This document shows positions 1 to 64,000 of a DNA stretch of 64,000 nucleotides, piece by piece. Both the position numbers and the translations under genes were made by a program. This stretch comes from Halofilum ochraceum. Its GTDB lineage: Bacteria > Pseudomonadota > Gammaproteobacteria > XJ16 > Halofilaceae. The DNA is taken from positions 434,001-498,000 of the forward strand of contig NZ_LVEG02000004.1 of assembly GCF_001614315.2 (NCBI RefSeq), given 5' to 3'. A model generated the notes under the pieces. That model had not been told where the DNA came from, did no database searches, and saw nothing but the letters and a program-made list of their open reading frames with translations. Within the stretch, counting starts at the first letter, position 1. The number at the start of each line of letters is the position of its first letter.

Positions 1-73
1 CCCGGTCGATGCGGACGAACTGGCGAAGGCGGAAGGCGGTCTGACCTGCTGCAGCCTGCTCGTGCGCGATTGA
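1..73 (+). CDS. ddaH: Dimethylargininase (DDAH), C-terminal fragment
   Basis: Only the last 23 codons are in the window, read from base 2 to the TGA at 71-73. The C-terminal GGLTCCSLLVRD matches the end of dimethylarginine dimethylaminohydrolases, where a cysteine of the LTCC motif is the catalytic nucleophile. The enzyme hydrolyses N-methylated arginines to citrulline and methylamines. It converges on an amino-acid ABC transporter and lies close to an arginine transaminase/decarboxylase pair, which fits a locus for arginine and methylarginine use. The call rests on a short motif, so another guanidino-modifying enzyme of the amidinotransferase superfamily is possible. Confidence 0.6.
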   Translation, partial: PVDADELAKAEGGLTCCSLLVRD

Positions 74-157
74 GGTCGCCGCTGGATTCCCCGCCGCCAG
101 CCTGTCGGGCATCCGAGCGGATTTCCCCACGCGGGCGCGTAGCCCCGGTCCCTGTCG

Positions 158-874
158 CTAGCGGGCGGTTCCACCCGCTGGCCGAACACCGGGGAAATTC
201 CGTTCGACCGCGCGCATGCCGAGCGTGAGTACCATGGTCATCGCGATGTAGATGCCGGCGATCAGCAGCAGGGGTTCGTAGACCAGGAAGGTCTCGTCGC
301 GAACGATGTTGGCTGCCTGAAGCAGGTCCATCACGGCGATGGTGGAGACCAGCGGCACCGACTTCAGCAACAGGATGATCTCACCCGTCAGCGTGGGCAG
401 GCAGATCTGGATGGCGTGCGGCAGCCAGATGCGGTAGAGGATCTTGAAGCGTGACATGCCGAACGCGCGCGCGGCCTCGAGTTCGCCGCGCGGGACGCTC
501 AACATCGCGCCCCGGATGACCTCGCCCGCGTAGGCACCGACGCTCACCGTGAACGTGAGGATGCCGTAGAAGAACGGGTCGCGCAGGATCGGCCAGATCC
601 ACATCTCGCGGATGCCCTCGATCTGCGGCAGCAGTCGCCCGACGCCGTCGTAGAAAAAGAACAACTGCAGCAGCAGCGGCGTGCCCCGTACGACCGTGGT
701 GATGCCGCGCGCCAGCCAGGCCAGTGGGCGCGGCCCGGTGATCTGCGACAGCGCCAGCGCGATCGCCAGCGCGAAGCCGAGGATGCCGGAGACCACCAGC
801 AGGATCATCGTATTGATGAAGCCTTCCCACAGATATTCGAGGTAAACCGGGTTGGTGAGCCAGGAGTAGTCCAT
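158..874 (-). CDS. Polar amino-acid ABC transporter permease (HisM/ArtM type)
   Basis: This 238-residue inner-membrane permease has about five hydrophobic segments. The binding-protein-dependent transport signature begins at EVIRGAMLSVPRGELEAARAFG (around residue 117), the loop that contacts the ATPase. It is the last gene of a leftward operon: ATPase, binding protein, permease, permease. It starts 9 bp after the stop of the partner permease, so the two are probably co-translated and form a heterodimeric channel. The substrate is inferred to be arginine or a related guanidino compound from the neighbouring genes; the permease sequence alone does not show this. Confidence 0.88.
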   Translation of the reverse strand: MDYSWLTNPVYLEYLWEGFINTMILLVVSGILGFALAIALALSQITGPRPLAWLARGITTVVRGTPLLLQLFFFYDGVGRLLPQIEGIREMWIWPILRDPFFYGILTFTVSVGAYAGEVIRGAMLSVPRGELEAARAFGMSRFKILYRIWLPHAIQICLPTLTGEIILLLKSVPLVSTIAVMDLLQAANIVRDETFLVYEPLLLIAGIYIAMTMVLTLGMRAVERNFPGVRPAGGTAR

Positions 875-883
875 GGTTCCCCC

Positions 884-1588
884 TCAGACGCCCGGTTGCC
901 CGCGGCGCACGCGCCGCTCGATCCGGTTGAAGAAGACGTTCGACGTCATCGTCATGAGCAGGTAGATCACCCCCGCGGCGGCGTAGAAAATGAAATAGGA
1001 GCGCGTGCTCGCCGCGGCCTGCTGGGTAGTGAAGAACAGCTCCTGGAAACCGACCACGCTGACCAGCGCCGTGTCCTTGACCAGGATGAGCCAGATGTTG
1101 GACATGCCACCGAGGGCGTTGGGCAGCATCTCCGGAAGGACGATCCTGCGGAAACGCTGGCGGCGGGTCATGCCGAAGGCGTCGGCCGCTTCGATATGGC
1201 CGCGCGGAATGGCGAGGATCGCGCCGCGGAAGATTTCGGTGAGATAGGCGCCCTCGACCACGGCGAGGACCGCGATCGCGGCGGCGAAACCGCTGATGTC
1301 ATACGTGCCCTCGACCTCGAGCCATTGCAGCAGGGCGTTCAGCGCCTGCTGGCCCGAATAGTAGAGGATGATGATCAACAGCAGTTCGGGTACGGCCCGC
1401 ACGATCGTCGTGTAGGCGGTCGCGAGGCCCTTCAGTGCGCGGCTGCCGCTGAGTTTCGCGGTCGCGCCGAGCAGGCCGAGCACCAGGCCGATCAGATAGG
1501 CGGCGATCGCCATCTGGATCGTCACGAGCGCGCCGTTGAGGATTGGGCCCGTCCACTCGAGCAGGCCGGAGCTACCGAAGGTTTCCAT
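884..1588 (-). CDS. Polar amino-acid ABC transporter permease (HisQ/ArtQ type)
   Basis: This 234-residue membrane protein is the second permease of the amino-acid importer. The EAA-type loop (EIFRGAILAIPRGHIEAADA, around residues 118-137) is clear, and five or so hydrophobic segments surround it. It lies between the binding-protein gene (80 bp upstream) and the other permease (9 bp downstream). The pair belongs to the HAAT/PAAT family of three-component importers for basic or polar amino acids. Confidence 0.88.
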   Translation of the reverse strand: METFGSSGLLEWTGPILNGALVTIQMAIAAYLIGLVLGLLGATAKLSGSRALKGLATAYTTIVRAVPELLLIIILYYSGQQALNALLQWLEVEGTYDISGFAAAIAVLAVVEGAYLTEIFRGAILAIPRGHIEAADAFGMTRRQRFRRIVLPEMLPNALGGMSNIWLILVKDTALVSVVGFQELFFTTQQAAASTRSYFIFYAAAGVIYLLMTMTSNVFFNRIERRVRRGQPGV

Positions 1589-1668
1589 GGCGTGTCAGTC
1601 CATCCGCCGGTCCGTGGAAATCCCCGGCGGCGCCTGCGCGCCGCCGGGGCATGGGACCGCCGGGGCCG

Positions 1669-2454
1669 TCAGCCGCCGCAGATGTCCTGGTTGAAGTACT
1701 TCTGCGAGAGTTCGGCGCAGGTACCGTTTTCGATCACGGTGTGGATCGCCTCGCTCAGGGTCTTCTGCAGTTCGTTCTCACCCTCGCGCAGGCCGATGCC
1801 GATGCCCTCGCCGAAGGCGGGATGCTTCGGTGTCATGCCCTTGATCTCGTAGTTCTGCGCCTCTTCGCGCTCGACGAACTCGGCCATGGCGATCTGATCG
1901 GCGAGGATGACGTCGATGCGCCCGGCCATCAGGTCGCGGTTGACCTGCTCCTGCTTGTCATAGATGCGGATATCGGCGGCGATGTCGCGCAGCTCCTGGC
2001 GGGCGAAGTTGGCATGGGTGGTGGCCGCCTGCACACCGAGTACCTTGCCGGACAGATCCTCCGGCGGATCCAGGTTCATGCCTTTTTCCGCGACGTAGGC
2101 GCCGAGCGTGTAGTAGTACGGATCGGTGAAGTCGATCACCTTGTCCCGCTTCTCGGTGATCGACATCGAGGTCATGATGATATCGATCTTGTTCGAGGTC
2201 AGCGCGGGGATGATGCCGCTCCACGATGTCGGCGTGATCTTGCAGTCGTGTTCGATGCGTGCACAGATCGCCTCGGACAGCTCGACCTCGAAACCGGTCC
2301 AGCTGCCGTCCGAAGCCTTATAGGTGAACGGCGGATAGGGCTCGGCGGCGATACCGATCCGCAGTGTCTCGGCCGCCGCCGGTGCGGATGCGCCGAGCAT
2401 CAGCAGGGCGCTACCGAGAGCGCCGAAGAGCCTTTTCTTCATCGTGCTCATCAT
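1669..2454 (-). CDS. Periplasmic amino-acid binding protein of the ABC importer
   Basis: This is a 261-residue family-3 solute-binding protein. The N-terminus is a Sec signal peptide: MKKR, a hydrophobic run, then a cleavage site near SAPAAAE. The mature part starts TLRIGIAAEPYPPFTYK and carries the GFEVELSEAICARI and MTSMSITEKRDKVIDFT signatures of the family. The start at 2454 is supported by an AGGAGG seven bases upstream. Binding proteins of this type carry lysine, arginine, ornithine or histidine. Arginine or methylarginine is favoured here by the neighbouring aruH/aruI-like and ddaH-like genes. Confidence 0.88.
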   Translation of the reverse strand: MMSTMKKRLFGALGSALLMLGASAPAAAETLRIGIAAEPYPPFTYKASDGSWTGFEVELSEAICARIEHDCKITPTSWSGIIPALTSNKIDIIMTSMSITEKRDKVIDFTDPYYYTLGAYVAEKGMNLDPPEDLSGKVLGVQAATTHANFARQELRDIAADIRIYDKQEQVNRDLMAGRIDVILADQIAMAEFVEREEAQNYEIKGMTPKHPAFGEGIGIGLREGENELQKTLSEAIHTVIENGTCAELSQKYFNQDICGG

Positions 2455-2509
2455 GTCTTACCTCCTGGGTTGATCGACCCGTGGGCCATCTTGCGCCGTG
2501 GCCTCGCGT

Positions 2510-3337
2510 TCAGGCCACGGCGGATACGAACTGCCGGCAGCGTTCGCTGTCGGAGTGCTCGAATACGTGTTGTGGCGAGCCCTGCTCCTCGACCAGGCCG
2601 TCGTGCAGGAAAACCACCTGGCTCGAGACGTCGCGCGCGAAGCCCATCTCGTGGGTCACCATCACCATTGTCCGGCCCTCGTCGGCAAGGCCGCGGATCG
2701 CGCGCAGCACCTCGCCGACCAGTTCCGGGTCGAGGGCCGAGGTGGGCTCGTCGAACAGCAGCACGCGCGGCTCCATGGCCAGCGCGCGCGCGATCGCCGT
2801 GCGCTGCTGCTGGCCGCCGGAGAGGAAGGCGGGATACTGATCGCGCTTGTCCGACATGCCGACCTTCTCGAGGTAGGCCTCGCCGCGCTCGATCGCCTCC
2901 TTCTTCGACATGCCGAGCACGTGGACCGGGGCCTCGATGACATTGCCGAGTACGGTCAGGTGGGGCCAGAGGTTGAATTGCTGGAATACCATCGCGACCC
3001 TGGTGCGCAGGCGCTGCACCCTGGCGCGGTCCGAGGCGACGGCGAGGCTGTCCTGATCGCGCTCGAACCGCAGCTGTTCGCCGGCGATCAGCAACTCACC
3101 ATGATCGGGGATCTCAAGCAGATTGAGGCAGCGCAGAAGCGTGCTTTTGCCGGAGCCGCTGGCGCCGATGATCGACATCACACTGCGCTCCTCGGCGGAC
3201 AGTGTGACGCCGCGAAGGACCGACAACGGCCCGAACTTCTTCTCGAGGTCAGTGACGCGGACGGCCGGCTCCTCGGCGGTGGTATCCCCGCTTGCGAGGG
3301 CCGGTTCGTCCGGGGTGGTTCCATCCTTCTGCGGCAT
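2510..3337 (-). CDS. Amino-acid ABC transporter ATP-binding protein
   Basis: This 275-residue ATPase has Walker A GASGSGKST, the Q-loop FQQFNLWPH, the signature LSGGQQQR, Walker B VLLFDEPTSALDPE and the switch histidine in VTHEMG. It is first in the leftward importer operon. I place the start at ATG 3337, which has a GGGGG stretch about six bases upstream. An in-frame GTG at 3355 is possible but has no clear ribosome site. About 25 residues precede the core fold. A palindromic operator candidate lies 37 bp upstream at 3374-3389. Confidence 0.88.
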   Translation of the reverse strand: MPQKDGTTPDEPALASGDTTAEEPAVRVTDLEKKFGPLSVLRGVTLSAEERSVMSIIGASGSGKSTLLRCLNLLEIPDHGELLIAGEQLRFERDQDSLAVASDRARVQRLRTRVAMVFQQFNLWPHLTVLGNVIEAPVHVLGMSKKEAIERGEAYLEKVGMSDKRDQYPAFLSGGQQQRTAIARALAMEPRVLLFDEPTSALDPELVGEVLRAIRGLADEGRTMVMVTHEMGFARDVSSQVVFLHDGLVEEQGSPQHVFEHSDSERCRQFVSAVA

Positions 3338-3373
3338 GTTTACCCCCTGTGACACGGATAGACTCGCACACAG

Positions 3374-3389
3374 TTGAACAACTGTTCAA
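3374..3389. promoter_or_regulatory. Palindromic operator candidate, copy 1 (ABC importer promoter)
   Basis: The 16-bp perfect palindrome TTGAACAACTGTTCAA sits between the importer operon and the TetR-type regulator gene. An almost identical site with the same half-sites (TTGAAC-N4-GTTCA) lies on the other side of the regulator at 4162-4177. Two matching palindromes at the promoters flanking a TetR gene are what a shared operator looks like. Binding is inferred. Confidence 0.65.
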
Positions 3390-3418
3390 GCGCTATCTCC
3401 GGCTCATGGCGTCCCGGT

Positions 3419-4111
3419 TTACCTCTCGCCTCGCGCCGACGCGGGCGCCCCGTCCGCCGGCGCGGTCGGCGACAGGCCGGTCGCGAGCAGGCCGTCGAGG
3501 CAGGCCTCGCAGATCCGCACGGCCTCCTCGGGTGAGAAGGTGCGCGGGTTGAGGCACCACTCGACCCACAACCCGTCGAGGACCCCGGACAGGCCGATGG
3601 CGGTGAGCCGCACGTCCAGCGGACGGTCCGGGCGTTCGCGGGCGAGTTCCGCGAGAAGCCCTTCGAGGGTCTGCAGATACATACGGTAGGTGCGGTCGTG
3701 GACTGCGGCAACCGAGTGCGACTGGTGGGTCATGCTCCAGAAGGAGAGCCAGACCCGCAGCAGGCCGGCATCGAGATTCACCGACGAGAATGAGGCCTGA
3801 AAGAAACCGGACAGGCGATTGCGGGCATCGCCGCCCGCGCGCTCCATCTCATCGCGCAGGGTCGCGAGCAGATCGTTCGCCACGCGCTCGTAGACGTCGG
3901 CGATCAACGCCTCCTTGCCGCTGTAATAGTGGTTGATCAGGCCAACCGAGACATCCGCCTCCCGGCAGATCGTGCGGATGGATGTCTTCTCGGCGCCGTG
4001 TTCGGCAAGGCAGCGCAGGGTCGCCTCCATGAGCGCCTGGCGGCGCTCGTCGGGGGTCTGCCGTCGAAACTTGCGCAGCGGGCCGTCCGCGGCAGTCTCG
4101 TCATTGGTCAT
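3419..4111 (-). CDS. TetR-family regulator, BetI-like
   Basis: This 230-residue regulator has an N-terminal helix-turn-helix (about residues 18-65; KTSIRTICREADVSVGLINHYYSGKEALI) and a ligand-binding C-terminal half that resembles BetI. The start at 4111 is preceded by GGGAG at about nine bases; the reading frame stays open further upstream, across the operator. It is divergent from the arginine transaminase gene and upstream of the importer operon. Near-identical palindromes at 3374 and 4162 suggest that it represses both transcripts and itself. The inducer is probably arginine, a methylarginine or 2-ketoarginine (inference). Confidence 0.85.
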   Translation of the reverse strand: MTNDETAADGPLRKFRRQTPDERRQALMEATLRCLAEHGAEKTSIRTICREADVSVGLINHYYSGKEALIADVYERVANDLLATLRDEMERAGGDARNRLSGFFQASFSSVNLDAGLLRVWLSFWSMTHQSHSVAAVHDRTYRMYLQTLEGLLAELARERPDRPLDVRLTAIGLSGVLDGLWVEWCLNPRTFSPEEAVRICEACLDGLLATGLSPTAPADGAPASARGER

Positions 4112-4161
4112 CCTTTGCCGCTCCCGATGGCCGAGCCCGATGCGCGGCCCGACCGCTTTTG

Positions 4162-4177
4162 TTGAACGATTGTTCAG
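4162..4177. promoter_or_regulatory. Palindromic operator candidate, copy 2 (tetR / aruH promoter)
   Basis: TTGAACGATTGTTCAG matches the palindrome at 3374-3389 in 13 of 16 positions, with both half-sites preserved apart from the last base. It lies 50 bp upstream of the TetR start and 48 bp upstream of the transaminase start, so one bound dimer could control both divergent genes. Confidence 0.65.
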
Positions 4178-4224
4178 TAGCCGGCTAGAATGCCGGTCCA
4201 AGGGCGCACCGGAGATCATACCGC

Positions 4225-5418
4225 ATGGAGTACTCACCACTAGTCGATCGCATCGCCGGGGAGGGCGCGGCTGCCTGGGATATCCACCAGCAGGGCGTCG
4301 AGCGTCAGGCCAACGGGGAAGACGTCATCGTGCTCAGCGTCGGGGATCCCGACCTGGATACGCCGGCTCCGATTGTCCAGGCGGCGATCGATGCGCTCCA
4401 CGCCGGTGATACCCACTATCCGCCGGCCCTCGGTGAATGGCCGCTGCGCGAGTTGATCGCCGAGCACTTCACGAGTACCGGCGCTCGTGTCGGCCCGGAG
4501 AATGTCGCCGTCGTCTCCGGCGCACAGAATGGCCTGTGCTTCGCCTCCATGCTGCTGTTCCAGCCGGGCGACGAGGTGATCGTCCTGCAGCCGAACTACG
4601 TGACCTACGAGGCCACGATCGGTCTCTCCGGCGCAACACAGGTGGGTGTGGCCACGCGCGAGGCGGACGGTTTCCGGCCGGACGCCCGGGCCATCGAGGC
4701 CGCGGTCACGTCGCGCACGCGGGCGCTGCTGATTACCAATCCGAACAACCCGACCGGCGTGGTCATGACGCCAGCCGAACTCGAGGCGATCGCCGACATC
4801 GCCCGCCGCCACGACCTGTGGGTGGTGAGCGATGAGGTCTACTCGATGCTTACCTTCGGCACGCCTCACTACAGTATCGCCGCGCTGCCGGGGATGGCCG
4901 AGCGCACCGTTACCGTTTCCAGCCTGTCGAAGTCGCACGCCATGACCGGCTGGCGCAGCGGGTGGATCATCGGCCCGACCTCGCTGATGAGCCACGCCGA
5001 GAACCTGTCGCTGTGCGTTCTGTACGGGTTGCCGGGCTTCATCCAGCGCGCGGCGATCGCGGGCCTTCGGCAGGCGAATGAGATCGCCGCCGACATGCGC
5101 GCCATCTACCGGCGCCGCCGGGACCTGGTCGTGGAATCCCTCGCGGCGGTGCCCAACCTGCGGGTGGTCACCCCCGATGCCGGCATGTTCGTGATGCTGG
5201 ATGTCCGTGACACCGGGCTGTCGGCGGCGGATTTCGCCTGGCGCCTGTTGCGCGAGCACGGCGTGTCCGTACTCGACGGCACCGCCTTCGGGCCGAATGC
5301 GGCCGGTTATTTACGCCTGTCGTACACGCTGGATGAACAACGTCTCGCGGAGGGATGTCGCCGGATCGAGGCGTTCGCCACTTCCCTCACCGACAATGCG
5401 GAGCATGCCGATGTCTGA
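4225..5418 (+). CDS. aruH: Class I/II aminotransferase, arginine:pyruvate transaminase-like
   Basis: This 397-residue PLP enzyme has the fold-type I landmarks: NPNNPTG (about residue 172), DEVYSML, and the Schiff-base lysine in SSLSKSHAMTGWRSGW. The ATG has GGAGAT eight bases upstream. The stop overlaps the start of a 2-ketoacid decarboxylase gene by 8 bp. That pairing is the hallmark of the arginine transaminase pathway described in Pseudomonas: arginine plus pyruvate gives 2-ketoarginine plus alanine, followed by decarboxylation. Alone the sequence would only say aspartate-aminotransferase-like; the specific function comes from the partner gene and the importer. Confidence 0.7.
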   Translation: MEYSPLVDRIAGEGAAAWDIHQQGVERQANGEDVIVLSVGDPDLDTPAPIVQAAIDALHAGDTHYPPALGEWPLRELIAEHFTSTGARVGPENVAVVSGAQNGLCFASMLLFQPGDEVIVLQPNYVTYEATIGLSGATQVGVATREADGFRPDARAIEAAVTSRTRALLITNPNNPTGVVMTPAELEAIADIARRHDLWVVSDEVYSMLTFGTPHYSIAALPGMAERTVTVSSLSKSHAMTGWRSGWIIGPTSLMSHAENLSLCVLYGLPGFIQRAAIAGLRQANEIAADMRAIYRRRRDLVVESLAAVPNLRVVTPDAGMFVMLDVRDTGLSAADFAWRLLREHGVSVLDGTAFGPNAAGYLRLSYTLDEQRLAEGCRRIEAFATSLTDNAEHADV

Positions 5419-7027
5419 GAATGCGCGTCCCGGACCCTGGATCCTCGGTTTGCTGGAAGCCCGCGGCGTCGAACGCGTGTTCGGCGTTCCAGGGGTGCAC
5501 ACGATCGCACTCTACGACGGCCTCGCCGACAGCCCTATCGAGCACGTGACGCCGCGCCACGAGCAGGGGGCCGGTTTCATGGCCGATGCCTATGCGCGCG
5601 TCTCCGGAAAGCCCGGCGTGTGCTTCGTGATCACCGGGCCGGGCCTGACCAATATCGCCACCGCGATGGGGCAGGCGTACGCCGATTCCGTGCCCATGCT
5701 CGTGCTCTCCAGCGTCTCGGACCGTCGCCATCTCCGGCGGGGTCTGGGCCAGCTCCACGAACTGCGTGACCAGCAGGCGCTGGCCGCTGGCGTGAGCGCA
5801 TTCAGCCAGACCCTGCATTCCCTCGCTGATCTGCCCGCTGCACTCGATCGCGCGTTCGCGGTCTTCTCGGGGGAACGCCCGCGCCCGGTGCACATCGAAA
5901 TTCCGCTCGATCTCTGGCACGAGGCACCGCCGACGGATGCGCCGTCGACGGCCGCGGTCCCGGCCCGGATCCAGCCGGCACCCGGACTCATTGCCGAGGC
6001 CGTGCAGCGCTTGTCGGGCGCGCGGCGTCCGTTGATTCTCGCCGGTGGCGGGGCGACCCGCGCGCAGCCCGAACTGCGCGCACTGGCCGAACGCCTCGAT
6101 GCACCCGTGGTCATGACCGTCAACGGCCGCGGCCTGCTGGCCCCCGACCATCCGCTGGCGGTGCCGGCAAGCCCGTCCCTGGAGGCGGTGCGGGAACTGA
6201 TGGCCGCCAGCGATGCCATCCTCGCGGTCGGCACCGAACTCGGGCCGACCGATTACGATATGTACGAGCGCGGCATGCCCGAGCTGCCGGGGCCGTTGCT
6301 CCGCCTCGATATCGATCCGGTACAGATGACCCAGCCGCGCGTCGCCGATGTGCCGCTCACCGGCGATGCGGGGATCACGCTCGTCGCGCTGCTGGAGGGG
6401 CTCCCGGAGGGGACGGGGCAGGGGCATGACGGCGCCGGCCGCGCCGAGCGCACCCGCGAAGCGGCGCGGGCAAGCCTCGAGTCCCCGATGCAGCGCGGTA
6501 TCGAGTTTCTGGAGGCCGTCCGGGATACGCTCCCGGAGGCCATCATGGTCGGCGATTCGACCCACCCGATCTACGCCGGCAACCTGTACTTCGCGGCCGC
6601 CCGGGTCGGCAGCTGGTTCAACTCGGCGACCGGTTACGGCACGCTCGGCTACGCCCTGCCGGCCTCGCTGGGCGCCTCGCTGGCCGCACCCGATCGCCCG
6701 ATCGTGTGCCTGGTCGGCGACGGCGGCCTGCATTACACCCTCGGCGAGATCGCCTCGATCCGAGATCAGGACCGCCCCGTCATCGTTCTGCTCTGGAACA
6801 ACGCCGGCTTTGGCGAGATCCGGCTGGCGATGGAGGCCGAGCACGTGACGCCGATCGGCGTGGATCTGTTCGCACCGGATTTCGAGGCCCTCGCCAAAGC
6901 CTATGGCTACGCCTTTGAAGCGCCCACCGGGCTCGATCAGCTGCCGGAAGTGCTCACGGCGGCGGCCGGGCGTCACGAGCCGACGCTCGTGCGCCTCGAT
7001 GAGGCGCGCATGCTCGCTGAAGACTGA
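5411..7027 (+). CDS. aruI: ThDP-dependent 2-ketoacid decarboxylase, 5-guanidino-2-oxopentanoate decarboxylase-like
   Basis: This 538-residue protein has the acetolactate-synthase architecture. The N-terminal ThDP-binding pyrimidine domain has HEQGAGFMADAYAR with the catalytic glutamate. A central domain follows, and the C-terminal pyrophosphate domain has GDGGLHYTLGE...NNAGFGE, the Mg-ThDP motif. The start at 5411 has GGAG eight bases upstream and overlaps the transaminase stop. AruI enzymes decarboxylate 2-ketoarginine to 4-guanidinobutanal. The dehydrogenase and guanidinobutyrase that would follow are not in this window and may lie to its left near ddaH. An acetolactate-synthase-like oxo-acid enzyme of other specificity is the alternative. 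Confidence 0.68.
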   Translation: MSENARPGPWILGLLEARGVERVFGVPGVHTIALYDGLADSPIEHVTPRHEQGAGFMADAYARVSGKPGVCFVITGPGLTNIATAMGQAYADSVPMLVLSSVSDRRHLRRGLGQLHELRDQQALAAGVSAFSQTLHSLADLPAALDRAFAVFSGERPRPVHIEIPLDLWHEAPPTDAPSTAAVPARIQPAPGLIAEAVQRLSGARRPLILAGGGATRAQPELRALAERLDAPVVMTVNGRGLLAPDHPLAVPASPSLEAVRELMAASDAILAVGTELGPTDYDMYERGMPELPGPLLRLDIDPVQMTQPRVADVPLTGDAGITLVALLEGLPEGTGQGHDGAGRAERTREAARASLESPMQRGIEFLEAVRDTLPEAIMVGDSTHPIYAGNLYFAAARVGSWFNSATGYGTLGYALPASLGASLAAPDRPIVCLVGDGGLHYTLGEIASIRDQDRPVIVLLWNNAGFGEIRLAMEAEHVTPIGVDLFAPDFEALAKAYGYAFEAPTGLDQLPEVLTAAAGRHEPTLVRLDEARMLAED

Positions 7028-7038
7028 TCGGGGGCACC

Positions 7039-7181
7039 GTCCGTAGGCGCGTTTTCGCCGCAGGCGAACGCGCGCAGCACCGCTGTGGCGGATAACGTGT
7101 GCACGGCATTCATGGCGCCTCGGCGCGCCGCGCGCATTCGAACGGCGCTCGGCCGCGCCGTTCGAAGACGCGCCTACGGAC
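7039..7181. repeat. Nested inverted repeat downstream of aruI
   Basis: Outer arms at 7039-7057 and 7163-7181 pair at 18 of 19 positions. Inside them a 12-bp perfect stem (7137-7148 with 7155-7166, TTCGAACGGCGC) forms a strong hairpin. There is no T-run, so it is either a rho-assisted terminator or an mRNA-stabilising element for the aruHI transcript. The rest of the gap to 7464 shows nothing recognisable except the ribosome site GGAGG at 7453-7457. Confidence 0.6.
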
Positions 7182-7464
7182 CGAACACAAGTATGCAGGC
7201 CGGCTTTGCGCGGTCCGTGACGGTGAATACTCGCCGGGGCGTGCCACCGCGCAATGCCGGCATTCCCCGGCGGCGGTTGATGGTGCATGTCTGGAGTCGG
7301 CCGGGCGCCGGGAAAGGCCGGCCTACACACCTCCCGGGGCCCCGCTGCCGGTGAGCTTTGTCCTATACCGTCCATATCCGGCGGAATCCGGCAAGTGGAC
7401 GAATGCCCGGATCCGTACAGTGCCATCCCTGACCCCCATACCGAACCCAACCGGAGGTACAGCG

Positions 7465-8034
7465 ATGCAGACCGTGAGTTTTACGCGGATGGAAGACGGT
7501 ACCCAGGCGGACTATGAGTTCCTGGACCGCCTCGCCGAGCAGCAGAAGGAAGAGCTCGTCGACAACATCATGAAAGAACTGCACGCGCTCTCTGGGTCGT
7601 TCGAGGGGTATCAGATCGATCGTCTCGAACATGTCGTTCAGAGCGCGACGCGAGCGTACCACGATGACAAGGACGAAGAGTACGTCGTCTGCGCGCTGCT
7701 GCACGACATGGGCGATCATCTCTCGCCCGATAATCACAGCGAATACGCCGCGGCGATCCTTCGTCCGTATGTATCCGAGGCGAACTACTGGATGGTGAAA
7801 CACCACGGCGCCTTCCAGATGTACTACTACGCTCACCACCTGGGCGGCGATCGCCACGCCCGTGAGGCCTTCCGCGACAGCCCGTATTTCGACCGAACCG
7901 AAGCGTTCACGTATTACTACGACCAGAACTGCTTCGACCCGGACTACGAAAACCTGCCGCTCGAATTCTTTGAACCGATGCTGCGCCGCATCTTCGCGCG
8001 CGAGCCGTTCGGGGAGCATGTGCAGGCGGAGTAA
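7465..8034 (+). CDS. tmpB: HD-domain oxygenase, TmpB/PhnZ-like
   Basis: This 189-residue protein starts at ATG 7465 behind a strong GGAGG. The metal-binding HD pattern is visible: LEHVVQSA (His), LLHDMGDH (His-Asp), and the histidines of DNHSEY and VKHHG, followed by a late aspartate in YYYDQ. The size and spacing match the mixed-valent di-iron oxygenases PhnZ and TmpB, which cleave the C-P bond of 1-hydroxy-alkylphosphonates. TmpB makes glycine betaine from the hydroxylated trimethylaminoethylphosphonate. A TmpA-like dioxygenase is encoded convergently 488 bp away, which supports the call. The substrate has not been shown; a hydrolytic HD enzyme is the alternative. Confidence 0.62.
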   Translation: MQTVSFTRMEDGTQADYEFLDRLAEQQKEELVDNIMKELHALSGSFEGYQIDRLEHVVQSATRAYHDDKDEEYVVCALLHDMGDHLSPDNHSEYAAAILRPYVSEANYWMVKHHGAFQMYYYAHHLGGDRHAREAFRDSPYFDRTEAFTYYYDQNCFDPDYENLPLEFFEPMLRRIFAREPFGEHVQAE

Positions 8035-8035
8035 G

Positions 8036-8424
8036 GCGTCTCACGCGGAGGCGCAGAGTTCGCGGAGAAAACAACCTGGATCGGCGATGCCGATTGAAGC
8101 CTGCAGAGGTTTCAACGGTTTTGTTGGGTATCGCTTCGCTCAACCCAACCTACGGTCTTCTGAAAGCCGTATGGAGGCATCAGGGATTTCGCGAGACGCT
8201 TCATGCGGATCGCAGGCCAGTTCACGACACGACATTCGTTTCCGTAAACGTAGGTTGGGTTGAGCGAAGCGATACCCAACGCATCCCGTACACGCGACCG
8301 CGCCGCAATTCACGGGCTTTCAAAGCAGTGCGTGCCAAACCTCAATTTGCTTTTTCCTGGCGTGCCTGGGTGTCGGCGAGATAACGGTTTTCCTCTGCGC
8401 CCTCCGCGGCTCTGCGTGATGCGC
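8036..8424. repeat. Iteron-armed inverted repeat between convergent tmpB and tmpA
   Basis: The arms begin near 8039 (TCACGCGGAGGCGCAGAG) and end near 8420 (CTCTGCGTGA on the plus strand). They are built of 9-10-nt units of the form (C)GC(A/G)GAG, running in opposite orientations. The arms pair imperfectly. Inside the element is the separate perfect 32-bp inverted repeat. This type of element recurs at about 40.8, 47.8 and 49.8 kb. Function is unknown; transcription of both neighbouring genes ends here. Confidence 0.6.
8123..8280. repeat. Perfect 32-bp inverted repeat
   Basis: Bases 8123-8154 and 8249-8280 are exact reverse complements over 32 bp (arm start GTTGGGTATCGCTTCG), separated by 94 bp. 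It is nested inside the iteron-armed element and lies between convergent genes. A repeat this long and perfect suggests recent origin or active correction, as in REP/MITE-like elements. No transposase gene is nearby. Confidence 0.85.
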
Positions 8425-8448
8425 TTTCCCGGGAAAATGCGAAAGAAC

Positions 8449-8482
8449 AAAAAAATCCGCCCGGCGGGAGACACCGGGCGGA
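8449..8482 (-). terminator. Rho-independent terminator of tmpA
   Basis: The stem TCCGCCCGG (8456-8464) pairs with CCGGGCGGA (8474-8482). It is followed, in the leftward direction, by a run of seven T residues (A7 on the plus strand at 8449-8455). It lies 40 bp downstream of the tmpA-like stop codon. Confidence 0.85.
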
Positions 8483-8522
8483 GCTGGCGAATCGGGTTGT
8501 TGGTCTCTCGCGGACCGTCTGA

Positions 8523-9644
8523 TCAACCCCGCCCATGCTCACGGGCCAGGACCTTGCGGCGACTGCCGACGCTGTCGCGGTCCATGTAGCACTGGCGCAT
8601 GTGCCGGTGACCGGTGCCGGGTTTGTAACCGGCGCGGCCGTGGAACAGACGGAAGTTGTCCATGATCAACAGATCGCCCGGTTCCAGCTTGAAATGGAGC
8701 TGGAAGGCCGGGTCGTTGACCAGATCGGTCATCTGCCGCCGCGCCCGGTAGTAGCGGTCGAGCAGATCGGGATCCCCGGCCGCCACGGCATCGGTGCGGT
8801 TCGACATGCGCACCTGGCGCACGCGCCCGCGGTCATCGAGCTCGATCAGCGGGCCGCTGTTCTCGAGGATCGTGTCGTCATCGACGTAGGTGAAATCCGG
8901 CCGCACCTGCGTCAGCGCCTCGAATTCTTCCGGAGCGGTCCGCTGCAGTTCCTCCGCGATCCGGAAACCATCGGTTACGGTGGAATCACCGCCCTCGGCA
9001 TCGTTCACGAGGCAGTGCAGGAAGATGTAGCCGGGTACGGGCTCGCGGTAGGGGTTGTCCGTGTGCGGCTCGAGGGCCCGCGTGGTCATGGTGAGGTCAA
9101 ACGCGTCCGGGATGGCCTTCACATCCGCCACGCCGCCCCAGTTGGTCCGACGCATCGGGCCAATCTTCTCGACGACTTCGGCGACGGCGTCCATTTCCGG
9201 CGGCACGTTACGGACCACGACGAAGGCATGGCGTCGCAGCTGTTCGAGCATGTCGTAGAGCGCCGCGCTATTGTCCTTTGCCACCGACCAGTCGGCCTCG
9301 GGAATCGGATCCAGTGTGGCGTCCCACGTCACGATGTCGTCGCGTTCGTCCTTTTTGCGGGTCGCGAGCGTTTCCTCAAGGGCGTCCAGCCCGAATGGCG
9401 CGACGTGACCGTCAGAGAAGGTTACCTCGACGCGGTCGCCGTCGGCCCGGGCATCGGTCACCGCGGTTTCCAGCGGCAGTGACCAGGCGTCGAGCAGGCG
9501 CTGACCGGTTTTGGGGTCATGGCACTCGGCACACGGGCAGCGCTCGCGCAGCCACAGCGGGTGCAGTTCGCGCACCGAGCCGTCGCGCAGCACCAGCGTG
9601 AGACGGCCATTCGCGACCTCGGTGCGACTCGCCGTTGCGGTCAT
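8523..9644 (-). CDS. tmpA: 2-oxoglutarate/Fe(II) dioxygenase, TmpA / gamma-butyrobetaine hydroxylase-like
   Basis: This 373-residue enzyme has two parts. An N-terminal DUF971-type zinc domain carries CPCAECHDP (about residue 34), as in gamma-butyrobetaine and trimethyllysine hydroxylases. A TauD-like double-stranded beta-helix follows, with the iron ligands HTD (in LEPHTDNP) and a distal His (LFHGRAGY), plus an arginine for 2-oxoglutarate near the end. The start at 9644 has AAAGGAGG seven bases upstream. TmpA hydroxylates 2-trimethylaminoethylphosphonate; the paralogous enzyme makes carnitine. The TmpB-like gene nearby favours the phosphonate, while carnitine synthesis remains possible. Confidence 0.68.
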   Translation of the reverse strand: MTATASRTEVANGRLTLVLRDGSVRELHPLWLRERCPCAECHDPKTGQRLLDAWSLPLETAVTDARADGDRVEVTFSDGHVAPFGLDALEETLATRKKDERDDIVTWDATLDPIPEADWSVAKDNSAALYDMLEQLRRHAFVVVRNVPPEMDAVAEVVEKIGPMRRTNWGGVADVKAIPDAFDLTMTTRALEPHTDNPYREPVPGYIFLHCLVNDAEGGDSTVTDGFRIAEELQRTAPEEFEALTQVRPDFTYVDDDTILENSGPLIELDDRGRVRQVRMSNRTDAVAAGDPDLLDRYYRARRQMTDLVNDPAFQLHFKLEPGDLLIMDNFRLFHGRAGYKPGTGHRHMRQCYMDRDSVGSRRKVLAREHGRG

Positions 9645-9766
9645 GAGCGGTCCTCCTTTCTCATCGGGAACGGCAATCATCATAGAAGCCCTGGCTTAGG
9701 GACTCTTGTCTTTTCTTCTCTTTTATCGGCAGGATAAGTCAAGCCTAATCCCCGGAGCAGGGGGCC

Positions 9767-10741
9767 ATGCTGCAACGAGAAGAACAGGAATCCCCACGGC
9801 GAATCGGCTTCCTGCTGCTGCCGAAGTTCTCGCTGATCGGCCTGCTGTCGGCCATCGAGCCGCTGCGCGGGGCCAACCGTACGCTCGGCTATACCGCCTA
9901 CAGCTGGCATTTCTTCTCGGTGGATGGTGAGCCGGTGGCCGCCAGTAACGGAATCCCGATCGCGCCCGAGGCCGGTATCGAGGCGATCGATCACTTCCCC
10001 TGCCTGAGCGTGCTCGCCAGTTACGATCCGCTGGCCGCCGCCGGACGGCCGCTGTATCGATGGCTGCAGCGGCTCTATCGACAGGGGACCGAGCTCGGGG
10101 GCTTCGAGACAGGCACGGTCGTGCTCGCCGAAGCGGGACTGCTCTCCGGACGCCGGGTCACGCTGCATTGGGAAACGCTGGAGGCGTTCCGGGAGCGCTG
10201 GCTGGACATCGATGCCCGCGACTCACTCTATGAAATCGACGGCCCGATCTTTACCTGCTCGGGCGCCACCGCCGGCATGGACCTGATGCTGTACCTGATC
10301 GGCTTGCATCATTCGAGTACGGTCGCCGCCGATGTCGCCGATCAGTTCCTGCACACCGAGATCCGATCCGCCGGTGCGCACCAGCGCATGGCGGCGGATA
10401 CGCGCGTCGGCGCCTCGGATCCCGATCTGGTCCGGGTAACCGAAACGATGGAGGCCCACATCGAGAATCCGCTGTCGCTTGACGCCCTGGCGGCGGCTTG
10501 TGGTCTGAGCCGGCGACGTCTGGAACGGTTATTCAAACATCACCTCGATGATCCACCCCAGCGCTGGTACCTGCGGCTGCGGCTGGAGCGCGCCCGCCAT
10601 CTGCTGCGCTACGGCGATCTGCCCGTGAACGAGGTCGCTGTTGCCTGCGGGTTCGGTTCGGCCGCCTATTTCACTCGCGCATACAAGGCCCGGTACGGAT
10701 GGACGCCGAGCGCCGAGCGGGACACCGGCGTATGGCAGTAA
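9767..10741 (+). CDS. GlxA/GbdR-type AraC-family regulator
   Basis: This 324-residue regulator has an N-terminal DJ-1/PfpI-like domain (about residues 9-190, beginning RRIGFLLLPKFSLIGLLSAIEPLRGAN) and a C-terminal AraC double helix-turn-helix (about 215-315; GLSRRRLERLF and VNEVAVACGFGSAAYFTRAYKARYG). This layout is that of GbdR, CdhR and relatives, which sense glycine betaine, dimethylglycine or carnitine. It is divergent from the TmpA-like gene across 122 bp, so it is the likely activator of the locus. Glycine betaine, the product of the TmpAB route, would be a natural inducer (inference). Confidence 0.85.
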   Translation: MLQREEQESPRRIGFLLLPKFSLIGLLSAIEPLRGANRTLGYTAYSWHFFSVDGEPVAASNGIPIAPEAGIEAIDHFPCLSVLASYDPLAAAGRPLYRWLQRLYRQGTELGGFETGTVVLAEAGLLSGRRVTLHWETLEAFRERWLDIDARDSLYEIDGPIFTCSGATAGMDLMLYLIGLHHSSTVAADVADQFLHTEIRSAGAHQRMAADTRVGASDPDLVRVTETMEAHIENPLSLDALAAACGLSRRRLERLFKHHLDDPPQRWYLRLRLERARHLLRYGDLPVNEVAVACGFGSAAYFTRAYKARYGWTPSAERDTGVWQ

Positions 10742-10750
10742 GCGGGAGTG

Positions 10751-11926
10751 CTATTCCGACCAGCGTTCGTTGCCGCTTGCACGCCAACTCAGATAGGAAA
10801 AACTGTTCCGGTAGTTCTGATTGAATACCTTCGGCCGGTCGATAGAGGCTAGTGCCACTCCGGCGACAAAGGCCATATCGCCGACCGTGCGATAGTGCTG
10901 CTTCCCCGTCTCAAGATACAGCCAGGCGTACATGGGGGCGATGAGCAGATTCAGATCCGGTGCGGGAGAGTCGCCACCGACGTCCGGGACTGCGGGGACT
11001 GCGTAGCGGAATGAGCCGTAGAGGCGGGGCAAGCGGGTGGTGACGGTATCCGTGGCGTGGTTGACGACCCACATATGGTCGATCAATCGGTCGGCGAGTG
11101 CGCGCACGGCTCTCGGAATACGCTTATCCGCGTCTTTGTTGTCGACGGTGAGCTCATGATAATCGATCAGGGCGGAGGCCGTCAGACCCGCCATAAAGGC
11201 TTGGCAGAAACGCCATTGGGGGTCCTCCGTTCGGTACTGGCCGGTAGTCCATGCACGGATGTGTTGCAGGGCCATATCGACGTAGCGCTCGAGTGCGGCT
11301 GGCCGGCGGTCGAGGCCGCTGCGTTCGGCCATGACATGCGTTTCGATCATGTACGCGATTTCACGGCTGTAGGCTTGACGGTACCAGTGCCGGGCGTTGC
11401 TGTTCGTCAGCACGTCCGCGAATGGGCCGCGATCACGCAGCGCGCGCAGCGTGGCCAATGAATCTTCGTCACCGTTGCGACGGTAGTCGAGAGCAAGGCC
11501 ATGGGGAAACCGCTCGTAGCCCGGGACGGTGAATCCAGGCCGAAGGTAAGCTTTGTATGCCGCCTCGGCTGCCTGAGCGTAGGTGTTCCAGGTGCCGGCG
11601 GAATCAGCAAAATGGTTGGCGGCCTGCAGAAATACCCGTTCGGAGTCGTAGTACCACGCCCGCGGCTCGGCATTCAGCTTGGCCAAGTCCGTTTCAATGA
11701 AGTGGCGACCGAGCTGGTGGCCCCGTCTCTCGAGTCGACGCTCCCAGTCTTTGGTCGCGTGCGCGAATTCAGCGGGACCGATTCGGCAGGCCGAGATCTC
11801 TACATGACCCTGGCAGATATCCGGAGGCGTTCGCGACGCGACTGCCGCCGGGAGCCAATGGGTCATTGCAGCCAACAGAGACAGCAGGCGTATGGTCGGT
11901 AGCCACCACAGGGATCTGGAAGTCAC
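10751..11926 (-). CDS. Exported protein of unknown family, paralogue A
   Basis: This 391-residue protein has a Sec signal peptide (cleavage likely after LPAAVA, about residue 30) and no lipobox. It shares a run of motifs with three neighbours (12035, 14302, 15732): YD-ERVFLQ, FPHGL-D-RNGDE, YSREIAY-IET-MAER, WRFCQAFMAGLTASALI, PAPDLNLLIAPMYAWLY and, near the C-terminus, VFNQNYRNSFSYLSWR. The helical pattern with repeated W/Y and G positions recalls alpha/alpha-toroid (six-hairpin) enzymes, but that is a guess. I do not recognise a characterised family. It is the most diverged of the four. Confidence 0.8.
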   Translation of the reverse strand: MTSRSLWWLPTIRLLSLLAAMTHWLPAAVASRTPPDICQGHVEISACRIGPAEFAHATKDWERRLERRGHQLGRHFIETDLAKLNAEPRAWYYDSERVFLQAANHFADSAGTWNTYAQAAEAAYKAYLRPGFTVPGYERFPHGLALDYRRNGDEDSLATLRALRDRGPFADVLTNSNARHWYRQAYSREIAYMIETHVMAERSGLDRRPAALERYVDMALQHIRAWTTGQYRTEDPQWRFCQAFMAGLTASALIDYHELTVDNKDADKRIPRAVRALADRLIDHMWVVNHATDTVTTRLPRLYGSFRYAVPAVPDVGGDSPAPDLNLLIAPMYAWLYLETGKQHYRTVGDMAFVAGVALASIDRPKVFNQNYRNSFSYLSWRASGNERWSE

Positions 11927-12034
11927 GAGCGATCCGCCATTTTTATGGCACGCGGGGGCTCCCTCGAAGGGGCATCCCGCGACTGTACCCCCGCACCGAA
12001 TATGTCCGCGAGTTGCCCTGACTCCGTCGCGGCT

Positions 12035-13255
12035 TCAGTCCTCGACGGCAGAGGCGTCGTGTCGGCGCCACTCAACGTAGTCGAAACTGCTCCGAAAGTT
12101 CTGGTTGAATATTTTGTTCTGCTCGAGCGAGGCCATCGCGATGCCCCCGGCGAACACCGCGTCGCCCCGGTCGCGAAATCGGGCGGCGCCGGTTTGCGCG
12201 TAGAGCCACCCGTACATCGGAGCGATGAGGAGATTGAGGTCCGGTGCGGGATCCTCGGAGCCGACACCCTCCACTGAGGGCTGGACATATTCGAACGCGC
12301 CGAGCGTTGAGCTCTCGTGCGGATACCAGTCTCCACGGCTACCGCCGACACCGGCGACCCACATGGTCTGCCAGAGCCAGTCCGAAAGCGTTTCGATTCG
12401 AGCAAGGACGCGTGGATCGCGATCGCGGCCGGTGCTTTCGAGGTGATCGTCATATGCGATGAGCGCACTGGCCGTCAGGCCGGCCATGAATGCTTGACAG
12501 AAGCGCCACTGTTCATCGTTGTGGCCAAAATCACCGGTCAGCCAGGCGTCGATGTGATCAAGGGCCATGTCCACATAGAGATCTTTCCGATACGTCTGTG
12601 CCGGCGCACCGGCGCGCTCGGCCAGAACCTGGGTTTCAATGGCGTAAGCGATCTCGCGAGAATAGCGTGAGTCACGCCAAAGTCTGTTGTACGCCGGGTC
12701 TTCAGGAGTCGCGAATGCCCCGGTTTCCCGGAGTCGAAAAAGATACTCTCGGGACTGCTCGTCGCCGTTGCGTCGCCAGTCCATGAAAAGGCCGTGCGGG
12801 AACCGCATATAACCAGCGATCTGAAAGTCGTTTTTTTCGAGATACGTCTTGTAGGTGCTTTCAGCCGCATCCGCGTAGCGTTGCCAGGGGTCGTCATCGC
12901 CGGTGTAGTCGGCAATCTGCAGGAAAACCCGCTGGGCGTCGTAATACTGCATGTTGAGCTGCGCCTGGAAATTGCTTTCGCCGAGCAGGTCATCGCCGCG
13001 GCGCCGACCGTAGTCGACCATCGCGGCCTCCCACTCAGCCAGATCTGGTGGTCCATCGGCAGGGCTCGGATTGGCCTCTTGACGATTCTCCCGTCCACCG
13101 TCCGCCGCACAGCCGGCGACCGGAACAGTGACCGTCAGTGGTCGGTGGGGCCGCTCAGTCGCGGTACAGGCCAGGCCGATGAGCAGCGCAGCCAATGTCG
13201 GTGGCAACCAGCGCAGCCATCGCCAACCGGTCAAAACGCTCTGTTTGGTGGACAT
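12035..13255 (-). CDS. Exported protein of unknown family, paralogue B
   Basis: This is a 406-residue member of the same family. The start at 13255 has GGAAAA six to seven bases upstream. A hydrophobic N-terminus is followed by two cysteines. VAGC at about residue 49 fits a lipobox better than IGLAC at residue 30, so lipoprotein anchoring is likely but the site is unsure. The core carries YDAQRVFLQIADY, RFPHGLFMDWRRNGDEQS, YSREIAYAIETQVLAERAG, PAPDLNLLIAPMYGWLY and IFNQNFRSSFDYVEWR. A decayed copy of its promoter-proximal end lies at 14107-14274. Confidence 0.8.
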   Translation of the reverse strand: MSTKQSVLTGWRWLRWLPPTLAALLIGLACTATERPHRPLTVTVPVAGCAADGGRENRQEANPSPADGPPDLAEWEAAMVDYGRRRGDDLLGESNFQAQLNMQYYDAQRVFLQIADYTGDDDPWQRYADAAESTYKTYLEKNDFQIAGYMRFPHGLFMDWRRNGDEQSREYLFRLRETGAFATPEDPAYNRLWRDSRYSREIAYAIETQVLAERAGAPAQTYRKDLYVDMALDHIDAWLTGDFGHNDEQWRFCQAFMAGLTASALIAYDDHLESTGRDRDPRVLARIETLSDWLWQTMWVAGVGGSRGDWYPHESSTLGAFEYVQPSVEGVGSEDPAPDLNLLIAPMYGWLYAQTGAARFRDRGDAVFAGGIAMASLEQNKIFNQNFRSSFDYVEWRRHDASAVED

Positions 13256-13340
13256 TGTTTTTCCATGGGCACCGGCCGCACGCCAGGTCATCGCACGGCA
13301 TTGGGGGAAAATGTAGTCCACAAGCGGGCGCCGCGCCATG
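13171..13340. repeat. Direct repeat copy 1 (5' end of paralogue B)
   Basis: About 170 bp covering the first ~85 nt of paralogue B and ~85 nt upstream reappear, same orientation, at 14107-14274. By eye about three quarters of bases match. CATGGGCACCGGCCGCACG is shared exactly, and so is AAAATGTAGTCC. The repeats bracket the low-GC acetyltransferase gene. Confidence 0.75.
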
Positions 13341-13385
13341 CCGTCACGCCCTTCGGGCACGTAATGGCGTTTGCCGGGGAGGTGG

Positions 13386-14036
13386 TCATTGGGCGCTTGG
13401 ACGGGAGCGTTGTACTGCCTCTGACGTTACATCGTGCCTCATGTTGAATGGGCCAAGCGTTCTCGATTTTCCGGACTCCCGAAAACCGGCCCTCTTTACG
13501 GCCTTGATGGAAGCGATATTCTTGTCATGCACAACACAAAATATGCTCCGTACACCTTCAGAGCATAAGGCCTGTACGGTGTGAGTCAGTGCATGAGAAC
13601 AGATTTTGTTTCCCCTGAATTCGGGCAAAGTCACCATATAGCCGATTTCCGCGCAATCTTCTCCAATTTTGAGGAATCGTGTCTTGGCATTCTCATGGAA
13701 GATCCAGTGGATATAAGCAACTTCTCCCTCCCAAAAACCCAGAATGAAGTCATGGGCATCATGAGTTTGATCGCAGTAAAACTCTTTGGGCAAATCACGG
13801 CTCTGACGAAATTCGTTCAGTCGTTTATGATCATTTCGGGTGAAACTCAGTGATTCCGGATCGGGAAGATAGACTGAACATCCGGTAGATTTCGTTACAA
13901 AGATTATGAACGTGTTGGTTCTCAACAAGCTGATGTAGAAAAATTCAGCGTATCCGCGCACGCCACCGCCATATCGCACATGCACGGTTTGACGAAGGTC
14001 GGTAAGCGTAAGTCTTATGGTATTCAGGATGTTCAT
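13386..14036 (-). CDS. GNAT-like N-acetyltransferase on a low-GC island
   Basis: This protein of about 216 residues has a C-terminal GNAT-like region. CAEIGYMVTLPEFRGNKICSHAL gives the acetyl-CoA loop (R-G-N-K-I), and NIASIKAVKRAGF is the typical last motif. The N-terminal half (FFYISLLRTNTFIIF, then PKEFYCDQTHDAHDF) resembles sugar or amino-acid acetyltransferases of surface clusters only loosely. Base composition from about 13490 to 14040 is clearly AT-richer than its surroundings, a sign of transfer. No ribosome site is obvious, and an upstream ATG at 14096 is in frame. Substrate unknown. Confidence 0.65.
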   Translation of the reverse strand: MNILNTIRLTLTDLRQTVHVRYGGGVRGYAEFFYISLLRTNTFIIFVTKSTGCSVYLPDPESLSFTRNDHKRLNEFRQSRDLPKEFYCDQTHDAHDFILGFWEGEVAYIHWIFHENAKTRFLKIGEDCAEIGYMVTLPEFRGNKICSHALTHTVQALCSEGVRSIFCVVHDKNIASIKAVKRAGFRESGKSRTLGPFNMRHDVTSEAVQRSRPSAQ

Positions 14037-14106
14037 TATGTTCGTATTGCCTGGAGGAAGTCGGGGTCCGGTTCCCGTCCATTCCGGGACGTCCATTCGT
14101 CAGGAG

Positions 14107-14274
14107 GCCGGGCCAATGAACAGTGCGGCCAACGTCGGGAAGACCAGCGCAGCCATGGGCAGCTGGTCAGAGCGTTCTCTCTGGTGGGCATTGTCGTCCC
14201 CATGGGCACCGGCCGCACGACAGGTAATAGCACCGCAATGGGATAAAATGTAGTCCAAAAGCGGTCGTTTTGCC
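14107..14274 (-). pseudogene. Decayed 5' fragment of a paralogue-B-like gene (direct repeat copy 2)
   Basis: This is the second copy of the 13171-13340 segment. Translated leftward from a relic ATG at 14191 it gives MPTRENALTSCPWLRW, matching MSTKQSVLTGWRWLRW of paralogue B. The match continues in another frame as FPTLAALFIGP, so a frameshift has occurred. No core domain follows. It lies just after the stop of paralogue C and before the acetyltransferase gene. Confidence 0.7.
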
Positions 14275-14301
14275 ACGCGGAAGCGCATTCCGCGGGACAA
14301 T

Positions 14302-15483
14302 TCAGCCTCCATGGCGTTCGACGCCACGTGTACGCCAGTCAACATACTGGAAACTGGACCGATAGTTCTGGTTAAAGCGCTTCCCGGAGCCAAGATCCGC
14401 GAGGGCTACGCCACCCGCGAAAATCGCGTCACCGCGCTTCAGCCAACGATCGTCACCCGTGTGGTAGAAGAGCCACCCGAACATGGGCGCGATCAGCATA
14501 TTCAGGTCCGGGGCGGGCGCATTGCTGCCGACCCCGGTCGTGGTCGGCTCGACGTACTTGAACGCCCCGAAGCCGCTGCCGTTGACGTCGCTGACCCACA
14601 TCGTATCCCAGAGGAAGTTGCCGAGGCGCTTCAGGGCTGGCGGGACCCGGGCATCGGGGTTGCCGACCTCCACCGCACGTTCGTAGTGCGCGATCAATGC
14701 GGAACCCGTCAGGCCTCCCATGAAGGCCTGGAAGAACTGCCAGTTGCGATCGGTATGTATATATTCGCGCTCTACCCAGATATAGATATGGCCGAGCGCC
14801 AGATCCGCGAGGCCCTGGATGCGACCGCTTTTTCGTTCGTGGCCGACCCGATCCGCGAGAATCTGCGTTTCCAGCGAATAGGCGACCTCACGCGAGTATT
14901 TCTGCTTGCTCCACTCGCCGCCCGATTGTGACGGATAAGAAAAAGGTGGAGCGTCGCGCAGTTTTGCAAGATATTCCTGCGACTCGTCATCACCATTACG
15001 GATGGCGTCAATGAACAGTCCATGCGGGAAACGCTCCCATCCCGCTGCCCGGAAATCAGCGTTCTCCAGATACTTTTTGTACGTCGCTTCCGCCACCTGA
15101 CCGTACGAACGCCATGGTTGATTCTCACCAAGGTAGTTCGCGATCTGCTCATGAACGCGCTGTGCATCGTAGTAGCGCAGCTTGAATCTGCTGAGGTAGT
15201 TCGTCTCCTTCTGCAGCGCACGGCCCCACTTGTGACCGTACTCGGTCATATCCGCTTCCCAGGCCTCGAATTGTGGCGGCTGGCTCGATGTGTTCACCAC
15301 GCTGTTGCGCTCGAGACCATCGCTGGCCTCCGTTGCGGATGTGCCGCTTGAAGTCTCGGTGCCGTTGCCGTCGCCACCACCACCGCAAGCGGTCAGGGTC
15401 GCGAGTGCAATCCCGGTACAAAAAGGGGTGATTCGGGTAAGTAGGGTGCGGCGAGTTCGGTCGCCGGAGGAACCAAGGTGCAT
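14302..15483 (-). CDS. Putative lipoprotein of unknown family, paralogue C
   Basis: This is a 393-residue protein. The start at 15483 has GGAG seven bases upstream; an upstream in-frame ATG at 15534 is less likely. The signal peptide ends in LATLTACGGGG, a good lipobox, and a Gly/Ser/Thr-rich spacer leads to the core. Core motifs: YYDAQRVHEQIANY, WERFPHGLFIDAIRNGDDES, YSREVAYSLETQILADR, WQFFQAFMGGLTGSALI, PAPDLNMLIAPMFGWLF, FNQNYRSSFQYVDWR. It is closest to paralogue D. An outer-membrane or periplasmic location is expected. No catalytic function can be assigned. Confidence 0.8.
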   Translation of the reverse strand: MHLGSSGDRTRRTLLTRITPFCTGIALATLTACGGGGDGNGTETSSGTSATEASDGLERNSVVNTSSQPPQFEAWEADMTEYGHKWGRALQKETNYLSRFKLRYYDAQRVHEQIANYLGENQPWRSYGQVAEATYKKYLENADFRAAGWERFPHGLFIDAIRNGDDESQEYLAKLRDAPPFSYPSQSGGEWSKQKYSREVAYSLETQILADRVGHERKSGRIQGLADLALGHIYIWVEREYIHTDRNWQFFQAFMGGLTGSALIAHYERAVEVGNPDARVPPALKRLGNFLWDTMWVSDVNGSGFGAFKYVEPTTTGVGSNAPAPDLNMLIAPMFGWLFYHTGDDRWLKRGDAIFAGGVALADLGSGKRFNQNYRSSFQYVDWRTRGVERHGG

Positions 15484-15695
15484 TATGTGACTCCACAGTT
15501 TGTGGGCCGCACACCCATGTCTCCGTGCGTGCAAACGGAGACGGTTTCCCCTCTGGCTGAATTGTCACGCTTTCCCTGCGTCGTCGACTGACGGGTTCCT
15601 TTTTGGGTTTTACGCGAAATCCGGCGTTTTACGTCGGCGGATTGAATGGGTCAACAGTTCTCTGGACGAACGCGTCGGGAACAGCGATGACCGGT

Positions 15696-15722
15696 CCGGC
15701 CTCCGGATGCACCGGAGGCCGG
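15696..15722 (-). terminator. Stem-loop after paralogue D
   Basis: The 11-bp perfect stem CCGGCCTCCGG / CCGGAGGCCGG has a 5-nt loop and begins about 10 bp past the paralogue D stop. No T-run follows, so it may be a processing or stabilising hairpin rather than an intrinsic terminator. Nothing else is seen between 15484 and 15695. Confidence 0.5.
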
Positions 15723-15731
15723 CGGCTTTGC

Positions 15732-17381
15732 TCACTGCGCGCCGTGTTGCTCCACGGCTTCGGTCCGCCACTCGACGAACTGAAAGCTGGCCCGATAGTT
15801 CTGGTTGAATCGCTTGGCAGCGCCAAGGTCGGCCAGTTCAACCCCGCCGGCGAAGATGTCGTCGCCACGCTCCAGCCATTTACCGTCGCCGGTCTTGAGG
15901 TAAAGCCAGGCGAACATGGGTGCGATGAGCTGGTTGAGGTCCGGTGCCGGAGATTCACTCCCGACGCCGCTTGTGGTCGGCTGGACGTACTCGAATGCGC
16001 CGTAGCCCGTGCCGTTGACGTTGGCGACCCACATCTCATCCCAGATGAAGCTGGCCACACGCTCGATCGCCGGAAGGATACGGGAGTCGGGCGTACCGCG
16101 TTCGACCTGACGCTCTTGGTATTCGATGAGCGCGGAGCCCGTGAGCCCCGTCATGAAAGCTTGGACAAACTGCCAATCAGGGTTGCTGTTGATGTAATTT
16201 TTCGTAACCCAGATATCGATATGACCGAGGGCCAGGTCGACCAGCGTTGCGAGGCGGTCCGACTTGCGGGGGTATCCGGCCCGTTCAGCCATGATCTGGC
16301 TCTCGATCGAGTACGCGATCTCACGCGAGTACCTTTGTTCCGCCCACTGATCTTCCCATCCGGTCGGATAGGAGAATGGTGGCCGATCCCGGAGCAGTTC
16401 GAGATAGTCCCGGGATTCGGTGTCGCCGGTCCGCTTCCAGTCCATGTAGAGTCCATGAGGGAACCGTTCCCATCCGGCAGCGCGAAAGTCGGCGTTTTCG
16501 AGGTATTGTTTATAGACCGATTCGGCTTCCTGGCCATAGGATCGCCAAGGCTGGGTCTCACCGAGGTAATCGCCGATCTGCTCATGAACACGCTGGGCAT
16601 CGTAGTAGCGCAGCTTGAATTTCGTGACGTAGTCGGTCTCCTGCTGCAGTTCCTGACCCCACTGGTGGCCGTAGTCGACCATTTTCTGCTCCCATTGGTC
16701 GATTTTCGGCGGCAGTGCGGAGGCACTGACGGTCGTGAAACTCGCATAGTGGTTATTGGCGATCGATACACCATCTTCCGTCATGACATCAGTGGTGACG
16801 GTCATGGTGTAGTTCGCGCCCGGCGTAAGGTCGCTGGCGGGAACCAGTTCTGCCGTATTCCCGCTATAGGTGACGTCGCCGGACACTTCCCCGTCGGGGC
16901 CCTCGAGGGTGAAGCTGTCGGAGTCGACGCTGCTGGAATCGAGCGCCTTGGACGTCTGGAAGCTGACGGTACGTGAGTTGGAGACACCGCTGCTCTGGTC
17001 TTCAGGGCTGAAAGACACATCGATTTCTACGCTGGACGCACTATCGTCGGTCGAAGAGTCGTCCGCCGAAGAGTCGTCCGTCGAAGAGTCGTCGGTCGAA
17101 GAGTCGTCGGTCGAAGAGTCGTCGGTTGAAGAGTCGTCGGTTGAAGAGTCGTCAGTCGAAGAGTCGTCAGTCGAAGAGTCGTCAGTCGAGGACTGCCCGG
17201 TCGAGGTGTCCCCGGTCGCGGACCCGCCGGAACTTCCGGACGTTGATTCGTCGCCGGAACTGTCGTCAATGCAGGCGGTCGTTACGGCCAGCATCGCACT
17301 CAGTGTGACGACACGCAGGAGAAGTATGGAACGTGGGTTTTGTGTACGGTGTAAAACTGTTTCCGGGTGATCCGGTTGCAT
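15732..17381 (-). CDS. Putative lipoprotein of unknown family with Ig-like domain and Ser-Asp linker, paralogue D
   Basis: At 549 residues this is the largest of the four. The start at 17381 has AAGGAG seven bases upstream. Domains in order: signal peptide ending near LAVTTAC (weak lipobox, residue ~37); an acidic Ser/Thr/Asp linker with about ten STDDS repeats (residues ~63-113); a Big_5-type Ig-like domain (VSFSPEDQSSGVSNSRTVSF ... NNHYASFTT, about 118-215); then the shared core. The core has YDAQRVHEQIGDY, RFPHGLYMDWKRTGD, YSREIAYSIESQIMAERAG, PAPDLNQLIAPMFAWLY and FNQNYRASFQFVEWR. The long linker would hold the core away from the membrane. It sits beside a polysaccharide locus, so action on a surface glycan is a reasonable but untested idea. 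Confidence 0.8.
   Translation of the reverse strand: MQPDHPETVLHRTQNPRSILLLRVVTLSAMLAVTTACIDDSSGDESTSGSSGGSATGDTSTGQSSTDDSSTDDSSTDDSSTDDSSTDDSSTDDSSTDDSSTDDSSADDSSTDDSASSVEIDVSFSPEDQSSGVSNSRTVSFQTSKALDSSSVDSDSFTLEGPDGEVSGDVTYSGNTAELVPASDLTPGANYTMTVTTDVMTEDGVSIANNHYASFTTVSASALPPKIDQWEQKMVDYGHQWGQELQQETDYVTKFKLRYYDAQRVHEQIGDYLGETQPWRSYGQEAESVYKQYLENADFRAAGWERFPHGLYMDWKRTGDTESRDYLELLRDRPPFSYPTGWEDQWAEQRYSREIAYSIESQIMAERAGYPRKSDRLATLVDLALGHIDIWVTKNYINSNPDWQFVQAFMTGLTGSALIEYQERQVERGTPDSRILPAIERVASFIWDEMWVANVNGTGYGAFEYVQPTTSGVGSESPAPDLNQLIAPMFAWLYLKTGDGKWLERGDDIFAGGVELADLGAAKRFNQNYRASFQFVEWRTEAVEQHGAQ
17043..17192 (-). repeat. 15-bp tandem repeat encoding STDDS units
   Basis: About ten copies of a 15-bp unit (GTCGTCGGTCGAAGA on the plus strand) lie in frame in paralogue D. 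Adjacent units share the same third-codon variants (GGTCG, GGTTG, AGTCG in blocks), a sign of recent local duplication. Gain or loss of a unit would change linker length by five residues without a frameshift. Confidence 0.9.
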
Positions 17382-18013
17382 GCCGTTCTCCTTCCGGTTA
17401 CCCGGAAGCTGGATTCCCCGCACTCAATACCGAATCGCCCGTTGGGCCGATCGGCGCGAACATACCCCCGTGGACCCGGTGCCCTCACACTCGGGTACAG
17501 CCTCATTGAAAAGGGATTTCATTCTTCCGAACGGCACCGTTTTTACGGACCGCTTTCTTGTTGAGCGCAGGTTACGGACGGGCGGTGCGTCCATCCGCCG
17601 ACTCGTTCACATTTTTCTGAAAAAGTATTGACGGATGTCGGATCCGCGACTACGGGGCCTGGTCGCGAGAAATATTTTGCGGGGGGCTACCTCAAGAGGC
17701 ACGATCCGGCCTGGCGCCTGGCCGCCTTCATGCACCGTTACCCGGAACGGGGGGTTCCGTGCCCGTACCCTTCGAGACCAGGGCGCTTTCTCAGGTTTGA
17801 CGAATGTCGTTGATAAAGCCGCTGCAGCGCCATTGCAAAGCCCTGGCGGCGCACCTATAAGAAGACGGCACCGGGATGCAGTGGCCCTGGTCCCAGGCGC
17901 CCGCCGGGGCTCAGAGAACAGCCGCGACGACCGGTGGGCACGATGCCAACGGCGAGGCGATGGGGATACTCCGATCGCACCGACACCGGGCTCGCGGCCG
18001 GGAGACGGTGACA
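17382..18013. other. Intergenic region, no gene recognised
   Basis: This 632-bp gap separates divergent paralogue D and the polysaccharide pyruvyl transferase gene. Short open frames are present, but none has a convincing start or a recognisable product. It should hold the promoters of both genes; I could not pick a confident -35/-10 pair. Confidence 0.4.
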
Positions 18014-19363
18014 GTGGTGGCAAAAAACAGGGAGCGCGGACCGGTCATTGCGGTGCTGGGTCATTATGGCAACCGCAATCTGGGTGACGAATCGATCATC
18101 GCAGCAACACTTGCGGGGTTGCGGCAAGCCGTGCCCGACGTTGTCCCGATTGCCGTCTCGATGGATCCCGCTGATTCCGCACGGCGCCATGGCGTGGCCG
18201 CATTCCCCGTTCGGCTCGCCGCGCGATCCGACGCGGTCGAGGACCCGTCCATGCAATCGGCTGAGCCGGTACCGCCGACGGAGTGGGCCGCACAGGGGGC
18301 ATCGGGACCACGGCCGAACGGTGCGGTCGCACGCACGGTGCGCCCGCTTCGTGGCATTGCGCGCAGGCTCCGGGGAATCAGCCGCGAGTGTGCATTCCTC
18401 CTTCGTGTCTGGCGCTTCGCGCGGCGCGTTGATCTGGTCATGGTGACCGGATCCAATCAGTTCCTTGACCACTTCGGTGGCGCATCCGGTTTTCCCTGGA
18501 CCCTGTTCAAGTGGACCCTGATGTCCCGATTGGCCGGCACCCCCGTGGCATTCGTCAGTGTCGGGGCGGGGCCGTTGACCGGGCGTATGAGCCGACTGCT
18601 GTCGCGCAGCGCCCTCAGGCTGGCCGCCTACGTCTCCTGGCGCGATGCGGCTTCGAGAGAGCTGATGGAAGGGAAGCGCCGCAAGTGGCGCGGGTACATC
18701 TACCCGGACCTGGCGTTCAACTTGCGCCCCGACGTCGGGATGCGGGGCGATACGGTGCGCACGATCGGTATCAACCCGATGCCGGTATACGATCCCCGCT
18801 ACTGGCCGAACGCGGATGCGGAGCGTTACTCACGCTATGTCGCGATCGTGACGGAAACGGTCGCACGTCTGCGCAGCGATGGCCACAGCGTGTTCCTGTA
18901 CGCGATGCAGCCGGGCGACGAGCGCGTGATTGAGGATATCTCTGCGGCATTGCGTGAGACCGGGGCGGGAGATGCCGTGCCCACGTATGCGCCCGCATCC
19001 GTGGATGAATTGTTCGGTATTCTGCGATCGGCCGACCTGCTTGTGCCGACCCGTTTTCATGGAACCGTACTCGGATTGACCTGTGGCCGCCCCGTATTTG
19101 CGCTCTGCTATCAGGGCAAGACGGCCGACGTCATGGAGGCAACTGGCCTTCCCGAGGCGTTGTTGGCCCTCGACGACATGACGGTCGATCGACTCATTGC
19201 CGGGGTGAGGGCGCTCGCCGGGCAGGTGCCGGCCGTCTATCGGTTGATCGACGATGCCGTCGAGGGACGGCGAAGAGAACTCGATGAACAGTATGTCCGT
19301 ATTGCTAGGCTCGTCGACCAGCGTCGGCATCACGTGGGTGAACCGGAGGCGAATCCATCATGA
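18014..19363 (+). CDS. Polysaccharide pyruvyl transferase family protein
   Basis: This protein has about 449 residues if started at GTG 18014, which has GGAG nine bases upstream. An in-frame ATG at 17876 would add 46 residues of low-complexity sequence. Family landmarks are the N-terminal AVLGHYGNRNLGDESIIAATL, the central VDLVMVTGSNQFLDHFGG and SVGAGPL, and the C-terminal LLVPTRFHGTVLGLTCGRPVFAL. These proteins (CsaB, WcaK) add pyruvate ketals to glycans, or are related glycosyl-transfer enzymes. It begins the rightward polysaccharide locus and overlaps the next gene by 4 bp. A broken relative of its middle part lies at 20466-20540. Confidence 0.85.
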   Translation: MVAKNRERGPVIAVLGHYGNRNLGDESIIAATLAGLRQAVPDVVPIAVSMDPADSARRHGVAAFPVRLAARSDAVEDPSMQSAEPVPPTEWAAQGASGPRPNGAVARTVRPLRGIARRLRGISRECAFLLRVWRFARRVDLVMVTGSNQFLDHFGGASGFPWTLFKWTLMSRLAGTPVAFVSVGAGPLTGRMSRLLSRSALRLAAYVSWRDAASRELMEGKRRKWRGYIYPDLAFNLRPDVGMRGDTVRTIGINPMPVYDPRYWPNADAERYSRYVAIVTETVARLRSDGHSVFLYAMQPGDERVIEDISAALRETGAGDAVPTYAPASVDELFGILRSADLLVPTRFHGTVLGLTCGRPVFALCYQGKTADVMEATGLPEALLALDDMTVDRLIAGVRALAGQVPAVYRLIDDAVEGRRRELDEQYVRIARLVDQRRHHVGEPEANPS

Positions 19364-20265
19364 TGGGTCGAGATGATCGTCCTTCGATCAGTGTCGGTAT
19401 GCCGGTCTATAACGGCGAGCCATATGTCGAATCCGCGCTGCGATCCGTTCTGGATCAGACATTTGACGATTTCGAGCTGATCGTCTGTGACAATGCGTCG
19501 ACCGATCGCACCTCCGAGATTGTCCGCGATCTCGCATCCAGTGATCGGCGGATCCGATACTCGTGTAATGAGCGGAACCTTGGCGCCGCCGGCAACTACA
19601 ATCACGCCTTTGCGCTCGCGCGAGCACCGTATTTCCGCTGGATGAATGCCGACGATCTGATCGAACCGGAACTCCACGCGCTTTGTCTGCAGGCACTCAA
19701 GAGCAATCCCGAAGCGGTGCTTGCATATGGGCATACGCGGATCATCGATGCTGACGGGGCGGTTACCGCCGACTACAACGACAATCTTCACCTCGACGAT
19801 CCACGCCCCTCGGTTCGGTTTCGCCAGTTTTTTGAGCGCGTGGGTCTGGCCAACGTGATTTTCGGGCTGATGCGGCGTGATGCACTCGCGCGGACTTCAC
19901 TGATGGGCAATGGGCGCATGCCTGCCGCGGATATCCGTATGATGGCGGAGTTGACGCTCCTGGGACGATTTATCGCGCTGGAACCGACGCTGTTCTATCG
20001 CCGCATGCACGCGGAGGCGAGTAGTTGGGATCGGACGGACAGCACCCGTCAGGCGACTTTCTGGGGTAATACCTCCAGCGACTTCGTCATCCCCCACTGG
20101 CGCCTGTATGCGGGGTATCTGTACCGGGCATTGCAGTATCGTCTTGCCCCCCTCGAACGGGCGCGCGTGATCTCCCACGTGTTCCATCTCATGTACTGGG
20201 GTCGGGGTAAGCTTGCAACCGATCTCGTCGGGCTTGTGCGTCCGAGGCAGGGTACTTCCAGCTGA
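19360..20265 (+). CDS. Family 2 glycosyltransferase
   Basis: This 301-residue GT-A enzyme begins SISVGMPVYNGEPYVESALRSVL, with the nucleotide-binding DNASTDRTSEIV and a DXD-equivalent MNADDLIEP. There are no strong membrane segments, so it is cytoplasmic or peripheral. Its ATG overlaps the pyruvyl transferase stop by 4 bp, indicating translational coupling. It probably adds one sugar to a lipid-linked repeat unit; donor and acceptor cannot be told from the sequence. Confidence 0.88.
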   Translation: MMGRDDRPSISVGMPVYNGEPYVESALRSVLDQTFDDFELIVCDNASTDRTSEIVRDLASSDRRIRYSCNERNLGAAGNYNHAFALARAPYFRWMNADDLIEPELHALCLQALKSNPEAVLAYGHTRIIDADGAVTADYNDNLHLDDPRPSVRFRQFFERVGLANVIFGLMRRDALARTSLMGNGRMPAADIRMMAELTLLGRFIALEPTLFYRRMHAEASSWDRTDSTRQATFWGNTSSDFVIPHWRLYAGYLYRALQYRLAPLERARVISHVFHLMYWGRGKLATDLVGLVRPRQGTSS

Positions 20266-20294
20266 ACTTCGAGTCACTTGATGCGATGCCCTCC

Positions 20295-20364
20295 CCGGGG
20301 CCGCATTGCATCGAACTTGTCTGTCAATTGTAGTAACCGTCGGTCTTGTCAATGCGGGCCCCGG
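20295..20364. repeat. Inverted repeat after the GT2 gene
   Basis: CCGGGGCCGCATT (20295-20307) pairs with AATGCGGGCCCCGG (20351-20364) apart from one bulged base, with a 43-nt loop. It may end the first transcript of the polysaccharide locus. There is no T-run. Confidence 0.4.
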
Positions 20365-20465
20365 AAGTGGTGGTGGCCGTTTCACTGCTGGCCGCGGTAT
20401 CCGTGGAGCGGTACGGTATTGTTGATCCGTTCGTTCGGTTTCGTGCACGATAAAAAGCCCGATGT

Positions 20466-20661
20466 ATGGACGTTGTCATGGTGATCGGCTTCGATCAGCT
20501 CGTGGATAACTTCGATGGTCCCGACGATTTCCCATGGCTGACACGGGAGGCGTCACTCATCGTCCGATGGCTCCGCGCACGGCAATTGCACGAGGACTTC
20601 CCCGGTATCGGCAACGGGGAGCAGGTCTTCGATTCGCCGGCCGCCAAAGCCCATACCGGTC
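20466..20661 (+). pseudogene. Remnant of a second polysaccharide pyruvyl transferase gene
   Basis: The frame from 20466 reads MDVVMVIGFDQLVDNFDG then DFPW, clearly related to VDLVMVTGSNQFLDHFGG then GFPW of the gene at 18014 (about residues 139-160). After about 25 codons the similarity dissolves. Neither the N-terminal glycine-rich motif nor the C-terminal HGT motif is present between 20266 and 20668. It is a fragment of a duplicate or of a lost neighbour. Confidence 0.6.
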
Positions 20662-20667
20662 GTGCCG

Positions 20668-21228
20668 ATGCCCGAGCTTGAGTCATTGGGCATCGCGGGG
20701 GCTTACCGCCTGCGTCCACGACCGGCGCGGGATGCCAGGGGGTGGTTTGTTCGCTACCTTGATACCGAGGCGTTGGCCGAGGTCTTGCCCGTGCCTGGTT
20801 TCGTCCATTTCAATCATTCGCACACCGAGCATCGCGGCTCGGTCCGCGGCCTTCACCTGCAGATCGGTGCCGCGGCCGAGGTGAAGCTGGTCAAGTGCGT
20901 CCGGGGAGCGGTGCTGGATGTGCTGGTGGATTGCCGTCGCGGTTCCCCCACATTCCTGCAGCATGCTTTGGTAGAACTCGTGGAGGGGCTCGGTGATGCG
21001 GTACTGATCCCCAGGGGAGTAGCCCACGGTTTTCAGACGCTTCAGGACCAGACGGAGCTGATTTACCACCATTCCCATCCCTACCAGCCCGATGCCGAGC
21101 GTGGCTTGCGTTATGACGATCCGAGGATCGGCATAATCTGGCCCATGCCGGTCGCCGAGGTCTCCGGGAAGGACGAGGCCTGGCCCTTTCTGAAAGACTC
21201 GTTCGAGGGCTATGAGATCGATCCATGA
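20668..21228 (+). CDS. RmlC-like sugar 3,5-epimerase
   Basis: This is a 186-residue cupin epimerase. Catalytic-histidine motif SVRGLHLQ (about residue 54), VKLVKCVRGAVLDVLVD, and VLIPRGVAHGFQTL match dTDP-4-keto-6-deoxyglucose 3,5-epimerases. The protein ends 4 bp into the next gene. The rest of the rhamnose set (RmlA, RmlB, RmlD) is absent, and the cytidylyltransferase nearby makes a CDP-linked keto-sugar as likely a substrate as a dTDP one. A GTG at 20662 is an alternative start. Confidence 0.82.
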   Translation: MPELESLGIAGAYRLRPRPARDARGWFVRYLDTEALAEVLPVPGFVHFNHSHTEHRGSVRGLHLQIGAAAEVKLVKCVRGAVLDVLVDCRRGSPTFLQHALVELVEGLGDAVLIPRGVAHGFQTLQDQTELIYHHSHPYQPDAERGLRYDDPRIGIIWPMPVAEVSGKDEAWPFLKDSFEGYEIDP

Positions 21229-22556
21229 CCGGTCCGGAAATCGAGGAGACGGCCGGAGCACCACAGTCCGGGATGATGCCGCTGATCACCCGGCTCTATC
21301 CGATATGCCGCAGTATCACCGGCGATGGCGTCCGCGCGACGCTGGACATCCTCGGCGGGGAAATCGAACTGGAGCGTCACGAGATCCCCAGCGGGACCGA
21401 CGTGTTCGACTGGACCATACCTCCGGAATGGAATATCCGCGATGCGTACATCGCCGATGGATCGGGCCGCCGGCTGATCGATTTCCACGAACACAATCTC
21501 CATGTGCTCAATTACAGCACGCCGATCGACACCGTCATGAGCCGGCGCGCGCTCGCGGCGCACGTGCACACTCTTCCGCAGCACCCCGACCGGATTCCCT
21601 ACCGCACGTCCTATTATCAGAAGCGCTGGGGCTTCTGCCTGACGCATAATCAATGGCAGGGCATACCGGATGGCGACTACCGGGTCTGTATCGACGCCGA
21701 CCTCAAGGCCGGCGCGCTCACGCTCGGCGAGGTACTGCTCCCGGGGGAGAGTGAAACGGAAATCGTATTTTCGACACACGTTTGCCATCCCTCCATGTGC
21801 AACGACAACCTCTCGGGCATCGCTGTGCTCACGCGACTGTTCCAGTGGCTGTCCCGCCGCCCGCGACGCTACAGCTATCGGGCCCTGTATGTGCCGGGGA
21901 CCATCGGCTCATTGAGCTGGCTCTGGCTCAATCGGGATCGGCTGGACTCGGTTCTCGGTGGCCTCGTACTGACAGGGCTCGGTGATCCCGGCGGACTCAC
22001 CTACAAGCGAAGCCAGCAGGAAGACAGTTGCATCGATCGGTTGGCGGCGCTCGCCCTGGCCGACGGTGGGGAAGACTGGGAGCAGCGTGGGTTCTCGCCT
22101 TTCGGCTATGATGAACGCCAGTATTGCGCCCCCGGCTTCGACCTGGCGGTCGGCCGCCTTTCGAGAACGCCGTTCGGCGAGTATTCCGAATATCACACCT
22201 CGGCCGACCACCTCGACTTTGTTTCGGAGACCCAGCTGCAGGGGGCGCTCCGGGCATGCCAGCGCTTCGTCGAGTATCTGGAGGCCGATCGGTACTGGGT
22301 GAACCTGAGCCCCTGTGGCGAGCCGCAGCTTGGAAAACGCGGGCTTTACGGGGCACTCGGGGGCAGCGGGGGACCGGACGAGTTCCGTCTCGCCATGCTC
22401 TGGATGCTGAACCAGGCGGACGGCTCGCGCCCGGTATCGGATGTCGCCCGCCGCTCCGGTCTGTCCATGGAATTGCTGGCAGAGGCTGCCGAGACCCTCG
22501 CCGAGGCCGGTTTGCTGGCACCGGCGGATGCCCCGGCATCCGAGCGCAAGCAGTGA
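21225..22556 (+). CDS. DUF4910 aminopeptidase-like protein
   Basis: This 443-residue protein has the M28-like metal site pattern of DUF4910: STHVCHPSMCNDNLSG (His and Asp ligands, about 187-200), a glutamate in RSQQEDSCID, and YHTSADHLDFV (His, about 324). Residues ~380-440 form a small winged-helix-like tail. Such proteins are common in surface-polysaccharide clusters, where their role is not established. They may hydrolyse or transfer an amide on a sugar. The 4-bp overlap with the RmlC-like gene indicates co-translation. Confidence 0.78.
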   Translation: MTGPEIEETAGAPQSGMMPLITRLYPICRSITGDGVRATLDILGGEIELERHEIPSGTDVFDWTIPPEWNIRDAYIADGSGRRLIDFHEHNLHVLNYSTPIDTVMSRRALAAHVHTLPQHPDRIPYRTSYYQKRWGFCLTHNQWQGIPDGDYRVCIDADLKAGALTLGEVLLPGESETEIVFSTHVCHPSMCNDNLSGIAVLTRLFQWLSRRPRRYSYRALYVPGTIGSLSWLWLNRDRLDSVLGGLVLTGLGDPGGLTYKRSQQEDSCIDRLAALALADGGEDWEQRGFSPFGYDERQYCAPGFDLAVGRLSRTPFGEYSEYHTSADHLDFVSETQLQGALRACQRFVEYLEADRYWVNLSPCGEPQLGKRGLYGALGGSGGPDEFRLAMLWMLNQADGSRPVSDVARRSGLSMELLAEAAETLAEAGLLAPADAPASERKQ

Positions 22557-22643
22557 AAGTGCAAAGGGCGTCGCAGTACGGCCCAGCGCGACTGGAGACC
22601 TCGCTGGAGGCGGGGCGCAGACCGCTCCTCGCGGTGCCGATGC

Positions 22644-23375
22644 TCAGCGGCGGTGGTTGAGGCGGGGGCGGATCTGCAGTTCCGTAACTTCGGCCGTCTC
22701 GGGCAAATCTATGCAATGCAGGACGGTGCTGACCACATCCTCGGGTTGAAGGAGCCGCGCCGGGTCGTAGTCCCGGCCCTCGGCGGCGAAGATGGCCTCC
22801 TGCAGCGGGGTGTTGGTCCGGCCGGGATAGACGCTCAGTACACGGACTCCGTCGGCGTTGACCTCCGACCGCAACGCATCGGTAAGACCCTTCAAGGCGT
22901 GCCGCGTACTGGCATAGCCACCGACGCCGGCGCCGCTGCCAAATATCGCCGAAGAGTTCATGAATACGATATCGCCGCGGCTGGCCTTCAGCGCCGGCAG
23001 CAAGGCCTGCGTCAGGACAAGCGGGCCGCGCACGTTGGTCTGGTAGAGGGCGTCAAAACGCTCCCCGGTCAGTTCTTCGATGCCGCCCCGGGCGTATGCT
23101 CCGGCGCAGTTGATCAGCAGGTCGAGCCGTGGCAACCGGTCACCGATGAACTCGGTGAAGGCGCCGATCGACTGTGCGTCGGTCAGATCAAGGTGGCGAG
23201 TCAAGGCTTCGCCACCCGCGTGCGCAACCTCCTCGGCTACCGCCTCCAGCGCCTCTGTGTGCCGGGCCCCGAGGAGCACGTGTCCGCCTCGGCGGCCAAG
23301 CGCGAGAGCGAATGCGCGTCCGATTCCCTGTGAGGCGCCGGTAATGACGGCGAACTTGCGTTGGTGCGCGGCCAA
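22644..23375 (-). CDS. Short-chain dehydrogenase/reductase with altered active-site lysine
   Basis: This is a 243-residue classical SDR with TGASQGIGRAFA for NAD(P) binding, NCAGAYARGG and the catalytic serine in MNSSAIFG. The usual Y-x3-K reads YASTRHALK: the tyrosine is kept but the lysine position is arginine. That change normally lowers or abolishes activity in this family. It is the only leftward gene in this stretch of the locus, so it may be an independent insertion. Substrate unknown. Confidence 0.85.
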   Translation of the reverse strand: MAAHQRKFAVITGASQGIGRAFALALGRRGGHVLLGARHTEALEAVAEEVAHAGGEALTRHLDLTDAQSIGAFTEFIGDRLPRLDLLINCAGAYARGGIEELTGERFDALYQTNVRGPLVLTQALLPALKASRGDIVFMNSSAIFGSGAGVGGYASTRHALKGLTDALRSEVNADGVRVLSVYPGRTNTPLQEAIFAAEGRDYDPARLLQPEDVVSTVLHCIDLPETAEVTELQIRPRLNHRR

Positions 23376-23800
23376 AACCCGATCTCCTTACCAGCCGCCC
23401 CCCACCGTTGTTCTTTATTGCTGGACGGTCGTATCGAGTGTGCCCCGGATGCACCGGGGCGGCAAGCAGGTGGCTCTTCCCGCTGACGAGTGCGTCTGAA
23501 CGAAGACCGGGTCTTAAAGGGCCCGTTCCCGAGCCGGTGGATCCATTCTGCCGAACCGCTGCGTGGCCTGTCGACGCGGCACGGTTCCGGCCGCGGGCGC
23601 AGCAAGCGCCAGCCGTCCGTGAGGCTCTGGTGCTGGTGTCCCGGAGGCGAGGTGGCTCGGGGGCACCTTCCAGGCACGGCGGCTGCGTATGACGGCGGTG
23701 AGAAACCCGGAATGTCCGCGTTGCAAAGGGGCAGGCTCCCGACTATATAAAGTACCGCAAACGGTGACGGGCGGTTTCAGTCCGTGCCAGGAGAAAAGCA
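23376..23800. other. Intergenic region between divergent SDR and methyltransferase genes
   Basis: This 425-bp stretch has no convincing gene. It contains the promoter candidate at 23721-23750 and the AGGAG that precedes the GTG at 23801. Confidence 0.4.
23721..23750 (+). promoter_or_regulatory. Sigma-70-like promoter candidate for the branched-sugar block
   Basis: TTGCAA (23721-23726) and TATATA (23744-23749) are 17 bp apart, in an otherwise GC-rich gap, and lie 51 bp upstream of the start codon at 23801. Both boxes match consensus at four of six positions. Confidence 0.45.
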
Positions 23801-25093
23801 GTGGCCGCAATCCTCGAACCAGTCAAACAACCGCCTGTATCGGCGCACGTAGCGCATTGCCGTTTTTGTGGAGAACGCCTCGAGCACACCTTTGTCGATC
23901 TTGGCCTGTCGCCTCTGTGCCAGACGCATATTGAGCCTCAGGCGCTGCATCGCATGGAGCCGTTCTATCCGCTCCACGCCCGCGTCTGCGGTGGTTGCTG
24001 GCTGGTCCAGCTAGAGGAATTCGTGGCGCCGGATGAGATCTTCTCCGATTACGCCTATTTCTCCTCGTATTCGGACTCCTGGATCGAGCACGCCCGACGC
24101 TATGTCGATGCGATGACGGAGCGCTTTGGCATTGGCCAGCGTTCGCTCGTGGTGGAGATCGCGAGCAACGACGGTTACCTGCTGCAGCATTTCGTGCACG
24201 ACGGAGTGCCGGTGCACGGCATCGAGCCGGCCGCGAACGTCGCCCGGGTTGCCGTGGATAAGCGCGTGCCGACCACGGTCGCATTCTTCGGCGTCGAGAC
24301 TGCTCGGGCCTTCGCCCGCGATCACGGCCGACCGCAGCTGCTGCTCGGCAATAACGTCCTTGCGCACGTCCCGGATATCAATGATTTCGTGGCCGGCATG
24401 CGTGAACTGCTTGCGCCGGAAGGCGTGATCACTATGGAGTTTCCTCATCTGCTGCAGCTGATGAAGAACAATCAGTACGACACGATCTACCATGAGCACT
24501 TTTCGTATCTGTCGCTTACGACAGTCGAGCGCATATTCGCCGCGCACGAATTGGTGCTGTTTGATGTGGAGGAGTTGCCGACTCATGGTGGTTCGTTGCG
24601 CATTTACGCGCGCCATCGCGAAGATGTCGGCCGCCCGGTCGGCAACCGCGTCGACGCCTTGCGCGAGCGTGAGCGCGCATTCGGATTGACGGATATGGTG
24701 ACCTACACCGGTTTCGGGGAAAAAGTCCACGAGACCAAACGGCGACTGCTTTCGTTCCTGATCGACGCGAAATCGAATGGAAAACGCATCGTCGGTTATG
24801 GCGCCCCGGGAAAGGGCAACACGCTGCTCAATTACTGCGGCATCCGCACTGATTTTCTCGACTTTACGGTCGACCGCAGTCCGCACAAACAGGGGCGTTA
24901 TACCCCGGGTACCCGGATCCCGATCCTGGATCCCTCGGCTATCCGCGAGGCGCGGCCCGACTATGTGCTGATACTACCGTGGAACCTCGAAGAGGAAGTC
25001 CGTCGCCAGACGGCATTCATCCGGGAGTGGGGTGGCCAGTGGGTCGTGCCGATCCCTGAGCCGCGCGTGATCGATCATATACCGGATCATTGA
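23801..25093 (+). CDS. Zinc-binding SAM-dependent sugar C-methyltransferase
   Basis: This is a 430-residue three-part protein like TylC3, NovU and EvaC. The N-terminal zinc domain has CRFCGERL and CGGC pairs (about residues 20-70). The SAM domain has VVEIASNDGYLLQHF (about 113). The C-terminal Rossmann-like domain has GYGAPGKGNTLLNYCG (about 333). The start is GTG with AGGAG eight bases upstream. Such enzymes add a methyl branch to a ring carbon of a 4-keto- or 3-keto-6-deoxy nucleotide sugar. The following epimerase and cytidylyltransferase genes suggest a CDP-linked, branched-chain sugar (inference). Confidence 0.85.
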   Translation: MAAILEPVKQPPVSAHVAHCRFCGERLEHTFVDLGLSPLCQTHIEPQALHRMEPFYPLHARVCGGCWLVQLEEFVAPDEIFSDYAYFSSYSDSWIEHARRYVDAMTERFGIGQRSLVVEIASNDGYLLQHFVHDGVPVHGIEPAANVARVAVDKRVPTTVAFFGVETARAFARDHGRPQLLLGNNVLAHVPDINDFVAGMRELLAPEGVITMEFPHLLQLMKNNQYDTIYHEHFSYLSLTTVERIFAAHELVLFDVEELPTHGGSLRIYARHREDVGRPVGNRVDALRERERAFGLTDMVTYTGFGEKVHETKRRLLSFLIDAKSNGKRIVGYGAPGKGNTLLNYCGIRTDFLDFTVDRSPHKQGRYTPGTRIPILDPSAIREARPDYVLILPWNLEEEVRRQTAFIREWGGQWVVPIPEPRVIDHIPDH

Positions 25094-25123
25094 CGGTAAC
25101 GAACCGAAACAGGGGGAAACGGT

Positions 25124-26182
25124 ATGCGGGTTCTTGTTACTGGACACAAAGGTTTCATTGGAACGGTGATGGTGCCCATACTGGTCAATGCGGGGCACGA
25201 AGTCACCGGCCTCGACAGCGATCTCTATCGCGCCAGCACCTACGGCGAGATGTCGCCGTTGCCACCACGCGAGCTCATCAAGGACGTCCGAGATATCGAG
25301 GCGGGCGATCTCGAGGGGATCGATGCGGTCGTTCATCTCGCAGCGCTGTCGAATGACATGCTGGGGGATCTGAACCCGGAATGGACATGGGATATCAACT
25401 ACCGGGCCTCGGTGCGCGTTGCCGAACTCGCGCGTGACTGCGGTGTCGGGCGGTTCGTCTTCGCCTCTTCCTGCAGCATGTATGGCGCCTCCGGTGGAGA
25501 CGCGCCACTCGACGAGACCGCGGCGTTCAACCCGGTTACCGCGTATGCGAAATCCAAGGTGCTGGTCGAGCAGGAAGTCACGGGGATGGCGACGGACAAT
25601 TTCAGTCCAGTGTTCATGCGTAACGCGACCGCCTATGGCCTGTCGCCGCGCATCCGCTTTGATGTCGTCATCAACAATCTGACCGCCTGGGCCTATACAA
25701 CCGGCCAGGTATTGATGAAGAGCGACGGTTCTCCCTGGCGACCACTGGTGCATATCGCCGATATTTCACGGTCGGTTCTCGCCGTGCTCGAGGCGCCCCG
25801 TGAGGCGATACACAACCGTGCCTTCAACATCGGGGCGGATCGCGAGAACTACCGCATCCGGGAACTGGCCGAGATGGTTCGCGACGTCGTGCCCGAATGT
25901 GAACTGGGTTTCGCCGAGGGTGCCGGTCCCGACCAGCGTAACTATCGAGTCAGTTTCGCGCGCTTCGCTCAAGCCTTCCCGGCATATGTACCCCAGTGGA
26001 CGGCACATGACGGAATCCTCGAACTGTACGAGGGATACCGGCGCATCGGTCTCGATCGTGACGATTACGAGGGGAGTCGCTATAAGCGCATCGCCCAGTT
26101 GCAGCAGCGCCTCGCCGCCGGTGACCTGGACGACACGCTGCGCTGGCGCCACCAGGTCGCTGCAGCCGGTGGAGCCGCGTAA
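25124..26182 (+). CDS. NAD-dependent epimerase/dehydratase (extended SDR)
   Basis: This 352-residue protein has the GxxGxxG motif at VTGHKGFIG, serine in ASSCSMYG and Y-x3-K in YAKSK. The length fits a nucleotide-sugar 4,6-dehydratase, epimerase or 4-reductase. The C-terminal part is not of the RmlB/RfbG type that I recognise. It lies 30 bp after the methyltransferase and 3 bp before the SAF-domain oxidoreductase. It is the best candidate in the cluster for the dehydratase or ketoreductase step on the CDP-sugar. Confidence 0.8.
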   Translation: MRVLVTGHKGFIGTVMVPILVNAGHEVTGLDSDLYRASTYGEMSPLPPRELIKDVRDIEAGDLEGIDAVVHLAALSNDMLGDLNPEWTWDINYRASVRVAELARDCGVGRFVFASSCSMYGASGGDAPLDETAAFNPVTAYAKSKVLVEQEVTGMATDNFSPVFMRNATAYGLSPRIRFDVVINNLTAWAYTTGQVLMKSDGSPWRPLVHIADISRSVLAVLEAPREAIHNRAFNIGADRENYRIRELAEMVRDVVPECELGFAEGAGPDQRNYRVSFARFAQAFPAYVPQWTAHDGILELYEGYRRIGLDRDDYEGSRYKRIAQLQQRLAAGDLDDTLRWRHQVAAAGGAA

Positions 26183-26185
26183 CCG

Positions 26186-27514
26186 ATGATGATCATCGAT
26201 CGGGCTCTCGCCGACTGCGCCGCCCGGCATACCCCGGTCCGCGTCGGCCTCGTCGGCGCCGGCTTCAGTGGCTCGCGCATCGCCCATCAGATTGTCACCG
26301 CCGTACCCGGGCTGAGGCTGGTCGCGATCGCCAACCGCAACGTCGCCAACGCCGAGGCCGCTTACGCCCTGGCCGGGGTGACTCATCCGCGACGGATTCG
26401 CGATGCAAGCCAGCTTACGCGCGCGATTGCCGAGAAAGCGTACGCCGTCACGGTCGACCCCGCCGCGCTGTGGGAATGTCCCGAAGTGGACGTCGTGCTG
26501 GAGTCGACCGGAACGATCGACCATGGGGCGCGCGTCGCACTCGAATCGATTCGTCACGGCAAACACGTTGTTCTCGTCAACGCGGAGCTGGACGCGACCC
26601 TCGGGCCGATCCTTCGCCACTATGCCGATGCCGCCGGCGTTGTTTTTACCGATACCGACGGCGACGAACCCGGCGTGGCCATGAACCTCATCCGCCAGGT
26701 GCGCTCGATCGGTCTGCAGGTGGTCGTCGCCGGCAATCTCAAGGGGCTTTATGATCGATACCGAACACCCGCCACTCAGGCCGAGTTCGCGCGGTGCCAC
26801 AACCAGAACCCGCAGGCGGTCACGTCCTTTGTCGATGGGACCAAGCTGTCGATGGAGCTGGCAGTGCTGGCCAATGCCACTGGATTCGGAGTGGGGCAGC
26901 GCGGGATGTTCGGGCCGGCGCTTGATGACGTGCACGAGGCGCCGGCCTGGTTCGCTGGCCGTGTCCCGTCGGGGGGCATGGTCGACTTCCTGCTGGGCGT
27001 GAAACACGGCAACGGCGCCTTCGTTCTTGGCTGTACCGATGACCCCGTTCGCGCCGAGTATCTGCGGTACATGAAAATGGGTGACGGACCTCTGTACGTG
27101 TTCTATACACCCTTCCATCTTCCGCAATTCGAGGTGGCGAATACGGTCGCGCGGGCCGCCCTGTTCGGTGACGCAGCGGTGACCCCGCTTGGCCCGCCGC
27201 GAGCCGATGCAATCGCGGTGGCCAAGCGGGATCTGCGTGCGGGCGAATTGCTTGACGGTATCGGTGGTTACTGCTGCTACGCGCTGCTGGAGGACTATGG
27301 CAAGGCCCGCGAGGGCGATCTGCTGCCGATGGGCTGTTCGCTGGATGGCGTATTGAAAAGGGATATTCCGCGCGATATGGCGATTCGGTACGCCGATGTG
27401 GAGCGGCCGGCGGGGCGGATCAGCGATCGCCTGCGGGCCGAACAGGACGCCCTGTTACAACCGACCGGTGCCGCGGCGATCATCGCCACAGCCGGGGGAG
27501 AAATAGCGAAATGA
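26186..27514 (+). CDS. Homoserine-dehydrogenase-like oxidoreductase with SAF domain
   Basis: This is a 442-residue protein. The N-terminal Rossmann fold has GLVGAGFSGSRIAHQI (about residues 20-35). The middle resembles homoserine dehydrogenase, with ESTGTIDHG and TDTDGDEPG. A C-terminal SAF-type region (about 335-400) contains VAKRDLRAGELLDGIGG. Proteins with this layout appear in sugar and polyol loci and are often mis-annotated as flagellar FlgA-like because of the SAF domain. Its reaction here is unknown. The position between an epimerase and a cytidylyltransferase points to oxidation or reduction of a nucleotide-sugar branch or precursor. Confidence 0.75.
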   Translation: MMIIDRALADCAARHTPVRVGLVGAGFSGSRIAHQIVTAVPGLRLVAIANRNVANAEAAYALAGVTHPRRIRDASQLTRAIAEKAYAVTVDPAALWECPEVDVVLESTGTIDHGARVALESIRHGKHVVLVNAELDATLGPILRHYADAAGVVFTDTDGDEPGVAMNLIRQVRSIGLQVVVAGNLKGLYDRYRTPATQAEFARCHNQNPQAVTSFVDGTKLSMELAVLANATGFGVGQRGMFGPALDDVHEAPAWFAGRVPSGGMVDFLLGVKHGNGAFVLGCTDDPVRAEYLRYMKMGDGPLYVFYTPFHLPQFEVANTVARAALFGDAAVTPLGPPRADAIAVAKRDLRAGELLDGIGGYCCYALLEDYGKAREGDLLPMGCSLDGVLKRDIPRDMAIRYADVERPAGRISDRLRAEQDALLQPTGAAAIIATAGGEIAK

Positions 27515-28332
27515 AAGTCGTATTGTTCTGCGGCGGTTTCGGAACCCGTCTGCGCGAATTTTCCGAGACAATCCCGAAACCGCTTGCGCCCGTGGGTGAT
27601 CGACCGCTGCTTTGGCACCTGATGCGTTACTACGCGCATTATGGGCATGAGCAGTTCATTCTCTGTCTTGGGTATCAGGGCCGGACAATCAAGGAGTTTT
27701 TTCTGAACTATGATGATGCGTTGTCGAACGATTTCACGCTCGGTGACGGCGGACGAAGCATCCAGCTCCACGGCGAGGATATCCAGCGCTGGCGCGTGAC
27801 GTTCGTTGATACCGGGCTCACGACCAACATCGGCCAGCGTCTTCTGCGCGTGAAAGACTGGGTAGCCGACGATGAAATATTCCTTGCCAATTACAGTGAC
27901 GGACTCAGCGATCTGCCGCTTGATAATTACGTAGAGCGCTTTCGGCGATCAAACGCCGTTGCCTGTTTCGTTGCGGTTCGGCCTCCGAACAGCCTTTCTG
28001 GCGTCCGCACGGACGGAAACGGTCTTGTAACCGATATCGAGTATCTGCATACGAACATCCGCATAAATGGCGGATTTTTCGTGCTGAGAAACGAGATCTT
28101 CGACTACATCCGTGAGGGCGAAGAGATGGTTGAAGAACCGTTCCATCGTCTGATCGATGAAGGCAAGCTGATGTGCCTCGAGTACGACGGCTTCTGGAAG
28201 GCGATGGATACCTTCAAGGACAAGAAACATTTCGATGCTCTGTACGACAGCGACGCCCGTCCCTGGGAGGTCTGGCGTCATGCACCGGTACGCAGCGGTA
28301 ACGGCCTGAACCTCGTCAATGCGGCAGGCTGA
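27511..28332 (+). CDS. rfbF: Glucose-1-phosphate cytidylyltransferase-like
   Basis: This is a 273-residue nucleotidyltransferase. CGGFGTRLREFSETIPKPLAPVGDRPLLWH carries the GG-GTR and PKP motifs of the RfbF/DdhA type. Further matches are DTGLTTNIGQRL, NYSDGLSDL and FWKAMDTFKDKKHF near the end, typical of CDP-glucose synthases. It makes CDP-glucose from CTP and glucose-1-phosphate. The ATGA overlap with the upstream oxidoreductase shows co-translation. No gene looks like a classic CDP-glucose 4,6-dehydratase (RfbG), so the epimerase at 25124 may fill that role or the sugar follows another route. Confidence 0.86.
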   Translation: MKVVLFCGGFGTRLREFSETIPKPLAPVGDRPLLWHLMRYYAHYGHEQFILCLGYQGRTIKEFFLNYDDALSNDFTLGDGGRSIQLHGEDIQRWRVTFVDTGLTTNIGQRLLRVKDWVADDEIFLANYSDGLSDLPLDNYVERFRRSNAVACFVAVRPPNSLSGVRTDGNGLVTDIEYLHTNIRINGGFFVLRNEIFDYIREGEEMVEEPFHRLIDEGKLMCLEYDGFWKAMDTFKDKKHFDALYDSDARPWEVWRHAPVRSGNGLNLVNAAG

Positions 28333-28464
28333 GGCAGTGCCACGGAGATGCAGCACTGGCGCCCGCGCCAAGCGCCCACGTAAGTCCGACTTCCAGTCCG
28401 GCGGCGCTCGGCGTGTACCGCAATGGATCTCCGGCCACCGGATTGGCACAGCGGAGACGAATCC

Positions 28465-29121
28465 ATGCTGGGTCTGACCGCGGGTCCACGCACTATCCTC
28501 TGTCTCGGTGCGCACAGTGATGACATCGAGATCGGCTGCGGTGCCACCGTACTGTCCCTGCTCGAGGCCGATCCCGAAGTGGTCGTGCACTGGGTGGTCT
28601 TCAGCGCGGACGAGCGGCGTGAGGCCGAGGCCCGAGCGGCGGCCGGCCGTATCCTCGCAGGGGCCGCCGAGGCGCAGGTCACGATCGAATCGTTTCGTGA
28701 TGGTTTCTTTCCATGGGACGGTCCCGCGATCAAGGAGCGTTTCGAGACGCTCAAGCGCGCGATCGATCCGGATTTGATCTTTACCCACTATCGGGAAGAT
28801 CGCCATCAAGACCATCGAACGGTATCAGAACTGACCTGGAATACGTTCCGGAGTCATTGGGTGCTTGAATACGAAGTGCCGAAATATGATGGTGATCTGG
28901 GACGGCCCAACTGTTATGTACCGATTACTGAAAAGCAACGGTCAGAAAAAGTCGATACGCTCATGGATAGTTTTGCGAGCCAGCATGACCATATGTGGTT
29001 TTCGAGAGAGACGTTTGACGGATTGATGCGGGTTCGCGGTGTGGAATGTGGAGCCGCAAGCGGTTATGCGGAAGCATTTCATGCGTATAAATGGATCGTT
29101 GATAGTGGAACTGGAGCGTGA
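28465..29121 (+). CDS. PIG-L family N-deacetylase
   Basis: This 218-residue zinc hydrolase has the family signature ILCLGAHSDDIEIGCG (H-x-D-D) and FTHYREDRHQDHR for the later histidines. The start at 28465 has GGAG eight bases upstream; an ATG at 28423 is the alternative. PIG-L/LmbE proteins deacetylate GlcNAc-containing substrates. With the N-formyltransferase encoded at 31875 it could provide the free amine of an N-formylated amino sugar (inference). Confidence 0.82.
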   Translation: MLGLTAGPRTILCLGAHSDDIEIGCGATVLSLLEADPEVVVHWVVFSADERREAEARAAAGRILAGAAEAQVTIESFRDGFFPWDGPAIKERFETLKRAIDPDLIFTHYREDRHQDHRTVSELTWNTFRSHWVLEYEVPKYDGDLGRPNCYVPITEKQRSEKVDTLMDSFASQHDHMWFSRETFDGLMRVRGVECGAASGYAEAFHAYKWIVDSGTGA

Positions 29122-29136
29122 GTAAAAGGTGAATGA

Positions 29137-29361
29137 GTCGGGCTGGGGCCGCCCGAAAACGTCGGCGGAGTTTCCGAGTATCGACTATTCTTTTCTGGAT
29201 ACCAGTACGTCCGATGGAAGGACGATCCACGGACCGCACTGACGGTTTTGGATGTGCTGCGGAATGGTCGTCGAGGTCTGGCGTTGGGATTGTTGTACGG
29301 CGGTTGGCAATCCCTGGGCGGGAGTGCGGGCGTTTGGGCTCGGAGCGGGATGGGAAAATGA
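29137..29361 (+). pseudogene. Possible C-terminal remnant of a glycosyltransferase gene
   Basis: An open frame without a usable start codon runs from 29137 to a TGA at 29359-29361 that overlaps the next ATG as ATGA. Its translation (around YRLFFSGYQYVRWKDDP and LDVLRNGRRGLALGLLYGG) has the look of a membrane-proximal glycosyltransferase tail. It may be the end of a gene whose 5' part was deleted. It may also be meaningless; the evidence is the codon-like composition and the ATGA junction. Confidence 0.3.
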
Positions 29362-30647
29362 GTGTCAAAAACGTGTCAGAGGATTCACGGCCTTATCCAT
29401 CGCTGGTACTCCCCGGATCGGAGGCGAAACCCGAGAGACCATCGGCTGATGCCGAAACCACGGGGCCGCGGCGCCCGTTGCGGGTTCTGGTCCTCGTGGC
29501 GGCCGCAACGATCGAGGCAGGGCCGGTCAAAGGTTGCGTGCAGTTCATTCGCCATATGCAAGGCAGGGATATCGAGTTCTATCTCGTGAATTTCTGCAAG
29601 GGCGAGACGGATCCGAACGTGCGTGCGTTTTCTGAAGCCGCCGCCGCCGCGGGGATCCGCATGGAGTTCGTCAACCAGCGGGGGCGCGGGTATATCGGCC
29701 TTGCGCGGGCGCTGGATGCGATCGTGCGTCGCGAGGGAATCGACCTGGTTCAGTCTCACGGCTTCAAGCCGGCCGCGATGTGTGCATGGCTGCGTCTGCG
29801 CCGCGGACTGCCGTGGGTCTGTTTCTGTCACGGGGTAACAGCCGAGAACTGGCGCGTGCGGTGCTACCACTTGACCGAACAGATCGTCCGGGTGGTGGCC
29901 CACCGGATCGTGCTGGTCGCTGAGGCGCAACGACGGGGAGTGCTTGCGCGTCTGGTGCGTCGGCGGACGCGAGTTATCCATAATGCTGTCGACGTGGCGA
30001 GCCCTACGAAGATGTCTTTACCGGGGAGTGTGGACGTCCGGCAGATGCTCGGGCTCAGAACGGATGATCGTCTGGTCGTTGCAGTCGGGCGGCTCAGTCC
30101 GGAGAAGGGCCTCGATGTACTGATCGATGCGCTCGCACTCAATACGGATCCGCCTGGTCAGTGTTTGCATGTCGCGTTGATTGGCGATGGACCCGAACGT
30201 ACTCGGCTTGCAGAGCGCGTGCGCCGATTGCATCTGCAACATCGTGTACATCTCGTCGGCCACACGACGATGCCGGGCGATTACCTCATGGCCGCGGATC
30301 TGGTGGTTTTGCCGTCCCGCTCTGAAGGGATCGCCAATGTGGCCCTGGAAGCGATGGCGCTCGGGCGGCCGCTGGTGGCCACGGCGGTTGGCGGTACGCC
30401 CGAAGTCGTGCCCGACGGCGTTGCCGGGGTGTTGGTACCTCCGGAAGATCCCGCGGCACTGGCGGCGGCGATGCTGCGTGTCCTCAGTGACAACACGCTC
30501 GCCAGGCGCCTGGGTACGGGCGCCCGACTGCATGCCGCTACCGAGCTGTCAGTCGATGCGCGCTGCACGCGATTGCGGGACGTCTACGCGGAACTGATGC
30601 CGAAACTGCGTGTTACGACGACAAAGGAACACCTGCGTGAACACTGA
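29358..30647 (+). CDS. Family 4 glycosyltransferase
   Basis: This 429-residue GT-B enzyme begins at ATG 29358. An upstream in-frame ATG at 29133 would add 75 basic, unrelated residues. The N-terminal acceptor domain starts LRVLVLVAAATIEAGPVKGCVQFI. The C-terminal donor domain has VVAVGRLSPEKGLDVLIDAL, GDGPERTRL and PSRSEGIANVALEAMALGRPLVAT, with the E-x7-E type motif. It probably extends the polysaccharide repeat unit; specificity is unknown. It overlaps the next gene. Confidence 0.87.
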   Translation: MSVKNVSEDSRPYPSLVLPGSEAKPERPSADAETTGPRRPLRVLVLVAAATIEAGPVKGCVQFIRHMQGRDIEFYLVNFCKGETDPNVRAFSEAAAAAGIRMEFVNQRGRGYIGLARALDAIVRREGIDLVQSHGFKPAAMCAWLRLRRGLPWVCFCHGVTAENWRVRCYHLTEQIVRVVAHRIVLVAEAQRRGVLARLVRRRTRVIHNAVDVASPTKMSLPGSVDVRQMLGLRTDDRLVVAVGRLSPEKGLDVLIDALALNTDPPGQCLHVALIGDGPERTRLAERVRRLHLQHRVHLVGHTTMPGDYLMAADLVVLPSRSEGIANVALEAMALGRPLVATAVGGTPEVVPDGVAGVLVPPEDPAALAAAMLRVLSDNTLARRLGTGARLHAATELSVDARCTRLRDVYAELMPKLRVTTTKEHLREH

Positions 30648-31878
30648 ATCAAGTGGTCGTGATCCCGCGCAAGATCGCCCGTGCAGGCTCTTGCACGTTG
30701 TGGGAGCACGGCCGAATTACATGAAGGTCGCGCCGATCATGGCTGCGGTCGATGCCGAGGTTGCGCGCGGTGGACCCGTGGCCTTCGAGCAGCTGCTAGT
30801 GCACACGGGGCAGCATTACGATCGCGCGCTCTCCGAGCTGTTCTTCGAAGAGCTCGGGCTGCCCCGCCCGGACGTGAATCTGGGTGTCGGGTCCGGGTCA
30901 CATGCCCGCCAGACGGCCCGCATCATGGAGGCGTTTGAGCCCGTCCTGGAATCGTATCAGCCTGATCTCGTGATCGTCGTCGGTGATGTCAATTCGACCC
31001 TCGCCTGCGCCCTGGACGCCCGAAAACTCGGAATCCCGGTTGCCCATGTCGAGGCGGGGCTCCGCAGCGGCGACATGTCCATGCCCGAAGAGATCAATCG
31101 CCGCGCGACCGACGCGATTGTCGATCTTCTGTTCACTACTGATCGGATCGCCGATGCGTGCCTGCGCCGGGAAGGTATCGATCCAGCCGCGATCCATCGG
31201 GTCGGCAATGTGATGATCGATTCACTACTGCATCACCGGGAAAAGGCTCTGTCCCGTCCCACCCTCGGCTTGCATGAACTGCTCGACGGCGCTGGACAAC
31301 CGATCCCATATGCCGTCGTCACACTGCACCGACCCGGCAATGTCGACGTCGCGGAAACGCTGCACGCGATCGGATCCGCCCTGGCGAAGCTCGGTGAATC
31401 CATGCCGGTGATTTTCCCGGTCCACCCGCGGGCGCGGGCGCGAATATCGGAATTCGGCCTGGACGGTTTGTTTTCGCGGGAGAATGGCATCCGGCTGATT
31501 GAGCCGGCCGGCTACCTGGATTTCATGAATCTTGTCGCCCATGCACGGCTCGTGCTCACCGATAGCGGAGGTATACAGGAGGAAACCACGATTCTCGGCG
31601 TACCCTGTCTGACACTGCGTGACAATACCGAACGCCCGATTACGCTCGAACAGGGCACGAACCGTCTCGTCGGCAATCGTACCGAGGCGATCGTTGCGGG
31701 GATCGAGGCCGTGCTTTCTGATCGCGCGCCGGATCCGTGCTTCCCGGAATTGTGGGATGGTCATGCGGGGGAGCGGATCGTGAGGGCAATCGTGGCGTGG
31801 TGGTCGCAAGCCACGCGGGCCGAAGGCGTGCCGCAGGCGGAGCGGCGTGCAAGCGTTGGTGTCGAGAGCGGGGCATGA
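30637..31878 (+). CDS. wecB: UDP-N-acetylglucosamine 2-epimerase (non-hydrolysing)
   Basis: This 413-residue enzyme has VVGARPNYMKVAPIM, HTGQHYD, GDVNSTLA, HVEAGLRSGDMSMPEEINR and TDSGGIQEE, all standard for WecB. It interconverts UDP-GlcNAc and UDP-ManNAc. I prefer GTG 30637, with AAAGGAA eight bases upstream and an overlap with the GT4 stop, to GTG 30610. No ManNAc dehydrogenase (WecC) is encoded in the window, so the product may be used as ManNAc itself or further changed by other enzymes of the locus. Confidence 0.9.
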   Translation: MNTESSGRDPAQDRPCRLLHVVGARPNYMKVAPIMAAVDAEVARGGPVAFEQLLVHTGQHYDRALSELFFEELGLPRPDVNLGVGSGSHARQTARIMEAFEPVLESYQPDLVIVVGDVNSTLACALDARKLGIPVAHVEAGLRSGDMSMPEEINRRATDAIVDLLFTTDRIADACLRREGIDPAAIHRVGNVMIDSLLHHREKALSRPTLGLHELLDGAGQPIPYAVVTLHRPGNVDVAETLHAIGSALAKLGESMPVIFPVHPRARARISEFGLDGLFSRENGIRLIEPAGYLDFMNLVAHARLVLTDSGGIQEETTILGVPCLTLRDNTERPITLEQGTNRLVGNRTEAIVAGIEAVLSDRAPDPCFPELWDGHAGERIVRAIVAWWSQATRAEGVPQAERRASVGVESGA

Positions 31879-32714
31879 ACGTACAGGGCGTGAACGTGCA
31901 CCCGGAAGGCCTGCCGAGCGGGCGTTTCGTCGTGGTCACCACGGGCAATCTGCCCGAGGCATGGTTTCTGGTCAGCCATCTCCTGGAGCGCGGTCGGGAA
32001 GTGGCCGTTCTCAATGCCTATGGGCGTCCCCTGCGCAATCAGGTAACGGTGTTGCGTCGCCTGCGGCGGGATCACGGGCTGGGTTATGTCGTCGGCCTGT
32101 TGGCGGCACGCATTTTCCGTTCTCGCTATCAGGCCCCGGAACACGTCCCGTTTCCCGAGATCGATGCAGAGACCATCGCCCGCATGCACGCGACCGTACC
32201 CGTGCATGAGACGGATGATCTGCATGACCGCCGTGCTCTCGCGTTTCTGCGGTCAATGGAACCTGACTACATCCTGGTTGCCGGTGCGCCGGTACTGCGG
32301 CGCGAGCTGTACACGATTCCCCGCTTTGGTGCCCTTAATCGCCACCCCGGGATATCACCGCTCTATCGAGGCTCGGATTGTCCGATCTGGACGTTGGCGG
32401 CGGGGGATTTTGATCACGTCGGGTACACGATCCATCGGGTATCGAGTCGGGTCGACGGCGGCGAGGTCCTGCTGCAGCGTCGCGTGCAGCTCGTTCCCGG
32501 GGAGGATTTCGGTCAGGCGATGGCGCGCATCACTCGGGCGGGTTCCGAGGGGTTTGCCGAGGTGATCGATGCCATCATCGACGGCCATGTACTGCCGGGC
32601 ATCGAACAGGAAAAGATTGGGCAGCATTATCCCCCGGCACCGCTTGGCGTCATCCGGCGGGCACATGACCGCTACCTCGATGCCGTCAAGCACAGACGTC
32701 CGGCAGCCACCTGA
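31875..32714 (+). CDS. Formyltransferase-family protein (sugar N-formyltransferase candidate)
   Basis: This 279-residue protein starts in an ATGA overlap with the wecB-like stop. The formyl-transfer site is visible as LNRHPGISPLYRGSDCPIW (Asn and His of the N-x-H triad) and SSRVDGGEVL (Asp). It lacks the tRNA-binding tail of methionyl-tRNA formyltransferase and sits inside a polysaccharide locus. It is therefore likely to formylate an amino sugar, using 10-formyl-tetrahydrofolate, after deacetylation or transamination. Phosphoribosylglycinamide formyltransferase is unlikely in this setting. Confidence 0.75.
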   Translation: MNVQGVNVHPEGLPSGRFVVVTTGNLPEAWFLVSHLLERGREVAVLNAYGRPLRNQVTVLRRLRRDHGLGYVVGLLAARIFRSRYQAPEHVPFPEIDAETIARMHATVPVHETDDLHDRRALAFLRSMEPDYILVAGAPVLRRELYTIPRFGALNRHPGISPLYRGSDCPIWTLAAGDFDHVGYTIHRVSSRVDGGEVLLQRRVQLVPGEDFGQAMARITRAGSEGFAEVIDAIIDGHVLPGIEQEKIGQHYPPAPLGVIRRAHDRYLDAVKHRRPAAT

Positions 32715-32732
32715 ACCCCCGGGGTACTGGCG

Positions 32733-33884
32733 TCAGCGACTGGGTACATCACCTCGATCTACACGCTGCCACGTCGCACTCTGCCCGCCCCGCAGCCAAC
32801 GCAGAAGCCCCAGTGCGAAGGCGATGTTCACTGCAGTGAAGTAATACGGCACATACACCACCGCGAAACGCCGGACCGCGGGGGCGCGCCAGCCGACCAG
32901 TGCGAGGCCGTAGAAGACCACCTGCGCGGCAAACATGGCAAGCCAGAACGGGGCGTCCGCGAGCATTGCGCTTGTGACCAGCATGCCCAGCATGAATGCC
33001 GGTGTAAGCCAGCGCAGCAGTTTGTGGGAAACGAACAGGCCCCACAGTAGCGGTTGTCGCCATGGGTGGCGCAGGAATTCGAGGTGGGGCAGGACCTGGA
33101 AACAGCCCGCGGCGATGCGTACCTTTCGGCGGAATTCCTGTTCTACGGATGCGGGCACGAGTTCGACGGCTCGTGCCGCCGGTTCGTAACGGACCCGATG
33201 GCCGGCCCCGGCGATGCAGATCGCGATAAAGAAATCGTCGAGGATCAGATTGTGCGGCAGCTGGGGCACGAGTGAGCGCCGTGCCGCGAACATCGCGCCG
33301 TCCGTCCCGACGACTGTTGCGATCCGGGACTCGCCCGCCTGCAGGAACCGTTCCAGCTTCATATAGATTCCTTCACCGAGAGGTTCACCGGATTCCAGCG
33401 CCTGGAGCTCGACACGTCCGGTGACCGCGCCGCATGCGGGGTCCGCGAAATGTGCCGCGAGGCGGGCGATACCGTCGGCGTCGAACAGGACGTTCGCGTC
33501 GGAGAATACGACGATTTCACCGGTTGTATGCTGCATTGCCCGGTTGAGCGCGTTCGCCTTGCCGGCGCGAGGCTGGACCTCGAGTACGAGCAGCCGTTCG
33601 TCCGCGATACTCCGGGCGATTTCCGTCGTGCCGTCATCGGAACCGTCTGAGACCACGATCAGCTGGAGCCGGTCATGCGGGTAATCGGCGTCCAGCACGT
33701 TACGGATTCGATCCCGGATCCAGCGTGTCTCGTTACAGGCCGCGATGATTACCGTGACGGTCGGGCGGTGGTCTGGATCTCCATGGGCCGGTGCGCGTGC
33801 ACGCGACCCCAGGGCCAGGACTACCGGGTAACCGAAATACACCCATGCGAACAGCACTGCACAAAGCCAGAAAAGCCAGATCAT
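32733..33884 (-). CDS. Membrane-bound family 2 glycosyltransferase
   Basis: This 383-residue protein has one N-terminal membrane segment (MIWLFWLCAVLFAWVYFGY), a GT2 catalytic domain (TVIIAACNETRWIRDRI, SDGSDDGTTEIA, VVFSDANVLFD, a later D-D-F-F motif) and three to four C-terminal membrane segments. This layout matches processive or lipid-acceptor GT2 enzymes such as those that make beta-linked glycans. It is convergent with the formyltransferase gene and divergent from galE. The start at 33884 has only a weak GGGA upstream. Confidence 0.82.
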   Translation of the reverse strand: MIWLFWLCAVLFAWVYFGYPVVLALGSRARAPAHGDPDHRPTVTVIIAACNETRWIRDRIRNVLDADYPHDRLQLIVVSDGSDDGTTEIARSIADERLLVLEVQPRAGKANALNRAMQHTTGEIVVFSDANVLFDADGIARLAAHFADPACGAVTGRVELQALESGEPLGEGIYMKLERFLQAGESRIATVVGTDGAMFAARRSLVPQLPHNLILDDFFIAICIAGAGHRVRYEPAARAVELVPASVEQEFRRKVRIAAGCFQVLPHLEFLRHPWRQPLLWGLFVSHKLLRWLTPAFMLGMLVTSAMLADAPFWLAMFAAQVVFYGLALVGWRAPAVRRFAVVYVPYYFTAVNIAFALGLLRWLRGGQSATWQRVDRGDVPSR

Positions 33885-34130
33885 GGATGTATATCCCAGA
33901 TAAATGCCGGTCGATCTCAAAGTATGGTCCCGCACCCACGGTTCTCCGGCACGGGGTGGGCGCGATGACGCGTGGCTGAGTATAGTCGGGGCGCGGGCTT
34001 TTGTCGGGATGGGGAACGTTTATCCGGGGCCACCTTGCGGGGGAGTCCCTGACGGTCTATGAAGATAGCCTGCACGGATACTCGAAACGAGTAGCCGGCA
34101 TCATATACCCGCGGTGCGGGCAGGGGGAGT

Positions 34131-35177
34131 ATGCGCATTCTCGTGACCGGTGGCGCTGGGTACATTGGGAGCCACACCTGTGTTGAACTGCTTCAGGCAG
34201 GGCATGAGGTCGTGGTGGTCGATAATCTCTGCAATGGCTCACTGGCCGCGCTGCGCGCGGTCGAGGTGATCGCCGGGCGCACCCTGACGTTCTACCCGGC
34301 CGATATACGCGATCGCGATGCGCTGGCGGATATCTTCGCTACTGAGGTGGTGGACGCGGTATTTCACTTCGCCGCGCTCAAGGCGGTCGGCGAGTCCGTG
34401 ACGCTGCCGCTGCGGTATTTCGACAACAACATCGGTGGTCTGATCACGCTCTGCCAGATCATGGTGGATGCGGGTGTCAGGACCTTCGTATTCAGTTCAT
34501 CGGCTACCGTCTACGGCGTTCCCGAACGGGTGCCGGTGGCTGAGGATGCCCCGGTGTCGGTAACCAATCCGTACGGGCGCACGAAGCTCGTGAATGAGGA
34601 AATGCTGCGTGATCTCCAGCAGGCGGTGCCCGCGCTGCGCGTGGCGTTGTTGCGCTATTTCAACCCGGGCGGGGCCCATCCCAGCGGCCTGCTTGGGGAA
34701 TCGCCGCACGATATTCCGAACAATCTTTTGCCGTTCGTCAGCCAGGTGGCGGCGGGGCAACTCGACCGGGTCCAGGTGCACGGCGACGATTACGCGACGG
34801 CGGACGGTACCGGCGTACGGGACTACATCCATGTCGTCGATCTCGCGCGCGGCCATATCGCCGCGCTGGATACGCTGTTGCATCCCGATGGCGACTATGC
34901 CGGTGGGGGTGTCCTGACCATGAACCTCGGAACCGGCCGCGGGTATTCCGTGCTGGAGATCATCCGGGCCTTCGAGCGCGCCAGTGGCTGCGCAGTACCG
35001 TATGTGATCGGTCCGCGGCGCCCGGGGGACGTCGCCTCCTGTTACGCCGACCCGGCCCTCGCGCGTGAGTTGATGGGCTGGACGGCGGAGTACGGTATCG
35101 ACCGGATCTGCGCGGATGCCTGGCGCTGGCAGCAGATGCATCCTGGTGGTTATCTCGCTGAGGGGCATGCGGCCTGA
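34131..35177 (+). CDS. galE: UDP-glucose 4-epimerase
   Basis: This 348-residue extended SDR has VTGGAGYIGSHTCVEL, SSSATVYG, YGRTK (Y-x3-K), LRYFNPGGAHPSG and DYIHVVDLARGH. These are diagnostic of GalE. It supplies UDP-galactose (or UDP-GalNAc) and closes the polysaccharide locus at this end. The ATG is preceded closely by GGGGGAG. The 246-bp gap upstream should hold divergent promoters, but no clear boxes were found. Confidence 0.93.
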   Translation: MRILVTGGAGYIGSHTCVELLQAGHEVVVVDNLCNGSLAALRAVEVIAGRTLTFYPADIRDRDALADIFATEVVDAVFHFAALKAVGESVTLPLRYFDNNIGGLITLCQIMVDAGVRTFVFSSSATVYGVPERVPVAEDAPVSVTNPYGRTKLVNEEMLRDLQQAVPALRVALLRYFNPGGAHPSGLLGESPHDIPNNLLPFVSQVAAGQLDRVQVHGDDYATADGTGVRDYIHVVDLARGHIAALDTLLHPDGDYAGGGVLTMNLGTGRGYSVLEIIRAFERASGCAVPYVIGPRRPGDVASCYADPALARELMGWTAEYGIDRICADAWRWQQMHPGGYLAEGHAA

Positions 35178-35284
35178 TCGGGTGATGTGGTCCGCCCTGT
35201 CGATTTGCGGCGTGACGATTCCGTGATGCCGGATCCCGGACTATGCTCCGGATGAAGGGGCCATGGCCCACCCGGAGAGCAGTG

Positions 35285-35740
35285 ATGACCGTGCAACGGA
35301 TCAGGCGTTTTCTCGACGAGAACGACGTGCATTATCGGCTGGCAAAGCATCCCGCCGCATACACCGCCCAGGAAATCGCGGCCGAGGCCCATGTACCGGG
35401 CCGTCATTTCGCGAAGGTGGTCACGATCAGCGTCGATGATCGGTTGGCGCTGGCCGTGCTGCCGGCGACGGACCAGGTCGACCTTGAGGGCCTGGCGCGA
35501 TCACTGGGGGCCGGGAATGTGTCGCTGGCAAGTGAGGCGGAGTTCCGCCGCGCGTTCCCCGACTGCGAGGTCGGCGCGATGCCGCCATTCGGCAATCTGT
35601 TTGGTATGGAGACGTTCGTATCGCGACATCTCTCGGCCAGTGATGAGATCGCTTTCAATGCCGGCACGCACACGGAAGTCATGTATGTGCCGTGGAGCGA
35701 TTTCGAGCGTCTCGTCGAGCCGGTGATTATCGGATTCTGA
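35285..35740 (+). CDS. YbaK/ProX-type aminoacyl-tRNA deacylase
   Basis: This 151-residue single-domain protein has HPAAYTAQEIAAEAHVPGRHFAKVV (with the conserved lysine), VGAMPPFGNLFGM and FNAGTHTEVMYV. Such proteins hydrolyse mischarged tRNAs in trans. The start at 35285 has GGAG six bases upstream. A longer frame from 35243 has no ribosome site. It stands alone after galE. Confidence 0.85.
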   Translation: MTVQRIRRFLDENDVHYRLAKHPAAYTAQEIAAEAHVPGRHFAKVVTISVDDRLALAVLPATDQVDLEGLARSLGAGNVSLASEAEFRRAFPDCEVGAMPPFGNLFGMETFVSRHLSASDEIAFNAGTHTEVMYVPWSDFERLVEPVIIGF

Positions 35741-35772
35741 GCGACAGACCGTGGGCTTCCGGCGGACCAGGA

Positions 35773-36357
35773 TCAGTCGTCTTCCGGCAGGTCCAGGATC
35801 GGTTCCTGGCGGCCCTCGAGCAGGGGGTCGGCCCTGGGATCGCTGGGCGCTGGCTCAAGCCAGCTCCGGAGTGCGTCGTGCAACGCCTCCACGGAGTGAC
35901 GTTGTTCCGGATCAAGCCGCAGCAGACCGAGACCCGCCGCGGCGCAGACATCGTCGAAGAATTGGCGCGATTTCCGGTGGCGCTTGCCCGTCTCCCCCTC
36001 GATCATGATCGCCACCAGGGGTCTGGTGTCGTCCGGCGCGCACAACAGGAAATCGAAGCGGCGATCGCCCAGCCGGGCAAGCGCCTTGCGCTGCTGCCGA
36101 CGCCGCAGTGTCCGTCGCGGTGCGAGCGCGTTGCGCAGCGGGACCTTGAACAGCACGATCGCCTGCTCCCCAGCGGCCTGCCGAAGTCCGGACAACAGGG
36201 CCCGCTCCGGGGCCGCCAGCAGGGCCTGGCGGCGGACATACGGCAGTGGTGCGTTCCGCCGGCGCGCTGCGCGGAACAGTAGCCAGATCAGCAACAGCGC
36301 CGCCAGCGCGGCGACGATCAGTACGACAGGATTGTGCAGCAACGCGGGCGCGTCCAT
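35773..36357 (-). CDS. Membrane-anchored DUF2726 protein
   Basis: This is a 194-residue protein. One N-terminal membrane segment (about residues 11-28, VVLIVAALAALLLIWLLF) is followed by a cytoplasmic DUF2726 region with FDFLLCAPDDTRPLVAIMIE and KRHRKSRQFFDDVCAAAGL. This fold is related to restriction-endonuclease-like domains found in topoisomerase accessory and hypothetical proteins. No specific function is known. It converges on the YbaK-like gene. Confidence 0.75.
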   Translation of the reverse strand: MDAPALLHNPVVLIVAALAALLLIWLLFRAARRRNAPLPYVRRQALLAAPERALLSGLRQAAGEQAIVLFKVPLRNALAPRRTLRRRQQRKALARLGDRRFDFLLCAPDDTRPLVAIMIEGETGKRHRKSRQFFDDVCAAAGLGLLRLDPEQRHSVEALHDALRSWLEPAPSDPRADPLLEGRQEPILDLPEDD

Positions 36358-36544
36358 GGGTCGGGTACTCCAGTCCAGCCGACGTAGGCGGCATTGTCTC
36401 CGTTAATGGTGGTCCGGGTCCAAAACGTGCGCGTTTTCTTGCACTCCCGGGCGGGTGCCCCTACTCTCGGCAAGCGGGGAGGCGGCCGCTGGGGATTGTA
36501 CCCGTGGGCCACCCGGAGCCGATCAACAACAAGGAGTGATTTCG

Positions 36545-37108
36545 ATGCTGAGGAAACTTTCACTGTTCGGTCTACTGTCGCTCGCGCTCGTCCTCGGGGC
36601 CTGTGCCAAGAACCGCGGTGCCGAGCCGGAAGCCGAGGCGGAAATGTCGACCGCGGATTACCCGAGCCAGCAGGTCACGCTCAAGACGCCCATTGAATTC
36701 GCGGATAGTGCCGAGGTCCGGGACGCGGTACTCGACGAGTGTCGTCTGCAGGACAAGCTGCAACAGTTCATCACCGAATTCAGTGCCGCACGCAACATCG
36801 AGATCGTGCCGAGTAACGGGCCGGTCAATGGAACCTCCGGCAAGGTCCTGGACGTGCGGATCACCGATATCTACGCGCCGGGCGGCGGTGCCTTCTCGGG
36901 CGGCAAGGCCGTTACCATCGAGGCCGATCTGACCGAAAACGGTGCATCGCTGGGCAGCCTGCGTGCACGGCGCATCTCCGGTGGCGGTGCCTTCGCGGTG
37001 TTCAAGGGGACCTGCGACATCCTTGGCCGCGACGTGCGCACGCTGGGCGAGGACATCTCGAAGTTTCTTACCGATCCGAGTGAAAATGCCCGCATGGGCA
37101 ATCTCTGA
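36545..37108 (+). CDS. Small outer-membrane-type lipoprotein, unknown function
   Basis: This 187-residue protein starts with AAGGAG eight bases before ATG 36545. The signal peptide MLRKLSLFGLLSLALVLGAC has a perfect lipobox. Two conserved-looking blocks, VRDAVLDECRLQDKLQQFI and ITDIYAPGGGAFSGGKAVTIEADL, are seen. The C-terminal part ends KGTCDILGRDVRTLGEDISKFL. I do not recognise a named family. Confidence 0.85.
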   Translation: MLRKLSLFGLLSLALVLGACAKNRGAEPEAEAEMSTADYPSQQVTLKTPIEFADSAEVRDAVLDECRLQDKLQQFITEFSAARNIEIVPSNGPVNGTSGKVLDVRITDIYAPGGGAFSGGKAVTIEADLTENGASLGSLRARRISGGGAFAVFKGTCDILGRDVRTLGEDISKFLTDPSENARMGNL

Positions 37109-37128
37109 ACGGATGCAGTCCGTATGAC

Positions 37129-37158
37129 CATGCCCCGCGCCAGTGTGCGCGGGGCATG
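37129..37158 (+). terminator. Stem-loop after the lipoprotein gene
   Basis: A 12-bp perfect stem CATGCCCCGCGC / GCGCGGGGCATG surrounds a 6-nt loop and begins 20 bp past the stop codon. Only ATTT follows, so termination may be partial. Confidence 0.7.
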
Positions 37159-37211
37159 ATTTCCCCGCCAGATTCCCGCCGCGATAGCGGCATCGACTCC
37201 GCACTGCCCCG

Positions 37212-38012
37212 ATGACTGAACCGGGGCTCATGGCGCTGTTGCCGGGCATCCCCGTCTGGGGGGCGGCGATCCTGCTGCTGGCGGGCGTGCTGGGCGCGTT
37301 CGTGACCACGGCGTTCGGGGCCGGCGGCGGCGTGCTGCTGTTGGGCGTACTGCCCGTATTCCTGCCGGTGGCCGCGGTCATCCCGGTGCACGGCGTCCTG
37401 CAGGCCGGATCCAACGGGTTGCGGACAGGCTTGCTGATCCGGCACATTCGCTGGCCATTGCTGCTGGCCTTCACCGGCGGCGGGCTGATCGGCACCGCTA
37501 TCGGCGCCAGCCTGTTCGTGCGCCTGCCGGAGGCGTGGCTCGAACTTGCGCTCGGCATCTTCATCCTCTGGACGGCCTGGGGTCCGCGCCCGCGGCTGCG
37601 CAGCCGTTCCCTGTCCGTGCTCGGCGCGGGCGGCGCGGTGACCGGGGCGCTGACGCTGTTCGTCGGCGCCACCGGCCCGTTCGTGGCCGCGCTGCTCGGC
37701 GCCCTCCGGCTGGAGCGGCATGCCCACATGGCGACGTTCTCGGCCTGCATGCTGTTGCAGCATGCCCTCAAGATCGCTGCATTCGGGGTCATGGGCTTCG
37801 CATTCGCCCCATGGTTGCCGTTCATCGCCGCGATGTTCGTGGCGGCCTTCGTCGGCACCTGGCTCGGCCGCCTCGCGCTCGGCCGGATGGGCGACGCGCG
37901 TTTCCATCGGGTCCTGGCGGTCGTCCTGACCTTGTTGGCCGTGCGGCTGGTGATCAGCGGGACGATGGGCGTGACGACTGCGGCCCATGCGGGGGCCTTC
38001 GCCGCCGGTTGA
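37212..38012 (+). CDS. TSUP (TauE/SafE) family membrane transporter
   Basis: This is a 266-residue protein with seven to eight hydrophobic segments. FVTTAFGAGGGVLLLGVLPVFLP in the first half and a weaker repeat, LFVGATGPFVAALL, in the second half form the internally duplicated TSUP signature. Members export sulfite, sulfoacetate or related anions. The context gives no substrate. Confidence 0.82.
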   Translation: MTEPGLMALLPGIPVWGAAILLLAGVLGAFVTTAFGAGGGVLLLGVLPVFLPVAAVIPVHGVLQAGSNGLRTGLLIRHIRWPLLLAFTGGGLIGTAIGASLFVRLPEAWLELALGIFILWTAWGPRPRLRSRSLSVLGAGGAVTGALTLFVGATGPFVAALLGALRLERHAHMATFSACMLLQHALKIAAFGVMGFAFAPWLPFIAAMFVAAFVGTWLGRLALGRMGDARFHRVLAVVLTLLAVRLVISGTMGVTTAAHAGAFAAG

Positions 38013-38050
38013 CCCGACCACGCAAGCCCGGCGTGTGGAGTCTTCAAGTC

Positions 38051-38131
38051 GTAGCCCGGATGGAGCGAAAGCGGAATCCGGGGAGCGCCCGGACCAACAA
38101 CCCGGATTCCGCTTCGCTCCATCCGGGCTAC
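38051..38131. repeat. REP-like inverted repeat between convergent genes
   Basis: GTAGCCCGGATGGAGCGAAA (from 38051, arm to 38082) pairs with the arm 38101-38131 over about 31 bp with one bulged base and an 18-nt loop. It lies between the converging TSUP and alcohol dehydrogenase genes and could end both transcripts. The sequence type (AGCCCGGATGGAGCG) is a familiar dispersed palindrome in gammaproteobacterial genomes. Confidence 0.85.
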
Positions 38132-38159
38132 ACGGCGCCGTGCGGCGGCATTCTTCGGG

Positions 38160-39338
38160 TCAGAGCCGGCCGTTCACGGCATTGACGAAGATGCCCTCCA
38201 GGTCCGCGGCCTTCACGGGTACCGGATTTTTCGCCGCCGGCGGGTCGATCTCGCCGAGCCGGCCGATTTCGTCGGCGCGATTGTCGTCCACCCCCAGGTC
38301 CGCCAGCGTATGCGGCACCCCGAGGCGTTCGCGGAACTGCAGCACCCAGTTGAAGACGGCATCAAACGAGGTATCGAGCAGCCCGAGTGCCTGCGCGACA
38401 GGCCCCATGCGATCGGCGATCGCCGCGTGGTTGAAGCGCATCACGTACGGCAGCATGACCGCATTCGTCAGCCCATGATGGGTGTGGTAGATCGCGCCGA
38501 CCGGGTGCGAGATCGCGTGGACCGCGCCCAGCCCCTTCTGGAATGCCGTCGATCCCATGCTGGCGGCGGCCAGCATGTGCGTGCGCGCCTCGATATCCTT
38601 GCCATCGTCATAGGCGCGGGGCAGGGCGGTGCCGATCAGGCGCAGGCCTTCGAGCGCGATGCCATCCGCCATCGGATGGAAGCCCGGTGCGCACCAGGCC
38701 TCGAAGCAGTGACTCAGGGCATCCATCCCGGTCGCGGCCGTGATCTGCGGCGGCAGGCCGACCGTCGTCTCCGGGTCGAGGATCACCGCCGCGGGCAGCA
38801 TGCGCGGGTGGAAGATGATCATCTTGCGGTGGGTTTCGTCATTGGTGATGACCGACGCGCGGCCGACCTCGGAACCGGTGCCGGCGGTTGTCGGGATCGC
38901 GACACAGGGGGCGATGCCGTCGGCGTTGGCGCGCTTCCAGTTGTCGCCAATGTCCTCGAAGTCCCAGATCGGCCGGTCCTGGCCGACCATCAGTGCGATC
39001 GCCTTGGCCGCATCGAGCGCACTGCCGCCGCCGAAGGCGATCACGCTGTCGTGGTTGCCCGAGCGGAAGACCTCGACGCCGGCATCGACGTTGGCCCCGT
39101 TCGGGTTGCCCCGGATGTCGGCGAACATCGCTGCCGGCAGGCCCGCGTTTTTGAGGGCGTCCATGGTCTCGCCGATCATCGGCAGATCCTTCACGCCGGG
39201 GTCGGTGACGAGCAGCGGCCGCTCGAAGCCGAGTTCACGGCAGATTTCCGGAAGTTCCGACAGCCGACCGGGGCCGACCTTGATGTCGGTCGGGAAGCCC
39301 CAGTTGGCGGTTACTTGTGCGGGATCGAATGAATTCAT
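38160..39338 (-). CDS. Iron-containing alcohol dehydrogenase
   Basis: This is a 392-residue group III dehydrogenase. NAD site FGGGSALDAAKAIAL (about residue 100), PTTAGTGSEVGRASVI, and the metal site ALSHCFEAW plus GLGAVHAISHPVGAIYHTHHG are all present. It is the last gene of a leftward operon with an aldehyde dehydrogenase (10 bp upstream), a glutamine-synthetase-like ligase and a TRAP transporter. In that setting it probably oxidises the hydroxyl of a gamma-glutamylated amino alcohol to an aldehyde (inference). An unmodified short diol or alcohol is the alternative. Confidence 0.88.
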   Translation of the reverse strand: MNSFDPAQVTANWGFPTDIKVGPGRLSELPEICRELGFERPLLVTDPGVKDLPMIGETMDALKNAGLPAAMFADIRGNPNGANVDAGVEVFRSGNHDSVIAFGGGSALDAAKAIALMVGQDRPIWDFEDIGDNWKRANADGIAPCVAIPTTAGTGSEVGRASVITNDETHRKMIIFHPRMLPAAVILDPETTVGLPPQITAATGMDALSHCFEAWCAPGFHPMADGIALEGLRLIGTALPRAYDDGKDIEARTHMLAAASMGSTAFQKGLGAVHAISHPVGAIYHTHHGLTNAVMLPYVMRFNHAAIADRMGPVAQALGLLDTSFDAVFNWVLQFRERLGVPHTLADLGVDDNRADEIGRLGEIDPPAAKNPVPVKAADLEGIFVNAVNGRL

Positions 39339-39348
39339 GACGGGTTCC

Positions 39349-40740
39349 TCAGGTGTTCAGGCGCAGATGAAAGCTCTTGGGCCGCGTCAGCGATTCGTAA
39401 CCGACCACCGACAGCGTGCAGCCGCGTCCCGTGTGTTTGACGCCGGTCCAGGCGAGCGCCGGGTCGAGATAGTCGCAGCGGTTCATGTAGACGGTACCGG
39501 TCTCGATCCGCTGGCCGAGGCGGTCGGCGGCATCGACATCGCTCGTCCAGATGGCCGCGGTGAGGCCATAATCGCTGTCGTTCATCAGGTCGACGGCTTC
39601 ATCGTCGTCGTTGACCTTCATCACGCCGACGACCGGGCCGAAGGTCTCCTCGGTCATTACGCGCATGGAGTGGTCCACATCGACGACCACCTGCGGGGCC
39701 ATGTAGGCGCCGCCGTCCGCGGCGAACTCGGCCGGATCGATCAGCGCGCGCGCGCCGGCCGCGACGGCGTCATTCACCTGTCCGCGGGCGAAATCCGCAG
39801 CCTCCGCCTTGACCAGCGGACCGAGGGTCGTAGCCGGTTCCAATGGGTTACCGAGCTTCAGGCCGCGCACCTCGGTGCACAGGCGTTCGACGAATTCATC
39901 GTAGACCGATGCGTGCACGTACACGCGCTCGATGCCGCAGCAGGATTGCCCCGAGTTGAAAAACCCGCCATCGGCGATGCCGGCCGCCGCGTGCGCGAGA
40001 TCGGCATCCGCGCGGACATAGGCGGGATCTTTGCCCCCGAGTTCCAGCCCGGCACCGGGGAATCCGTCGGCCTCGGCCAGCGTGCGCTGGACGGCATGAC
40101 CTCCGCCGACGGAGCCGGTGAAACACACCATCCGCACGGGCGTTGCCTGCATCACGACCGCCGCGGTCGCATGATCCATGTGCAACGCCTGGAATAGCCC
40201 GTCGGGCAGGCCGGCGTCGGCGAGTACGCGCGCCATGCGCTCGGCGGCCAGCACCGTCTGCGCCGCGTGCTTCAGGACCACGGCATTGCCCGCCGCCAGC
40301 GCCGGCCAGATGGAATTCACCGCGGTCATGTAGGGGTAATTCCAGGGCGCGATCGTCATGACGACGCCGACGGGCTCGCGCCGGACATAACGCCGGAACC
40401 CGTCCTTCTCGGCCGGCACGATATCCTTCAGCGCCTCGGGCGCGGCCTCGATCATGTAGCGCGCGCGTTCCTCGAAACCGCCGACCTCGCCGGCACCCGC
40501 GGACACCGGCCGTCCCATCGTCCAGGCCAGCTCCTCGGCGATCGATTCCTTCTCGGCGACCATCCGGTCGACCGCATCGGAAAGGATCCGCTGCCGCTCG
40601 GCCATTGGCGTCTCACGCCACGCCCGCTGCGCCTTCTCCGCCCGCTCGACCGTGGCCCGCGCCTCGTCCGCGGAAGCCAACGGCCGCTCGGCGTACACCG
40701 AGCCGTCTACCGGCGTAACAATCTGCAATTGATTCGACAT
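39349..40740 (-). CDS. Aldehyde dehydrogenase family protein
   Basis: This 463-residue NAD(P)-dependent enzyme starts at 40740, with GGAGA just upstream; the frame stays open through the neighbouring repeat but that part is not coding-like. Motifs: APWNYPYMTAVNSIWPALAAGNAVVLKHA, FTGSVGGGHAVQ, ELGGKDP (catalytic Glu) and NSGQSCCGIERV (catalytic Cys). It is placed between the ligase and alcohol dehydrogenase genes, so it should take the aldehyde made by the latter to an acid. It is shorter than the usual 480-500 residues but has all catalytic elements. Confidence 0.88.
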   Translation of the reverse strand: MSNQLQIVTPVDGSVYAERPLASADEARATVERAEKAQRAWRETPMAERQRILSDAVDRMVAEKESIAEELAWTMGRPVSAGAGEVGGFEERARYMIEAAPEALKDIVPAEKDGFRRYVRREPVGVVMTIAPWNYPYMTAVNSIWPALAAGNAVVLKHAAQTVLAAERMARVLADAGLPDGLFQALHMDHATAAVVMQATPVRMVCFTGSVGGGHAVQRTLAEADGFPGAGLELGGKDPAYVRADADLAHAAAGIADGGFFNSGQSCCGIERVYVHASVYDEFVERLCTEVRGLKLGNPLEPATTLGPLVKAEAADFARGQVNDAVAAGARALIDPAEFAADGGAYMAPQVVVDVDHSMRVMTEETFGPVVGVMKVNDDDEAVDLMNDSDYGLTAAIWTSDVDAADRLGQRIETGTVYMNRCDYLDPALAWTGVKHTGRGCTLSVVGYESLTRPKSFHLRLNT

Positions 40741-40767
40741 GTCTCTCCGATCCACTCGTTTGAAGAT

Positions 40768-41093
40768 AACCACGAATGAACACGAATGGACACGAATGCT
40801 GCCGCAGGGCCCCGTGAGGTTACGGGAGCTTCGCTGAGGGCCTGGTGGTCCTGAAGTCGGGATGGGAACCACAGATGAACACAGATGGACACAGATAAAA
40901 GTCAAAGGCACTTGATCCCGTGCCGGGAGTGCACGATCTCATTGCATCGCGGGCTTTGACCTTATCTGTGTTCATCTGTGTCTATCTGTGGTTCAAACGG
41001 ACCCTCCGTTCGCGCAGGCACTTCAGCGAAGCTCCCGGGAGCCATAAAAGCCCTGCGGCAGCCATTCGTGTTCATTCGTGTTCATTCGTGGTT
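40768..41093. repeat. Long nested inverted repeat with 10-nt iterated arms
   Basis: Three pairs of arms nest. Outer: ACCACGAATGAACACGAATG-type units (40768-40810) against CATTCGTGTTCATTCGTGGTT (41051-41093), including GCTGCCGCAGGG/CCCTGCGGC. Middle: CGGGAGCTTCGCTGA against TTCAGCGAAGCTCCCG (41022-41037). Inner: ACCACAGATGAACACAGATG-type units (40866-40898) against 40962-40994. A short core stem (GTCAAAG/CTTTGAC) closes it. The element fills the gap between the ligase and aldehyde dehydrogenase genes of one operon, so it would be transcribed as a large RNA hairpin. Nothing else is seen in the 404-bp gap. Confidence 0.85.
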
Positions 41094-41144
41094 CCAATAA
41101 AAGAATCTGCACCGCGTCGATCCTGACGCGGCGGTGCATCATGG

Positions 41145-42509
41145 TCACATCCGCTCGAAACAGCGGACGCGTTCCCAGTCCGTGATGGCGCTGTCGAACG
41201 CCTGCAGTTCGATGTTCGCCATGTTCAGGTAGTGCTCTACGACGTCGGCGCCGAAGGCCTCCTGAGCGATCCGGCTGCCGGCGAACAGGTCGCGCGCGTC
41301 GCGCAGGGTGTCCGGCACCCGCGGTTTGTCGGCCTCGTAGGCGTTGCCGTCGAAGGCCGGTTCCAGCTCCAGTTCGTTGTCCAGGCCGTGGATGCCGCCG
41401 GCGATCATCGCGGCCAGCGCCAGGTATGGATTGACGTCGCCGCCGGGCACGCGATTCTCGATCCGCAATGACGGCCCATGCCCGACCAGGCGCAGCGCGC
41501 AGGTGCGGTTGTCCCGGCCCCAGCTGACGGCCGTCGGTGCGAAGCTTCCCGGGACATAGCGCTTGTAGGAGTTGATGTTCGGCGCCAGGAACAGGGTCAT
41601 CTCCCGCAGGCTCTCGAGCATGCCCGCGACGAAGTGCTCGCCCTGCCGGGACAGCGCCTGACCATCGGCCATGATCGGCTTGCCGTCTTTGGAGCGGACG
41701 CTGAGATGGATATGGCAGGAATTGCCCTCGCGCTCATTGTATTTCGCCATGAACGTCAGGGAATAGCCTTCCTGCGCGGCGATTTCCTTGGCGCCGTTCT
41801 TGTACAGGGCATGCCCGTCCGCCGTGGCCAAAGCCTCGTCGTACTGGATGTTGATCTCGTGCTGGCCGAAGTTGCACTCGCCCTTGGCGTCCTGCACCTC
41901 GAGTCCGGCGGTCCGCATCTCGTTGCGGATCCGCCGCAGGAGGGGTTCGAGCCGGGGCGTGTCCAGCAGCGCGTAATCGACGTTGTAGCGGGTCGCGGGC
42001 GTAAGGTCGTTGTATCCCTTGTCCCACGCGCTCTCGTAGCTGTCGCGGAAGACGATGAACTCCAGCTCGGTCCCGGCGTGCGCGACGAGGCCGCGTTCGG
42101 CTAGTCGGTCGATCTGCTGCCGCAGGATCTGGCGCGGGGAGACCGTAACCGGGCTGTCGTCGGCCCAGGCGAGATCGCTCATCACGAATACCGATCCCTC
42201 GTGCCAGGGCATCCAGCGCAGTGTCGACAGATCGGGCACGAACGAGAAATCGCCGTACCCCGTTGACCACGAGGCGTGACGGTAGCCCGGAACCGGGGTC
42301 ATCTCGACGTCCACGGCCAACTGGTAGTTGCAGCCCTCGGCATGGACGTCGGCGATGTCGTTAAGGAAATGCTCCGCCGTCAGGCGTTTGCCCTGCAGAC
42401 GGCCCTGCATGTCCACCATCGCCATGGTCACCGTGTCCACTTCCCCGGCCTCGACGGCGCTCTTCAATTGCGCCAGCGAGAGGTATCCCCGTCGTGTCTC
42501 GTTGCTCAT
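41145..42509 (-). CDS. Glutamine-synthetase-family ligase (gamma-glutamyl-amine synthetase candidate)
   Basis: This 454-residue protein has the GS catalytic core: HAGTELEFIVF, KGECNFGQHEINI, GNSCHIHLS (the substrate-binding histidine region), INSYKRYVPGSFAPTAVSWG and SLRIENRVPGGDVNPYLALAA. It lacks the adenylylation-type tail of GlnA and resembles PuuA, IpuC and GlnA3/4 types, which join glutamate to amines rather than to ammonia. With the dehydrogenases downstream, the transporter upstream and a divergent glutaminase-like gene, a gamma-glutamyl amino-alcohol synthetase is the best reading. The amine is not shown by the sequence. Confidence 0.82.
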   Translation of the reverse strand: MSNETRRGYLSLAQLKSAVEAGEVDTVTMAMVDMQGRLQGKRLTAEHFLNDIADVHAEGCNYQLAVDVEMTPVPGYRHASWSTGYGDFSFVPDLSTLRWMPWHEGSVFVMSDLAWADDSPVTVSPRQILRQQIDRLAERGLVAHAGTELEFIVFRDSYESAWDKGYNDLTPATRYNVDYALLDTPRLEPLLRRIRNEMRTAGLEVQDAKGECNFGQHEINIQYDEALATADGHALYKNGAKEIAAQEGYSLTFMAKYNEREGNSCHIHLSVRSKDGKPIMADGQALSRQGEHFVAGMLESLREMTLFLAPNINSYKRYVPGSFAPTAVSWGRDNRTCALRLVGHGPSLRIENRVPGGDVNPYLALAAMIAGGIHGLDNELELEPAFDGNAYEADKPRVPDTLRDARDLFAGSRIAQEAFGADVVEHYLNMANIELQAFDSAITDWERVRCFERM

Positions 42510-42575
42510 GTTCTGGTCCTCCCGGCGTTTTTGTTCAGTTCTGTCCTGTCGATTAATCGGTCCCGGGGCCGCCGA

Positions 42576-43895
42576 TCAGCCGTAGTGCTGATTCGGCAGC
42601 CACAGCGCGATCTGCGGGAAGATCATGATCAGTACCAGTCCGAGCAGCATGACCAGCACGAAAGGCACGATCGAGCGGTAGATATCCCCGAGCGTGATCT
42701 CCGGTGGCGCCATCGCCCGCATCAGGAACAGGTTGTACCCGAACGGTGGCGTCATGTACGCGATCTGGACGGTGATGGTGTAGAGCACGCCGAACCAGAC
42801 CGGATCGAACCCGAGCTTGGCCACCAGCGGGATATACAGCGGCGCCACGAGGATCAGCATCGCCGTATCATCGAGGAACATCCCCATGATCAGGAATGAC
42901 AGCTGCATCATAATCAGGACCGTCCAGGGGCTCAGGTCCCAACGCTCGATGAACAGGCCCTGCAGTGCGTTGCCGGCACCCAGTCCGTCGAACACGGAAC
43001 TGAAGCCCAGCGCCGCCATGATGACCCACATGAACATGCAGCTGACGCGCAGCGTGTTCAGGGCGGTCTTGTGGATGACTTCACGGCTCAACCGGCCCTT
43101 GATGAAGGTGGCCAGCGTGGCCATGCCGGCGCCGACGGCCGAACTCTCCACCAGGCTGGTCACGCCCATCAGGAACAGGCCGGTCATGGCGAAGATGATC
43201 ACCAGCGGCAGCAGGCCGGCCCGCAACAGGCGCAGCTTCGCCGCCATGCTCATCTCCCGGTCCTCGGCCGCCTTGGGCGGTGCGAGTTCCGGTTGCAGCC
43301 GGCAGCGGATGGCGATGTAGAGCGCGAACATCGCCGCCAGCATCAGGCCGGGGAACACGCCCGCCAGCCAGAGCTTGCCGACCGGCACGCGCCCGATCAT
43401 CCCGTACAGCACGAGCACGACACTCGGCGGCACCATGATGCCCAGTGAACTGCCGGCCTGGATCACGCCGGTGACCATGCGCTTGTCGTAACCGCGTTTC
43501 AGCAACTCCGGCATCGCGATGCTGGCACCGATCGCCATGCCGGCCACGCTGAGGCCGTTCATCGCCGAAATCAGGACCATCAGACCGATCGTTCCGAGCG
43601 CCAGGCCTCCGTGCAGCGACCCCATCCAGACGTGGAACATCTCGTAGAGTTCGCCGGCGATGCCCGATTCCGAGAGCATGTAGCCCATGTAGATGAACAT
43701 CGGCAGCGTCAGCATCGGGTACCAGTTCAGCAGCGTGATGCTGGCGTTGAATGGCAACTCGACGCCGCCGGCCCCCCAGAGCCAGAGCGCGAATCCCGCC
43801 GAGATCGCGCCGATCACGACGAAGATCCGCTGGCCCGTGGCCAGCAGTCCCAGCATGGAGGCGAACATCAGTATTGCGATGAGTTCATCACTCAT
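42576..43895 (-). CDS. TRAP transporter large permease (DctM type)
   Basis: This is a 439-residue membrane protein with about 12 hydrophobic segments and family motifs such as PMFIYMGYMLSESGIA, GSLHGGLALGTI, PPSVVLVLYGM and GMFLDDTAMLILVAPLYIPL. It is the ion-coupled translocator of a TRAP system. It overlaps the small permease gene by 8 bp and precedes the ligase gene by 66 bp. Confidence 0.92.
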   Translation of the reverse strand: MSDELIAILMFASMLGLLATGQRIFVVIGAISAGFALWLWGAGGVELPFNASITLLNWYPMLTLPMFIYMGYMLSESGIAGELYEMFHVWMGSLHGGLALGTIGLMVLISAMNGLSVAGMAIGASIAMPELLKRGYDKRMVTGVIQAGSSLGIMVPPSVVLVLYGMIGRVPVGKLWLAGVFPGLMLAAMFALYIAIRCRLQPELAPPKAAEDREMSMAAKLRLLRAGLLPLVIIFAMTGLFLMGVTSLVESSAVGAGMATLATFIKGRLSREVIHKTALNTLRVSCMFMWVIMAALGFSSVFDGLGAGNALQGLFIERWDLSPWTVLIMMQLSFLIMGMFLDDTAMLILVAPLYIPLVAKLGFDPVWFGVLYTITVQIAYMTPPFGYNLFLMRAMAPPEITLGDIYRSIVPFVLVMLLGLVLIMIFPQIALWLPNQHYG

Positions 43896-44418
43896 GAGTG
43901 TTCTCCTCGACGATGGGGCGGTTAAACGCGATGCCGAGATCCTTGAAGAAAGTGGATATCGACTGCAGCAGCATCAGCAGGATGCCGGTGCCCATGATGA
44001 TCTTGATGGGCGCCATCGGCGGGCCCCATGCGCTGCGGCTGACCTGGTCGTATTCGAGCGCGTAGTCGATGCTGGAGACCGCGCCGATCAACAGCACGAC
44101 GAGATAGAAGATGAGCAGGGTGTCGGTCAGCGCATCGGTGACCCCCTGTTTCCGGCGCGACCAGCTGCCGTAGAGGAGGTCCATACGGACATGGCTGTTG
44201 AGCAGGAGAGAATAGGCGCCGCCGACGAGATAGTACCCGGTCATCGTGAACTGAGCCGTCTCGACGGTCCACAAGAGCGACCAGTTGAAGACATTGCGGC
44301 CTATGGCGGCGAGCAGCAGGATGGCCATCAGGACAAAGATCACATACATCATGATCTTGCCGATGACCGTATTGAATGCGTCCACATAATGGACGTACAG
44401 ACGGATTGCCCTGGGCAA
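43888..44418 (-). CDS. TRAP transporter small permease (DctQ type)
   Basis: This is a protein of about 176 residues with four membrane segments. I place the start at TTG 44418, which has GGGGGA close upstream. A frame open to 44517 would add a basic, improbable leader. Motifs around GRNVFNWSLLWTVETAQFTMTGYYLVGGAY fit DctQ. It pairs with the DctM-type subunit. Confidence 0.85.
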   Translation of the reverse strand: MPRAIRLYVHYVDAFNTVIGKIMMYVIFVLMAILLLAAIGRNVFNWSLLWTVETAQFTMTGYYLVGGAYSLLLNSHVRMDLLYGSWSRRKQGVTDALTDTLLIFYLVVLLIGAVSSIDYALEYDQVSRSAWGPPMAPIKIIMGTGILLMLLQSISTFFKDLGIAFNRPIVEENTHE

Positions 44419-44785
44419 GATTCCCCCTTCGCGCCGCGTAGCCCGTGGTTTCAGGGTCGGGAGTGCCCGGCTGCGGCCGGGGTCACTTCCGGTCGTACGG
44501 CCCGGCGCGAAACACACTCGCCGGGCGGGTCTCGATCAGTACCGTGATGCGGCCCCGCTGATTTCCCGGGGCTGCATTCTGCCTCGATCACAAGCACCGC
44601 GGTACTGGCCGTCGGGACCAGAAATACCTGAAAACGGTGCCCGCTGGAAGCGTCTGTCGGATCATCCAGGACCGGTGATGGCCCGGTCGCTGCGGTGCGG
44701 CGTTTGTGCACCGGTGTCGTTACTGCACCGGCCTTCCCCGACGGGCGTCGGGGAAGGCCGGTCACGATTCCCTCGTGGCAGCGGA
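44419..44785. other. Intergenic region between dctP- and dctQ-like genes
   Basis: This 367-bp gap inside the TRAP operon holds the strong hairpin at 44727-44762. No gene was recognised in the remainder. Confidence 0.5.
44727..44762 (-). promoter_or_regulatory. 16-bp perfect hairpin after the TRAP binding-protein gene
   Basis: ACCGGCCTTCCCCGAC (44727-44742) pairs exactly with 44747-44762 around a 4-nt loop, 24 bp past the binding-protein stop. With no T-run it is likely to protect the upstream mRNA or partially terminate. That would give the usual excess of binding protein over permease. Confidence 0.7.
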
Positions 44786-45838
44786 TCAGGCCCCGTAGCG
44801 GTACGGAGGACCCGCCTTGCGCATGGTGTCGAGATAATCCTTGAGGATCTCGACAACGCGAGCGTTCCGTTCGCTCTTCTGCGCGACCTCTTCCCAGAAC
44901 TTCATGGCTTCGTTTTCGACCGTCTGCCATTCGTCTTCCGGGATCGAAGTCAGTTCGAGCTTGTCACCCTTCACACGATGGTGCGCTTCGCCCCACCAGT
45001 ACCAGTGCAGCCGGTAGTAATGGGAACTGTCGATCGAGAGCCGGTAGAGCGTCTTCAGGTGCTCGGGCACCTTGTTCCAGGACTCCGTGTTGACGAAGTA
45101 GGAACCCGCCCATGCACCGGCGACCGGGTTGGTGAGGAAGTAGTTCGTGACGTCCGCCCAGCCGTTGTTGTAGTCCTCGGTAATGCCGGACCATGCGACG
45201 CCGTCGAGTTCGCCCGTCTGCAGCGCGACTTCGACATCCTCGAAGGGCAGGCTCACCGGCACGACGCCGAAGCGCTCCATGAAGCGGCCGACGGTCGGGA
45301 ACATGAACAGGCGCTTGCCCTTGAAGTCCTCCATGCTCCGGATCGGTTCCTTGGTCGCGAAGTTGCACGGATCCCAGGCGCCGGTACTCAGCCAGGTCAC
45401 GTTCTTGACCTCACCGTAGGCCTCTTCCCAGATTTCCTTCAGGCCGTACCAGTGCCACAGGGCCGCCACGTCGAGGCCGTACCGCGTGGCGAATGGGAAG
45501 TAGGCGGCGAAGGCGGATACGTCCACCGGTGCGGCCATCGAGTCGTCGTCGCTCTGGGCGGCGTCGACGGTGCCATCCTGTACGGCCCGGAACAGTTCGC
45601 CGTGCGGGACGAGCTGATCGGCGTTGTACAGTTCGATCTCCATCTCGCCGTTGGCGGCGCGGTTGAAATCCTCGACCTGTGGCTGGATCACGTGTTCGGC
45701 GAGTGCGGCGCCCGCGTACGTCTGGAGGCGCCACGTGATTTTGTCCTTCTTGGCCCCGATCACGTACGGCGCATGAAGTACCGTGCCGGCCGTAACCGAG
45801 CCCACGCCGGCTGTCTTGATGAAATCACGCCTTTTCAT
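44786..45838 (-). CDS. TRAP transporter substrate-binding protein (DctP type), Tat-exported
   Basis: This is a 350-residue periplasmic receptor. The N-terminus MKRRDFIKTAGVGSVTAGTV is a twin-arginine signal. The mature part (ITWRLQTYAGAALAEHVIQPQVEDFNR) and the middle (GKRLFMFPTVGRFMERFGVVPVSLPFEDVEVALQTGELDG) match DctP proteins, with the conserved arginine that usually binds a carboxylate. Tat export suggests folding or cofactor binding in the cytoplasm. It heads the leftward operon and is divergent from the RpiR-type regulator. If the downstream pathway handles an amino alcohol, the ligand may carry an acid group or the arginine may serve another role. Confidence 0.9.
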   Translation of the reverse strand: MKRRDFIKTAGVGSVTAGTVLHAPYVIGAKKDKITWRLQTYAGAALAEHVIQPQVEDFNRAANGEMEIELYNADQLVPHGELFRAVQDGTVDAAQSDDDSMAAPVDVSAFAAYFPFATRYGLDVAALWHWYGLKEIWEEAYGEVKNVTWLSTGAWDPCNFATKEPIRSMEDFKGKRLFMFPTVGRFMERFGVVPVSLPFEDVEVALQTGELDGVAWSGITEDYNNGWADVTNYFLTNPVAGAWAGSYFVNTESWNKVPEHLKTLYRLSIDSSHYYRLHWYWWGEAHHRVKGDKLELTSIPEDEWQTVENEAMKFWEEVAQKSERNARVVEILKDYLDTMRKAGPPYRYGA

Positions 45839-45985
45839 AGCTATTCCCCAGTTTCCGGGTTGTCTGAAGGGGGATGCCCCCCTCTCTTTATAGGCCGCCG
45901 GTCGCTCCGGTGCGGAATCGATCCCGTAGGGGTATCCTTCCCGCCCGGCCCGACGCCCGGGTTCGCCGTCGAGGTCGAACCATTC

Positions 45986-46034
45986 TGTACAAGTCTGTAC
46001 ACGCTATGTGCGTTTGGTAGCATACACGTACACC
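45986..46034. promoter_or_regulatory. Candidate operator region for the RpiR-type regulator
   Basis: Two TGTACA palindromes ten bases apart (45986-45991, 45996-46001) are followed by CGTACAC at 46027-46033, in the divergent gap between the TRAP and regulator genes. Repeated palindromes in the control region suggest a binding array; which protein binds is inference. Confidence 0.35.
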
Positions 46035-46065
46035 GGTGTCCAACAATGGCCGAGGGCTCCCGCGG

Positions 46066-47001
46066 ATGAATGAAACGGAATCGCCGCATGCCGGGGGCCC
46101 GCAGGCCGTGCACGGGGATACCTCGGTGGCCGAAACGATCCATCGGTGTCTCGACCGGCTGACCCCGACCGAGCGGAAACCGGCCCGGTTGCTGCTTGCG
46201 AACTATCCGGTTGTGGGACTGGAGCCGCTGGCGAGCTTCGCGCGGCGCGCCGAGGTCAGCCACCCGAGCATCCTGCGATTCATCGCCAAGCTCGGGTTTT
46301 CGGGCTATGCCGAGTTCCAGGCGGCACTGCGGTCGGAACTCGAGGCGCGACTGAAATCACCGCTGGCGAAGCGGCATGCGGACGGTGCGGAGGCGGGCGG
46401 TGGCGACGACCTGCTGGCCCAGTACGCGGAGGCCGCCGCGGAGAATATCCGCCAGTCCGTGGCGTCGATGCCGCGCTCGGAGTTCGAGGGAACGTTGAAC
46501 CTCCTCGCCGAGAGCAGGAACACGCTGTATCTGCTCGGGGGGCGGTTCACCGACGCGGTCGCTAGCTACATGTACATGCACCTGCGCGTGCTGCGTCCGC
46601 GTGTCTATCACGTCAGCGGCCCGCCGGTCTCCTGGTCGGAGTATGTCCTCGACATGGACCGCCGCTCCGTGCTGATCGTGTTCGACATCCGCCGGTATCA
46701 GGAAGACCTGGTCCGGTTCGCGGACGAAGCCGCGGAGCGGGGCGCGCGGATCGTGCTGGTGACGGACAACTGGCTGTCGCCCATCGCGGCGCACGCCGAA
46801 TATGTCCTCGCAACCCGTATCGAGGTCCCTTCGAACTGGGACTCCGTGGTGGCGATGATGACGCTGATGGAGGCGTTGATCGCGGCCCTTAACAATCGGC
46901 AGTGGCCGCGCCTCGAGGGCCGTATCCGTGAACTCGAGCGCATGCGCGACCATTTTGAATCCGGCGAGCCACTGGAACCAAAACCTGAATCGGACCAATG
47001 A
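46066..47001 (+). CDS. RpiR/MurR-family regulator with SIS domain
   Basis: This 311-residue protein has an N-terminal HTH_6 domain (about residues 20-100; VVGLEPLASFARRAEVSHPSILRFIAKLGFSGYAEFQ) and a C-terminal SIS domain (about 150-280; YLLGGRFTDAVASYMYMHL, ARIVLVTDNWLSPIA). SIS domains bind phosphosugars, though some RpiR relatives control amine and amino-acid pathways. It is divergent from the TRAP/ligase operon and co-translated (ATGA overlap) with the glutaminase-like gene. It is thus the likely regulator of this pathway. A start at GTG 46036 is also open. Confidence 0.86.
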   Translation: MNETESPHAGGPQAVHGDTSVAETIHRCLDRLTPTERKPARLLLANYPVVGLEPLASFARRAEVSHPSILRFIAKLGFSGYAEFQAALRSELEARLKSPLAKRHADGAEAGGGDDLLAQYAEAAAENIRQSVASMPRSEFEGTLNLLAESRNTLYLLGGRFTDAVASYMYMHLRVLRPRVYHVSGPPVSWSEYVLDMDRRSVLIVFDIRRYQEDLVRFADEAAERGARIVLVTDNWLSPIAAHAEYVLATRIEVPSNWDSVVAMMTLMEALIAALNNRQWPRLEGRIRELERMRDHFESGEPLEPKPESDQ

Positions 47002-47726
47002 CCATGCGCCTCGGCATTCTGCAATGCGATTCCGTCCGCCCCGAACTGCAACCGGAGTTCGGTGATTACCCCGATATGTTCCAGCGTCTTTTGACGACCG
47101 AAGCGGTGCAGCCCGAGTTCCGCGTGTACGACCTGACCGCCGGCAAGTTCCCCGAATCGCCGGACGAGTGCGACGCGTGGCTGTTCACGGGCAGCAAATG
47201 GAGTGTCTACGACCCGGATGAATGGATCGCGCGGGCACACGAGTTCGCCCGCGAGCTGCATGCATCACGGCAGCCGACCGTCGGCATCTGTTTCGGCCAT
47301 CAACTCATCTCCCGGGCACTCGGCGGGCGCGTCGAGAAGGCGCCGATCGGGTGGGGCGTCGGGGTGCACACCGCCGGGATATTGCGGCACGAGCCGTGGA
47401 TGCAGCCCGATCGCGACAAGCTGTCGCTGCTCGTGAGCCACCAGGATCAGGTGATCGAGCCGCCTGAAGGGGCGGAACTCCTCGCCGGGCACGAATTCTG
47501 CCCCCACGACATGTTCCGCATTGGCGATCACATCCTGACATTCCAGGGGCACCCGGAGTTCGGGCCGGGATACTCGCAGGCGACTATGGATATGCGCCGG
47601 GACACCCTGGGCGAAGACACCTACCGTGCCGGCGTCGCCTCGCTGGACAATTCGATCGATCCCGACGTCGCCGCCGCGTGGATCCACTCGTTCATCGCCC
47701 GCGCATGCGGGGAAACCGCTGACTGA
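46998..47726 (+). CDS. Class I glutamine amidotransferase-like hydrolase
   Basis: This is a 242-residue stand-alone GATase domain. Nucleophile motif TVGICFGHQLISRALGG (Cys about residue 97), and FQGHPEF for the catalytic His. No synthetase domain is attached. Stand-alone enzymes of this fold, like PuuD, can remove a gamma-glutamyl group. The ATGA overlap with the regulator, opposite a glutamyl-amine ligase, supports a role in releasing glutamate from the oxidised gamma-glutamyl product (inference). Confidence 0.82.
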   Translation: MTMRLGILQCDSVRPELQPEFGDYPDMFQRLLTTEAVQPEFRVYDLTAGKFPESPDECDAWLFTGSKWSVYDPDEWIARAHEFARELHASRQPTVGICFGHQLISRALGGRVEKAPIGWGVGVHTAGILRHEPWMQPDRDKLSLLVSHQDQVIEPPEGAELLAGHEFCPHDMFRIGDHILTFQGHPEFGPGYSQATMDMRRDTLGEDTYRAGVASLDNSIDPDVAAAWIHSFIARACGETAD

Positions 47727-47772
47727 GCGCGGGATCGCCGTGTTGCGGGGGTTCTGACGGTTTCAGGAAAGA

Positions 47773-47943
47773 GGTTCTCGCCAAGGCGCGGAGGGCGCCA
47801 AGGGACGCAAGAACCCCAAAAAATCAGCAAAAAGAGAATTCACCGGGGAGAGCAGCCGAAACGACACCCGGCTCACGCGCTCGTTTCCATATCGCCTGTG
47901 CTTCTCGCTTCTCCTTTGCGTCCTCCGCGCCTTGGCGAGAACC
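47773..47943. repeat. Iteron-armed inverted repeat upstream of the symporter operon
   Basis: GGTTCTCGCCAAGGCGCGGA (arm 47773-47794) is an exact 22-bp inverted match to 47922-47943. The left arm continues with more GC-C-AAG units (GGGCGCCAAGGGACGCAAGAA). An element with the same TCTCGCCAAG core lies on the other side of the symporter gene at 49838-50043. Confidence 0.85.
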
Positions 47944-48155
47944 CTGACCTGCACGGCGCCGAAAATCCCACCTTCGCTGCACGAAGTCCATAGCGGCACG
48001 CGCCTCCTCATCACACTGCGGAATCGAGCCAGGCTGGCGCCGGACATTACACTCCGGTAATATTTCATGCTGTTTAATTCCAGCCGGAATAAATTTTTCA
48101 TTACCATAAACGGCAGAATTATTCAACAAATGACTGGCCAACTGGGAGAAACACA
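47944..48155. other. AT-rich leader of the symporter operon
   Basis: Bases from about 48050 to 48140 are markedly AT-rich for this genome (TAATATTTCATG, AATAAATTTTTCATTACC) and lie directly upstream of the small accessory gene. They probably contain its promoter. I could not fix the boxes with confidence. Confidence 0.4.
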
Positions 48156-48275
48156 GTGGAACATTCTCTGACCGCCGCAACCTGGTTCTGGTTGCTCGTG
48201 CCCATGCCGCTGTGCGTACTGCTCGCGGTAATCACCTATTTCCGCGAGCGTGGGGGGGATCAGTCCAATGGATGA
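48156..48275 (+). CDS. Small single-span accessory peptide of the Na+ symporter
   Basis: This is a 39-codon gene beginning GTG 48156 behind GGGAG at about seven bases. The peptide has a hydrophobic span (TWFWLLVPMPLCVLLAVITYF, residues ~9-29) and a short charged tail (RERGGDQSNG). The stop overlaps the symporter start by 8 bp (ATGGATGA). This arrangement matches the tiny accessory proteins found directly upstream of SSS-type symporters. Its role is presumed to be assembly or modulation of the transporter. Confidence 0.75.
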   Translation: MEHSLTAATWFWLLVPMPLCVLLAVITYFRERGGDQSNG

Positions 48276-49758
48276 AGTCGCCCTGAACGCACCTACGCTC
48301 ACGACCTTCGCGGTCTATCTGCTCGCCATGCTCGGGCTCGGCGTGCTCGCCTACCGGGCGACCAGTAATCTCTCCGATTACGTGCTCGGTGGCCGCAGCC
48401 TCGGTCCCGGGGTCGGGGCGCTTTCCGCCGGTGCCTCCGATATGAGCGGCTGGCTGCTGCTCGGGCTGCCCGGCGCGATCTACGCCTCCGGTATGAACCA
48501 GGCCTGGATCGGCATCGGTCTTACGATCGGCGCCTATCTCAACTGGCAGTTCGTGGCGAAGCGCCTGCGTATCTATACCGAAGTGGCCAGTGACTCGATC
48601 ACGGTCCCGGATTACCTCGAGAATCGCTTCGCCGACCACAGCAAGGTGCTGCGGGTCATCTCCGCGGCCGTGATCCTGCTGTTTTTCGCTTTCTATACCT
48701 CGTCCGGCCTGGTCGCCGGTGCGAAGCTGTTCGAGGCCAGCTTCGGTCTGACCTACGGAAGTGCACTCTGGATCGGTGGTCTGGTGATCATCTCCTACAC
48801 GTTCCTGGGCGGCTTCCTCGCGGTCTCCTGGACCGACTTCGTCCAGGGCATCCTGATGTTCGCCGCGCTGGTCATGGTCCCGCTGATCGCGATCAACCTG
48901 TTCGGCGGCGTCAACGAGCTCGGCGGTTGGGGCGAGGCCGTGCAGCGCGTGGGCGAGATGGACGCGAGCCGGAACGACATCATGAGCGGCATGACCACGT
49001 TCGGCATCATCTCGCTGATGGCGTGGGGACTCGGCTACTTCGGTCAGCCGCATATCATCGTGCGCTTCATGGCGCTGCGCTCGGCCGCTGATGTGCCGAA
49101 GGCCCGCCTGATCGGCATTACCTGGATGGTCGTGGCGCTGTTCGGCTCCATCTTCACGGGCTATATCGGCTTCGCGTATTTTGCCGACAACCCGCTGCCG
49201 GACGGCGAAAAGGTCTTCATCGCGCTGTCCACCACGCTCGCCAACCCGTGGGTGGCCGGCGCCCTGCTGGCCGCGATCCTGTCGGCGATCATGTCGACGA
49301 TCGACTCTCAGCTGCTCGTATCGTCGAGCGCGCTCGCGGAGGACATCTACAAGCCGTTCATCCGGCCCGACGCTTCCCAGAACGAGCTGGTCTGGGTCGG
49401 GCGTTTCGCAGTGGTCGGTATCGCGCTCATCGCGCTGCTGATCGCGGGCGATCCGGACAGCCGGGTGCTCGGCCTCGTGTCCTACGCCTGGGGTGGATTC
49501 GGCGCCGCGTTCGGTCCGGTCATCATCCTGTCGCTGTTCTGGCGCGGCATGACCCGCAACGGCGCCCTCGCAGGCATCATCGTCGGCGCGGCAACGGTCG
49601 TGATCTGGAAGCAGCTCTCGGGCGGCATGTTCGACATGTACGAGATCCTGCCGGGCTTCATCCTCTGCACCATCGCGATCGTGGTGGTCAGCAAGATGGG
49701 CCACACCCCGCAGTCGGTGACCGACGAGTTCGACAAGGCCGCGAAACAGTGGGCCTGA
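48268..49758 (+). CDS. putP: Sodium:solute symporter, PutP-like
   Basis: This 496-residue membrane protein has about 13 hydrophobic segments. Motifs include SDYVLGGRSLGPGVGALSAGASDMSGWLLLGLPG (Na+ site region, TM2), WIGIGLTIGAYLNWQFVAKRLR, GGFLAVSWTDFVQG and SAIMSTIDSQLLVSSSALAEDIYK (TM8, with the conserved Ser-Thr). These match sodium/proline symporters. The start at 48268 overlaps the small accessory gene. Proline is the most likely substrate, serving as nitrogen source or osmolyte. Confidence 0.9.
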   Translation: MDEVALNAPTLTTFAVYLLAMLGLGVLAYRATSNLSDYVLGGRSLGPGVGALSAGASDMSGWLLLGLPGAIYASGMNQAWIGIGLTIGAYLNWQFVAKRLRIYTEVASDSITVPDYLENRFADHSKVLRVISAAVILLFFAFYTSSGLVAGAKLFEASFGLTYGSALWIGGLVIISYTFLGGFLAVSWTDFVQGILMFAALVMVPLIAINLFGGVNELGGWGEAVQRVGEMDASRNDIMSGMTTFGIISLMAWGLGYFGQPHIIVRFMALRSAADVPKARLIGITWMVVALFGSIFTGYIGFAYFADNPLPDGEKVFIALSTTLANPWVAGALLAAILSAIMSTIDSQLLVSSSALAEDIYKPFIRPDASQNELVWVGRFAVVGIALIALLIAGDPDSRVLGLVSYAWGGFGAAFGPVIILSLFWRGMTRNGALAGIIVGAATVVIWKQLSGGMFDMYEILPGFILCTIAIVVVSKMGHTPQSVTDEFDKAAKQWA

Positions 49759-49782
49759 TCCCGACCTGATCGGCGATCACCA

Positions 49783-49812
49783 ACGGGCGGCCTTCGGGCC
49801 GCCCGTTTTTTT
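49783..49812 (+). terminator. Rho-independent terminator of the symporter operon
   Basis: A 10-bp GC-rich stem ACGGGCGGCC / GGCCGCCCGT with a TTCG loop is followed by seven T residues. It begins 25 bp past the stop codon. Confidence 0.95.
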
Positions 49813-49837
49813 GCCTGATGCTTTTTCAAGGGAGGCA

Positions 49838-50043
49838 AAAGGCGGACTCTCGCCAAGACGCCAAGCGCGCCAAGGAAAGTCAACAGAGATTTGTAATCCG
49901 GATTCTCCGGATGGGCAGCAGCCCCCTTTAGAACTCGGTTAATCTTTAGAGTCAGTCTGTGCCTCGGTTCAGAATCTTTCTTTCCTGTTTCATGCCGTCG
50001 ATTTTTCTTGGCGCGCTTGGCGTCTTGGCGAGAATCCGCCTTT
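49838..50043. repeat. Iteron-armed inverted repeat downstream of the symporter
   Basis: AAAGGCGGACTCTCGCCAAG (arm 49838-49874) pairs with 50007-50043 at 35 to 36 of 37 positions. Units of the type CGCCAAG(A/C) recur at 9-10-nt spacing in each arm. The core TCTCGCCAAG is shared with the element at 47773. The 130-bp spacer has no gene. Confidence 0.85.
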
Positions 50044-50082
50044 GACCTCCTCGAATTAACGACGAGTTTCACTCACCCTTCT

Positions 50083-50463
50083 TTAACAGGTCGAATGAAA
50101 CAACCCCGCCACAGGCTCGCCGGCGGTGGCGAGTTCGTTGTATTTTTCGACCGCTTCGCGGGTCTCCAGGACATGAACGGTGGCGCCGGCCTGCTCCAGG
50201 TGGTCGAGCGTCGACTGCTGCGTGCGCAGGGCGCGCCACATGCCGCGGGTGAGGATGATCGTGGTGGCGCCCGTGGCGAGCAGTTCCTCGACGTCCTCCG
50301 GCTGGATGCCCGGGACATGGCGTGTCCCGGTCTCGCTCCAGTCCCACGCGCGGCCGCCCCCGGGCCAGAGCTTGAAGTCCTTCCCCGTCCCCAGGCCTGT
50401 GACGGTCATCGCGCCCCAGTCGATGTGCTCGATACGCGGTGAAGCCGAAGTGGATGTCGTCAT
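50083..50463 (-). CDS. MTH938-like domain protein
   Basis: This 126-residue protein starts at 50463 behind GGGAGG. The pattern IEHIDWGAMTVTGLGTGKDFKLWPGGGRAWDW, ELLATGATTIILTRGMWRAL and VHVLETREAVEKYNELA matches the small MTH938/NDUFAF3-type fold. The human homologue assists complex I assembly; bacterial roles are not settled. It is divergent from the MttB-family gene with a 104-bp gap. Confidence 0.8.
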   Translation of the reverse strand: MTTSTSASPRIEHIDWGAMTVTGLGTGKDFKLWPGGGRAWDWSETGTRHVPGIQPEDVEELLATGATTIILTRGMWRALRTQQSTLDHLEQAGATVHVLETREAVEKYNELATAGEPVAGLFHSTC

Positions 50464-50567
50464 GGTGGCTATACCTCCCGACATCGAGGATAGCAATTGC
50501 ATCTGGCAATGCGGGTGTTCGGATGGGACGATCACGGCTCCCGTGCCCGCGTGCACGCCATCGCCCC

Positions 50568-51878
50568 ATGCCGATGTGCCCGGATTCCGCCATCGACCGC
50601 GTATCGACCCCGTACGATCTGCTGACGTCGGCGCAGGTGGAACGTCTGCGCGCCGATGCCGATCGGATTCTCGACGAGATCGGGCTCGAGGTTCGTGAGC
50701 ACCCGGACGCGCTCGAGCGCTTCGCCGCCGCGGGTGCCCGGATCGATGGCACGCGCGTGCGGTTCGAGCCGGGCCTGGCACGGGCGCTTGTCCAGCACAG
50801 CGCGCCGCCCCGTTTCACACAGCGCGCGCGTAACCCCGTAAACGATGTCGTCTTCGGCGGCCACGGCACGGTGACCGCGCCCGCCGCCGGACCGCCGATG
50901 GTGCGCGGGCGCGACGGCATCCGGCGCTATGCCCGGCTCGAAGACTTCCGCGACTTTGCGCGGCTGACGCAGGCAAGCGATGCCATCGACCACGCGGGCG
51001 CCATGTACTGCGAGCCCACCGACTGCGATGCCGCCGTGCGCCATCTGCGCTCGCTCGAAGCCGCCTTGCGGCTGACCGATAAGCCGGTCATGGGCTATGG
51101 GCGCGACAGTGACCAGGTAACGGACAGTATCGACGCGATGCGCGCGGTGTTCGGGGAGGCGACGATGGCCAACGAGTGCTGTCTGCTTACGATGGCGAAC
51201 ATCGAAGCGCCGCTCGTGCTGACCGGGACCACGGCCGAGGCGCTCATGCGGACCTCGGCGGCAGGGCAGGCCGTGCTGGTCGCTTCGTATCCGGTCCTCG
51301 GCATGACGGCACCGGTCACGGTGGGTACCGCGCTCGCACAGATGCTCGCGGAAGTGCAGGCGGGCGCCGCGCTGACCCAGCTCGTGCGGCCTGGTGCGCC
51401 GGTCATGGTGGGGATGTCCGGAGCCGTGTTCTCCATGCGCGCGATGCGCCCGGAGTTCGGCGGTGTCGAGGGCCTGTTCCTGATGAGCGCCGGGGCGCAA
51501 CTGGCGCGTGATCTGGGTTGCCCCGTGCGCGGGGATGGGGCGGTTACGTCATCCAAGCTGCCCGACGCGCAGGCGTCGGGCGATGCCACCCGCGGCCTTG
51601 CCTGCGCGCATGCCGCGAATGTGGATTTCGCGTTGCATTCGGCCGGCTGGCTGGAGGCGGGCCTGGTCATGTCGCTCGAGCGGTTCGCACACGATGTCGA
51701 TTCGATCGCGGCGGTACGCGCGCAGGGGCTGAATGCGCCCACGCCGGAGCCGGGGCGCGGCTGGGAAGCCCTGATGGCCGAGTGGCGCGAACCGCCCATG
51801 GACAGCTCGACCGCGCAGACGCTGGCGGATTTCATTGGCGAACGGACGCGCCGCCGTCTCCGGGAGGCGGCGACGTGA
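50568..51878 (+). CDS. MttB-family (non-pyrrolysine) methyltransferase
   Basis: This 436-residue protein of the trimethylamine methyltransferase superfamily has RADADRILDEIGLEVREHPDALERF near the N-terminus, EAPLVLTGTTAEALM, VMVGMSGAVFSMRAMRPEFG and a TIM-barrel-like repeat of Gly/Ala motifs. There is no in-frame amber codon, so it belongs to the pyrrolysine-free group whose studied members demethylate glycine betaine, proline betaine or carnitine with a corrinoid partner. No corrinoid protein is encoded in the window. Its actual substrate and acceptor are unknown. Confidence 0.78.
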   Translation: MPMCPDSAIDRVSTPYDLLTSAQVERLRADADRILDEIGLEVREHPDALERFAAAGARIDGTRVRFEPGLARALVQHSAPPRFTQRARNPVNDVVFGGHGTVTAPAAGPPMVRGRDGIRRYARLEDFRDFARLTQASDAIDHAGAMYCEPTDCDAAVRHLRSLEAALRLTDKPVMGYGRDSDQVTDSIDAMRAVFGEATMANECCLLTMANIEAPLVLTGTTAEALMRTSAAGQAVLVASYPVLGMTAPVTVGTALAQMLAEVQAGAALTQLVRPGAPVMVGMSGAVFSMRAMRPEFGGVEGLFLMSAGAQLARDLGCPVRGDGAVTSSKLPDAQASGDATRGLACAHAANVDFALHSAGWLEAGLVMSLERFAHDVDSIAAVRAQGLNAPTPEPGRGWEALMAEWREPPMDSSTAQTLADFIGERTRRRLREAAT

Positions 51879-51903
51879 ACGGATTACTCGACGGGAGCAT
51901 GAC

Positions 51904-52911
51904 ATGGACTCGCTGACGCAGGCGGCCCTCGGTGGGGCCGTCGGCGGTGCGGTGATGGGCCGGCGGGCAGGCTGGCGCGCGTTCGCACTCGGGGCCGGCG
52001 TCGGCACCCTGCCGGATCTCGACAGTTTCATCCCGTATGGCGGTGCGGTGGCCGATTTCACCTACCATCGCGGCTATACGCACGCCCTGTTCGTGCAGAC
52101 CCTGGCGGCACCCTTGATCGCCTGGCCGATCGCGCGCTGGCGCGCGGGCCACGGCGAATCGTATCGGCGCTGGCTGCTGACCGTCTGGCTGATCCTGATC
52201 ACGCACGCCCTGCTGGATGCCGTGACGATCTACGGGACGCAGTTGTGGCTGCCGTTCAGCGATTATCCGGTCGGGTTGGGGAGCCTGTTCATCATTGACC
52301 CGCTCTATACGCTCCCGTTACTGGTCGGGATCTTTGTGGCCGTGGGTAACCCGTGGCGACGCGGACGCTGGAACGCCGCCGGCCTGGCGCTGTCAACGGC
52401 CTATCTCGCCTGGGCGATCGGGGCGCAACAGATCGTGGAGCATAGGGCCGAGGCGGCGATCGCGCGCGAGGGGCTCGCGGTCGATCGGGTGCTGGCGACG
52501 CCGGCGCCATTCAATACGCTGCTGTGGCGCGTGGTCGCGGTGGGTGGCGATGCGCACTGGGAGGGCTTCTATACGGTGGGCTCGGGGAGGCCGATCGATT
52601 TCAATCGGTACCCGAATTCACCCGGGTTGCTCGAAGGGATCGAGGATACCTGGGCGGTCGAGCGCCTGCAGTATTTCACGAAGGGGTTTTACGCGGTCAC
52701 CGAGCGCGACGGTTCGGTCATAGTGACCGATCTGCGCATGGGGCAGGCGCGGTTCTATGCCTTCGGTTTCCGCGTGGGAGAACGTCGGGACGGACGCACG
52801 ATCGCCCGCGATGATGCACGTTACGAATACCCCCGGCCACCAATGACCACGGTGTTCCGGGAACTGTACGCCTGTGGTCGCGGCCGGCCGACCGAGGTGA
52901 TCGACTGCTGA
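51904..52911 (+). CDS. YdjM/DUF457-type membrane metal-dependent hydrolase-like protein
   Basis: This is a 335-residue protein. The N-terminal region MDSLTQAALGGAVGGAVMGRR followed by GAGVGTLPDLDSFIP and HRGYTHALFVQ has the His/Asp pattern of the YdjM/YbcI family. ITHALLDAVTIYGTQLWLPF continues it, and four to five membrane segments occupy residues ~5-190. A soluble C-terminal part of about 140 residues follows. It starts 25 bp after the MttB-family stop. Function in bacteria is not established. Confidence 0.8.
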   Translation: MDSLTQAALGGAVGGAVMGRRAGWRAFALGAGVGTLPDLDSFIPYGGAVADFTYHRGYTHALFVQTLAAPLIAWPIARWRAGHGESYRRWLLTVWLILITHALLDAVTIYGTQLWLPFSDYPVGLGSLFIIDPLYTLPLLVGIFVAVGNPWRRGRWNAAGLALSTAYLAWAIGAQQIVEHRAEAAIAREGLAVDRVLATPAPFNTLLWRVVAVGGDAHWEGFYTVGSGRPIDFNRYPNSPGLLEGIEDTWAVERLQYFTKGFYAVTERDGSVIVTDLRMGQARFYAFGFRVGERRDGRTIARDDARYEYPRPPMTTVFRELYACGRGRPTEVIDC

Positions 52912-52953
52912 GGGAAGGTCTGATCAAAACCAGGCAGCGCGTTGGGGAACGAT

Positions 52954-53018
52954 GTAGGTCGGGCTTATAGCCCGACAGATCAGGGGCTTACGAGTATCGG
53001 GCTGTAAGCCCGACCTAC
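52954..53018. repeat. REP-like inverted repeat
   Basis: GTAGGTCGGGCTTATAGCCCGA (52954-52975) pairs with 52997-53018 with one or two mismatches; each arm is also internally palindromic. It lies in the 186-bp gap between converging genes. Confidence 0.85.
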
Positions 53019-53097
53019 AGGACTCCTTGTAATCAGAGGTTCCCTAAGTGCGTCGGCGTATCGCGACGGCGACGATCGCCGCTGCAATTCGTTTGCC

Positions 53098-54036
53098 TTA
53101 CTGGATGCTCGCCTCGGCGTGCTGGGTCTGCTCGAAGGCCGCGGCGCGCCGCTGTTCATACTGCCGTGCGGCCTGCGCGATCGCGCCGCCATGGCCCGTG
53201 CGCAGCCAGTTGCGGATGCGCCCGGCGTCCCCCATCGGTGACCGCTTGCCGAATGAGTTCAGCAGGACCATCCCGATCCGGCGCCCGTCGATCTCCGTGA
53301 CCATGACCAGGCAGCGACCGGCCTCGTTCAGGTAGCCGGTCTTGCTCAGCCCGACATCCCAGTGGTCGCGGTACACGAGGACGTTGGTATTGCCGTAGTG
53401 CAGGGTGTACCCGGGGTGCTGGAAGTTCGCCAGGAAGCGGCGGGTCTGGGTGTATTCGCGGATCGTGTCGTATTCCTCGGCCGCGCGCAGCATGACCAGC
53501 AGGTCCGCGGCGGTGGAGCGATTGCCCGTGTCGAGACCGCTGGGGCCCACGAACCGGGTGTCGTGCATCCCCAGCGCCGCCGCCTTGGCGTTCATCGCCT
53601 CCACGAAGGCGGAGAACCCCCCGGGATGGTGCCGCGCCAGCAGGTAGGCGGCGTGGTTTTCCGAGGACATCAGGGCAAGGCGCAACAGGTCGCCACGAGG
53701 GAGCCGCGAGCCGATACGGATGCGGGTGAAGGCATTGTTGGCCGCGGGTGTATCACGTTTCACCGCCGTCAGCGATTCGCCCAGAGGCTCACCGGAATCG
53801 AGTACGACCATCGCCGTCATCAGTTTCGTGACCGAGGCGATCGGGACGACGCGGCGCTCGTGTTTGCGGTAGAGCACGGTACCGCTGTCGAGATCGGCGA
53901 CCGCCGCGTGCACCGAGGCCAGTTCGATGCCGGCGGGGTCCGGAGAGACACCGTTGGTATTGTCCGCGACCGCTAGCGCTGGCGTCGCCAGCGCGAACAG
54001 CATGATCCAGAGGCGACGCGCGATTGTCCGGTACAC
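53098..54036 (-). CDS. pbpG: D-alanyl-D-alanine endopeptidase, PBP7-like
   Basis: This 312-residue serine peptidase of the S11 family has S-x-x-K in ASVTKLM, S-x-N in SSENHAA, and K-T-G in LSKTGYLNEAG. I prefer the GTG at 54036, which gives YRTIARRLW and then a hydrophobic run ending ATPALA, a good signal peptide. Longer starts up to 54396 add no plausible leader. It acts in the periplasm on peptidoglycan cross-links. Confidence 0.87.
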   Translation of the reverse strand: MYRTIARRLWIMLFALATPALAVADNTNGVSPDPAGIELASVHAAVADLDSGTVLYRKHERRVVPIASVTKLMTAMVVLDSGEPLGESLTAVKRDTPAANNAFTRIRIGSRLPRGDLLRLALMSSENHAAYLLARHHPGGFSAFVEAMNAKAAALGMHDTRFVGPSGLDTGNRSTAADLLVMLRAAEEYDTIREYTQTRRFLANFQHPGYTLHYGNTNVLVYRDHWDVGLSKTGYLNEAGRCLVMVTEIDGRRIGMVLLNSFGKRSPMGDAGRIRNWLRTGHGGAIAQAARQYEQRRAAAFEQTQHAEASIQ

Positions 54037-54382
54037 GATGGCGGGATCCGTTATGGGCAGGATTTGAGCAAGCGGAAATGTAGCACGGTGTACGAATGGT
54101 CGCGATGGAACGCGTCTCATGAATTGGTCGCCGAAGCATCCATTCGTCGTGCGGACCGTACCGTTCAGCGGTATTCGCGAGACGGGAATGACCTCGCGGT
54201 TTTGGCTCCGACCGTTGTTCAGGGCCCTGGCGGAGGCCGCGCCTGTTTTATGTCGACAGCGCATGACGATCCTTCCGGAACATGCGGTGGCCGGAAAGAT
54301 CGGACCGCTCGGCGAATCTATAGCCTGGCGCGCCGGGTTCCTCAAGGTGTCTTTCCGGGCAGGTCGCCGCCGCCAGGTGGCG
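54037..54382. other. Intergenic region, no gene recognised
   Basis: This 346-bp stretch between two leftward genes contains only short unconvincing frames. It should carry the promoter of the endopeptidase gene. Confidence 0.4.
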
Positions 54383-55066
54383 TCAGCGGCGGACAAGTGC
54401 CCACCAGCGCGCCACGTTCAGGAGACTCATCAGCGAGGCCGAGACATACGTCAGCGCCGCGGCCATCAGTAGTCGCCGAGCGTGGCGGCGATCCGGCTGC
54501 TTGAGGATCCGGTGGCTCTGAAGGATCGGCAGGGCACGGTTGAAACTCGCATCGAACTCCGTGGGCAGGGTGACCAGGTGCACGAGCACCGACGAACCCA
54601 GACTCAGCATGCCGCCAAAGAAGGTCAGCAGGCCGATGGAGGGCGCACGGCTCAGCATGGCGAGAAACGGGGCGGCCATCATCAGGCCGGCGCCGACGCG
54701 CTCGGCATTGCGGGTCGCACCGATCAACCGCGTGCGCCAGCGCAGGGGCGCGTAGCCATCCCGGTCCTGGAGCGCGTGTCCCACTTCATGGGCCGCCACC
54801 GTGATCGCGGTCAGCGAGCGCCCGTCGTACTTGTCCGCGGTCAGACGGACGACGCCACAGGTGGGATCGTAGTGATCGCCCGCCTGTGTGCGCTCTACCC
54901 GCAGATCCGGAAGACCCAGACGTTCCGCCAGATGGCGCACCAGTTCGGCACCAGTGCCCGGATAACGATCCGCGGGTTCGCTGTAGCGGCGCATGACATG
55001 CTGTACCCAGAGGCCAGGGCCGAATACCAGGGCAAGGAGGATCAGGCCGAAGATCACGAAGTGCAT
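54383..55066 (-). CDS. YugP-family zinc metallopeptidase
   Basis: This is a 227-residue membrane protein. The active site AAHEVGHALQD (H-E-x-x-H, about residue 92) follows an N-terminal membrane segment (FVIFGLILLALVFGPGLWVQHVM). A further membrane pair lies in the second half. PTEFDASFNRALPIL is the conserved late motif with the third zinc ligand (E/D). These peptidases face the cytoplasm or periplasm in the inner membrane; substrates are unknown. Confidence 0.87.
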   Translation of the reverse strand: MHFVIFGLILLALVFGPGLWVQHVMRRYSEPADRYPGTGAELVRHLAERLGLPDLRVERTQAGDHYDPTCGVVRLTADKYDGRSLTAITVAAHEVGHALQDRDGYAPLRWRTRLIGATRNAERVGAGLMMAAPFLAMLSRAPSIGLLTFFGGMLSLGSSVLVHLVTLPTEFDASFNRALPILQSHRILKQPDRRHARRLLMAAALTYVSASLMSLLNVARWWALVRR

Positions 55067-55164
55067 GCAAAGCGTCCATCACGCTCGGGGAGTGAATCGG
55101 TGAACCGGCTCGGGTCCGAGCGGCCCTTGTTCCGGGGTGCAGGGAAACTGTATCTCGCCGAAAC

Positions 55165-55338
55165 CGTCATCGCGAGCGACTGAAGGCCGCGCGGCGATCC
55201 AGTGAGTGCACGGTATCGCGCGGGCCCGCACCGCTTCACGGAGACCCTCGGGTCACGGTCCTCGGTACTCCGTGAAACCACAATGCCGCCGAAACCCCAT
55301 GCAGGCACTGGATTGCTTCACTTCGTTCGCAATGACGG
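55165..55338. repeat. REP-like inverted repeat pair
   Basis: CCGTCATCGCGAGCGACTGAAG ... GATCCAGTG (about 55165-55206) is the inverse of CACTGGATTGCTTCACTTCG ... CAATGACGG at about 55306-55338. It is the familiar GTCATTGCGAGCG type of dispersed repeat. The remainder of the 401-bp gap up to 55467 shows no gene. Confidence 0.7.
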
Positions 55339-55467
55339 TAGCGGTTGGCAATGAAGCCGATGCGTGGTTCCGCTGCAGTTGACTGGTACGCTTGGGCCGC
55401 ACGATCCGGGCCGGTGGCCATCGGCCCATAATACCCGTCGAGAGCGGCGGTGCACTCCGGAGCTGCG

Positions 55468-56409
55468 ATGAAGACCGAACGTGGCGCACTTCTCCTGTCC
55501 TGCGGGACTGCCCTGCTCATGGCCGCACTCGGGCTCGCGTTCGCGTTCATCACGAACTCGCGCGCGATCATGCTCGATGGCGTGTACAACCTGATGTACT
55601 TCGGTGTCGCGCTGATCACGCTGCGGGTCGAGCGCCTGACGAGTCTTCCGGACAGCGCCCGCTTCCCGTTTGGCCACGCCTATTTCGAATCCCTGGTCAA
55701 TGCGGGCAAAGGCCTGATGATCCTCGGGATTTCGGCGGTCGCGCTGTTCGACTCCGGGATGTCTCTGTGGTCTGGAGGACGCGCGATCGCGGTGGGCCCC
55801 GCGATCGGGTATGCGCTCGCCGCCACGATCGTGTGCTCGCTGACCGCGTTCATCCTGCGCCGCGGACAGCGTTCGCTGGACAGCCCGCTGATCCGGGCCG
55901 ATGCGGACAACTGGGTGCTCGATGCCGTGATCTCGGCGGCCGTACTGGGGGCGTTCTGTCTGGCGCCCATCTTCCACGCGCTGGACTGGGGTACGGCGGC
56001 CCGCTATATCGACCCCGTGCTGGTGGCGGCGGTGGTACTCCTGTTCCTCGGCGTGCCGGTGCGCATGGCGCGTGATGCGATCCTCGAGCTGCTGAACCAG
56101 TCGCCCGGCGCCGCCATCGAGCAACCCGTGACGGCCGCCATTGATGAGGCCCTGGCGGACCTGCCGGTGCAGCAACGGTTCGTGCGCATGGTCCGTCCCG
56201 GGCGGATCCTGTACGTCACCGTGCATGTCGTGCTTGCCGACGACTTCGCCGATCAGCGTCTGGTCGCGCTCGATCGGCTGCGCGGCGAGGTCGACGCGGC
56301 GGTCCGTTCGGTGCATCCGCGTTCGATCGTGGACACGCTGTTCACGGCGGATGTGCGCTGGGCCGCACCGACCGCCGGCCTGACGGCACCGAAGGCGGAG
56401 GCACCCTGA
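55468..56409 (+). CDS. Cation diffusion facilitator (CDF) family exporter
   Basis: This 313-residue protein has six hydrophobic segments, with the TM2 region AIMLDGVYNLMYFGVALITL and TM5 region IRADADNWVLDAVIS giving the aspartate-containing metal sites (D-x3-N and D-x3-D). A cytoplasmic C-terminal domain follows. The start at 55468 has GGAG five bases upstream. CDF proteins export divalent metals (Zn, Mn, Fe, Co). The usual H in the site is replaced by N or D, which may change metal preference. Confidence 0.83.
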   Translation: MKTERGALLLSCGTALLMAALGLAFAFITNSRAIMLDGVYNLMYFGVALITLRVERLTSLPDSARFPFGHAYFESLVNAGKGLMILGISAVALFDSGMSLWSGGRAIAVGPAIGYALAATIVCSLTAFILRRGQRSLDSPLIRADADNWVLDAVISAAVLGAFCLAPIFHALDWGTAARYIDPVLVAAVVLLFLGVPVRMARDAILELLNQSPGAAIEQPVTAAIDEALADLPVQQRFVRMVRPGRILYVTVHVVLADDFADQRLVALDRLRGEVDAAVRSVHPRSIVDTLFTADVRWAAPTAGLTAPKAEAP

Positions 56410-56425
56410 CGCGGCCGCGGTCGTT

Positions 56426-56776
56426 TCAGCCGCCCATGGCCAAACCGACCCAGAGCAGGGCCAGTGCCGTCACGGCCGTACCGGCGTGCAGCACGATCAT
56501 GAATCCCGGCGGGGATTCATTCTGCAGGCGGAAGAGCAGCAGAAAGCCGCCGCCGATCAGGGCGATGAAGAAGAGCAGCAGCGCCGCATTGACCGCGAGC
56601 GGCTGTGCGTAGCGGCTGACGGCGAGTGTCAGCAGCACGAGGCCAACCAGGGCAACCGCTGCATGAGCAAGACCAAGCGCGAACGGGACCCGCCGGCCAC
56701 GCGCATGGGCCTGGGCGAGCACGGCGCCGCCGACCACTGCGGCGCTCAGGACGATGGCGGCGGTCGGAGTCAGCAT
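56426..56776 (-). CDS. Small four-span membrane protein, unknown
   Basis: This 116-residue protein has four hydrophobic segments (around residues 4-22, 32-52, 62-82 and 92-113), with a short basic loop HARGRRVP after the first. It is convergent with the CDF gene. No family recognised. Confidence 0.65.
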   Translation of the reverse strand: MLTPTAAIVLSAAVVGGAVLAQAHARGRRVPFALGLAHAAVALVGLVLLTLAVSRYAQPLAVNAALLLFFIALIGGGFLLLFRLQNESPPGFMIVLHAGTAVTALALLWVGLAMGG

Positions 56777-56955
56777 CGGGTCTCCCGTATCGGCTGCCTG
56801 GCATTCCGGCGCGGAGCGGTCGCGCCGGAACGATTGTACGCGGCTACGGGGCCGCTGCCGGCCGTACCACTTGCCGCGCGCCGCGTTCTCGGAGAGGATC
56901 GCGTGCGTACCCTGTATCTGGATCGTTCAAGGCCCGTCGGGGCCGGAGGTGTTGC

Positions 56956-57429
56956 ATGTCCCTTATCCGCCGTTCCGCCAGATTTCCGTCCCTGTGCCTC
57001 CGCGGCGTTTTGTTCGCAGCGATGTTCGTGGCCACACCGCTGCACGCGGCCGCCATGACCGTCTACAAAACGGCCACCTGCGGGTGCTGCAGCGCCTGGG
57101 TGGAACACGTCCGCCAGGCCGGGTTCGATGTCGAGGCGATCGATGTCGAGCGGGCCCGGCTTATCGAGTACAAGCGGGAAGCCGGTCTTGATCAGCGCCT
57201 CGCGAGTTGCCACACGGCGCGGATCGACGGCTACGTGATCGAAGGACACGTGCCGGCGGCGGATATCCGGCGTCTGCTTGAAGAGCGGCCCGACGTGGCC
57301 GGGCTGGCGGTGCCGGGCATGCCGGTCGGTTCGCCTGGCATGGAGTACGGCGATCGGGTCGATCCATACCGGGTGATCGCGTTCGACGAGCAGGGCGGTA
57401 TGCGGATCTTCGCGGAATACGGGAACTGA
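56956..57429 (+). CDS. DUF411 metal-binding protein
   Basis: This is a 157-residue exported protein. ATG 56956 has GGAGG seven bases upstream. A signal peptide ends near ATPLHAAA. The mature domain has YKTATCGCCSAWVEHV (thioredoxin-like C-x-C-C), LASCHTARIDGYVIEGHVPA and VPGMPVGSPGME, all standard in DUF411, a periplasmic family linked to copper handling. It lies near the CDF exporter gene. Confidence 0.88.
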   Translation: MSLIRRSARFPSLCLRGVLFAAMFVATPLHAAAMTVYKTATCGCCSAWVEHVRQAGFDVEAIDVERARLIEYKREAGLDQRLASCHTARIDGYVIEGHVPAADIRRLLEERPDVAGLAVPGMPVGSPGMEYGDRVDPYRVIAFDEQGGMRIFAEYGN

Positions 57430-57535
57430 GGCCACAGCGCCGCAGGGAGGCGGCGAGCCGCAGTAACCCCGCCGCCGGTCAAGCGGCGCGTACGCGCGCC
57501 GCACACCATCCCCGCATGGCCCATCAGCGACGCCC

Positions 57536-58861
57536 ATGAACGCGATCTTCTTCGCCATCGTTTTCATCGCCTTCACGGTCGCCGCCTGGCGCCAGGCCGG
57601 CTGGAGCCCGCCGTCGGACGACCCCGACGCGCAATCGCCCATGGAGGCGCTCGGGCTCGGCATGATCGACTCGGCGGAAGGGGCCGTCACGCTCGCGCTC
57701 GGCCTGATCGGGGTGATGGGGCTGTTCCTCGGTCTGATGAAGGTGGCCGAATACGGCGGCCTCCTGCGGATCATCGCCAAGGTCCTGCGCCCGCTGCTGG
57801 TCCGGTTGTTCCCGGAGGTGCCGGCCGATCATCCGGCGATGGGCGCGGTGGTCATGAATCTCTCGGCCAACGCGCTCGGGTTGGGCAATGCCGCTACCCC
57901 GTTCGGCATCCGGGCGATGCAGGAACTCGACCGCCTCAATCCCCACAAGGGCACCGCGACCAACGCGATGGCCCTGTTCCTGGCGATCAATACCTCCTCG
58001 ATCACGCTGTTGCCGACCGGCGTGATCGCGCTGCGGGCCGCCGCCGGCTCGACCGATCCCGCCGGGATCGTGCCGACGACGCTGGTGGCCACCCTGTGCT
58101 CCACCATCGTCGCCATCACGAGCTGCAAGCTGCTGCAGCACCGCTTCGCGACCCCGCCGCCCGATCCCGTCGGCGCGGACGACCCGGCCGATGCAGCGAC
58201 GGCGTATCAGGAGTCGCCCGTCGAAGCGCCGCTGCCGGAGACCACGGATGAGGCCTATTCCACGCCGGTATCGGTGGCCGTGTTGCTGGGATTACTGGCG
58301 CTGATCCCCGTTACCGTCGTCTGGGGCAAGGCGATCGCCCCCTGGATCGTGCCGGGGCTGATGGTGCTGCTGCTTGGCTTCGGGGCGCTCAAGCGCGTGC
58401 GCGTGTACGAAGCGTTTGTCGAGGGCGCGCGCGACGGCTTCAATGTCGCCGTGCGCATCATCCCGTATCTGGTCGCGATCCTTGTCGCCGTCGGGATGTT
58501 CCGCGCGTCCGGCGCCATGGAAATGCTGATCGGTCCGCTGGGCGCCCTGACGGCGGTCGTCGGTCTGCCCGCGGATGCCCTGCCGATGGCGCTGCTGCGG
58601 CCACTGTCCGGCTCCGGCGCCTATGGCGTGCTGGCCTCCATCATCCAGGACCCGGCGGTCGGCCCCGACAGCTATACGGGCTATCTCGTAAGCACGATGC
58701 AGGGCTCGACCGAGACGACGTTCTACGTCCTGGCCGTCTACTTCGGCGCCGTCAATGTCCGCCGCGTACGGCACGCACTGCCCTGCGCGCTGATGGCCGA
58801 CGTAGCGGGTATCGCCGGCGCGGTCGCGATCTGTCTGATCCTGTATGGCGGCGTCAGCTGA
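57536..58861 (+). CDS. SpmA-SpmB fusion (nucleoside-recognition/Gate domain membrane protein)
   Basis: This 441-residue protein joins two Gate domains. The first (about 1-200) has MIDSAEGAVTLALGLIGVMGLFLGLMKVAE and LSANALGLGNAATPFGIRAMQEL, as in SpmA. The second (about 245-441) has RVYEAFVEGARDGFNVAVRIIPYLVAILVA and MQGSTETTFYVLAVYFG, as in SpmB. In Bacillus these are separate spore-maturation proteins. The fused form occurs in non-spore-formers, where its role is unknown. Confidence 0.85.
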   Translation: MNAIFFAIVFIAFTVAAWRQAGWSPPSDDPDAQSPMEALGLGMIDSAEGAVTLALGLIGVMGLFLGLMKVAEYGGLLRIIAKVLRPLLVRLFPEVPADHPAMGAVVMNLSANALGLGNAATPFGIRAMQELDRLNPHKGTATNAMALFLAINTSSITLLPTGVIALRAAAGSTDPAGIVPTTLVATLCSTIVAITSCKLLQHRFATPPPDPVGADDPADAATAYQESPVEAPLPETTDEAYSTPVSVAVLLGLLALIPVTVVWGKAIAPWIVPGLMVLLLGFGALKRVRVYEAFVEGARDGFNVAVRIIPYLVAILVAVGMFRASGAMEMLIGPLGALTAVVGLPADALPMALLRPLSGSGAYGVLASIIQDPAVGPDSYTGYLVSTMQGSTETTFYVLAVYFGAVNVRRVRHALPCALMADVAGIAGAVAICLILYGGVS

Positions 58862-58884
58862 AGGCTGGAGGATCTGCGCGTTCG

Positions 58885-59433
58885 TCAGGGATTCGGGAAT
58901 TCGCTGGCGTGGCGCCGGATCCATTCCCGGGCGGCTTCGTCGCGCGGCACCTCCCGGCCCTCCGAGCGCGCCAGCTCTTCCCGGAAGCGCTCAATCGCGA
59001 TGACTTGTTCGAGCAGGCGGGAACGGTAGGCGTCTTCCGGGGTCTCGAAGCGCACGCCGATCCGGTACCCCTCGTCTTCGGGGCGACACCAGGCGACAAA
59101 GGCCTTCGCACTGAGGGACGTTTCGTTCCCCGCGATCCGGATCTGCAGCACCGTCCCCGGCGGTTGCGAGCGTTCGGCAAAAAACGCGAGCCCGCCATAG
59201 CTGACGTCCGCGACCCGCGTAGCCGATTCGCCCGGCAGGGATTCGATTTCAATGGGGATATCGGCCGGGTGGCGGATGAACGCGCGGCGGTCGGGATGCT
59301 CGCTGGACGGCTCGTCGTACTGCGGGTCCACGGATGGATTTCCGGGGTGGACTGGATCGATCCTACCCCCGTCGCCGCGTTCCCACAAACTCTGATGGGG
59401 CCCGCGCGTCGGGCCCAACCATCGGTTCTTCAT
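58885..59433 (-). CDS. PilZ-domain c-di-GMP receptor
   Basis: This 182-residue protein has the PilZ motifs RRAFIRHP (R-x3-R, about residue 49) and DVSYGGLAFF (D-x-S-x-x-G), so it should bind c-di-GMP. A C-terminal helical tail of about 50 residues follows. The start overlaps the stop of the diguanylate cyclase gene by 4 bp, making the two a co-translated producer/receptor pair. Confidence 0.88.
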   Translation of the reverse strand: MKNRWLGPTRGPHQSLWERGDGGRIDPVHPGNPSVDPQYDEPSSEHPDRRAFIRHPADIPIEIESLPGESATRVADVSYGGLAFFAERSQPPGTVLQIRIAGNETSLSAKAFVAWCRPEDEGYRIGVRFETPEDAYRSRLLEQVIAIERFREELARSEGREVPRDEAAREWIRRHASEFPNP

Positions 59434-60719
59434 CGCGCGTGTTCCGGGCCGGCCGTCACGACCCGGTCGCGGCCGTTATCCTTGGCCGTGTACACCGCCG
59501 CATCGGCGTTTCGCAATAGCCGTTCGAACGCGACCGTTGCGCCGGCGGGACGTGCCGCGACGCCCAGACTGGCGGTCACATCAAGGCCGTGCGGGTGCAG
59601 TTCCGCGATCATTGTGCGTATGCGTTCGGCATGGGCCGCGGCACCGGCGAGATCGCAGTGGGTCAGGATGAGCAGCAGTTCCTCGCCACCGAAGCGGACC
59701 GCGAAGTCTTCCGTGCGCGTATTGTCCAGCAGCAGTTCCCCGATGGCGGCCAGCACCTCGTCGCCGACGAGGTGGCCATGCTCGTCGTTGATGGTCTTGA
59801 AGTGGTCGATGTCGATCAGGACCGTGCTCAACGGAAAATCATGGCGTTCCGCTTCGGCAAGCGCGCGGCCGGCGAATTCGTCCAGTGCATTCCGGTTATA
59901 CAACCCGGTGAGTTGATCCGTCATCGCCAGCTCGTAGAGGTGGCGGCGCTGATCCTCGACCTGTGCGATCAGCTGCCGACTCGTGATCAGGTGCGTGACG
60001 CGTGCGCGCACCTCTTCGCCAAGCACCGGCTTGCTGATGAAATCGTTGATCCCGAGGTGAAACAGTTCGATTCGCCGTTGCTTGTCCTCGATCCCGGAGA
60101 TCGCGAGGATCGGCATGCGCATGTGGTCCGGACAGGCGGCACGGATGGCGCGCACGAGCCCCGTCCCGCTCATCTCGCCTTCGAGGAGGATGTCGCTGAT
60201 CACGAGGTCGTAGCGCTCCGGGTCGAACGCGTCCCACGCCTCGCTGGCGCTGGCGTAGTGGTCGACTTCGAGGTTCATTTCCCCGAGCACGCCCAGCATC
60301 ATCGCCGCGACCGTATTGCTGTCCTCGACGTACAGCACGCGTCCGGAACAGGCGCGAATCGCACCCTCCACGTATCGCTGCACATGCCGGAACAGGTGCT
60401 CGACATCGGTGCGTGGATGGATGTCGGTCACCCCGGCCTCGAAGGCCGCGTGGCTGATGGTCTTATCCTCGGTGGAGGTCATCAGGAGGATCGGGATCCG
60501 GCCGACACCGCGCATCGCGCGGGCCTGCCGACAGAACTCGATCCCGGTCATGTCCGCCAGCGTGAGCGCGACGCAGACGAGATCGACCGGGCGGTTGCGC
60601 AGCGTGTCCAGGCCGTCGCCGCCGTCGGTGACCATGATCGGTTCATGCCCGGCCGCCGATGCCATGCGGCGCCAAATGGCGCGGAACACCTTCGAATGAT
60701 CGACCACCAGTATGTTCAT
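59430..60719 (-). CDS. Response regulator diguanylate cyclase with two receiver domains
   Basis: This is a 429-residue protein. Receiver 1 (about 1-120) lacks the phospho-acceptor: the site reads VDLVCVALTLADMTG, with Ala where Asp is expected, and the acidic pair is weak (VVDHSK). Receiver 2 (about 125-245) is intact (YVEDS, YDLVISDILL, FISKP). The GGDEF domain (about 265-429) has RFGGEELL, active, with an I-site R-T-E-D five residues upstream for product inhibition. It makes c-di-GMP from GTP, controlled by phosphorylation of receiver 2, and is coupled to the PilZ gene. Confidence 0.9.
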   Translation of the reverse strand: MNILVVDHSKVFRAIWRRMASAAGHEPIMVTDGGDGLDTLRNRPVDLVCVALTLADMTGIEFCRQARAMRGVGRIPILLMTSTEDKTISHAAFEAGVTDIHPRTDVEHLFRHVQRYVEGAIRACSGRVLYVEDSNTVAAMMLGVLGEMNLEVDHYASASEAWDAFDPERYDLVISDILLEGEMSGTGLVRAIRAACPDHMRMPILAISGIEDKQRRIELFHLGINDFISKPVLGEEVRARVTHLITSRQLIAQVEDQRRHLYELAMTDQLTGLYNRNALDEFAGRALAEAERHDFPLSTVLIDIDHFKTINDEHGHLVGDEVLAAIGELLLDNTRTEDFAVRFGGEELLLILTHCDLAGAAAHAERIRTMIAELHPHGLDVTASLGVAARPAGATVAFERLLRNADAAVYTAKDNGRDRVVTAGPEHAR

Positions 60720-60806
60720 GGAATGGATTGTGCCGCTTCCCGCATCCCGCGGCCAGCAGCGCCGGAATACCCATCGTGGCCGGTCGCTGGCCCCGCGTGG
60801 TGGCTG

Positions 60807-62924
60807 TCAGCCTTTCGGGGGCACGGCCGGCAGCGGCTCCGCTTCCATGAGCCCGTACGCCTGCAGCAGGAACGCGTAGCGGAAGGCGACTTCCTCCAGG
60901 TAATCGAAACGCCCGGCCGCACCGCCGTGGCCCGCGCTCATGTTCGTGCGCAGCAGCAACAGACGATCGTCGGTCTTGAGTGCGCGCAGTCGCGCGACCC
61001 ACTTGGCGGGTTCCCACCAGGTGACCCTCGGGTCGCTGACCCCCGCGGTGACCAGAAGATGCGGATAGGCCTGGGCGCGGACATTGTCGTACGGCGACCA
61101 GGCGAGGATCCGGCGGTAGGCCTCGGGGTCCTCGATCGGATTGCCCCATTCGGGCCACTCGGGCGGTGTCAGGGGCAGGTCCGCATCGAGCATCGTGTTC
61201 AGCACGTCCACGAATGGCACGTCCGCGACGGCTGCGTGGAACAGTTCCGGCCGCCGGTTCAGGACGGCGCCGACGAGCATGCCGCCCGCACTGCCGCCAT
61301 GCAGGGCGATCCGGCCGGCACCGGACCAGCCCTCGGCGATCAGCGCCTCCGCGGCGGCGATGCAGTCGGTGAACGTGTTCTCCTTGTGTTCCAGTTTGCC
61401 CTGGCGATACCAGTGATCGCCTTTCTCCTTGCCGCCGCGGAGGTGCGCGATGGCATACACGAAGCCTCGATTCACCAGACTCAGCCGGTTGGGTGAAAAG
61501 GCCGGCAGTTCCGACATCCCATACGCGCCATAGCCGTAGAGCACCAGCGGTGTGCCGGCATCGGGTGAGATGGCGCGGTGGTGCAACAGCGAGATCGGTA
61601 CCGACTCGCCATCCGGGGCAGTGGCCGTAATGCGGCGACTGACGTACTGCTCGGGGTCGTGACCGCTCGGGATCTCTTCCTCTTTGCGCAGCACCCGTTC
61701 ATCCGTGGCCAGATCGCAGTCGTAGACTCGATCCGGGATGGCCAACGCACTGAAAGCGACGCGCAGGGTCGTGGTCGCGTATTCGTAACCGGGGATCAGA
61801 TCCAGATCGCAGAGGTCTTCGCCGAAGTCGAGCACGTGCTCGCGGCCGTCGGCCCAGCGGCGCACGACGATCCGTGGCCGGGCATCGGCCATCTCCAGGC
61901 GCACGAGCCAGTCGCGGAAGTCCAGCATGCTCTGGATCAGGGTGCCCGGGCGGTGGGGGACCAGATCCTGCCAGCGCTCGGGCCCCGCTGCGTCCAGCGG
62001 CGCGGTGGCGATCCGGAAGTCGTCGGCCCCGTCCCGGTTGGAGAGAATGACCCAGCGATCATCGTGATCGGTGACTTCGTACTCGACGCCGGGCTCGCGT
62101 GCGAGCAGGCAGCGCGGGGACTCGGTCGGGCGGTCGGCCGGGATCGCCCGCACCTCGGTGGTCTCCGGATCGCGGCTGCCGATCAGGATGAAGCGGCCGC
62201 TCTCGGTATCATCGACGCCGACGAAAAAGCCGGGATCGGTCTCCTCGAAGACCAGACTGTCGGCACCGGTATCGAGATCGCGGCGGTAGACCCAGCGCGG
62301 GCGGTGGTCTTCGTCGAGCAGGGTATAGAACAGGTGCCGGCCGTCCGCCGACCAGACCAGGTCGCCCTGGGCGTCCTCGATCGTGAACCCGAGCCACTCC
62401 CCGCTGTCCATATGCCGTACGCGCACGCTGCAGCGTTCGGCACCGCTGCGGTCGATCGCGCAGGCCAGCAGGCGGTGGTCGGGCGCATGCGCGGCCGCGA
62501 CCAGCCGGAAATAGTCGAGGCCTTCGGCCTCTTCGTCGCCGTCGAGCAATAGGGACTCGGCCGCTTTGTCGTCGCGTGGGCACCGGCAGATCAGCGGGTG
62601 TTGGCCGCCCTCGCGGTAGCGCAGGTAATACATCCATGGGCCGTGCGGCTGCGGCACCGTACTGTCGTCCTCGCGGATGCGGGCCCGGAGTTCGGCCGTG
62701 AGCCGTTCGCGCAGCGGCTTGGCATCGGCCGTCGCGGCTTCCGCCCAGGCGTTCTCGGCCTCGAGGTACTCGCGGATGTCGGCGGGGAGCTGGCGGGGGT
62801 CCTGCATCGCCTCGCGCCAGTTGTCCGAACGCAGCCACGCATACGGGTCGATTCGGCGGTGGCCGTGATGGACCGACTCGATCGGGGCCGTTGCGGCGAC
62901 GGGCGGTTGCGTGGGTGTCTGCAC
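60807..62924 (-). CDS. ptrB: Oligopeptidase B (prolyl oligopeptidase family)
   Basis: This 705-residue serine peptidase starts at GTG 62924 with GGAG five bases upstream; longer starts to 63077 add an unlikely leader. A beta-propeller domain (about 75-400) precedes the alpha/beta-hydrolase domain. The catalytic triad is visible as GGSAGGML (Ser), a late Asp in VSDPRV and His in SAGHGG. It cleaves short peptides after Arg or Lys in the cytoplasm. Confidence 0.9.
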   Translation of the reverse strand: MQTPTQPPVAATAPIESVHHGHRRIDPYAWLRSDNWREAMQDPRQLPADIREYLEAENAWAEAATADAKPLRERLTAELRARIREDDSTVPQPHGPWMYYLRYREGGQHPLICRCPRDDKAAESLLLDGDEEAEGLDYFRLVAAAHAPDHRLLACAIDRSGAERCSVRVRHMDSGEWLGFTIEDAQGDLVWSADGRHLFYTLLDEDHRPRWVYRRDLDTGADSLVFEETDPGFFVGVDDTESGRFILIGSRDPETTEVRAIPADRPTESPRCLLAREPGVEYEVTDHDDRWVILSNRDGADDFRIATAPLDAAGPERWQDLVPHRPGTLIQSMLDFRDWLVRLEMADARPRIVVRRWADGREHVLDFGEDLCDLDLIPGYEYATTTLRVAFSALAIPDRVYDCDLATDERVLRKEEEIPSGHDPEQYVSRRITATAPDGESVPISLLHHRAISPDAGTPLVLYGYGAYGMSELPAFSPNRLSLVNRGFVYAIAHLRGGKEKGDHWYRQGKLEHKENTFTDCIAAAEALIAEGWSGAGRIALHGGSAGGMLVGAVLNRRPELFHAAVADVPFVDVLNTMLDADLPLTPPEWPEWGNPIEDPEAYRRILAWSPYDNVRAQAYPHLLVTAGVSDPRVTWWEPAKWVARLRALKTDDRLLLLRTNMSAGHGGAAGRFDYLEEVAFRYAFLLQAYGLMEAEPLPAVPPKG

Positions 62925-63093
62925 GAGGACTCCAGCGGGGATGGACAGGGCGCGTAACCTGACAGCCGAGCGCCCTGGCGTCCAGTTGGCCATCGCTGGA
63001 CGTTGCGCGCCGGTTTCGGGAAGATTGCCCGCTTTTCTCGGTGACGGGGACCCCGCCGCCAACGATGTACCAGCCAACAGGAGCGTTGTACGG

Positions 63094-64000
63094 ATGTCGG
63101 ATGCCCGTCGTTACGTCCAGATCGAATCTCCGTTCGCGATGTACCGCGGCGGGCAACTGGCGCAGGCAACGATCGCGTATGAGGCCTGGGGGGAGCCGGT
63201 CGGCCGCGGCGACAATGCCATTCTGCTGTTCACCGGACTGTCGCCCAGTGCACACGCCGCCTCCTCGGCGGACGATCCGTCGCCGGGCTGGTGGGAGTAC
63301 ATGATCGGCCCGGGCAAGCCGATCGATACCGATCGGTTTTTCGTGATCTGTATCAATTCACTCGGCAGCTGCTTCGGCTCGACCGGACCGGCCTCGATCG
63401 ATCCGGCGACCGGGCGGCCGTATCGGATCGAGTTCCCGCTGCTGTCGGTGGAGGACATCGTCAATGCCGCCCGCTCGGCGTGCATGGCGCTCGGGATCGA
63501 TCATTTCCATACCGTGGCTGGCTGTTCACTCGGTGGCATGGACGTGCTCGCCTACGCGGCCATGTACCCGGGGACGTACCGCAACCTGATCAGCATCTCC
63601 GCCGCGGTTCATGCGACGCCGTTCGCGATCGGGATCCGCTCACTCCAGCGCGAGATGATCCGCAGCGATCCCGAGTGGGCGGGTGGCTGGTATGCGGATG
63701 ACGCGGGCCCGAAAGAAGGGATGCGGCTCGCGCGCAAGCTCGGCGTAATGTCCTACCGCTCGGGGGAGGAATGGTCGCAGCGATTCGGCCGTAATCGCCT
63801 GGCGGAGACCGAGCGTGCCGGCGCGGTCCCGCTCGGGCCCGAGTTCGAGATCGAGGGCTACCTGGAGTACAACGCGCGCCGGTTTGTCGGCGGCTTCGAT
63901 GCCAACTGCTACCTCTATCTGTCCCACGCCATGGATCTGTTCGACATCGCCGATCACGGCGGCGGCTCGCTCGAGGCCGGCATGCGGCCCATCGATGCCC
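63094..64000 (+). CDS. MetX-like homoserine/serine O-acyltransferase, truncated by the window end
   Basis: The first 302 codons are present. ATG 63094 follows AGGAG at about ten bases. The alpha/beta-hydrolase core has IAYEAWGE, LFTGLSPSAHA, INSLGSCFGSTGPAS and the nucleophile elbow AGCSLGGMDVLAYAA. Such enzymes acylate homoserine or serine in methionine and cysteine synthesis. The elbow reads G-C-S-L-G-G, not the usual GGSMGG, and the acyl donor cannot be told. Confidence 0.8.
   Translation, partial: MSDARRYVQIESPFAMYRGGQLAQATIAYEAWGEPVGRGDNAILLFTGLSPSAHAASSADDPSPGWWEYMIGPGKPIDTDRFFVICINSLGSCFGSTGPASIDPATGRPYRIEFPLLSVEDIVNAARSACMALGIDHFHTVAGCSLGGMDVLAYAAMYPGTYRNLISISAAVHATPFAIGIRSLQREMIRSDPEWAGGWYADDAGPKEGMRLARKLGVMSYRSGEEWSQRFGRNRLAETERAGAVPLGPEFEIEGYLEYNARRFVGGFDANCYLYLSHAMDLFDIADHGGGSLEAGMRPIDA

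Follow-up and report, generated by a model that had tools for sequence, protein, structure and literature searches.

An eight-gene locus in a 64,000-nucleotide stretch of Halofilum ochraceum DNA (the window) very probably encodes an ethanolamine-utilisation operon of the EtoX, gamma-glutamylation type, a reading to which we assign a probability of roughly 0.88. The observations behind it are the genes present, the families to which they belong, the active-site residues that persist or have been lost, the genomic linkage and the absence of eutB. Ethanolamine forms the head group of a major lipid of membranes and is released when membrane lipids are broken down.

From these observations we infer every catalytic step, the transport specificity and the regulation. 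A Tat-exported binding protein and a DctQM permease would import ethanolamine, which a glutamine synthetase (GS)-like ligase would join, with ATP, to the gamma-carboxyl of glutamate, giving gamma-glutamyl-ethanolamide. An iron-containing alcohol dehydrogenase (Fe-ADH) would turn the masked alcohol into the aldehyde, which an aldehyde dehydrogenase (ALDH) would convert to gamma-glutamyl-glycine, a free aldehyde never being released. A class-I GATase-like hydrolase would then split gamma-glutamyl-glycine into glycine and glutamate, returning the glutamate, and an RpiR-family protein presumably governs the divergent promoters. Every gene is consistent with the chemistry put forward in the original prediction, namely glutamylation, two oxidations and hydrolysis.

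Layout of the locus

An ORF and Pfam survey of the window found all eight genes of the TRAP-fed locus on the expected strands and in the expected order, with Pfam matches that exceed curated cut-offs, mostly by a wide margin (Table 1). Gene order and Pfam matches agree with the original prediction that a Tat-exported TRAP system, a GS-like ligase, an ALDH and an Fe-ADH lie in one minus-strand run, which is transcribed in the order binding protein, DctQ, DctM, ligase, ALDH, Fe-ADH. The divergent RpiR gene and stand-alone class-I GATase-like hydrolase that it described are likewise present on the plus strand with Pfam support, and the two genes overlap. A palindrome search for an RpiR operator in the divergent intergenic region returned small imperfect repeats only.

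Table 1. Features of the locus, in window coordinates.
Feature	Position	Strand	Basis
Iron-containing alcohol dehydrogenase (Fe-ADH); predicted gamma-glutamylethanolamide dehydrogenase	38160..39338	-	PF00465, 177 bits
Aldehyde dehydrogenase (ALDH); predicted gamma-glutamyl-aminoacetaldehyde dehydrogenase	39349..40740 (most likely start)	-	PF00171, 433 bits; GQSCC and ELGGK motifs
Dispersed inverted repeat, ligase/ALDH gap	40768..41094		149 matches in own genome
GS-like ligase; predicted gamma-glutamylethanolamide synthetase	41145..42509	-	PF00120, 324 bits
DctM large TRAP permease	42576..43895	-	PF06808, 235 bits; TIGR00786 above cut-off
DctQ small TRAP permease	43888..44418	-	PF04290, 71 bits; start inferred from sequence
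TRAP solute-binding protein, EtoX-type, Tat signal (MKRRDFIK motif); predicted ethanolamine binder	44786..45838	-	PF03480; 485 bits to 4uab
Divergent intergenic region	45839..46035		Position; promoters and regulator's site presumed
RpiR-family regulator	46036..47001	+	HTH_6 and SIS domains
Class-I GATase-like hydrolase; predicted gamma-glutamylglycine hydrolase	46998..47726	+	PF00117; triad C98-H185-E187

Two gene starts deserve comment. The longest DctQ ORF reaches 44517, and the probable start is a TTG at 44418 behind AAGGGGGAA. For the ALDH gene the start given in Table 1 is most likely the correct one, because a longer GTG-started ORF (to 40911) enters a dispersed repeat. This genome-wide long inverted repeat, which reads CCACGAATGAACACGAATG...CATTCGTGTTCATTCGTGG, lies in the spacing of about 400 bases that separates the ligase gene from the ALDH gene, and sister contigs likewise break nearby; co-transcription across the repeat-bearing gap is likely. 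A second dispersed repeat, with 113 genome matches that mostly cover a 35-40 base core, lies downstream of the GATase gene (47763-48107). Elsewhere in the window (50439-51878) is an MttB-family methyltransferase (PF06253, 373 bits), which scores under the trimethylamine equivalog cut-off and is possibly a betaine-type demethylase.

Ligand of the transporter and related loci

In a search of solved structures, the binding protein matches 4uab (Csal_0678) over nearly its full length (485 bits, E 1e-144), the next-best solved relative reaching 65 bits (E 4e-17). This match places it in the EtoX group, that of Csal_0678 and MED193_10041. The entries 4uab and 4xf5 are described as Csal_0678, an ethanolamine-bound TRAP protein of Chromohalobacter salexigens, in which Glu220 is described as holding both the amine and the hydroxyl of ethanolamine (PMC12410723). 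The aligned residue of the window protein, E221, is invariant in 86 sequences. Carboxylate-binding TRAP proteins owe their selectivity to an Arg (PMC4646407), and an alignment to 2hzk puts Phe178 of the window protein at that position; the binding protein hence has the ethanolamine-holding Glu and lacks the carboxylate-selecting Arg.

Genomic linkage provides a second line of evidence on the ligand. Sister transporters with binding proteins 71-72% identical to ours adjoin eutB/eutC in sulfate-reducer-type genomes, with eutA also present in one locus (L011), and Pfam confirmed the ethanolamine-linked neighbours for this locus and three others (L026, L022 and L014). Finding a single transporter family next to two distinct ethanolamine pathways gives good evidence of what it binds. 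The wider binding-protein family may have other ligands, because binding proteins about 60-63% identical to ours (L127, L111 and L128) lie beside glycerol/FGGY-kinase and FAD-oxidoreductase genes; eutBC is also near the L128 protein. The Eut (ethanolamine ammonia-lyase) route itself is ruled out in the organism: a search for eutB/EutB found no match in its own genome and was positive in E. coli.

We examined 94 related loci, picked by similarity to the binding protein and the ligase, so that the following counts are not frequencies in nature. The binding protein is present in 85 of them and occurs together with the ligase, ALDH and Fe-ADH in 36 (the core operons). Six other TRAP loci have the binding protein near eutB and eutC, and a choline/ethanolamine-kinase-like gene is close by in twelve loci. 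The window locus combines ligase, ALDH, alcohol dehydrogenase, hydrolase, regulator and transporter, the assembly expected of a gamma-glutamylation operon.

A hydrolase is encoded in 32 of the 36 core loci, either as a homologue of the window GATase (20/36) or as an N-formylglutamate-amidohydrolase-type protein (PF05013; 12/36). No core operon has both, and four have neither family within the DNA examined. From this distribution, the class-I GATase and N-formylglutamate-amidohydrolase types appear to fill the same slot. The closest solved relative of the window hydrolase is a gamma-glutamyl peptidase.

The remaining components are conserved to varying degrees. The Fe-ADH has all of its metal ligands (D206, H210, H278 and H288) in place; identity to the counterparts in the core EtoX operons is 52-59% for this enzyme and 54-62% for the ALDH. 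Where EtoX-linked loci include a DctM gene, its product is 64-75% identical to that of the window in nearly every case. For RpiR, identity to the divergently encoded RpiR in EtoX operons of Rhodobacterales/Hyphomicrobiales is 36-44%.

Plasmid pMET3 of Aminobacter sp. NyZ550 (L126, 8182-18385) carries a TRAP-less version of the pathway, consisting of RpiR, an FGase-type hydrolase, ligase, ALDH and Fe-ADH. The pathway genes are followed there first by a divergent bhcR and then by the beta-hydroxyaspartate cycle genes bhcABCD, an arrangement that fits glycine as the product.

Ligase ancestry and alternative readings

Aligned with GlnA of its own genome and with relatives, the ligase keeps the equivalents of E129/E131, H269, R321, R339, E357 and R359, which are metal, glutamate and ATP residues. 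It has lost both acids of the ammonium site, D50 and E327, and has F323 at the E327 position. GlnA4, a gamma-glutamylethanolamide synthetase, is reported to have Phe at the E327 position (PMC6529630), so that, compared by this published description, it shares the residue with the window ligase. Loss of the ammonium site with retention of catalytic and glutamate residues gives the window ligase a GlnA4-type residue pattern.

In a ligase tree of 52 rows, with GlnA4 outside the tree, the window ligase groups with the same-genus ligase (support 100/100) and then with actinobacterial ligases (87/73), fork support around this group being moderate. It stands apart from the Halomonadaceae group and from the alphaproteobacterial EtoX-linked group, to which the solved 5dm3 and 11zs belong. 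Identity is only 45-50% to ligases of alphaproteobacterial EtoX operons and only 32-35% to those of the fetched Halomonadaceae operons. The actinobacterial relatives adjoin genes for ALDH, a short-chain dehydrogenase (SDR) and a gamma-glutamyl hydrolase, resembling the S. coelicolor glnA4 cluster, and in Arthrobacter StoSoilB13 an ethanolamine permease (above its curated cut-off) is encoded upstream. A phage search with the ligase as query gave distant matches only. On contig 5 of the window's own genome (about 184959-195500), two more GS-like ligases are encoded close to an ALDH; they probably belong to another amine pathway.

The original prediction of an amino alcohol substrate can accordingly be narrowed to ethanolamine, on the strength of the closeness to 4uab with its key Glu, the eut-linked sister transporters, a ligase without ammonium-site acids and the grouping of that ligase with those of actinobacterial clusters, an ethanolamine permease being encoded in one of them. 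The ligase's amine could differ, because of its 45-50% identity to alphaproteobacterial EtoX ligases and its separate branch. A tentative and rather unlikely elaboration is that the operon is a hybrid in which an actinobacterial GlnA4-type ligase took the place of the proteobacterial ligase normally found in EtoX operons. The exchange might have broadened the substrate range or moved it towards a second amino alcohol, and across such operons the hydrolase slot would be filled by either of two unrelated families.

We consider it improbable that the same logic serves mainly another small amino alcohol, such as 2-aminopropanol (alaninol), serinol or 3-aminopropanol, yielding alanine, serine or beta-alanine. 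The distinct ligase branch would suit such a substrate; the unrelated sensor CqsR illustrates that related ethanolamine-type sites can accommodate alaninol and serinol, and isopropylamine has a known glutamylation route that passes through alaninol. The closeness of the binding protein to an ethanolamine-bound structure with an invariant key residue, and the linkage of its sister transporters to ethanolamine ammonia-lyase, argue for ethanolamine instead.

It is still less probable that the GS-like enzyme is a PuuA- or GmaS-like polyamine or methylamine ligase, with dehydrogenases from another pathway. Beyond general family resemblance, the ligase does weakly match the gamma-glutamylputrescine synthetase profile NF045547 (195.5 bits against a cut-off of 650) and the type III glutamate-ammonia ligase profile (228 against 470), but both scores are so far under the cut-offs that we rule out these families; moreover, Fe-ADH and ALDH accompany ligase and transporter in 36 loci, and an amine oxidase is absent from the operon. 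Ordinary ammonia assimilation and glutamine turnover, with a true glutamine synthetase and a glutaminase, has a negligible chance of being correct: Pfam domain names are all that suggest it, and a separate, much better scoring GlnA in the genome (452 bits) together with the lost ammonium-site acids rules out glutamine synthetase proper.

Comparison with known systems

A genome of the same genus (G001) allows a close comparison. Its ligase (92%) and GATase (93%) genes are neighbours with no TRAP or RpiR gene between them (L131, 1740-2120, contig 29), and positions 42530-46912 of the window are without counterpart. The last ~89 bases of rpiR remain, frameshifted, before the GATase gene, ALDH and Fe-ADH are retained on another contig, and a search of this genome for a close DctM found none (best 36%). 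The simplest reading of these sequences is that G001 lost the importer and regulator and retained the enzymes. Retention of the enzymes after loss of the dedicated importer, as this reading has it, parallels what has been proposed for S. coelicolor.

The Puu putrescine pathway shares gamma-glutamyl masking and final hydrolysis with the window locus, whereas the substrate is different and an Fe-ADH replaces the amine oxidase step. The original prediction had anticipated this Puu-like logic with an alcohol dehydrogenase in place of an amine oxidase, which the presence of the Fe-ADH and the lack of an amine oxidase in the operon bear out.

The ethanolamine pathway is already published, for the GlnA4 (SCO1613) ethanolamine cluster of Streptomyces coelicolor (PMC6529630) and for the EtoX operon (EtoXVW) of Phaeobacter sp. 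MED193 (PMC10132767); according to work cited in PMC10132767, C. salexigens and A. tumefaciens C58 have it as well. The GlnA4 cluster has the same ligase-ALDH-alcohol dehydrogenase-hydrolase logic as the window, although in GlnA4-type clusters the alcohol dehydrogenase is a short-chain enzyme, the permease is of another kind and a TRAP system is absent. The MED193 operon (MED193_10021-10056) comprises eight functions, five of its proteins are induced on phosphorylethanolamine, and EtoX has a Kd for ethanolamine of 7.9 uM; about 5-10% of ocean bacteria are reported to carry etoX (PMC10132767). Like the window, it encodes RpiR, a hydrolase, small and large TRAP permeases, a binding protein, a gamma-glutamylase, an ALDH and an alcohol dehydrogenase. 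The binding-protein gene is the first of the window operon but the last of the three transporter genes in MED193, the hydrolase is a class-I GATase in the window but of the N-formylglutamate-amidohydrolase type in MED193-related Rhodobacterales (L109 and L110), and the window ligase comes from another branch than the MED193-type ligase.

The locus is put together from parts of different ancestry, and it confirms a published route in another lineage and overturns nothing. Its contribution is modest. The ligase of this EtoX operon is of actinobacterial type, two hydrolase families appear to substitute for one another across such operons, and a sister species has apparently lost transporter and regulator while the enzymes remain. 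On this evidence, ligase and hydrolase can be exchanged between branches.
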